29,320 nucleotides of DNA from a virus: the IMG/VR virus record IMGVR_UViG_3300032291_000190, positions 1 to 29,320 of that record; one strand, given 5' to 3'. Positions 1-29,320 of this stretch are shown here, one piece after another. A program made the position numbers and the translations under genes. Within the stretch, counting starts at the first letter, position 1, and every line of letters begins with the position of its first letter. Under the pieces are notes generated by a model. It searched no databases. It worked only from the letters and a program-made list of their open reading frames with translations, and was not told where the DNA came from.

Positions 1-474
1 ATTAGCATCCATCACTAACCGAATGCCGTAACCATAGTCATGTTTGTAATGTTCCGCAAGAAATCTTTCGCGTGTTACATAACCAACTAGAGTGAACTTA
101 CTATCGACATGGGGTAGTTGTTTATCACCAAAGAATTGCACCAACACTGCAATGTCAGATACAAATAATTCTGGTGCATTAAATATTAATTGCGGGAGCG
201 TGGAAGTTTTGACTTGTATATTTTTTCCCAGTGGTGTAGATAAGTCATGTCCGTTGTCACCGCTCGGCGAAATCGTTCTGTCCACTTGTAGCCCAAGTCC
301 TTTGCCACACGCCATCTCACCCAACTGACCCATAAGATTAACCGAATACGACGAGTTGTTGCGATCAAACTTTTTATCGGTGACTTCATATTGTTTCTTA
401 TTCTCTCTGACTAGATGGATGAAACGAATGCCATCCAAGATTTCATCTAGGGTTAATTCAATATCTACTGCCAT
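1..474 (-). CDS. PD-(D/E)XK-like nuclease, C-terminus beyond window edge
   Basis: The reading frame starts at ATG 474 and stays open to base 1, giving 158 residues with the C-terminus missing. A conserved-looking acidic residue sits in GQLGE (E53), followed by GDNGHDL (D77) and IQVKTS (Q87-V-K89). The spacing E...D...QxK is that of the PD-(D/E)XK nuclease fold, with Gln in place of the usual Glu/Asp before the catalytic Lys, a variant known in that superfamily. The start overlaps the end of the upstream ATPase gene by 10 bases, so it is translationally coupled, and AAGGA lies just upstream. Position after a Cas4-like nuclease and an ATPase suggests recombination or replication, but the substrate cannot be told. 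It could also be a restriction-like or junction-cleaving enzyme. Fold assignment is moderate; the exact family is unknown. Confidence 0.6.
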   Translation of the reverse strand, partial: MAVDIELTLDEILDGIRFIHLVRENKKQYEVTDKKFDRNNSSYSVNLMGQLGEMACGKGLGLQVDRTISPSGDNGHDLSTPLGKNIQVKTSTLPQLIFNAPELFVSDIAVLVQFFGDKQLPHVDSKFTLVGYVTRERFLAEHYKHDYGYGIRLVMDAN

Positions 475-1298
475 TGTCTCATTGTCCTTGCTCTTGCTAA
501 CTCGGCAGGTGAGTTATACAAAGTCATGTGGCTTGCCTCCGCTGACAGCGAGACATAACTCTCTGCTGTTGGGTCAGCCTTACCATGTCGGTTCTTCACT
601 ACGGCAACGCGGTAAGCGTTTGCCTGTCCGTCTAGTGCAACACTAAGAACCAACTCTGGTAAAGCTGCAACCTTACCCATTAACGCTTTACGCGGAGCAG
701 GATAGTTAGGCTTTGACATCTTCTCGTTCTCGGATACGTGATGTAGAACGATAAAGGCTGACTCGTATTCACGAGCCATGTAGTGGAAGGCTGACATCGC
801 ATCACGTAATGCAGTCCATTCATTGTCGCTTGTTGAAGCGACATTCATTAAGTTGTCTACAAAGATTGCTTGTGGTGCAGAGCCGTGCAGTTCTATCCAA
901 GCTTCTATTTCTTCTTCGATATCTTGTAACGAAGGCGACGGATCAAAGTTGAATCGAACATGCCCTGCACCATCAGCGAGTGCATCTTCCAAAAGGACTG
1001 ATGCATCAGAGTCCATCATCCTCTCAACCTGTGCGACTTCTTTCTCCATAAGGATTGCCCCTGCACGAGTGGCTATTGTTCGGGAGTCAGAGTCAGCTGA
1101 GAAGTAGAGTGACGGAATCTTAGATTGAATTGCGTACCACAGTGCAAGCAGTGTCTTACCACCACCAGGTTGTGCTGCTATCAAGTGCAACTGCGCTTGA
1201 CGAAACACAACTTGTGACTGAGTAAGTTGAGGCAGAATCTCTGGGAGCATATGCCCAGCAGGAGATTCAACCCCCACTACTTGCAACAGTGAACGCAT
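465..1298 (-). CDS. RecA/DnaB-type P-loop ATPase (helicase or recombinase-like)
   Basis: This 277-residue protein has a clear Walker A, AQPGGGKT (residues 42-49), a Walker B strand AIFVDN (144-149), and a sensor-like strand FIVLHH (about 188-193) in the order of the RecA/DnaB/KaiC ASCE ATPases. The C-terminal part (VVKNRHG, about 232-238) resembles the K-N-R-x-G motif of DnaB-type replicative helicases. It lacks the N-terminal primase-interaction domain of full DnaB and is much shorter than the usual 440 or more residues, so it is a single-domain ATPase. In the family such proteins load on or translocate along single-stranded DNA. It sits between a probable ssDNA-binding protein and a PD-(D/E)XK protein and downstream of a split Cas4-like nuclease, which fits replication or recombination. 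The start follows the upstream stop at once (TAACATG). RecA-like recombinase and RadA/RepA-like helicase both remain possible. Confidence 0.8.
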   Translation of the reverse strand: MRSLLQVVGVESPAGHMLPEILPQLTQSQVVFRQAQLHLIAAQPGGGKTLLALWYAIQSKIPSLYFSADSDSRTIATRAGAILMEKEVAQVERMMDSDASVLLEDALADGAGHVRFNFDPSPSLQDIEEEIEAWIELHGSAPQAIFVDNLMNVASTSDNEWTALRDAMSAFHYMAREYESAFIVLHHVSENEKMSKPNYPAPRKALMGKVAALPELVLSVALDGQANAYRVAVVKNRHGKADPTAESYVSLSAEASHMTLYNSPAELARARTMRQWQ

Positions 1299-1299
1299 G

Positions 1300-1773
1300 T
1301 TACTTAGCCCAGATAGTTTCTGCTTCTACTGCACCAGGTGTGAAAGGCTTCGGTCCCTTAGCTGGGTCGAACCAACCAACGTAAGCCTTACCAGCCTTGG
1401 AAGTACCCTTCTTCTTTGCATACTTTCCACGACCGTCTGGTAATGCTGGTGCATCTGGATGTCCATATGTCCATTCATTACCGTAGCGATCCATGATTAC
1501 TTCAATTGCTTGAGGTGTTGTTCCTGTTGCAACTGGAGTTGGATTGAGTCCAGCATCTTGTAGCACTTGAACTGCTGCAGGTGTTGCAGCAAATGCTCCA
1601 CCTGATGCACCGCCTGAGCGGTTGTTCAGTGATTGTTGTAGTTCAGTAGCAGAAGCAATTGCTTCAACTGCTGCGGTTAGGTTAGCTCTAAATTCAGAGA
1701 CACTATTACCTCGGACGGTGAATAGGTCAGTTGAATTTAACTTACCTGTATACGAGAACATAGATTCAGTCAT
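1300..1773 (-). CDS. Probable ssDNA-binding-type phage protein
   Basis: This 157-residue protein begins with a hydrophobic/acidic segment (FTVRGNSVSEFRANL, about 18-32). Next comes an Ala/Gly/Pro/Thr-rich linker (about 53-88) and a basic, aromatic tail with KGTSKAGKAYVGWFDP (about 122-137). In many actinophage proteins this arrangement ends in a small zinc-binding module of the type C..HG...KG.S..GK.Y.GWFC, placed in replication or recombination operons. Here the positions where cysteines would be expected carry Tyr, Asp or other residues, so the metal site appears to be lost. The gene overlaps the upstream nuclease fragment by 8 bases and is followed without a gap by the ATPase, so the three are co-translated. 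The ssDNA-binding role is an inference from layout and remembered family pattern; treat the product as hypothetical otherwise. Confidence 0.45.
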   Translation of the reverse strand: MTESMFSYTGKLNSTDLFTVRGNSVSEFRANLTAAVEAIASATELQQSLNNRSGGASGGAFAATPAAVQVLQDAGLNPTPVATGTTPQAIEVIMDRYGNEWTYGHPDAPALPDGRGKYAKKKGTSKAGKAYVGWFDPAKGPKPFTPGAVEAETIWAK

Positions 1774-2443
1774 CTAGTTCATCTCCTTTTCTTTTTCCCT
1801 GGATTTGTAATGGGAAATCTTTGCCTCCCATTGCAGGACATTGTGCCGTAAAACTGCACATCCTGCAGGAGTCACCAACTGATGGAGGAAACCAACCCTC
1901 CCAAACGGCAGCATTCATCGCGCCAAATACGTAATCAAAATATTCCATTGTCAGATGTGACAAGTCAATCAATTCATCGAGCTCGCCTTTGCGAGTCATG
2001 AAGAAGGCTCCCCACTTAGGGCGGACACCATAGATGCGTTCAATACCAGAGGCATAGAGACCTGCTTGGATTGCACCGAACGGAGTCCTAGAACCTGTCT
2101 TGTAGTCAACGATAACGAGGTCTTCCCCTACCTTGTATATCGCATCAACTACCATGCGTACTGGTGTACCCCCGAAGTGTACATCAGCAGCCCATTCAAT
2201 TCCAGGACGTCCGTCGGGCATTGTTGCGATCTGCCAACCAGATTGCTTGTACCAGTTATGGTACGACTCAACCTGCTTGAGCCCATCGCTCTGCCAAAAG
2301 GGCAGATCTTCCCCATCAGGACGTAAGGTGGTCTTACGTCCTGCCGTCTTCCACTCCGTAGAGGGAATGCCAGTCTTTTGTTCTGTCTCCAGAACAGCGT
2401 CATTAAATACCTCTAACCATTTAGAAGTCAAATCGATAGTCAT
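1766..2443 (-). CDS. Cas4/RecB-like PD-(D/E)XK nuclease, C-terminal fragment
   Basis: This 225-residue cistron carries the core of a Cas4/RecB-family exonuclease: VVDAI (D100), VDYKTG (D113, K115), QAGLY (Q126, Y130) and a terminal cluster C193-x2-C196-x5-C202. It lacks what normally comes first in the family, namely the Cys-Pro-x-x-Tyr motif and the GxxVH histidine. Both are present in the separate cistron at 2617-2811. The two parts add to about 289 residues, a normal length for a single-chain phage Cas4-like exonuclease. The start ATG 2443 lies inside the end of the zinc-ribbon cistron (23-base overlap). An in-frame stop about 20 bases upstream of that ATG rules out a long in-frame extension. 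The ribosome binding site is weak (GGAA). The likely role is 5'-end resection or recombination, if the fragments assemble. Confidence 0.82.
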   Translation of the reverse strand: MTIDLTSKWLEVFNDAVLETEQKTGIPSTEWKTAGRKTTLRPDGEDLPFWQSDGLKQVESYHNWYKQSGWQIATMPDGRPGIEWAADVHFGGTPVRMVVDAIYKVGEDLVIVDYKTGSRTPFGAIQAGLYASGIERIYGVRPKWGAFFMTRKGELDELIDLSHLTMEYFDYVFGAMNAAVWEGWFPPSVGDSCRMCSFTAQCPAMGGKDFPLQIQGKRKGDELDD

Positions 2444-2651
2444 CGGGGTTCCAATCTGGGTGATCTACTGGGGTTGGTGCTGTCATTGGTGAGCCACACT
2501 GGGCGCAGAAGGAATCTAAGAACCACATAACCAGCTCGTAGTCTGAGAAGATTGCTCTGATTACTTGGATGTTAGAACCGCAGTTGATGCACTCATTGCT
2601 GGGTACACCACGTTGGTCAATCCCCTGTGGACTGTTGTCGGTAGAGCTCAT
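2421..2651 (-). CDS. Small zinc-ribbon protein inserted between nuclease fragments
   Basis: This 76-residue protein has two CxxC pairs, CINC (residues 21-24) and CAQC (about 50-53), each followed by Gly-Ser. This is the pattern of a free-standing zinc ribbon, which usually binds DNA, RNA or protein. The rest is short and acidic at the C-terminus (DHPDWNPDDYRFDF). GGAG lies about 10 bases before ATG 2651, a good ribosome binding site. The gene overlaps the preceding nuclease N-fragment by 35 bases and the following C-fragment by 23 bases, each junction being a +1 shift. It may act as a bridging subunit of the split nuclease, an unrelated inserted cistron, or, if a frameshift occurs, an internal domain. 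Metal binding is well supported by the motifs; the role is not known. Confidence 0.65.
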   Translation of the reverse strand: MSSTDNSPQGIDQRGVPSNECINCGSNIQVIRAIFSDYELVMWFLDSFCAQCGSPMTAPTPVDHPDWNPDDYRFDF

Positions 2652-2811
2652 GGTTTAACCACTCCAACATTGTATGGACGGCGGAACCAGCAGCAAGATA
2701 GACTGCTGGCTTTTCTGGAACCATGGCTACCTTACTCAGATAATATTTCTGAGGGCAGGACTGCCACGTAGACAGCTGACTAAAGGATCTATGAGGAGGA
2801 AGTTCATTCAT
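2617..2811 (-). CDS. Cas4/RecB-like nuclease, N-terminal fragment
   Basis: This 64-residue peptide starts at ATG 2811 and matches the first block of Cas4/RecB-type nucleases. It has RSFSQLSTWQSCPQKYYL (C19, the first cluster cysteine, with Pro and Tyr-Tyr) followed by PAVYLAAGSAVH (H46, the motif-I histidine) and a short helix. It then stops at TGA, where an intact family member would continue into the catalytic core found at 1766-2443. A longer frame reaching 2955 would begin inside the intrinsic terminator and run through non-coding sequence, so I reject it. No good ribosome binding site is seen, but TGGTATTCT lies 6 bases before the ATG, so a leaderless transcript is possible. It opens the left-hand DNA-metabolism operon. 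On its own it cannot be catalytic; it would have to pair with the C-terminal fragment. Confidence 0.7.
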   Translation of the reverse strand: MNELPPHRSFSQLSTWQSCPQKYYLSKVAMVPEKPAVYLAAGSAVHTMLEWLNHELYRQQSTGD

Positions 2812-2826
2812 ACTATAAGAATACCA
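2812..2826 (-). promoter_or_regulatory. Possible extended -10 promoter of the DNA-metabolism operon
   Basis: On the minus strand TGGTATTCT (2826-2818) matches an extended -10 element (TGn plus a TATAAT-like hexamer). It is followed by 6 bases and then ATG 2811, so transcription would begin at or next to the start codon, a leaderless arrangement common in actinobacteria. A second -10-like hexamer TATAGT abuts the ATG. No convincing -35 element is visible. The placement after a strong terminator makes a promoter here likely; the exact element is uncertain. Confidence 0.3.
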
Positions 2827-2883
2827 GTCGTGACCAACATTACTTGGTAACGACACGCCTTTCTTTTTTACCAGTAACTGATA

Positions 2884-2905
2884 GGGTTGAGGGGTGGTGG
2901 GAGGG
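2884..2905 (+). other. G-quadruplex-forming motif in intergenic region
   Basis: Four runs of three or four G on the plus strand (2884-2886, 2891-2894, 2899-2901, 2903-2905) are separated by loops of 4, 4 and 1 bases, which satisfies the usual G-quadruplex pattern. On the minus strand, which is transcribed here, the same stretch is a C/A/T-rich leader. It lies in the only clear regulatory gap of the window, between a terminator with its neighbouring hairpin and the start of the DNA-metabolism operon. Whether it folds is unknown. Confidence 0.4.
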
Positions 2906-2908
2906 AAA

Positions 2909-2928
2909 GGCTTGCCTGATGGCAAGCC
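2909..2928. repeat. Perfect 8-bp inverted repeat (hairpin or operator)
   Basis: GGCTTGCC and GGCAAGCC form a perfect 8-bp stem around a TGAT loop. There is no T-tract on either side, so it is not a standard intrinsic terminator. It sits 9 bases beyond the T-tract of the terminator at 2938-2968 and about 100 bases before the first gene of the next operon. An operator, an mRNA-stabilising hairpin or part of an origin are the options; I cannot choose. Confidence 0.5.
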
Positions 2929-2937
2929 GTGGGAAAT

Positions 2938-2968
2938 AAAAAAAGAGGGGGACAATTAAGTCCCCCTC
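2938..2968 (-). terminator. Intrinsic terminator of the late (structural) operon
   Basis: Read on the minus strand, GAGGGGGAC, a 6-base TTAATT loop and GTCCCCCTC form a perfect 9-bp GC-rich stem followed at once by seven T. It begins 12 bases after the stop of the 71-aa gene at 2981. This is a textbook rho-independent terminator and marks the end of the virion and lysis operon. On the plus strand it has no T-tract, so it works in one direction only. Confidence 0.92.
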
Positions 2969-2980
2969 CTCTTCTATCTC

Positions 2981-3196
2981 CTACCATTCTGGTGGAGCAA
3001 CTGCGAGCGCATCCAGCGTGGCTATATTGATGCACCCGACTGCTGGTATGTCATAGCGATGCTGCAACCCTTTGAGCAATTCCTGCAGGGGAGCATCTAG
3101 CCGATCATCACCAGCAACATTAAGAGCTACACGTACTTGTGTAACCAATGGCGATCTTTCTTCTGGTTGTACTAACGGTAAATATTTTTCAATCAA
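2981..3196 (-). CDS. Peptidoglycan-binding-like small protein
   Basis: This 71-residue protein has the layout of a single PG_binding_1-type three-helix module. After a Leu/Val-rich helix (residues 17-26) comes LKGLQHRYDIP (about 41-51) followed by VGCINIATLDAL, which parallels the family pattern FQ..xGL...G.vd..T..AL. The start codon is TTG at 3196 and overlaps the TGA of the tail protein gene (TTGA), so it is translationally coupled. It is the last gene before the terminator. The endolysin two genes upstream has no recognisable cell-wall-binding domain, so this protein could supply that function in trans. It could also be a virion part, since it is coupled to a tail gene. The domain call rests on pattern only. 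Confidence 0.5.
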   Translation of the reverse strand: MIEKYLPLVQPEERSPLVTQVRVALNVAGDDRLDAPLQELLKGLQHRYDIPAVGCINIATLDALAVAPPEW

Positions 3197-5100
3197 CGAA
3201 TCACTTCTTCTGTGTCGATTGTCTGTAACTGTAAGGTAACAATCCCGCCGAACCCAGATGCAAAAGTGGGTGGGGCTGTCTGCTCAAATTGGAGAGCGCG
3301 GATAACACAAATCCGTTCTTCGCCTGACGTGAAGTCTTGGTAGAGGACTGCTCCACCATTCTGCTCAATAGATTCAAGGTATTGGATTCGCTCCCATGGT
3401 TGTGATACTCGTGTGTTTCCATTGGAATCTCTCTCCTCCTCATAGCAAAGCAAAGGTATTGTGATTGTGCGTGAACGTAGCGGTGCTGGCAATGCACGGA
3501 TCTGCCACTCTGTTAGTAGTGGTCCCTTAGTTGTATCAGATGTATCACGTGCAAAGTTAAATGTAATTTCAAATACGTCGGCAGGGTATACATAGCTTGC
3601 AAGTGTTGCCTCAGTGTTAGGACCAAATGGAATTGTTCCAGTTGTAAGAAGCTGGTCGGCATTGTCATCAACGTTAAACCCAAGTGTTCCACCAGAATCT
3701 GGGTCTGACTTAATACTCAGTGATACTGGTTGCTTCTTCTCTCCAGTACCCCAACGGATAAGACCAGACTTGAGGTATCCAGATGCAGCAAGCTGAGTGG
3801 CATGCTGCACCCATGTACCAGATGATGAAGTTATAAACTTTAATCCAGTTGTACCAACAAACGCTACACCGTTAGGCACGTTGCTATCTGTGACAAGGTC
3901 GGCAGCGTATGCGTATCCATTGTCAATTACTTGACCAAGGTTAAGACGCCATAATCCAGCAGAACCTGATACTAAGTTGGATCGTGTGCAGTACACATAG
4001 GTTTCATCTAAAGCAATGTCCTGGACATTACCTTCAACATTGAGTGGTCCATAGGTAAATGATTGACCATCCGTTCCAATAGTTCCAATACGTAATCCCT
4101 TTGTTGTTGCAAGGATGACATACTCGTTGAGATAGGTACGTATCTGGTTTAATGTTTCACCACGTGGTAGTTCTGCAATGATGGTTGGTCCAACAATATT
4201 TGCTGTTGGTGATGCTGGATTAATTGTATACATTTGCACACGTGATACAGCACCTTGTGTATAGCCAACAACAATTGCACTAGGAAGTTCTGATATTGAA
4301 TTAAATACTATAGATGTATTGGAAAGCGTAAACCTTACATCACCAGTAGCCATGGTATTTGGTGGGGTGGTTGGAGTTCTTGTTAATTCATAAAGATGCA
4401 TGTCGGCTGTATCGTGCATAACGCCAGCAACAATTCTATCTTTAACATAAGCAATAGATTGAACTGTTTGTGAAGTAACCCCAGCGTGTTTGTTATATAA
4501 CTTAGTTACAGCCAGTGCTGTGCTTACCTGATAGATGCCATCATTAGCTCCAACTATTGCAAACGTTCCATCTGTTGTTAATGTTTGCGCTGTTGTTGAT
4601 GTTCCTAGTGATGTAGATGTTGTTGATGTTCCATTATAGAATTTAACAGCACCACCAGAAATATAAAAAGTTCCACCAGATACAGTAGCAGGGCTACTTG
4701 CTGCAGATGTTGTTAGGTTTGTTGTTGCAGGTAAAAGCTTAAGCTCACCAAGAGTCCATGGGTCAATGTTGTTTGACTCATAGAATCTATACAGATCACT
4801 AGTTTCTGCGTCATAGTACTGCTCGCCCGCACCATGATGCCATGATGTAGCAGAACGTAGCCACCAGTTAGTCAATGATTGTTCACCAGTCAACGTTCCT
4901 TGGTCGATACGTTCCTTCTGATATGTCGTAGTGATACGACTGATGCGGTTGTTATCAGATGCAGCTGACAGCCATGGTGTATTACCAATAGCGTAACTTG
5001 CAGCAAAGTCTTCCCTGCCGTAACGCACCAACGCCGTAGGGACGTTGGTGCTGATAGCAATAGGTAGATCACCTTTGAGGTATTTGTTGGTCGTTGCCAC
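3193..5100 (-). CDS. Large tail protein (tail hub/tubular or spike-like)
   Basis: This 635-residue protein begins at GTG 5100 behind AGGAGATAAAGC. The N-terminal part carries a Trp/His-rich motif, NWWLRSATSWHHGAGEQYY (about 78-96), of a type seen in phage tail proteins. A Ser/Thr/Gly-rich stretch follows (about 128-175), and then repeated beta-rich blocks such as YVKDRIVAGV and YTQGAVSRVQMYTI that suggest a beta-propeller or beta-helix. The C-terminal part (IQYLESIEQNGGAVLYQDF) is more globular. In podoviruses the large beta-rich tail tube/nozzle protein is of this size, so a tail nozzle is one candidate and a minor tail or adhesin protein the other. It lies after the lysis genes, coupled by TTGA to the PG-binding-like gene. 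A tail role is likely; its exact position in the tail is not resolved. Confidence 0.6.
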   Translation of the reverse strand: MATTNKYLKGDLPIAISTNVPTALVRYGREDFAASYAIGNTPWLSAASDNNRISRITTTYQKERIDQGTLTGEQSLTNWWLRSATSWHHGAGEQYYDAETSDLYRFYESNNIDPWTLGELKLLPATTNLTTSAASSPATVSGGTFYISGGAVKFYNGTSTTSTSLGTSTTAQTLTTDGTFAIVGANDGIYQVSTALAVTKLYNKHAGVTSQTVQSIAYVKDRIVAGVMHDTADMHLYELTRTPTTPPNTMATGDVRFTLSNTSIVFNSISELPSAIVVGYTQGAVSRVQMYTINPASPTANIVGPTIIAELPRGETLNQIRTYLNEYVILATTKGLRIGTIGTDGQSFTYGPLNVEGNVQDIALDETYVYCTRSNLVSGSAGLWRLNLGQVIDNGYAYAADLVTDSNVPNGVAFVGTTGLKFITSSSGTWVQHATQLAASGYLKSGLIRWGTGEKKQPVSLSIKSDPDSGGTLGFNVDDNADQLLTTGTIPFGPNTEATLASYVYPADVFEITFNFARDTSDTTKGPLLTEWQIRALPAPLRSRTITIPLLCYEEERDSNGNTRVSQPWERIQYLESIEQNGGAVLYQDFTSGEERICVIRALQFEQTAPPTFASGFGGIVTLQLQTIDTEEVIR

Positions 5101-5110
5101 GCTTTATCTC

Positions 5111-5617
5111 CTACTTCTTAGATGGGCAGTGCTGACAGCATTTAGATGTATCTTCTGCTGGGTATGCTTTCTTTACTGGCAGTGCAACAATCGCAGCCTT
5201 AACCTGATTAATAATCTTTGGTTGATTCATCCACCAAAACCATGGAGAAGTATCGGCAGCATCAATGGCATTAATAGAAATATGTAGATGCTTATTGTGA
5301 GGATTACTCCCAGTGTACCGTCTGTTTCCCAGCTTGGATTTTTCTTTAGACCAGATCTTGCCTTGGAAGATAAGGTATGAAACACGCTTGTCTTCCTTAA
5401 GCTTCTCAAATATTTCTGCACAATCAATGCCATTGTCTGGATCATGGGTAAGGTCTACTGCTAGCCCAGTATTGTGATCCGAATTCGGACTTTGTTTTAC
5501 ATGAGCAGCAGATGGTAGAAGACCATCGCTTGCTTTCTTCCGTTTCGGTTTTAACGCCGTCGCTTGACGGAGCACAGCAAGAGCAGCAGGTGTGGCTTTC
5601 TTGACTACAGGTTTCAT
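5111..5617 (-). CDS. Endolysin, M15-type peptidase
   Basis: This 168-residue protein contains the zinc-site pattern of peptidase family M15 (D-Ala-D-Ala carboxypeptidase or L-Ala-D-Glu endopeptidase fold). SDHNTGLAVDLTHD gives H48 and D55, and HNKHLHIS gives H110 and H112; the metal ligands would be H48, D55 and H112. The preceding ASDGLLPSAAH is typical of phage lysins of this type. The N-terminus is Lys/Ala-rich without a signal peptide, so export needs a holin. The C-terminus after residue 120 is short (a CCQHC cluster near 159-163) and has no recognised cell-wall-binding domain. It directly follows two membrane-protein genes, overlapping the second by 4 bases (ATGA), which makes a compact lysis cassette. 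It would cut the peptide part of peptidoglycan at lysis. Confidence 0.85.
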   Translation of the reverse strand: MKPVVKKATPAALAVLRQATALKPKRKKASDGLLPSAAHVKQSPNSDHNTGLAVDLTHDPDNGIDCAEIFEKLKEDKRVSYLIFQGKIWSKEKSKLGNRRYTGSNPHNKHLHISINAIDAADTSPWFWWMNQPKIINQVKAAIVALPVKKAYPAEDTSKCCQHCPSKK

Positions 5618-5817
5618 TCATGGCTCTTTCCAGCTACTAATTCATACAGGCTGTCGACGCGTCGTTCCAACCTATCGAGTGCGTCACGCATCGAGCTGCC
5701 TGAATTTGGTTTCAATTCTGTGAGGTAGTGCTTTACTAACCAACGAACTGAGCCAGCAAAGCTGGCGACTATTGTGGTAACCGCTACTGCGATACCAGCC
5801 CATTCGTTGGTAGACAT
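5614..5817 (-). CDS. Small membrane protein with C-terminal coiled coil (lysis-associated)
   Basis: I place the start at ATG 5817 (TAATG overlap with the upstream stop, GGAG nine bases before), giving 67 residues. A single hydrophobic segment spans about residues 6-24 (WAGIAVAVTTIVASFAGSV) and is followed by a charged C-terminal helix with heptad-like spacing (MRDALDRLERRVDSLYELV, about 44-62). One membrane span plus a C-terminal coiled coil is the layout of small lysis-module proteins such as XhlA-like or second-holin/antiholin proteins. It lies between the holin-like gene and the endolysin, overlapping both. The role as a holin partner is inferred from size, topology and position. A longer frame upstream is open but has no ribosome binding site and would bury the preceding gene's end. 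Confidence 0.6.
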   Translation of the reverse strand: MSTNEWAGIAVAVTTIVASFAGSVRWLVKHYLTELKPNSGSSMRDALDRLERRVDSLYELVAGKSHE

Positions 5818-6005
5818 TATTCTGCTCCGCGTCCAAACTCTGTGGCAGATGGATCTAGCCACTTAAGAACTGGTCCGAGGAATCCTGTCAATGCTGCTGT
5901 TGCCAAGACCTTAAGGTCTGTCTGACCAGCAAGGTATAGTGCGATAGCAGATGCTGCTGCTGCACGGAACCAAGACAATGCTGCTGCTTGTACTTTTGCG
6001 TTCAT
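5817..6005 (-). CDS. Holin-like small membrane protein
   Basis: This 62-residue protein starts at ATG 6005 with a strong AAAGGAGAT site 6 bases before; this start is preferred over an upstream in-frame ATG. It has a hydrophobic Ala-rich segment (about 12-26), a short polar turn with QTD, a second hydrophobic segment (about 32-47) and a C-terminal LKWLDPSATEFGRG. This two-span form with a WLDP...FGRG end resembles the r1t-type holins found in actinophages. It opens the lysis cassette, followed by a one-span membrane protein and the endolysin. It would form the membrane lesion that releases the lysin. Confidence 0.65.
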   Translation of the reverse strand: MNAKVQAAALSWFRAAAASAIALYLAGQTDLKVLATAALTGFLGPVLKWLDPSATEFGRGAE

Positions 6006-6015
6006 GTTATCTCCT

Positions 6016-6243
6016 TTAGAGTGCTGCGATTTCATCAGCACTTAGACCAAGTGCTGCTAACTTTTCATGTGCTGCTTCTTTAGCTGCAGCTTTAGCTGCT
6101 GCTTCTGCTTCACGTTCTGCTTGTGCTGTTGCATAAGCAATGGCATCAAGTTCGCGCTGTTGAATTTCTTCGGGAGTTAAATCAACGTATTGTTGATTTC
6201 CTGTTGCTACATCTACGACTAGCTTTTGTGGTACGTCTGACAT
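6016..6243 (-). CDS. Small Ala/Glu-rich helical protein, tail-associated
   Basis: The start at ATG 6243 is chosen because AGGAGAA lies 9 bases before it; 75 residues. The N-terminus KLVVDVATGNQQYVDLTPEE is a pattern seen at the end of small phage tail or fibre-associated proteins. From about residue 25 on the protein is one long Ala/Glu helix (AEREAEAAAKAAAKEAA), probably a coiled coil. It sits between a conserved aquatic-phage tail-region gene and the holin. Function is not known; a fibre-assembly or fibre-linked accessory role is inferred from place only. Confidence 0.55.
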   Translation of the reverse strand: MSDVPQKLVVDVATGNQQYVDLTPEEIQQRELDAIAYATAQAEREAEAAAKAAAKEAAHEKLAALGLSADEIAAL

Positions 6244-6245
6244 TA

Positions 6246-6545
6246 TTATTCTCCTATGATGATTACGTGTGAAGCATCTGGGCAAGACCAGCTGCAGGTT
6301 GTTTCGTCGAATACCACAGCATCAGGGTGGCACTCTGGCTTAGGTGCAATAAACGCATCGCGTTCTGCATCATATGTGTATCCGATGCCAGCAAAGTTCT
6401 TACGGATGTTTCCATTATAAGAAGTCTTTACCCATGTTCCACCTAGTGAATTCATAAAGGCTTCGCCTTCATCTGGCTCGCTGTTACTACCAACGAGTAC
6501 ACGGAGAACAATGTTGTTCTCGTCAATCTCTGCCCAATGTGACAT
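6246..6545 (-). CDS. Conserved aquatic-phage protein of unknown function
   Basis: This 99-residue protein follows a recurrent pattern found in cyanophages and other aquatic phages. It has an N-terminal strand MSHWAEIDENNIVLRVLVG, then GTWVKTSYNGNIRKNFAGIG (about 36-55), YDAERDAFIAPKP (about 58-70) and a C-terminal Trp/Cys patch (TTCSWSCPD). The family has no assigned function; members lie among tail or fibre genes, as here, just after a glycine-rich fibre gene. AAAGGAGAA stands before ATG 6545. The protein may be a virion decoration or fibre-associated part. The family identity is from remembered pattern, not from a search. Confidence 0.65.
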   Translation of the reverse strand: MSHWAEIDENNIVLRVLVGSNSEPDEGEAFMNSLGGTWVKTSYNGNIRKNFAGIGYTYDAERDAFIAPKPECHPDAVVFDETTCSWSCPDASHVIIIGE

Positions 6546-6557
6546 TTATATTCTCCT

Positions 6558-7895
6558 TTACGCCATTGGATATCTAATAATTACAACACCTGAACCACCT
6601 GATGCACCACGTCCACCACCAGCACCGCCTGATGATGCACCGCCACCGCCGCCAGTTGCTTTGATTCCAGGGGAACCAGGTTGCGCTGTTCCTAAAGCAC
6701 CAGTGCCTCCACCACCATTACCACCTGTTGGTAGAGAACCAGCATTGCTTCCAGCCCCACCACCACCAGCAAACCAATAAGTTCCTGAAACATTTTGACC
6801 AGTAAGTGTTGCTAATCCCCAAGATGAGTAAGCAGATGAACCTGCTCCGCCGTTTCCGCCAGCGCTTCCAGTTCCATTTCCACCTGCTGCGGTAGCACCA
6901 CCACCACCGCCTCCGCCATAAGCTGCACCTGAAGTAGAACCAGTTCCGCCATTGTTACCTTGACCAGATGTTCCAGTTCCAAAAGTTCCGCCAGCAGTAG
7001 GGTTCTGTCCAGCACCACCGCCTGAACCACCAGTGTTACCGCTTTCAACAGCAAGACCAGCGACATAATCAGTACCGCCAGCACCACCACCTACAGCAGC
7101 AGTCAAAGAACCAAACTGAGAATTACTTCCATTGGTTCCTTTATTCTCATATGTTCCTGTGCCACCTGCGCCAACGGTTACAGAATAACCTGTAGTAACC
7201 AAACTATTAGATGCAGCGTAAACCAAACCACCCGCACCACCGCCACCTCCGCCAGATGCACCTGCACCACCACCTGCAATAGTTAATACATCACAAGTAA
7301 GGGGTGTTTGCGGAACAAAATATCCAGAAGATAGAAAGGCGTGATACCAATAAGTTCCGTCGTTAGCAACGACGTTGCCACCTGTAGCTTTAGGTGCAAC
7401 TGTAGGTGTAGTTCCTACTGCTGCTATACCGTATAAAGAAAAAGTTGAGTTGGCTTTGTATCCAGCAGGTGCATCTAAAGTAATAGATGTTATTGCTGCT
7501 GACTGTGACCATAAACCAGTAATCTGGTTTTGGTATCCTGTGGCTCCGTTGTTTTCTTGTACTTCCAATACAGAAAAAGTTTTACTGGAATTTGAAGTAT
7601 AGTTAAAAATATAAATTTCACCAGCGTTTGGTATTACTGTTTGTGCTTGGATACTTCCAAGGTATCTAGGCAAGCTTCCAGAAGCTTGGCTGCCTCCATC
7701 TCCAATAGCATATATACCAGAAAAGTTTGCAGTGCTTCCGTTGAAAGCGATGTATGTTCCTTCTGTGGTATTACCCAGCCCAGAAAAAACAATCTTCAAA
7801 TCGGTGTAACCAGTTTGAGGTATGTTGTCAAAAGTTACAGATACAGATTGCTGATTAAGTTCAATAGTTTCTAGTAGAACATGATTACTTGACAT
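6558..7895 (-). CDS. Glycine-rich tail fibre/adhesin protein 1
   Basis: This 445-residue protein has three parts. The N-terminal beta-rich domain (about 1-165; SVSVTFDNIPQTGYTDLKIV, YLGSIQAQ, TSITLDAP) is shared with the next two genes upstream. A linker has the motif YWYHAFLSSGYF and leads into LTCDVLTIAGGGAGASGGGG, the usual opening of a phage glycine-rich domain (about 205-430). The end is GGSGVVIIRYPMA, the usual closing strand. Such glycine-rich domains form polyglycine-II-like or compact receptor-binding tips. It is a paralogue of the gene at 7908-9290 in the same order of domains. GGGAGATAGATA precedes the ATG. A host-recognition role is likely, with the glycine-rich region as the variable tip. 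Confidence 0.75.
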   Translation of the reverse strand: MSSNHVLLETIELNQQSVSVTFDNIPQTGYTDLKIVFSGLGNTTEGTYIAFNGSTANFSGIYAIGDGGSQASGSLPRYLGSIQAQTVIPNAGEIYIFNYTSNSSKTFSVLEVQENNGATGYQNQITGLWSQSAAITSITLDAPAGYKANSTFSLYGIAAVGTTPTVAPKATGGNVVANDGTYWYHAFLSSGYFVPQTPLTCDVLTIAGGGAGASGGGGGGAGGLVYAASNSLVTTGYSVTVGAGGTGTYENKGTNGSNSQFGSLTAAVGGGAGGTDYVAGLAVESGNTGGSGGGAGQNPTAGGTFGTGTSGQGNNGGTGSTSGAAYGGGGGGGATAAGGNGTGSAGGNGGAGSSAYSSWGLATLTGQNVSGTYWFAGGGGAGSNAGSLPTGGNGGGGTGALGTAQPGSPGIKATGGGGGASSGGAGGGRGASGGSGVVIIRYPMA

Positions 7896-7907
7896 TATCT
7901 ATCTCCC

Positions 7908-9290
7908 TTATTTTGCATATCTAACAATGACAATTCCAGAACCACCGTTACCAGCTTCCCAGTAATCGGTTCCACCGCCACCACCACCACCAGTAGATAC
8001 AGCACCGCTAGTTCCATGAATAGGTGTAAACGTGCCAGTTCCTCCAACGTTATCCGCAGCGCCGTTACCACCACCGCCGAGTCCGCCAATACCGATAGCA
8101 TCGCTGCCTGAGTAGGCAGCACCACCGCCACCTCCCGCGTAATAACCATTAATTCCAGTCTGAGTTACGGTAGCCCAAGTAGAATATGTATTGGTTCCAA
8201 TGCCACCGTTACCAGCTTTAGTAGAAGTTCCAGCAGTACCTGCAGCACCTGCACCACCACCGCCACCTGAACCGTATTGAGGAGGAGCTTCTTCTCCACC
8301 ACCACCGTTATTGCCCTGACCAACGGTTCCAGTTCCTACTGTTCCTGCGCCACTGATTGTTCCTGCGCCACCGCCTGAACCACCTGATGCACCGTTACGA
8401 ACTCCTCCACCTCCACCACCAACAGCTGCTGTAAGTGAAGCAAATTGTGAATTTGAGCCGTTTGTTCCAGCGCCTGGGAAAGTAGTTCCACCACCGCCAC
8501 CTGCTCCAACAGTTACTCCGTAGTTTGTCGCTACAAGTGATTGAGATGCAAAGTAAAGTAAGCCACCTGCTCCTCCACCGCCACCGCGACCGACACTGGT
8601 AGAACCAGTTGGGTTTCCACCACCAGCACCACCACCTGCAACAACAAGAATGTCTGCAGTTAATGATTGGTTAGGAGTGAAGGTAGATGAGAATGGAAAT
8701 GCGTGATACCAGTGAGTTGAATCTTGTGATACATATCCACCAGTTGCTTTAGGTGAAGCTTCTGCAACCCAAGCTTTAATACCATACAGAGAAAATCTAG
8801 AACCTGTTAAAATGCTTGCAGTAGCCATTTGCAATGTAATAGTTGTAATTGCTTCTGGTGCTTTGCGCCATAAACCTGCTTGTACTTCTGTGCCAGTATA
8901 TAATGCACTATTGCTTGTAGTTGCTCTGCCGTTGCGAATATGAACGTACTTATGGTACGTAGTGCTTGCATAATTCATAATTGAAACAATGCAATTTTTT
9001 GTTAAAGCATTCTCTGAAGATGAATTCCAATCAATATATAACGATGTACGATTAGATGAGCGCCCTGCAATTGCATTAGAAGCATTGCCATTCAAACTAG
9101 TCGTTGAATAATTTGAATTTGAATCTGAATTAAAACGTGCTAATAAATAATCTTCAGTTGTTGTTGAACCATATTGTCCAACTAAAACTAAATCTGTATA
9201 ACCACTAATGCCAGTTAGGTCTAGAGTAATGGACGAGGTAGAAGAAGAAACAGTTACCGTTCTAAGTTCATCATAAGTATTTGTTGACAT
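7908..9290 (-). CDS. Glycine-rich tail fibre/adhesin protein 2
   Basis: This 460-residue protein has the same plan as its neighbour at 6558. The N-terminal domain opens YDELRTVTVSSSTSSITLDL, with GYTDLVLVGQYG and later ITTITLQMA and FSLYGIKA, and covers about 1-175. A bridge HWYHAFPFSSTF leads to LTADILVVAGGGAGGG, a glycine-rich region (about 215-445), and a closing GGSGIVIVRYAK. The glycine-rich part differs strongly from its paralogue in sequence and spacing, while the flanking motifs are held. This is what one expects of receptor-binding tips that diversify by exchange between copies. The gene follows the shorter third paralogue after a single intervening base. Confidence 0.75.
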   Translation of the reverse strand: MSTNTYDELRTVTVSSSTSSITLDLTGISGYTDLVLVGQYGSTTTEDYLLARFNSDSNSNYSTTSLNGNASNAIAGRSSNRTSLYIDWNSSSENALTKNCIVSIMNYASTTYHKYVHIRNGRATTSNSALYTGTEVQAGLWRKAPEAITTITLQMATASILTGSRFSLYGIKAWVAEASPKATGGYVSQDSTHWYHAFPFSSTFTPNQSLTADILVVAGGGAGGGNPTGSTSVGRGGGGGAGGLLYFASQSLVATNYGVTVGAGGGGGTTFPGAGTNGSNSQFASLTAAVGGGGGGVRNGASGGSGGGAGTISGAGTVGTGTVGQGNNGGGGEEAPPQYGSGGGGGAGAAGTAGTSTKAGNGGIGTNTYSTWATVTQTGINGYYAGGGGGAAYSGSDAIGIGGLGGGGNGAADNVGGTGTFTPIHGTSGAVSTGGGGGGGTDYWEAGNGGSGIVIVRYAK

Positions 9291-9291
9291 A

Positions 9292-9861
9292 TTATCTTAC
9301 TCCATAAACATCTAGTTTAGTTCCTGCGTTAAAATATCCAGAACCAGCTGTTAGCGATAATGAACTTACAGGGTTTAGCGAGCGCCAGTTACCGCCCCAT
9401 ATCTGTACATATCCAGTTCCATTTGCTTCTGTTCCAGCAAGTGTAAAAAATGTCTTATGTTTAGAATTGCTACTATAGTCGATGATATCGATAATAGAAG
9501 AGTTTGGATAGGCAGTATTAAAGTTATAACCTATATAAGAAAAAGTTCCGCTGCTCGCGCCATTTGCAACCGCTGATGAGCCAGTGCTAAATGATTGATG
9601 CCAAGAATAATTAGCGCCAGAATCTGGACCAGAACCATCTCCAAGTCGCAAGTACATATTATTTACTTCAGTGCAATTCATTGTTGCCCTGACTTGTAAA
9701 TGCTTGTATCCGCTTGGAATACTATTGATTGTTATAATTTGCGTTGTGCTTCCAGATGTTACAACAGAAGCCAAAGCATCATAACCACCTTGAGGACTCC
9801 ATGGGGGTGTAAGATTGCCACTAATACCAGAGGCAATAACTCCAGTTAGTATTGGGGACAT
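9292..9861 (-). CDS. Fibre protein with the shared N-terminal domain only
   Basis: This 189-residue protein matches the N-terminal beta domain of the two glycine-rich proteins downstream: YDALASVVTSGSTTQIITI, IPSGYKHLQVRATMN, YLRLGDGSGPDSGANYSWHQ and VSSLSLTAGSGYFNAGTKLD. It ends in KLDVYGVR just where the paralogues run on (FSLYGIKA, FSLYGIAA) into the WYHAF linker and the glycine-rich tip. It therefore has no tip domain of its own. It may be a complete short fibre or head-fibre protein, or a copy that lost its tip. An N-terminal extension (about 1-25, PILTGVIASGISGNLTPPW) is not seen in the paralogues. It overlaps the upstream stop by one base (TAATG). Confidence 0.65.
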   Translation of the reverse strand: MSPILTGVIASGISGNLTPPWSPQGGYDALASVVTSGSTTQIITINSIPSGYKHLQVRATMNCTEVNNMYLRLGDGSGPDSGANYSWHQSFSTGSSAVANGASSGTFSYIGYNFNTAYPNSSIIDIIDYSSNSKHKTFFTLAGTEANGTGYVQIWGGNWRSLNPVSSLSLTAGSGYFNAGTKLDVYGVR

Positions 9862-10319
9862 TAGGCGATGTCACCCACAATGTAGAATACTGTTGCAGAT
9901 TCAGCCACGACAGTGGCTGCTGAGTAACGTGCTCTCAACTTTGGAGCAGTTGCTGTTGCACCAGTAGAGTTGATAGTAACTCCTGAACCTTGAGCAAATG
10001 TAACTTGACCTGCACCCTTTTGAATAACAGTGATGCGATCGCCTGCTGCAAATACTGAAGGCGGAATTGTTACTGTGATTGCACTAGCGTTGTTGGCTGT
10101 GACCACATTGTCAGCATCGGCTAATACAAGTGTGTATGTTGTACCTGTCTGAGCAGAGATGAAGTTGCGTTGCTTGGATAGCGGGAAGCCACCAGCAGTT
10201 GAACCGTCATGTACTACTACTACTTCTTTATCTGTATCGACTGTGAGTTCTGCTAGAAGACCAGTAAAGGCTGCGTGTTGTGCCGTAGTTCCTCTACGGC
10301 GTTGGAATGCAAATGGCAT
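9861..10319 (-). CDS. Fibre base-type protein with RRGT motif
   Basis: I set the start at ATG 10319 (TAATG overlap with the upstream stop and GGGGAA before it), giving 152 residues. The N-terminus FQRRRGTTAQHAAFTGLLAE followed by LTVDTDKEVVVVHDG is a motif widely found at the start of phage tail-fibre or hyaluronidase-type proteins, where it forms a small trimeric beta cap. The rest is a beta-sandwich-like repeat (TYTLVLADADNVVTANNASAITVTIP; GDRITVIQKGAGQVTFA). It probably forms a short trimeric fibre part or the joint between the Ala/Ser shaft protein and the three paralogous adhesins. Confidence 0.6.
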   Translation of the reverse strand: MPFAFQRRRGTTAQHAAFTGLLAELTVDTDKEVVVVHDGSTAGGFPLSKQRNFISAQTGTTYTLVLADADNVVTANNASAITVTIPPSVFAAGDRITVIQKGAGQVTFAQGSGVTINSTGATATAPKLRARYSAATVVAESATVFYIVGDIA

Positions 10320-11938
10320 TATAGTGTTCCCCAATCTGAGAGATTAGACCAAGAAGCGGTACTTCCGTTATTGGTCAAGAAATAACCGTTAACCCCTGCA
10401 GATATTGCTGGGATATATCCTGCTGCTGTAGTGGCACTTGCTGCAGCAGAAGACGCTGAAGTGGCTGCGCTAGATGCTGAGGTGGCAGCCGATGTTTGTG
10501 ATGTCAATGCACTTGCTGCCGAAGTAGCAGCAGAGTTAGCACTTGTTAATGCATTGCTTGCATTTACTCCTGATGAACCAGCAGATGTAGCTGCTGATGA
10601 TGCTGACGTAGCAGCAGCAGATTGTGATGCAGCAGCACTGCTTGCACTTGTCGCTGCGTTGGTTGCAGATACACCAGCAGATCCTGCACTTGTTGCTGCA
10701 CTAGATGCACTAGTGGCAGCAGATGCTTGTGATGTTGCAGCACTAGAAGCGGAAGTTGCAGCCTGTGCTGCTGAAGTTACTGCCGTTGCTGCTGACGTGG
10801 TAGCAGTCGCTGCTGATGCAGATGCTGTTGAAGCAGAAGCAGCAGCAGATGAAGAAGAAGTTGCTGCGGATGAAGCACTAATTGCAGCAGATGCTGCTGA
10901 CGCATTTACGTTGGCTTCAACAGATGATAATGAAATCCATGTTCCAGTTGAGTTATCGGCAGATGTAATATCTCCCATATCTCGGACAAGACCTGATGCA
11001 ACTTGACCAGCAACTGATGAGGCAGAACCAGCAGCAGATGATGCTGATGTTCCAGCAGATGTAGCACTAGTTGATGCAGCGTTAGCTGATGCAAGAGCAG
11101 CCGACGCCGATGCTGCTGCGCTAGTAGCACTAGTAGCAGCGGATGTAGCAGAAGTAGCAGCCGAAGTAGCAAATGTTGCTGCACTTGATTGAGATGTATT
11201 TGCTGCGGTTGCAGATGCAGCAGATGATGTGGCACTTGTCGCTGCTGCTGTAGCACTGGCTGCTGCCGAAGATGCTGAGGTTGCAGCACTAGAAGAACTT
11301 GTTCCAGCATTAGTTGCAGCAGTAGATGCACTAGATGCAGAGGTTGCTGCAGAGGTTGCTGAAGTAGCAGCACTGGCTGCACTAGTTGCTGCAGCAGTTG
11401 CACTGCTTGCAGCAGCGGTAGCAGATCCTGCAATACCAGTTACGTATGCCAAGTTGGCTGCATCACCAGATGTGGTTGGTGTTGCTACGTTTGTAATCTT
11501 GTAGTTGTTAGCGTTGATAATTCCAGCAGCGGTGATGATTGCTGCAGATAAAGTCTTTGTTCCACTCAGAGTTTGTGCGCCACCTGTGCCGACAACATCG
11601 CCAGTTACTCCGTGTACGTTTGTGGTTGTAACTTCGTGTTGGCGAGACTCGGTAAAGTCTCGAGCCGATACACCGTGTTCAACGTTAGCACCAAAGGCGT
11701 GTGCCTTAGCACCTGATGAGTCAATGTTACGAGTGATCTGGTAGGCAGAACCTACCAGACTGGTAACTTCAACTACTTCTTCATTCGCTGTATCCTTTTC
11801 AAGAATGAGTGTGTAGGGATACTGTGCTGGAAGATTGCTTGCAGCAGCAAGCGTAAGGCTTGTTGCTGACGAACTGATCGATGCAGCAAGGGTTGTCTTG
11901 GCTGCATTCGAACTATAGTAACGTGCTGGATTTGACAT
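10319..11938 (-). CDS. Tail fibre shaft protein with Ala/Ser/Thr repeats
   Basis: This 539-residue protein begins with a beta-rich attachment domain (about 1-110; ITSLTLAAASNLPAQYPYTL-like strands, EEVVEVTS, YQITRN). A conserved fibre segment follows (VHGVTGDVVGTGGAQTLSGT, about 108-127; ITNVATPTTSGDAANLAYV, about 149-167). From about residue 170 to 510 it is almost pure Ala/Ser/Thr in short SAATSA-type repeats, broken once near 310-345 by a non-repetitive block (GLVRDMGDITSADNSTGTW). It ends in NGYFLTNNGSTASWSNLSDW, a capping domain. Ala/Ser-rich shafts of this kind occur in lambda-like side-tail fibres and form long thin trimeric coiled coils. It comes first in the fibre block and probably attaches the fibre to the tail. 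Confidence 0.8.
   Translation of the reverse strand: MSNPARYYSSNAAKTTLAASISSSATSLTLAAASNLPAQYPYTLILEKDTANEEVVEVTSLVGSAYQITRNIDSSGAKAHAFGANVEHGVSARDFTESRQHEVTTTNVHGVTGDVVGTGGAQTLSGTKTLSAAIITAAGIINANNYKITNVATPTTSGDAANLAYVTGIAGSATAAASSATAAATSAASAATSATSAATSASSASTAATNAGTSSSSAATSASSAAASATAAATSATSSAASATAANTSQSSAATFATSAATSATSAATSATSAAASASAALASANAASTSATSAGTSASSAAGSASSVAGQVASGLVRDMGDITSADNSTGTWISLSSVEANVNASAASAAISASSAATSSSSAAASASTASASAATATTSAATAVTSAAQAATSASSAATSQASAATSASSAATSAGSAGVSATNAATSASSAAASQSAAATSASSAATSAGSSGVNASNALTSANSAATSAASALTSQTSAATSASSAATSASSAAASATTAAGYIPAISAGVNGYFLTNNGSTASWSNLSDWGTL
10431..11430 (-). repeat. Imperfect Ala/Ser/Thr-coding repeat array
   Basis: About 1 kb inside the fibre shaft gene consists of degenerate short repeats built from GCA, GCT, TCA, AGT and ACT codons, encoding SAATSA-like units. 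Synonymous codons vary between units, so the DNA is less repetitive than the protein. A unique block near 10915-11010 interrupts it. The array can gain or lose units and so change fibre length. The outer limits are approximate. Confidence 0.75.
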
Positions 11939-11941
11939 TCA

Positions 11942-12841
11942 TCACCTCTGGTACTGGATTGTGTTGAGGAAGTTGGCTTGCGCCTTTGCAGTTTCTTCTG
12001 CTAGTCGTACTGAGTAAAGCTGGAAAAGATATTTAGCAGCAGTAGTAGATGCACCAGCAGATACTGGTTGATCTAATGCGTCTGCTGAAACAGATGTGGC
12101 AATTACCTTGCCTGGGTCTACTGTTGAAAGCAAGCGATACATAGCACCAAAGCGAACAACATCTTCGCATGAGTTTGGCAATCCACTAACGGTCAATTGC
12201 TGGTTGTCTGTAATCGTTGTAGGAAATGCTGTGTATTGAACGTTAACACGAGCACCAGCCATAGGTGCTTCGTTGAGAACAATGGCTTGACCGTACGTAT
12301 TGGTATCTTCATCATAGTAGTTCGTGTCAATACGCCATCTTTTAATAAGAGCCCATACACCAGTTGAATCTGGTAGTTCCCAGGAAACTCCAGTGATATC
12401 TTCCAATTCGCTTGGCAATGAGTATGCATATTGAGAACCTGTAAAATCAAAATTTGTTTGTTTAATAACAGGGAAGTTCATTCCCTTAATTGTTTCAAGA
12501 ATTGCTCGCTTGACTTGAGTCCTTGGAAATAAAGGATTATTTTTTATGACAGAACCAGATACGTGGCTAGTTGCTGTAGTTCCACGCCATCCACGACCAA
12601 CAGTATTAGCTGCAGTTCCAAGGATTTGAAGAGTACCGCTTGCTGCAATAGACTTCTTTACATATAAAAGTTCATCATCAATCTCAACAATACCTTTGCT
12701 GATAGCAGAGGCATCATCTACTGCAATAGATAAGTCATTGGCAGCAACAACGTTTAGGGCAATCGTGACTGATTCCTGGTTGCGAACATAACCATTTATC
12801 TCACCAAGCGTTTGTTCTGTTAATTCGTTTAACGTAGCCAT
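11942..12841 (-). CDS. Probable head-tail connector or tail tubular-type protein
   Basis: This 299-residue protein follows a group of small head-completion-type genes and precedes the fibres. It contains helical segments (MATLNELTEQTLGEINGYV, about 1-19; TQVKRAILETIKGM, about 107-120) and a beta-rich middle (VDDASAISKGIVEIDDELLYV, about 41-61; AYSLPSELEDITGVSWEL). The C-terminal half (PNSCEDVVRFGAMYRLLST) is again helical. In podoviruses a gatekeeper or tail-adaptor protein of the gp11/gp4 type occupies this place, and this one is somewhat longer than T7 gp11. The IVEIDDELLYV segment resembles strands in other phage adaptor or fibre-linked proteins and recalls EEVVEVTS in the next gene. It starts with a TAATG overlap. 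The connector call is inference. Confidence 0.5.
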   Translation of the reverse strand: MATLNELTEQTLGEINGYVRNQESVTIALNVVAANDLSIAVDDASAISKGIVEIDDELLYVKKSIAASGTLQILGTAANTVGRGWRGTTATSHVSGSVIKNNPLFPRTQVKRAILETIKGMNFPVIKQTNFDFTGSQYAYSLPSELEDITGVSWELPDSTGVWALIKRWRIDTNYYDEDTNTYGQAIVLNEAPMAGARVNVQYTAFPTTITDNQQLTVSGLPNSCEDVVRFGAMYRLLSTVDPGKVIATSVSADALDQPVSAGASTTAAKYLFQLYSVRLAEETAKAQANFLNTIQYQR

Positions 12842-13083
12842 TATGCTTGTAACGCCTTTCCTGCCTTATCAGACATACGGACAGCTTTATTAATATCTTT
12901 CATCTGTGTTGATGCTGGCTGAATGCCAGCCTTCCTTGCATTTCTATACGCATCAAGTTCTTTGTTTGCAAGCTTGTTTGCTGCATTAGCCAAAGGATCT
13001 GTAATACTAAAGTTGGCAGCCCTGGCACATTCACCCCAGTTGGCATGGTCTTGTGTCTTGCAACCTGATCTACAGTTACTCAT
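12841..13083 (-). CDS. Conserved small actinophage-type protein with Cys motif
   Basis: The start is put at ATG 13083, giving 80 residues opening MSNCRSGCKTQDHANWGECA. The C-x3-C...C pattern with CKTQDHANWGEC and then R-A-A-N is a recurring small protein in actinobacterial phages, usually near head-tail connector genes. The second half (PASTQMKDINKAVRMSDKAG, about 56-75) is basic and helical. The cysteines could bind a metal. Its function is not known. It overlaps the gene upstream by 8 bases and the one downstream by 1, so it belongs to the tightly coupled connector set. Confidence 0.65.
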   Translation of the reverse strand: MSNCRSGCKTQDHANWGECARAANFSITDPLANAANKLANKELDAYRNARKAGIQPASTQMKDINKAVRMSDKAGKALQA

Positions 13084-13330
13084 TGAAAATGTAATCTCCA
13101 TATCCTGCTGCCGTTAGTTCTGCTGCCTCTGCATCTGTTATGACATTGTCATAACCACCGCGTAATACGCGGTCATATGTTTTTAAGTCTGGGTCATATG
13201 GAACAACCATTGTTTTCCAAACGCCATTGACTTTAGCCACTGTCTTACCAATAGGGTAAGACACAAACCAAAGGTCGTACTCACGACCAGGTCTGTATTT
13301 ATATGTTGGTCCACGAAATATCTTTGGCAT
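13076..13330 (-). CDS. Small hypothetical protein of the connector set
   Basis: From ATG 13330 (TAATG overlap with the upstream stop) the protein has 84 residues. It is rich in Tyr, Pro and Lys at the start (MPKIFRGPTYKYRPGREYDL), beta-like in the middle (WFVSYPIGKTVAKVNGVWKT) and ends in a short helix and DYIFNE. I do not recognise the family. Placement after the capsid genes and before the connector candidate suggests a head-completion or neck role. Confidence 0.6.
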   Translation of the reverse strand: MPKIFRGPTYKYRPGREYDLWFVSYPIGKTVAKVNGVWKTMVVPYDPDLKTYDRVLRGGYDNVITDAEAAELTAAGYGDYIFNE

Positions 13331-13605
13331 TACCACTTCACCTTGTCTGCCCAGTAGGCTGCTGACATAACACCTTTAGATATATTCTTTGAATGTCTAG
13401 CCTTAAATGATTGACGTCGCTGACGATACTTCTTTGTTTCACCAGATTTCTGTGGTGAACCAGAGACACCTTGCTGACCAAAACGAATAGTCTTTACTTG
13501 TGAGCCAGATTTGGCTACAACAACGTGAGACTTCTTAGGATGTGAAGGCGTTGCCTTCGGCTTGTTAAAGCCAGATACGCCTGCTCGCTTTAGTCTTGGG
13601 TCCAT
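13330..13605 (-). CDS. Small basic protein (KKYRQRRQSFKARH type)
   Basis: This 91-residue, very basic protein carries VKTIRFGQQGVSGSP (about 37-51) followed by KKYRQRRQSFKARH (about 58-71) and a terminal SAAYWADKVKW. This RFG...RRxxFKARH...AAYWAxKxKW order is a pattern I know from structural regions of aquatic and other environmental phages, where it is annotated as hypothetical. The charge suggests binding to packaged DNA or to acidic virion proteins. It starts right after the stop of the next basic gene (TAAATG) and overlaps the following one (TAATG). Confidence 0.6.
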   Translation of the reverse strand: MDPRLKRAGVSGFNKPKATPSHPKKSHVVVAKSGSQVKTIRFGQQGVSGSPQKSGETKKYRQRRQSFKARHSKNISKGVMSAAYWADKVKW

Positions 13606-13764
13606 TTACTTCTTCTTTGCTGCTCTCATGTTGTCAACTAGGTTTGGATATGGTCGTCCAGCAGCTTTGGCTGCAGCCTTAGCACTTGCCTTTTGGGCAG
13701 ATGTCAAAGGCTTAGAAACTTTCTTTGGGTTTGGTTTATCCCAAACTTGTTTCTTCTTTGGCAT
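13606..13764 (-). CDS. Very small Lys/Ala-rich protein (52 aa)
   Basis: This frame runs from ATG 13764, overlapping the upstream stop (TAATG), to TAA 13606, giving 52 residues. It opens MPKKKQVWDKPNPKK, has an Ala/Lys helix (QKASAKAAAKAAGRPYPN, about 24-41) and ends RAAKKK. It starts and stops in exact register with its neighbours, which is the best evidence that it is translated. Highly basic, histone-tail-like composition suggests nucleic-acid binding. Function unknown. Confidence 0.6.
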   Translation of the reverse strand: MPKKKQVWDKPNPKKVSKPLTSAQKASAKAAAKAAGRPYPNLVDNMRAAKKK

Positions 13765-13895
13765 TACTTCTTCTTTGCCTTCTTAACAGTAGGTTTCTTA
13801 ACAGCCATCTTCTTTCCAGTCTTCATTGCTTCCATCTTTGCCATTGCCATACCCTTTGGGGTGTATGCAAATTCTTTCTTTCCAACTTTAGGCAT
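13764..13895 (-). CDS. Very small Lys/Met-rich protein (43 aa)
   Basis: From ATG 13895 to TAA 13764 this encodes 43 residues, opening MPKVGKKEFAYTPKGMAMAK and ending VKKPTVKKAKKK. Met and Lys make up nearly half the protein. The start overlaps the stop of the acidic gene upstream by 8 bases and its own stop forms TAATG with the next start. The opening is close to that of short basic peptides found next to phage capsid genes. It may bind DNA or the capsid inner face; function unknown. Confidence 0.6.
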   Translation of the reverse strand: MPKVGKKEFAYTPKGMAMAKMEAMKTGKKMAVKKPTVKKAKKK

Positions 13896-14091
13896 CTTCG
13901 TCCTCTTCTTCGTAATCATCCATGTCATTCATTGACATTGGTGCGGGAAATTCCCACTCTGGTAATTGGCGTAGCAATAAATCCCAAGCTTCACCATCTG
14001 TAAAACCAGCGTCAATAAACGCCTTGTACATTTCATGTGCTTCGAAAGCGTATGCTTGAAGCGGTGTGATTAGGTTTAGTTCTTCGCTCAT
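13888..14091 (-). CDS. Small acidic protein after the capsid gene
   Basis: This 67-residue protein (ITPLQAYAFEAHEMYKAFID, then AGFTDGEAWDLLLRQLPEWE) is helical in the first two thirds and ends in an acidic tail (NDMDDYEEEDEDA). It is the first gene after the hairpin that follows the major capsid gene, with AAGGAAAC before the ATG. Its strong negative charge contrasts with the three very basic proteins encoded immediately downstream, with which it might pair. No known family is recognised. Confidence 0.6.
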   Translation of the reverse strand: MSEELNLITPLQAYAFEAHEMYKAFIDAGFTDGEAWDLLLRQLPEWEFPAPMSMNDMDDYEEEDEDA

Positions 14092-14106
14092 AGTTTCCTT
14101 AAAGTA

Positions 14107-14132
14107 GGAAGGGGCAGTTGCCTGCCCCTTCC
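14107..14132 (-). terminator. Strong hairpin after the major capsid gene
   Basis: GGAAGGGGCAG and CTGCCCCTTCC form a perfect 11-bp stem with a TTGC loop, 7 bases after the capsid stop. On the minus strand it is followed by TACTTTAAGG, a poor T-tract. It is therefore likely a partial terminator or an mRNA-end stabiliser that makes capsid and scaffold transcripts more abundant than the downstream genes. This placement is common in phages. Confidence 0.7.
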
Positions 14133-14139
14133 CGCCAAA

Positions 14140-15114
14140 TTAAGATGCGATGCTTGACTTGGTCTTGATAACGTAACGTGCTTCTGTACGGAAGACGTTC
14201 CATCCAAGTAGACCCTTCCAACCCGCTGGGCGGAAGCGCATCAACTTATCTGTAACTGGACCGATAACAGTCTTTGGCTCGTATGAGACAGCCTCGAGAA
14301 GAGCCTGCTTTCCAAGAAGAACTGTTGCGTATACCTTTGATGTACCAGAACCTGAGATAGATTCTGCACGAGGTGTCTCGATGTAGCGAACCTGATCGAA
14401 GATACCGATCTCGCCTGACCAAAGGTTACCTACACCTGCTTCGGTGTATGTGTGTGGGAGCTGCCATACAGCAGATCCTGATGTCTGTGCTTCAGAACGA
14501 AGATCGTATGAAACATCTGGGTGGATTAGTGCAGTGTATAGACCGCCTTCGCGTGTCTGTACGTTTGCTCCACGTAGCTTTGCTACACCACGGCGAGCAA
14601 GTGCTGCTGTGAAGTTAGCTGCTGAAGTTGAAGATGAAACATCTTGTCCGTTGAGTGTTGACTCATCGGCTGATGATGTTCCTGTGAAGCGACCTGTTGC
14701 TAGTGATGTCAACTTGCTCCATACTAGTGAATCAAGTGAGTCACGCATGTTGAATGACAACATGTCTGCAACTGCTGGGTCGATTGCTGAAAGAGACTCA
14801 AGAGCAAGACGCTCAGTTGTGATTACAGCGTTACCGTATTCGTTAACAGTAACGTTAACCTTGTTGGTGTTGCTGAGCTCTACTGCATCTGGATCTTGTG
14901 TCTGTGTTAGTGCTGATGTAGCACGTGATAGGTCTGTGTAGACCTGGAATACGACAGTGTTACCTGGGTTTGTTACATCGACAGGACGCTTGTCCGCAAA
15001 CTTGCGGAACATTGGTTCTGAACGAAGGTTAAACTCAATGTACTTGTCATACGCCGTCTGAATCAAGTTCGACATCGTTGATGTCGTCGTTGACGTAGCT
15101 GGTGTTGTTGGCAC
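14140..15114 (-). CDS. Major capsid protein, N4-gp56-like
   Basis: This 324-residue protein has the run of features of the N4-gp56-type HK97-fold capsid proteins. An N-terminal helix (YDKYIEFNLRSEPMFRKFAD, about 22-41) is followed by GNTVVFQVYTDLSRA (about 51-65), VTVNEYGNAVITTERLAL (about 87-104), and a spine-helix-like segment AVADMLSFNMRDSLDSLVW (about 113-131). Then come LRGANVQTREGGLYTALIHP and the C-terminal WKGLLGWNVFRTEARYVI. It follows a scaffold gene and is followed by a strong hairpin, as is usual for the most abundant virion protein. The Thr/Ser-rich first 13 residues may be removed or flexible. Confidence 0.88.
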   Translation of the reverse strand: MPTTPATSTTTSTMSNLIQTAYDKYIEFNLRSEPMFRKFADKRPVDVTNPGNTVVFQVYTDLSRATSALTQTQDPDAVELSNTNKVNVTVNEYGNAVITTERLALESLSAIDPAVADMLSFNMRDSLDSLVWSKLTSLATGRFTGTSSADESTLNGQDVSSSTSAANFTAALARRGVAKLRGANVQTREGGLYTALIHPDVSYDLRSEAQTSGSAVWQLPHTYTEAGVGNLWSGEIGIFDQVRYIETPRAESISGSGTSKVYATVLLGKQALLEAVSYEPKTVIGPVTDKLMRFRPAGWKGLLGWNVFRTEARYVIKTKSSIAS

Positions 15115-15147
15115 GTTTAATTCCTTCTATTAGGGTTGATTGGATTG

Positions 15148-15600
15148 TTATCGCTTTAAGAAGTTAGTGAGTTCTTCAACCGAACTAGCGTTGCTAATTA
15201 ACGAATGAATATCACGACCCACGTTTGGATCGATATCACCATCTTCAAAACTCGACATTTGCTCAAACGCTTGAGCGTCAGGGTCTTCCGACTCTGATTC
15301 ATCAACGGCAGTAATGCCAAAGGCATCGCCGTATTCATTTAACCATTCTGCTACTGCATCCTCGTCGGCTTCAATATCCGATGGAATAAATGCTGCGATT
15401 CTTGGATTAAGCCCAAAGCTTTCTAAAACTTCCCCGATTGCTGCTTCGTGACTGTAGGTCTGATACTCCTCAAGCTGTGAATCTCTTTCCTTAAGTTGCT
15501 TGGAAAGCTGATCTACCTGCTTGCGTAGTTTCTTTACTAAGTCAGTACCAGTGTAATCGTCGTCGTCTTCGAACGTTTCGTACTCGTTGTATTCTGCCAT
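15148..15600 (-). CDS. Scaffolding protein
   Basis: This 150-residue acidic protein has a coiled coil near the start (LVKKLRKQVDQLSKQLKERD, about 21-40) and a Glu/Asp-rich middle. It ends in a short helix with a basic tip (SNASSVEELTNFLKR, about 136-150). An acidic body, an N-terminal coiled coil and a short helix with basic residues at the C-terminus that can dock on capsid protein are the features of phage scaffolds. It lies directly before the major capsid gene. GGGAGAAAAAGC precedes the ATG. It would guide procapsid assembly and leave before or during DNA packaging. Confidence 0.8.
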   Translation of the reverse strand: MAEYNEYETFEDDDDYTGTDLVKKLRKQVDQLSKQLKERDSQLEEYQTYSHEAAIGEVLESFGLNPRIAAFIPSDIEADEDAVAEWLNEYGDAFGITAVDESESEDPDAQAFEQMSSFEDGDIDPNVGRDIHSLISNASSVEELTNFLKR

Positions 15601-15741
15601 TGCTTTTTCTCCCTATTAGTTGTTGGACCCTCATCGGGTTTGCACCACACGTACTCCTCACAAGGGGAAGTGATTCATAGACGTGATGACTGCCAGACTT
15701 ATACACATCACCAGGGCTGGTCGATCTGGGATGGAACCTAG
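15601..15741 (-). promoter_or_regulatory. 141-bp gap before the scaffold, possible promoter
   Basis: This is the largest gap inside the late operon, where genes otherwise overlap. On the minus strand TATAAG (15703-15698) could be a -10 hexamer with TCGACC or ATCGAC 15-16 bases before it as a weak -35. A separate promoter for scaffold and capsid would make sense because they are needed in the highest amount. I see no tRNA and no strong hairpin here. The promoter is a suggestion only. Confidence 0.3.
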
Positions 15742-17361
15742 TTATACGTCAGCTTTTTTAGCACGACGTCCAAGAGACGTCGTATCAATTGCTGACTTCT
15801 GTGCAAACATTGCACGTTCCTTGGAAGCAAGTTGCTTCTTCTTCATGGTGACTTCAGTGCCACCAGCAAGAGCAAGGTCTTCGCGGGCAAGGTCTTGTTC
15901 ACCAGCCTGCTCACCGTACAGACTCATGAGTCTGCGGTAATCGGCTTGGTTAGTTGCTGCAGTTTGGAATGCACTTTCTGCCTGAGCACCCTTACCAGAC
16001 TTATAGATTTCTTCTGCAAATGCTTTGTCAGACATTTGACCAGCACGTAATGCAGCACCACCGATTTCAGCAGCACCATACATTTGCTGTGCTTCTGCTG
16101 TGGTATATCTAAACTTAGAGTTAATAATGTCAAATGCTTTTTCGCTATCAAGAAGATAGGCAGCCATCTCGCCTTCGGACATGCCGTAGAAATCTTTAAG
16201 AGATTTCTTAATTGACTGGTCTGCATTCTGCAGTGCATTGCGGGCAATGTTGACGCGGTCTGTTAGTTCTGCTGCGCTAACAGAGTTTTCGATAAGACGA
16301 CGGAAGTCGTCTTGTGTATCGTAGAATCCACTTGGTAAACCAGCTTCTGACAAGATTGTTCTATAGCCCTTTTCAGCTTGGATATATTCGAAAGGTGTTA
16401 ATAGTTTATCTCCAGGACGACCCTTGCCATCTTTCATACGCTGAGCAATTGTTTCATTGGCAGCAAAGCGAGTCTTATACGCCTCGCTATCATAGATACT
16501 ATTCATGACCTGCGCTTCGGTAGGCATAATGTTATCTTCGTAGACTTTATCAATGGATGCCATTAGTGAATCCAAGAAACCTTTACCAAGACCAGTGTTC
16601 TCAAACATCTTCATGACAGAGTCACGAGCACCAAAGTCTGTATATGAATCAACCATCTGACCGATAGTTCCATCAGACATAACTTGGTAAACTTCTACAA
16701 CTCCACCAGTTTTACGTACAGTCTTTTCGTATGCAACGGTTGGCTTAGCTGGTCTAGCCATTGCTGTTTGCATATCAGCAATCTGCTTAAGAAGATCAGC
16801 AATCTGTGAATCAACTGCAGCAGTTGCTGCAGTTACTGGATTAACAGGTGCGCTAGTATTATAAGATGTACTAAATGTAGAAGTCGCTGTGCTAGTAGCA
16901 GTTGAAGTTGCAGTGCTGGTAGCTGTGCTTGTCGCAGTACTAGTTGCCGTAGATGTAGCAGTACTTGTAGCGGTAGATGTAGCAGTCGCTGTAGCAGTTG
17001 ATGTCTGCATTGAAGCTTCTTCTCCTTGGCGGAAACGCCCAGGATTAAAGTTGCTAAGATCTGGAGCAGGCTTGGCTGGCTCTGTGTAAATTTTAGTACC
17101 AGACCAGATCATTGCTCCGTCTTTGTACTTTGCATTATTGTCAATCGTTGGGTTAATAGCCAAGAGTTCCTTGACTGTCATGCCATTGTCTTTAGCAATT
17201 TGAGAGAACGTATCTCCCTTTTTTACTGTAACAAACTCACGAGGTGTAGATGTTGGTATGCCGACAGAAGCAGCAGCAGCTGCTGCTTCTCTAGCTGCTG
17301 CAATCTTTGATTGTTCGTCAACTATTGTTTGAAAAGAACTTGACCATTCGTCGCGTGGCAT
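15742..17361 (-). CDS. LysM virion protein 1 (internal virion or ejection protein)
   Basis: This 539-residue protein has an N-terminal helix rich in Ala (about 14-32). A LysM domain (about 43-92) follows, with VKKGDTFSQIAKDNGMTVKE, the AINP core and WSGTKI. Next is a Thr/Ala/Ser repeat linker (about 120-162) and a long helical body (about 185-539) without catalytic motifs that I can see. LysM binds N-acetylglucosamine in peptidoglycan. It is encoded just before the scaffold, in the block that also has the 1678-aa protein, so it is probably a virion protein that touches the cell wall during DNA entry. It shares the LysM-plus-linker plan with the gene at 17366-18592. The C-terminal body looks like internal virion or tail-needle helices, but the family is not known. 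Confidence 0.7.
   Translation of the reverse strand: MPRDEWSSSFQTIVDEQSKIAAAREAAAAAASVGIPTSTPREFVTVKKGDTFSQIAKDNGMTVKELLAINPTIDNNAKYKDGAMIWSGTKIYTEPAKPAPDLSNFNPGRFRQGEEASMQTSTATATATSTATSTATSTATSTATSTATSTATSTATSTATSTFSTSYNTSAPVNPVTAATAAVDSQIADLLKQIADMQTAMARPAKPTVAYEKTVRKTGGVVEVYQVMSDGTIGQMVDSYTDFGARDSVMKMFENTGLGKGFLDSLMASIDKVYEDNIMPTEAQVMNSIYDSEAYKTRFAANETIAQRMKDGKGRPGDKLLTPFEYIQAEKGYRTILSEAGLPSGFYDTQDDFRRLIENSVSAAELTDRVNIARNALQNADQSIKKSLKDFYGMSEGEMAAYLLDSEKAFDIINSKFRYTTAEAQQMYGAAEIGGAALRAGQMSDKAFAEEIYKSGKGAQAESAFQTAATNQADYRRLMSLYGEQAGEQDLAREDLALAGGTEVTMKKKQLASKERAMFAQKSAIDTTSLGRRAKKADV
16876..17004 (-). repeat. 12-bp-period repeat coding for ATST units
   Basis: About ten tandem four-residue units (A-T-S-T, with an ATATAT start) occupy residues 120-162 of the LysM protein. 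The DNA repeats with a 12-base period and varying third positions. It forms a flexible or possibly glycosylatable linker between LysM and the helical body and may vary in copy number. Confidence 0.8.
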
Positions 17362-17365
17362 CTAT

Positions 17366-18592
17366 TTACCCCAAGAATCCAAAGTCGCGGAGGATAGTAT
17401 TTGCAATACCTGTCTTCTCCTCTTTTGCTGTGCTTGTAAAATCAAAGTTTCCAGAACGTCGAGCCATCTTCTTAACATCATAAAGATTCATGGTCGAAAT
17501 ATTTCCTTTTTCATCTGTGTAGTTAAGTGCTCGTTGAACAAATTTATCGTTAAGATCAATTGAGTTTGGATCTACTTCCCATGTATTTGCAATAGCATTA
17601 ATCCATGGATCTGCTGCAGCACGTAGTGTTTGACCCTGTGAAAGTTGGTTAGCTAGACCAGGGAACATAGACATTGCTTGCTTCTGGAAGTCATTATCAA
17701 TATCTTCTGCATTCAAAGTTCCAGCAATAAGACCACGCATGGTAGTTTCAAACCAACCCTCGAACCGTGAGTTAGACATACTGGATGGAAATCCATAATC
17801 CCATGCTCGCTTGTAAAGCTCGTTGGCTACAGTCTCTAACTTTCCAGTCATGTTATAGATTGTCTTGTCGCCAATAACGCTCTTCTTGCTAAAGTCGATT
17901 GAGTTAGCCATAATCTTATTAAGGAACTCTTGGTCATAACGAATAACTTTTCCAGATGAATCAATGATTGCTGACTGCATCATCTGTTGTGCGTATTCAA
18001 TAGCCTGTGCTGCGGTAATCTTGATACCGTTACCCATGAACTGCTTAACAATATTGCTTGCATTTAGCTGCAAGTCTGCAGCAAACTGACCTGGGTTAGT
18101 TTCTTTTGCAAAAACAAATGCACGTTGCTTATCTGTCTGGTTCTTATACCAAAGAGTTCCTTGAATCATCTGAGTCATGAGTGCCTCAGATGTAATCCCT
18201 TGACTTAGAATCTGATCGAGCACAGCTTTAAGGCTTGCATCTGCTCCGATAATTCCAGCAGCAATACCAAACTTTGCCTGCAATGTAGCCATGTCAAGCT
18301 TGTCAACATTGGTAAGGGCTTGTGTTGATGTAGCCGTACTAGTTCCAGTATTGGTTCCAGTATTATTACCAGTATTGGTTGCGTTATTAACCGCTGTATC
18401 TAATCCAGTAGACGCACTTGCTGTTGTAGGAAGTGTAAGAACAGTACCGCTAAAGATTGTTTTTCCACCGTTATACTTTGGATTGCTGGTTAACATTGGG
18501 TTAGCAGCAATTAACTTTGCTGTAGTTGTACCGTTGGCAGCAGCAATCTTGCTAAGTGTGTCGCCAGACTTAACCGTATACTTATCTGCCAT
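17366..18592 (-). CDS. LysM virion protein 2
   Basis: This 408-residue protein starts directly with a LysM domain (about 1-53) carrying VKSGDTLSKIAAANGTTTAK, the AANP core and FSGTVLTLP. A low-complexity Asn/Thr/Gly linker follows (about 66-90, including NTGTNTGTSTATST), and then a helical body (about 95-408; for example FAADLQLNASNIVKQFMG, ELYKRAWDYGFPSSMSNSRF). No hydrolase motif is visible. The start overlaps the stop of the 283-aa gene by 11 bases. Same plan and neighbourhood as the 539-aa LysM protein, which points to duplication and divergence or to repeated capture of LysM by virion proteins. Probable place: internal virion or ejection complex that contacts peptidoglycan. Confidence 0.7.
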   Translation of the reverse strand: MADKYTVKSGDTLSKIAAANGTTTAKLIAANPMLTSNPKYNGGKTIFSGTVLTLPTTASASTGLDTAVNNATNTGNNTGTNTGTSTATSTQALTNVDKLDMATLQAKFGIAAGIIGADASLKAVLDQILSQGITSEALMTQMIQGTLWYKNQTDKQRAFVFAKETNPGQFAADLQLNASNIVKQFMGNGIKITAAQAIEYAQQMMQSAIIDSSGKVIRYDQEFLNKIMANSIDFSKKSVIGDKTIYNMTGKLETVANELYKRAWDYGFPSSMSNSRFEGWFETTMRGLIAGTLNAEDIDNDFQKQAMSMFPGLANQLSQGQTLRAAADPWINAIANTWEVDPNSIDLNDKFVQRALNYTDEKGNISTMNLYDVKKMARRSGNFDFTSTAKEEKTGIANTILRDFGFLG

Positions 18593-19433
18593 CGCTGACT
18601 ACCTCTCCAATTGCATTAGGGTCTTTGAGTAACTTCTCAACAAGACCTAAGAATGTGTTGGCTGCAAATGATTCTGCATAATCTGGACGAGACATTGCAA
18701 AGTTACGAGCAAACATTGTTGGATCAAAGCCAGTGCTTTGAGTTCCAGTTGTAATAGACTTACCACGTGGAAATTCTTTTGTAGGCTTTTGGGCATCTGT
18801 AGTGCCTTCTGCAACAGAAGGTTCTTTCTTGGCAGCAGCATTAAGACCCTGTGTGTACATGTCAATTTCTGCTTGTGTTGCTCTGCGACCAAGTCTACGT
18901 TCCATCTCATCGCTGATCTGTTGAGCAGCAGATGAGCCACTGTACTTAGTTGTGGTTGTTGTCTTGTTGTAAGACTTTCCATAGACTGGACCCTTGTCCC
19001 CATCACCACGGAAGTCTTCTGGGTCAAGTGACTCTAGGTAATTGAATGGGTCACCATTGTTTGTACCAGTTGTTTGTGTCCAGTCAACTGCTTTGTTCCA
19101 GATGGACTGAAGAGTCTTTTTATCTGTTGGTAAACCAAGTCTACCAACGTTTGACTTAAAAGAATTATATGCATTCTTATATGCAGGGTTAGTAGATGCA
19201 AATGTAAACCATTGCTTTGCATCGACTGGGTCGATGCCAACAATGTCCAAGAATTGGATAGGAAGAATTCCTTGTTGAGCGTTGTACTGTGATGTTCCGT
19301 ATCCGCCACTGTAGCTATCTGTAACAGGTCTTCCGTTAATAATTCGATTGCCACCATTTGCTGGTGTTTTATCAAAGATAGCAGGACGCTTATCTACTCC
19401 GTCTGGAATTCCGTCTTGGTCAAAATCAGCCAT
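18582..19433 (-). CDS. Virion-block protein with calcium-loop-like N-terminus
   Basis: This 283-residue protein begins MADFDQDGIPDGVDKRP, where D-x-D-x-D-G-x-x-D spacing (from D3/D5) resembles the calcium-binding loops of thrombospondin type-3 or EF-hand-like repeats; only one such loop is present. The middle is helical (DAKQWFTFASTNPAYKNAYN, about 71-90) and a Thr/Ser stretch (KTTTTTKYSGSS, about 157-168) precedes a helix with MERRLGRRATQAEIDMYTQG (about 177-196). It lies between the 1678-aa protein and the LysM proteins with overlaps at both ends (8 and 11 bases), so it is probably another member of the ejection complex. Family unknown. Confidence 0.6.
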   Translation of the reverse strand: MADFDQDGIPDGVDKRPAIFDKTPANGGNRIINGRPVTDSYSGGYGTSQYNAQQGILPIQFLDIVGIDPVDAKQWFTFASTNPAYKNAYNSFKSNVGRLGLPTDKKTLQSIWNKAVDWTQTTGTNNGDPFNYLESLDPEDFRGDGDKGPVYGKSYNKTTTTTKYSGSSAAQQISDEMERRLGRRATQAEIDMYTQGLNAAAKKEPSVAEGTTDAQKPTKEFPRGKSITTGTQSTGFDPTMFARNFAMSRPDYAESFAANTFLGLVEKLLKDPNAIGEVVSDGR

Positions 19434-22400
19434 TAGTATCTACCAGTAACCCTTCATCTAACTCAGGCATGTTTGCCATCCAACGAGATGCAAACGCTGC
19501 AAATTCTTCTGATGCGTGTTGTAGGTAGTCATAATGGAATTGGTCAAACCGTGCTTTTTTATCACGTTTTGCTGCTGCAGATAACATAGGAGTTTTCATC
19601 TCATTATGGAATCTTTCTGCATTCTCAATCCAGTAAGCAATCTCTTGCCACTTATAACTACCAGTTCCGTCAGCGTGTTCTCTCCACTTTGCATCTCCAG
19701 CAATTTCTTTCATAGCTGGGAATGTCATTGTCCAGAAATCTTTACGTTCGCCACTGCGTATCTTTGCAAATCCTGGAAGCGTGTCATAAAGATCTTGAAC
19801 CATACGGTTATACTCTTGCTTGATTCCAAGAGTTTCGTATCGCTTAGCAGATGTAGAAGTGACTCCGTATTGCATCATCATTGAGGTTCTGTACATCTCA
19901 GCCTTCTGAAGTTCGGCATAGCCAATCTTAGAAATAACCTGATCTTGTAGTTCTTCCTGAGTCTTTAATGATGAAATCTGGTCAATGCTTCCTGGGTATT
20001 TCATTCGCCTGTAGATTGCTGCAATTGCAGTGTTGTACTCAGAAGATATATCTCCGTATCCAGATGAAAGCATCTCTGCATACTTTGTACCGTTAGGAGC
20101 AATACGCTTAAGAAGATCTGGATTTTTTCTTAAAACTGCAATATCTTTTTCTGTTGCAGCCAGACCAGCAATATTCTTTCTATTTGAACCAACCATTGCA
20201 AGGGAATCAATTCCCCAGTCTTCAATCATTCTTCCATCTGCCTTGGCACGGTCACCGTTGTACATGTCAAGCAAGTCACCGTAGTACTGCGTAGCAGCAC
20301 GTGTTACTGGATCAAAGCTTGTTGCAATTGGTAACGTGAACTGAGTAACGGCACGAATAAATGCCATGTTTCCAGCTGCCTTAACAGAGTTATCAAACGT
20401 TGGCATTGCGCCAAGGCGACCATTCTTTTCCCACTCTGCCATTGCTACACGCCAGTTGGTATACGCTTCATCAAGAAAGCGGTCGGTTTGGAAACCAGTT
20501 GCAGCAAGAAGTGATTCCATGTAACTTGGAACAATTGCATTCTTGGCTGTAGCCATGATGTCTTGAAGACGATTGCCTTTTGCGCTTCCTTCTGCTGGGT
20601 ATCCACCGTAGAGGACACTGCTTTCAAAGAAGTCATCACCTAAGAACTCACGAAGATTCTTTTCAATCTCTTCGCCGTAAACTCCCCAAGTCTGTGACTC
20701 AAAGATTCCGTTCTTAATTACATCTGAAACTAGAACTCCAGCAAACCATGATACTGAGGGATCGGCAAGCATGAACTCCATCTGCTTTGGATTCCATCGT
20801 AAACCGCCACCACGTGGATCGTTATATGATCTTAACGCATCCTTTGGACGAAGAACTTCTTTACCAAATATCTTTACACTATCTGGAAGCTTGTTGCCAA
20901 GTGGCAACGGCATACTTACCTTAAGCACTGCTCCTGGTGGAGCATCTGCTGCAGACTTATATGTGTTGCCGTCTTCATCTTCATACTGTTCGTAGTTATC
21001 AAAAGCGTTAGCAATACTGTTGTACCAGTATGCGTTCATTGGGTTCTTAGCCATAAGTCGCAACGCGACTGCCTGGCTATTAAAGAATGCTAGAGGGAAT
21101 GACATTGCAAATCGTGCAAGATAGATTCCATTGGTCATACGGCGAGCAGAGTAAAGAGTTTGTTCTACTCGCTCTAGCGCAGTACGGTAAGCAGCCTGAC
21201 GAATCTGATGGTTAACGACAGCATCTGTTGGATCAAACCCAGCAAGACGTGCAGAACGAACCATTGATGTCATTTCATCTCTGGTGTACTGTAAGAACAA
21301 TGGAGTTCTAACAAGCTTTGTTTCTGCATCAGAAAGGATTTTCCATCCAGTCTGAACTGCTCCACCGATTACGGCTGTTGCACCTTCGTACCAGTTAAGA
21401 TCTCCGAGCGCAACGTTTGGTCCGCTAATTTCTTCTGGCAGATCTAGTCTGCCAGACATTAGGGTTTCCATTTCCTTTACGGTTACTGGTCGCTCAAGAA
21501 TTAATCGACGAACTTCTGGATCTGGATAAAGAGTACGCAAGTATGTACGTGTAGTTGTAATCCAGTTGAGCAAATCCTCATCTGTTACATCTACTCCATC
21601 ATTACGAAGTTGCTGAGAGATTCGGAATGTATATTCTTTTCCAGTATCGCCAGTCTTTAACCACTTAAAGATTTGTGAGTCAGACATTGTGTCGTCCATC
21701 ATCATGCCTAGTGGCATGTCAAGTTCTTGACGCACTTCACGGTTAGCGCGGTGGGCTAAAGCATTCCAATACGCCTTGCCACCAGTATCTCTACGGATCT
21801 TTACAAATGTACGACCACGAGAAAGTACGCGCTTGCTAAATTGTGTCTGCATTGCTGTAGCAAGATAGCTTTGTGCTGTATCAATTTCAGACATGTATGG
21901 CAATGCGCCACGAACTGATGGATCAGCAAGACCTTGAATATTATATTCTTTGCCATCTACAACTAGAACGTCACTATCCTGACCAATGCGCTTAAGATCT
22001 GCTTTGTTACCACGTTCGATAACAGCCTTCTTAATTGTATTGCGGTATGACTCAATCGTATTGGCTACTGCCCTTACGTTTGCAGAATGAATGTCGTATA
22101 CATCCTGAGCATCATCGTAAATCTTGCGAGCTTGGATTAGTTCATAATCCGCATCAAACATCTTAGCTTCTGCTGCTACTTTGTTAGCTTTGGTTGCTTT
22201 ATTAGCTGCTGCCTGTGCTCGTTTAGCTGCAGCCTCTGCTTTACGCAGAGCATCTCCTGCTTCTTTAAGTAATTCTTCAGCATTCTTTTGGAGAGGAAGG
22301 TTAGTATTAAGATCTCCCTTAAGGAGATCAATCTTCTTCATAGTTTCTTTTTCAAGACGTCTTGCTTTTTGACCAGGCATTCCTGGAACCCAGCGAGATG

Positions 22401-24462
22401 CACGTTCTAAACGAAGACCAGTGTTATAAACAATATTCTTCATACCTGGCATCGCCTGGTTAAGACCAGCGATTGTCTCAGTTGCCATACTTGCTCTCAT
22501 AAATGGATCAACCATTGAGTTCTTTGGTATGTATGCAAGACGAAGAAGGTTAAGATTGCTAAACACCATGTTGGCTGTGTCAAGGATTGCACCAACGCCC
22601 ATGCCAGCGTAGAAACCTACGGCTCCTGCTACCTGACCTGTGCTAACTGGTGCTCTTCCACCAGCAAGACGCTTGGTATTCAAAATGATTTGTGCTTCAA
22701 GGCGACCAAAGTCAAGCATTGGCAGCGTTGCTGCCTCAGTTGCTTGAGAGATGATGCCATCGTCAATTAAATTTAGTGTTCCATCTTCAGATGGAATGAT
22801 TTTGTTTGCAACAAGGTAGTCTTGTACGTTAGCACGACGCTCTGCTGTTGAGTTGTGCCATCTTTTAATCTCTTCAAGTACAGCCTTGTCGGTATCTAGA
22901 CCACCGATTGTACGTACGCCGTAGATCTTAGCCATTTGAAGCATAACGTTGCGTTCAATCATGCCTAATGCTTTAGCTCGACCAGTATCAGTCAACTCAG
23001 ACATGAATAATTCAACTTGCTGGTTCTTAAACTCACGACCTTCTGGTGTGTTTAGTCCCTTAATACGGTTAAGGTCTGAACGTAAGTCGTTTGCTGCCTC
23101 AAGTTTACGTGGGTTAGACACGTTGATGTAGCCTTGAGGTGTTCCATCTCCTAAGTATGAGATTAAACGTACAGCTCTTTCGTATGGAGATGACTGATAG
23201 ACAGCAGTTTTCCATGCGCTATTACCATCAGTACCGAAAATCTTAAGATCTCCTGTACGAGCAGCGTCAACAATCTTAGCTTTTGTTAACTGCATCTTCT
23301 CGTACCCAGCAAACTTACCTGGAGCGTAACGCTCAACAATGTTTGCCTTGGTTAACTTAGAATTCCAGTCATCAAGTGCTGCTGCAAAGTTCTTATCGGT
23401 CTTCTTGAGACCGTCAATAACTGCTTGGTATCGTGATCCAAACTTTTTGTCAAGAACTGCGATACTCATATCAGAAAAATTAGTTGTTGGTGTTAGATCG
23501 CTAAGACCAAAGTCATCAAGGTGGTCTGCTAGCAGTGCTTGGTTCGTAAAGAAACGGTTATAAGCAGCAGCATCACCACGTTGTGCAAGCAAAAAGTCTG
23601 CAACATCTCTGTGGTTATCCAACCTTGATACAATTGTTGCTGTATTGGTTGGGTTTTTTGTGTTAAGAACAAGAGGATTGGTTGAAAGTTCAGAGATATT
23701 TTTGCCTTGGACTAGGTCATCAAGGTATATGGCTGCTCCATTAGGAGCAGCACCTGTCTTTGTTGTACCCCAAGTAACTGCATCTTCAAGTCGTGCTGTA
23801 AACGCAGCCATATCTGCTGCGGTTACAATCTCAGAAGGACCAACTACAGCATTCTTTGCTGACTTAACTCCAATACTTGCTGCCTTAGTCCCTGTCGCAG
23901 CAATAGCAATGTCTGTCATACCTGATGCAAAGATTCCAATCCATTCATTTTTGAATGCTTGGTTTCTTTGCTTGTCATTAAAGACATCAAAGTTTTCTTT
24001 AGCAAATGTTGGTGTAATTGATTCTGGAAGTGCAGCAGCAACTAGTGGTCCTGCAATTGTAGCACCAGCTTGTCCCATAGAAATATCTTTAGATTTCTTT
24101 TTAGCAAATCTAAAAGACTCTACTGGGTTTAATCCTTTTGTTGCCATTGCTTGTGGCGTCAACAGCGTAGTTGAGATTCCCTGAGTAATTGGCTGGATAA
24201 CTTTGTTGATACCCTGCATTACACCCATGCCTAGGTTGGTAGCATTACGTGTAAAAAAGTTTCCAGACTCTTGACCCTGTTGAATCTTGTTGGCAATGAA
24301 GCCACCAACTGATTCCTCAACTTTACCGACACGTGTGTTAGCACCAGCACCTCTTTGCTGCTGGATAAATGTTTCTACCTTAGAAGGATTGAGAGGTTTA
24401 GGTTGGTTAGGTGTTGTCCAACCGCTACGATCTGCTACAAAACCATTAGGAGTATCAGCCAT
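19426..24462 (-). CDS. Giant internal virion protein (ejection protein)
   Basis: This 1678-residue protein is the largest in the window. I see no polymerase, lytic transglycosylase or peptidase motif. An N-terminal segment with Gly/Ala-rich hydrophobic stretches (QAGATIAGPLVAAALP, about 130-145; a second near 610-630 with VAGAVGFYAGMGVGAI) is followed by an Ala/Lys/Glu coiled coil (about 700-770, KAEAAAKRAQAAANKATKAN). A hydrophobic patch near 1115-1140 (FAMSFPLAFFNSQAVALRLM) comes next and then a long helical C-terminus. Size, helical content, scattered membrane-prone stretches and position among virion genes fit the large internal core or ejection proteins of podoviruses (T7 gp16-like in role). 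A siphovirus tape measure is less likely because no tail-tube or chaperone genes accompany it and it precedes the capsid genes. Confidence 0.65.
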   Translation of the reverse strand: MADTPNGFVADRSGWTTPNQPKPLNPSKVETFIQQQRGAGANTRVGKVEESVGGFIANKIQQGQESGNFFTRNATNLGMGVMQGINKVIQPITQGISTTLLTPQAMATKGLNPVESFRFAKKKSKDISMGQAGATIAGPLVAAALPESITPTFAKENFDVFNDKQRNQAFKNEWIGIFASGMTDIAIAATGTKAASIGVKSAKNAVVGPSEIVTAADMAAFTARLEDAVTWGTTKTGAAPNGAAIYLDDLVQGKNISELSTNPLVLNTKNPTNTATIVSRLDNHRDVADFLLAQRGDAAAYNRFFTNQALLADHLDDFGLSDLTPTTNFSDMSIAVLDKKFGSRYQAVIDGLKKTDKNFAAALDDWNSKLTKANIVERYAPGKFAGYEKMQLTKAKIVDAARTGDLKIFGTDGNSAWKTAVYQSSPYERAVRLISYLGDGTPQGYINVSNPRKLEAANDLRSDLNRIKGLNTPEGREFKNQQVELFMSELTDTGRAKALGMIERNVMLQMAKIYGVRTIGGLDTDKAVLEEIKRWHNSTAERRANVQDYLVANKIIPSEDGTLNLIDDGIISQATEAATLPMLDFGRLEAQIILNTKRLAGGRAPVSTGQVAGAVGFYAGMGVGAILDTANMVFSNLNLLRLAYIPKNSMVDPFMRASMATETIAGLNQAMPGMKNIVYNTGLRLERASRWVPGMPGQKARRLEKETMKKIDLLKGDLNTNLPLQKNAEELLKEAGDALRKAEAAAKRAQAAANKATKANKVAAEAKMFDADYELIQARKIYDDAQDVYDIHSANVRAVANTIESYRNTIKKAVIERGNKADLKRIGQDSDVLVVDGKEYNIQGLADPSVRGALPYMSEIDTAQSYLATAMQTQFSKRVLSRGRTFVKIRRDTGGKAYWNALAHRANREVRQELDMPLGMMMDDTMSDSQIFKWLKTGDTGKEYTFRISQQLRNDGVDVTDEDLLNWITTTRTYLRTLYPDPEVRRLILERPVTVKEMETLMSGRLDLPEEISGPNVALGDLNWYEGATAVIGGAVQTGWKILSDAETKLVRTPLFLQYTRDEMTSMVRSARLAGFDPTDAVVNHQIRQAAYRTALERVEQTLYSARRMTNGIYLARFAMSFPLAFFNSQAVALRLMAKNPMNAYWYNSIANAFDNYEQYEDEDGNTYKSAADAPPGAVLKVSMPLPLGNKLPDSVKIFGKEVLRPKDALRSYNDPRGGGLRWNPKQMEFMLADPSVSWFAGVLVSDVIKNGIFESQTWGVYGEEIEKNLREFLGDDFFESSVLYGGYPAEGSAKGNRLQDIMATAKNAIVPSYMESLLAATGFQTDRFLDEAYTNWRVAMAEWEKNGRLGAMPTFDNSVKAAGNMAFIRAVTQFTLPIATSFDPVTRAATQYYGDLLDMYNGDRAKADGRMIEDWGIDSLAMVGSNRKNIAGLAATEKDIAVLRKNPDLLKRIAPNGTKYAEMLSSGYGDISSEYNTAIAAIYRRMKYPGSIDQISSLKTQEELQDQVISKIGYAELQKAEMYRTSMMMQYGVTSTSAKRYETLGIKQEYNRMVQDLYDTLPGFAKIRSGERKDFWTMTFPAMKEIAGDAKWREHADGTGSYKWQEIAYWIENAERFHNEMKTPMLSAAAKRDKKARFDQFHYDYLQHASEEFAAFASRWMANMPELDEGLLVDTNG

Positions 24463-24616
24463 TTACTGTCGCCTCCCCTTTTGCAGTCAATTCTTCTAAC
24501 AGTGTTATACGGTCAGCGTCAGACTCAAAGGGAAAGCGAGCTAAATCCCACGCAACAGGCGCAAGATCAAAGCCAAGATACTCAAGGTTCTCCTCGAATC
24601 TCTTTATTACTTTCAT
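24455..24616 (-). CDS. Very small protein before the giant virion protein (53 aa)
   Basis: From ATG 24616, overlapping the upstream TGA (ATGA-type junction), to TGA 24455, inside the start of the 1678-aa gene (8-base overlap). It encodes 53 residues: MKVIKRFEENLEYLGFDLAP, then WDLARFPFESDADRITLLEE and a short tail. The exact coupling on both sides and the normal-looking amino-acid mix support translation. Function unknown. Confidence 0.65.
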   Translation of the reverse strand: MKVIKRFEENLEYLGFDLAPVAWDLARFPFESDADRITLLEELTAKGEATVNG

Positions 24617-25035
24617 TCAGCCTGACTCCGTAGGTATTTAATAAATGCTTTTGTTGTTCCAGAAGATTCTGGTGAATCAGCAAACTTTTCAAACATCGGC
24701 ATATACTTTGCCAATACTGAAAGATCTTGCAGTTGTTCATCTACTGGTGTTTTAAGTCCTAGTATTTCGCTGCCTGGTCCTGGACCAGCGTCCACACCTG
24801 CAGTAACAGGTTCGCTTGGGCGGTTTGTTGGCGCACTTAATGGAATGACATTAGCCATTGGATTAGAAGCCTTTGCCATTGGTGCTCCAGCCTGATCGGC
24901 TTGGAATTGTTGCTGTTCACCATATGCTGCGTTAGGCATCTTACGTGCTGCTTGTCCAGCTGGTTTAGGTGGCAAGTCAGTCCGTTTTGATTGGCGTCCT
25001 GGTCCTGATACTGCGCCAGGGTTCATCATCGACAT
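24613..25035 (-). CDS. Pro/Gln-rich small virion-block protein
   Basis: This 140-residue protein has a disordered, Pro/Ala/Gln-rich first part (about 1-90; RQSKRTDLPPKPAGQAARKM) and a short ordered C-terminus with a helix pair (EQLQDLSVLAKYMPMFEKFA, about 99-118; TTKAFIKYLRSQ, about 127-138). AGGTGACAC precedes the ATG. It follows the Lys-rich LysM gene after 7 bases. No family recognised. It may be a minor head or internal protein. Confidence 0.6.
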   Translation of the reverse strand: MSMMNPGAVSGPGRQSKRTDLPPKPAGQAARKMPNAAYGEQQQFQADQAGAPMAKASNPMANVIPLSAPTNRPSEPVTAGVDAGPGPGSEILGLKTPVDEQLQDLSVLAKYMPMFEKFADSPESSGTTKAFIKYLRSQAE

Positions 25036-25042
25036 GTGTCAC

Positions 25043-26488
25043 CTATTTCTTAGTTGGAAGTTTTACCTTTGTGCCAGACCAGATCATGCTGCCACCCTTG
25101 TATTTAGACTTCTTGTCAGCAATCTTTGGATTTGCTGCAAGTACTTCAGATAGCTTTACGCCAGAAGACTTTGCAATACCTGATAGCGTGTCACCCTTCT
25201 TAACTGTGTAAGAAGTAGTTGATCCACCTGCGTTAACTTGAACGTTAGGACCAAGCTTTAGACCTTTACCGCCACCCTTTGGATACTGTCCTGCTGGACG
25301 CTGTGGTCGTGTAGTAGATGCTGGTGTTCCTGCTGTTCTTTGTCCGCCACCTGTAGGGATCTTGTCAATTGCGTAGAATCCTGCTGCTGCAAGACCTACC
25401 TTCTTTACCTTGCCCTTTACTCCAGCCTTGGCTGCTTTTTCTGCCTTAGCAACGTTAGCTGCTTTACGTGCAGTATTTGCTGCTGAAACTTTCTTACCTG
25501 CTTCTGCAGTCTTTACTGCTTTAGCGACCTTTGCTGTTTTAGTTCCAGCAAGAGCACCCTTAACAAGAGCACCTGCCTTAAGGAACTTACCTGGACCTAC
25601 AATCATTGCTGCTGTCTTAGCAACCTTACCTGCTGGTGAGTTAAGAACCTTACCAATTGTAGAAACATTTTTTGTTGCAGTTGCTGCTTTAGCAGCTGGC
25701 TTAGCAGTATCTTTAGCTTTAGCAACTTTCTTCTGAAGTGCCTTAAGGTTATCTGACTTAGGTGCTGCTGTTGCCTTTGGCTTCTGTCCTGGCAATGTAT
25801 CCATTGCCTTCTTTACCTGAACCTTTACTTCTGCTTTAGGCATTGTTGGTGCTGCTGCAGGCTTAGTGCCTTTCCAGTTCTTGCGTTCTGCTGGTGTCAT
25901 CTTTGCCCATGCTGCTTTGTTAGCAGCTGAACGCTCTGCACGAGTCATGCCCTTCTTGACAGCATCAGACTTAGGTGCAGCAGGTGCTGCAGCCTTCTTA
26001 ACAGCAGGCTTCTTCACCTTTGGCTTTTCTACAGCAGGTGCTGGTGCAGCTGCCTTCTTCTTAATTACTTTACCTTGTGGCTTAACTTCTGTAGCTTGAA
26101 TAAAAGTACGAGTCTTATTCATGCCACCACCTTTAGGTGCAGCCTTTTTAGCTGGTTCTGCCTCACGTGGCTTACGTGCAACGCCATCTTCTTGATCCCA
26201 CTTCTGCTGAAGTTGAGCTTTAGCTTCACGACGATCACGAGCCATACGCTCTTGAGGAGTTTCAGTTGGCTTAACTTGAATCTTATTACCGCGATCATCG
26301 GTAATGTAATTACCTTTAGCTTCTTTTTTTATTTCGCTTAATACTTCTTTGTCATCTGCTGAAATGCGAAGTGTGCGATCTTTTAGTCCTGCTTGACTCT
26401 TTCCAGAAAAGGCTTGCTTGGCAGCAGACTTAGCGTCTTTACGTGCCTGCTTGAACTTTCTTGGCTTTGTCGGCTTCTTTGCTGCCAT
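25043..26488 (-). CDS. Lys/Ala-rich histone-like protein with C-terminal LysM
   Basis: This 481-residue protein is highly basic over most of its length. Residues about 1-260 are built from Lys/Ala/Pro segments like those of linker-histone tails (KKKAAAPAPAVEKPKVKKPA, KKAAAPAAPKSDAVKK), with one more structured piece RAERSAANKAAWAKMTPAER (about 196-215). Residues about 270-400 form Ala/Lys/Gly helices that are weakly hydrophobic (IVGPGKFLKAGALVKGALAG). The last 55 residues are a LysM domain (VKKGDTLSGIAKSSGVKLSE, the AANP core, WSGTKVKLP). A DNA-condensing-type tail fused to a peptidoglycan-binding domain suggests a virion protein that handles DNA inside and the wall outside. It sits between portal and giant ejection protein. 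AAGGATAAC precedes the ATG. The LysM call is strong; the DNA-binding role is inference. Confidence 0.72.
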   Translation of the reverse strand: MAAKKPTKPRKFKQARKDAKSAAKQAFSGKSQAGLKDRTLRISADDKEVLSEIKKEAKGNYITDDRGNKIQVKPTETPQERMARDRREAKAQLQQKWDQEDGVARKPREAEPAKKAAPKGGGMNKTRTFIQATEVKPQGKVIKKKAAAPAPAVEKPKVKKPAVKKAAAPAAPKSDAVKKGMTRAERSAANKAAWAKMTPAERKNWKGTKPAAAPTMPKAEVKVQVKKAMDTLPGQKPKATAAPKSDNLKALQKKVAKAKDTAKPAAKAATATKNVSTIGKVLNSPAGKVAKTAAMIVGPGKFLKAGALVKGALAGTKTAKVAKAVKTAEAGKKVSAANTARKAANVAKAEKAAKAGVKGKVKKVGLAAAGFYAIDKIPTGGGQRTAGTPASTTRPQRPAGQYPKGGGKGLKLGPNVQVNAGGSTTSYTVKKGDTLSGIAKSSGVKLSEVLAANPKIADKKSKYKGGSMIWSGTKVKLPTKK

Positions 26489-26518
26489 TGTTATCCTTTA
26501 CTTAAAAGTTGTTAAGAT

Positions 26519-26668
26519 TTACTTAAGCTTGTTTGAGTTGCCTTTTGTACCCTTTGGGGTAACGCCTTGCTTAACCATGCCTGCACCAACGGACTTACCG
26601 CCGTTCTTCTTACCTGCGTGACCTGGGTGTACTGGAGCCTTTGCTGGCTTTCCTTGCTTTCCGAACAT
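26519..26668 (-). CDS. Very small basic Gly/Lys-rich protein (49 aa)
   Basis: ATG 26668 to TAA 26519, with AAGGAGAAATA before the start, a strong ribosome binding site. The 49 residues open MFGKQGKPAKAPVHPGHAGK and end TPKGTKGNSNKLK; there is no acidic residue at all. It follows the portal gene and precedes the Lys-rich LysM protein. It resembles a short nucleic-acid-binding tail. Function unknown; possibly an internal head protein. Confidence 0.62.
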   Translation of the reverse strand: MFGKQGKPAKAPVHPGHAGKKNGGKSVGAGMVKQGVTPKGTKGNSNKLK

Positions 26669-26682
26669 TTATTTCTCCTTAG

Positions 26683-28446
26683 TTATGCTGGGATTTGACG
26701 AGTTACTCTCGCTGCTAGATTTGGATTTCCTCCACCTGTTAAACCTGCAAGCAGTTCTTGCATTGCTGGTCTACCTTGAGGAAGTTGTGGTGCTTGTCCG
26801 CCCATTCCAGGTTCAGGTGCTGCTGGTTGTTCAGGCATTCCTGGTTGTCCTGCTGGGGTTTCTGGTGCTGGTTCTGGCTTAAAAGCATTTGCTACTGCAT
26901 CTTCAAGAGGGATACCCTTCTTGCGATCTGTAATAACGCTTGCCATCTTTTCTACAATCTTCATCGGATCTTGACCTTGCATTACCATTTGTGGAATTGC
27001 TGCAGCCATTTGTGATACGGACGCCTTAAGGGAATCACGCATCTCTTCGATGTCAATTGCTCGCTCTTCTTCGCCAGCATTAAGCGAGATAGGAAGGTTG
27101 CGACGCAACATTCCACGAGAGATCAACTTATCTCCACGAGCTTGTAGACCCCATACCAATGCGCGGTTAGGGTCTAAACCTGCCATGAGACCGTACTCAA
27201 CGGTCACGCCATAGTTTCCGTTAATGTCGGAAGCTGGCTTGTACTTTAACTTGTAAGGAACTCCGTTAGCAGTTGCAGATACTTCACGAGTAATCTCTGG
27301 GAAGTATGCTTCATCAGTTGCGAATGCAAATGAAATTGCTTGACCGATTGCCTCACCAAGAATTGATTGGTAAATCTTTACCTGTGAGTCGTAACCTGCC
27401 ATCAAAGCCTTTACGCCTTGACCAGTAACTATTGAACCTTCTGCTTGTCCTGCACGTGCTTGAGGGAAACGTGTTCCCAACTTCATTTCATCTGCTAGAA
27501 CATTGTTCTCCGCAAACGCGAACTGAGGTACGTCAAGGTTGACACGACGAATCTTTTCAGGGGAGTTAGAACGGATGACTGAATCAGGACCAATGGATAG
27601 AGAAGTAACATCATTGGGAAGAGCAAGAGGAGCTTCAACAGACTTCTGAACAGCCTCCATAGTGAGGAGAGCAAGTCGCGCTTTGGCAGCGTAAACAGGT
27701 AGGACATCGTCGAATTGACCCCTGGTCTCGCCATCCAAAGAAGGGCGTTGAGCAATCGCAATTGGGACGACACCTGTCTTGTTCGGTGTTGTTGCAAGTA
27801 CTAGACCTCCTCGATCTGGCAAGAACAGAACGGTCTTATCTTTATCTGTCCAACGTACAACTTGTAATAAGCTGTTGCCATCGCCACGTGTATAAGTATT
27901 TGATTGGAGAATTGCATCTGCATGCTCTGGGAAGTGAGCAGCTAGGTCTCCAGCTTTGCGGTGATATAGACGAGCGTAGGTGTTTACAACACCGAAGCGA
28001 TCCATATCGTAATAAGCACCCATTGAATTTTCCACATGGATGTGTGGTCGCTTGTCCTTAAAGTTTGGTTCAACTCGTAAAGGAACAAAGCCATAGGTTG
28101 CTAACTGATCTGCGCCACGCAGTAGTTCCGTTCCAAGCCGAGATGATGCAACATAATAGTTTGCAATCTTGGTACGCTTGTCAGCTTTGGAACGCTGGTT
28201 ATCATCAAGAGAAGAATCACCAGCAGCAGTAATGGTAGGAAGAACACCAACTTGTTCAGCAACATCTCGTGCAACGACATCAATGAGGTTAGCGATAATA
28301 GGACGTGACCACACGCCTTCTGGGAATAGCCCACGGAAGACTTGATCGGCATTACCCGCTCTAACCAAAGCAACCTCGCGCATGCGCTTATCGCGCTCGG
28401 AGTTTCGAGCTTTTAGTTGCTCGAATGCATTTACAAGTTCTTTCAT
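26683..28446 (-). CDS. Portal protein
   Basis: This 587-residue protein directly follows the terminase gene and has the run of a phage portal. An N-terminal helix (MKELVNAFEQLKARNSERDK) is followed by a wing region with RPIIANLIDVVARDVAEQVG (about 48-67) and a beta-rich stretch LATYGFVPLRVEPN (about 114-127). The stem/crown helices lie later (QVKIYQSILGEAIGQAISFA, about 359-378). The last 100 residues are Pro/Gly/Gln/Met-rich (AGQPGMPEQPAAPEPGMGGQ) and probably disordered inside the head. The length suits podoviral and actinophage portals. It forms the dodecameric ring through which DNA is packed and ejected. Sure on position and pattern; subfamily not resolved. Confidence 0.82.
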   Translation of the reverse strand: MKELVNAFEQLKARNSERDKRMREVALVRAGNADQVFRGLFPEGVWSRPIIANLIDVVARDVAEQVGVLPTITAAGDSSLDDNQRSKADKRTKIANYYVASSRLGTELLRGADQLATYGFVPLRVEPNFKDKRPHIHVENSMGAYYDMDRFGVVNTYARLYHRKAGDLAAHFPEHADAILQSNTYTRGDGNSLLQVVRWTDKDKTVLFLPDRGGLVLATTPNKTGVVPIAIAQRPSLDGETRGQFDDVLPVYAAKARLALLTMEAVQKSVEAPLALPNDVTSLSIGPDSVIRSNSPEKIRRVNLDVPQFAFAENNVLADEMKLGTRFPQARAGQAEGSIVTGQGVKALMAGYDSQVKIYQSILGEAIGQAISFAFATDEAYFPEITREVSATANGVPYKLKYKPASDINGNYGVTVEYGLMAGLDPNRALVWGLQARGDKLISRGMLRRNLPISLNAGEEERAIDIEEMRDSLKASVSQMAAAIPQMVMQGQDPMKIVEKMASVITDRKKGIPLEDAVANAFKPEPAPETPAGQPGMPEQPAAPEPGMGGQAPQLPQGRPAMQELLAGLTGGGNPNLAARVTRQIPA

Positions 28447-28450
28447 AATG

Positions 28451-29320
28451 TCACAATCTCACGGCTCGCTGTTGTGCAGCGAGGTCATCTAAGTTGATGA
28501 TGTACCTTGACTCGATCTCTCCACGAGGTGTGAATTGATTGTTAATAAAGTTTGGTACGTTAGTCGAGGTTAATAAAGTTTCTCGGGCTACGATCTCACA
28601 GAACCATAACGCCATCACGGCGTCCATCTTGAGCTTCTTGCCTTGTACTCCTGGTTGCCAGGTTACAAGTTGTTCGATTAGCTTTTTAACGTGTTCATTC
28701 TTCGAGCTGTCTGGTAACTCAATTAAGTTGTCATCAGCATGCTTGAAGTTGTTCATGACTCCGTCTCGCTTAGTGACGGTTCCGAACAGTGGAGCCAGAG
28801 AGGCTACGCCGAACTCTGGATCTTGTTTATTGTTTCCTGTGTAGTGTGGTCGGTATGCGACTCCACGTGTAGACAGGAAGTTACGAATCTCTTCGTCTTG
28901 TGTAAGGAAAAGCTGAAAAGCATTTGATTCCACAATGACCGTATGCGGTTTATACGCATCGGTCCATTCCTTAATAAGAGAACGAATTGCTGCAGGTGTA
29001 GGAGCTGTCATGATGTGAACATCCATGACGTAGCGTTTATGTGACCTGCGGTCAACTGCATAGGCAATAGCAGCGGTATCACCAGACATTGCTGGGTCGA
29101 TACCTATAACTCTGTAAAAGTTCTCACAGTTATTAGGATGTCCTGCTGCGCCTGCAATCAAAGCCCCCGACTTTCTCATTCCGTTTACTGCGCCTCTGAC
29201 GCACATCGGGTCGAAGATTGCATTCTCCGCAATATCGAGGTTCTGGTATACCAGCGACCACTTAGATGGTCCTGCCTCGTTACGGACCGCCGTTAGACGC
29301 GGTCCTGTCCATCGATCAAA
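28451..29320 (-). CDS. terL: Large terminase subunit, nuclease domain (5' end outside window)
   Basis: The frame is open to the right edge of the window, so 289 C-terminal residues are visible and the ATPase domain is missing. The RNase-H-like nuclease is clear. VIGIDPAMSGDTAAIAYAVD provides the first Asp (visible residue 75), VIVESNAFQ the Glu (131), and KMDAVMALWF the last Asp (233). These are the metal-binding residues that cut the concatemer during packaging. An internal ATG at 29206 is not the start, because the upstream reading (FDRWTGPRLTAV...) is continuous and terminase-like. The gene ends 4 bases before the portal start. No small terminase gene is visible in the window. Confidence 0.9.
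   Translation of the reverse strand, partial: FDRWTGPRLTAVRNEAGPSKWSLVYQNLDIAENAIFDPMCVRGAVNGMRKSGALIAGAAGHPNNCENFYRVIGIDPAMSGDTAAIAYAVDRRSHKRYVMDVHIMTAPTPAAIRSLIKEWTDAYKPHTVIVESNAFQLFLTQDEEIRNFLSTRGVAYRPHYTGNNKQDPEFGVASLAPLFGTVTKRDGVMNNFKHADDNLIELPDSSKNEHVKKLIEQLVTWQPGVQGKKLKMDAVMALWFCEIVARETLLTSTNVPNFINNQFTPRGEIESRYIINLDDLAAQQRAVRL

Follow-up and report, generated by a model that had tools for sequence, protein, structure and literature searches.

Does a phage nuclease whose conserved residues are divided between two reading frames represent a broken gene, or an enzyme that is built from two polypeptides? The question is raised by a 29,320-nucleotide stretch of viral DNA (IMG/VR record IMGVR_UViG_3300032291_000190, positions 1 to 29,320; hereafter the window), in which two short cistrons, N and C, carry the N-terminal and the C-terminal half of a Cas4/RecB-like nuclease. 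A first-pass annotation of the sequence had described both halves, and its coordinates and motifs for them proved exact on the minus strand (Table 1). The nuclease is indeed split between N and C, but this two-cistron picture was incomplete, as a third, overlapping cistron, M, located between the halves, had been overlooked. The comparative analysis presented here suggests that N and C are very likely translated separately, as the two subunits of a single functional Cas4/AddB/Dna2-like PD-(D/E)XK nuclease, found in a freshwater actinophage lineage.

Table 1. Features of the split nuclease locus (window positions unless a locus is named)
Feature	Position	Strand	Description
N, N-terminal nuclease half	2811..2617	minus	64 aa; CPxxYY cysteine C18 (C18PQKYY), motif-I G42SAVH46
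M	2651..2421	minus	76 aa; four-cysteine, zinc-ribbon-like protein; third frame, between N and C
C, C-terminal nuclease half	2443..1766	minus	225 aa; D100, D113YK115, Q126xxxY130, C193-x2-C196-x5-C202
Next cistron, operon partner	1300..1773	minus	157 aa; its start and the C stop overlap
DnaB-like/RecA-fold ATPase	465..1298	minus	downstream, same operon; phrog_243, E 2.2e-77
-10-like hexamer	2818..2823	minus	TATTCT; 6 nt separate it from the N start codon
Terminator-like hairpin and T-run	2938..2968	minus	upstream of N, dividing it from the upstream gene; reads GAGGGGGACTTAATTGTCCCCCTCTTTTTTT
Junction ORFs, lineage B	L122:4338-5310; L150:5682-6011; L156:5661-6005; L359:3830-4156		lysine-rich, 107-114 aa, apparently coiled-coil tails

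Two halves of one exonuclease

When the two fragments are compared with phage protein families and aligned end to end, a check that the first-pass annotation had proposed, N corresponds to positions 11-68 and C to positions 75-293 (E 6.9e-57 for C) of the 313-position exonuclease family PHROG 1870, and the two halves therefore jointly cover one intact exonuclease. Both also score above the cut-off of 22 bits for the Pfam family PDDEXK_1 (PF12705), with 31.3 bits for N (E 2.6e-7) and 31.8 bits for C. The catalytic set of H, D, D/E-x-K and QxxxY is complete when N and C are combined, and the four conserved cysteines are distributed over two chains, with one on N (C18) and three on C (C193, C196 and C202). 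A CRISPR-associated Cas4 identity was considered and rejected, because C reaches 30 bits and N 15.7 bits against the CRISPR Cas4 equivalog TIGR00372, which has a cut-off of 65; nor was a cas gene noticed in passing in the surrounding region.

Distribution of the split among actinophages

A scan of IMG/VR with the C protein of the window retrieved 80 loci at 82-99% identity, and all of those that are not cut at a contig edge have the order N-M-C in the same three frames. The exonuclease is split at the corresponding position in OX376641 (titled LanE43-AprF5) as well, where an N of 61 aa and a C of 202 aa overlap directly, without M. F5 (38.9 kb) and E7 (39.1 kb) are cultured lytic phages of 'Ca. 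Planktophila' (PMC10202952). A scan with the C protein of OX376641 yielded a second lineage of 80 loci, and later scans enlarged both lineages and provided the outgroup. The resulting 261 distinct N-to-C DNA sequences comprise 121 split sequences in which M lies between N and C (lineage A, which contains the window), 92 split sequences in which it does not (lineage B, which contains OX376641) and 48 fused ones.

The split is thus kept at the same loop in all 213 distinct sequences of the two freshwater lineages, which answers the annotation's call to look for it in related genomes, whereas the distinct actinophage homologues outside lineages A and B are single chains in 48 of 48 cases, in agreement with its statement that intact family members carry all the motifs on one chain. 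Two extra outgroup scans added 44 more fused loci, many of which are contigs already counted, and one truncated locus. A single-chain exonuclease is also present in five annotated phages (of Gordonia, Rhodococcus, Streptomyces, Cutibacterium and Mycobacterium) and in the unannotated D29 record. N is missing from 14 loci, each of them truncated by a contig end that lies within 250 nt of the start of C, and two scans of genome contigs found no relatives in host genomes. The annotation had also allowed for the gene being one frame in reality; such a continuous frame was seen neither in the cultured-phage record nor in the independent assemblies, which number in the hundreds. Judged from these sequences, the split is stably inherited across hundreds of phages. 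Neither the window nuclease nor any member of its two lineages carries all the motifs on a single polypeptide, which lowers their status as typical members of the family but not the claim that they work like one.

Conservation of residues and selection on each cistron

The catalytic and cysteine columns are invariant in lineage A, lineage B and the fused forms, including C18, Y22, G42 and H46 of N, and D100, D113, K115, Q126, Y130, C193, C196 and C202 of C. The exceptions consist of gaps in truncated contigs, a deletion of 26 codons in one sequence (L027), isolated single-sequence substitutions, and a W in place of Y22 in two fused sequences. In lineage A the median omega is 0.035 for N, 0.056 for M and 0.094 for C, and in lineage B it is 0.075 for N and 0.106 for C, with no internal stops in either lineage. 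These values, computed on stretches picked to avoid the cistron overlaps, are rough, since the synonymous distances are near saturation, yet all of them are far below 1. By this measure, purifying selection on all three cistrons is strong.

What the sequences show directly is the split and its conservation, the set of residues on each half, and selection acting on every cistron. The invariant catalytic and cysteine columns, the low omega values and the presence of the split in every one of the 213 sequences all favour a working split over decay, with the cysteines divided 1 + 3, as the first-pass annotation had argued. Relatives in which one fragment has decayed, which it had named as evidence to the contrary, are not seen. 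Two single cases deviate from the common pattern: L027 carries its 26-codon deletion in-frame in N, and in L283 the C frame is broken into two ORFs. Each may be either a sequencing error or a broken copy.

Predicted structure and position of the break

In an AlphaFold2 model of the intact homologue L167 (28 sequences, pLDDT 91.9), the break maps to the loop at residues 58-63, between the helices 42-57 and 64-85, and the helix upstream of this loop bears the motif-I histidine in the intact fold. The closest solved structures to the model are AdnA (Z 17.3, 229 aligned, 3.8 A), ACE1 (17.2) and AddB (15.2), and further structural matches include Dna2 (Z 13.5) and type I-C Cas4 (13.3). When C is modelled alone, its predicted fold matches the Cas4-family ACE1 nuclease and its core is confident (88-97), with the pLDDT falling to 56-57 at residues 191-210, where the three cysteines reside. 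The low confidence in this part of the model would fit, if weakly, a region that needs N, and alignment depth could also be its cause.

A probable two-chain nuclease and its alternatives

Neither half has the full site and both are conserved together, hence the parsimonious reading is a heterodimer with a bridging, probable Fe-S cluster. N would contribute the motif-I histidine and one cysteine, while C would provide the catalytic D/DxK, the QxxxY motif and three cysteines. The two proteins would most likely pair as a heterodimer, completing the active site in trans, and the four cysteines, three of them on C and the fourth on N, would probably coordinate an Fe-S cluster linking the two chains. 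A 1 + 3 arrangement of cysteines is also that of AddB, Dna2 and Cas4. We infer the pairing of N with C, the Fe-S cluster and the nuclease activity from sequence, with the cluster being assumed by homology. A more specific proposal is that N and C form an obligate heterodimer whose Fe-S cluster staples the two chains, that nuclease assembly would follow the insertion or loss of this cluster and thereby be iron- or redox-gated, and that this arrangement was fixed across the freshwater actinophage group; we put it forward tentatively, as a plausible reading that could well be wrong.

The cistron that lies between the halves in lineage A raises the alternative of a three-subunit enzyme, in which M would be required and would be placed both physically and genetically between N and C. 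The window contains one copy of M, whose ORF shares 35 nt with the end of N and 23 nt with the beginning of C. M is found between N and C in the same frames in 121 of 121 distinct lineage A sequences, all of which retain its CxxC...CxxC pattern, and its matches to zinc ribbons in Pfam, PHROGs and NCBIfam are weak and sub-threshold. The constant position and the strong constraint mean that M could have a third-subunit role in lineage A. We nevertheless consider a three-subunit enzyme unlikely, since N and C adjoin without M in lineage B, some phages of that lineage have unrelated ORFs in this place, and the lineage B homologue of M, where found, is kilobases off and on the other strand. Such remote homologues were detected in 28 distinct lineage B sequences with a profile built in this analysis (HMM E 1e-10 to 3e-4), and their off-site location on the other strand suggests that M is an independent small protein located at the lineage A junction. 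M is therefore probably a small zinc-ribbon protein in its own right, with a gene that ended up at this junction, and not an obligatory subunit.

M was also assessed as a homing endonuclease behind the split and rejected, as no homing-endonuclease domain was found in it above threshold in Pfam, PHROGs or NCBIfam (a match to a PHROG HNH family, E 0.59, does not rise above noise) and the split is also present in lineage B, where M does not lie between the halves. In 21 lineage A sequences M has no ATG at its usual position; the codon reads ACG in L037, a weaker M match is also seen in L046, and M may start elsewhere there.

A different alternative is that the two halves have been repurposed and no longer form a nuclease, with C acting as a DNA-binding protein and N having a separate role. 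That the nuclease role is deduced from residues leaves some room for this, but D, D, K, H and the four cysteines do not vary among some 210 divergent sequences, a degree of conservation that DNA binding by itself would not demand, and we regard repurposing as improbable.

N and C could also be joined during translation, by a frame shift (+1 from N to C in lineage B, and +1 twice through M in lineage A) that would produce one fused nuclease, and the overlap of the cistrons and their +1-related frames in most sequences are compatible with such recoding. It is nonetheless very improbable, and a frameshift fusion is rejected on the diversity of the junction, an upstream in-frame stop and the intervening ORFs. 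The surroundings of the N stop are varied and lack a conserved slippery motif, and in two lineage B sequences (L145 and L158) a stop in the C frame lies just upstream of the C start. In four others, 305-955 nt separate the two domains and contain additional ORFs (107 and 218 aa in L122, 109 aa in L150, 114 aa in L156 and 108 aa in L359), with N and C both intact, and the frame relation of N and C differs in L150 and L156. In lineage A, the fusion would have to include 76 foreign residues. Unrelated ORFs are thus present at some lineage B junctions and yet both halves are kept, which argues that N and C act as separate chains. The 218-aa ORF of L122 shows a weak match to DUF7574.

Finally, a broken gene, an assembly error or a frameshift introduced by a read error, for which the N deletion of L027 and the disrupted C frame of L283 might be cited, is ruled out by the comparative data, and the chance that the split is noise is negligible, because all 213 distinct sequences, from many samples and including a cultured-phage record, keep the same split with omega values of 0.035-0.106, no internal stops and invariant catalytic columns.

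Relation to known systems

The single-chain Cas4-family exonucleases of actinophages (PHROG 1870/69), such as Mycobacterium phage SWU2 gp68, Gordonia phage Remus gp82 and the homologue of Propionibacterium phage PHL060L00, share with N and C the same residues, domain order and helicase neighbour, at 27-36% identity over C, but consist of one chain in every case examined. Cas4-like pfam12705 nucleases have already been noted in Mycobacterium and Propionibacterium phages (PMC5704561). The word 'split' is absent from that Cas4 phylogenomics paper, and the open-access literature searched contained nothing on split Cas4 in phages. AdnA, AddB, Dna2, CRISPR Cas4 and ACE1 share the predicted fold of the window nuclease family (Z 13-17), but they have their four cysteines on one chain, as opposed to two chains for N and C.

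The nearest precedent for the N/C split is provided by the 'genes in pieces', exemplified by the NrdA of Aeromonas phage Aeh1. In this group, which includes NrdA-a/mobE/NrdA-b of Aeh1, gp43A/43B of phage 25 and the gp39/gp60 topoisomerase of T4, an enzyme is encoded in two adjacent cistrons, sometimes with a gene between them, and the split NrdA of Aeh1 and the split gp43 of phage 25 have been shown to work as pieces (PMC2988022). N and C are likewise two conserved cistrons that together correspond to one intact homologue. However, homing endonuclease genes are found at the breaks of the genes in pieces, whereas the N/C junction has no recognisable one, be it intervening as in Aeh1 or otherwise, and lineage B is mostly without an insert. 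The N/C split differs further in being fixed across hundreds of phages and in dividing the residues of a probable metal cluster. A foreign coding sequence has been inserted into a member of the same gene family in Mycobacterium phage Traft412 (gp72, MN585997; L423:928-2676), but that gene is one continuous ORF and its insert lies much further downstream, at about residue 184. The insert of gp72 is long, contains a LAGLIDADG domain and is probably an intein.

The locus appears to offer a well-known Fe-S nuclease fold in a naturally split and evolutionarily stable form, as well as an example of a phage gene split that is retained over long divergence, with a junction that admits unrelated genes and has no recognisable homing endonuclease. 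It makes testable the idea of an Fe-S cluster serving as an inter-subunit staple, for which the Planktophila phages of 'Ca. P. landstejnensis' LanE-43 provide a culturable phage-host pair. Furthermore, gene callers would label C a truncated exonuclease and could miss N altogether.

Age of the split

Lineages A and B group together against all fused forms in a first tree, with a support of 100/99. In a tree with more outgroups, the long-branched fused nuclease of Pahexavirus joins lineage A, and in a tree without Pahexavirus the A + B grouping receives 100/100. The AU test rejects neither arrangement, with p values of 0.289 for A + B and 0.645 for A + Pahexavirus. The sequences are thus compatible with one fission, with two fissions at the same loop, or with a fission followed by re-fusion.

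Expression signals and neighbouring genes

Of 51 distinct sequences from upstream of N in lineage A, 50 have a TANNNT hexamer ending 6 or 7 nt ahead of the N start codon. This spacing is that expected of a message starting at the ATG itself, which makes a leaderless transcript probable for N in lineage A. The hairpin upstream of N has a stem of 9 bp, scored on the plus strand at 2945-2968, and is a consensus match only. Most sequences in which M has a clear ATG show 32-44 nt of overlap between the M start and the N stop, and the M stop overlaps the first C-frame ATG by 14-23 nt in most sequences; these overlaps suggest that N, M and C are translationally coupled. No Rfam matches or tRNA genes were found in the window.

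The helicase-like gene downstream suggests a role for the nuclease in phage DNA replication or recombination. The 157-aa protein encoded between C and this gene has no PHROG match, and its counterpart adjoins the split nuclease in lineage B too. This lineage B counterpart, located downstream of C (127-131 aa; L089:6732-7115), has a Cys-rich end, CxHG...SKKNGKPYxxWxCxQP, and the 157-aa protein of lineage A has a similar segment without the cysteines.
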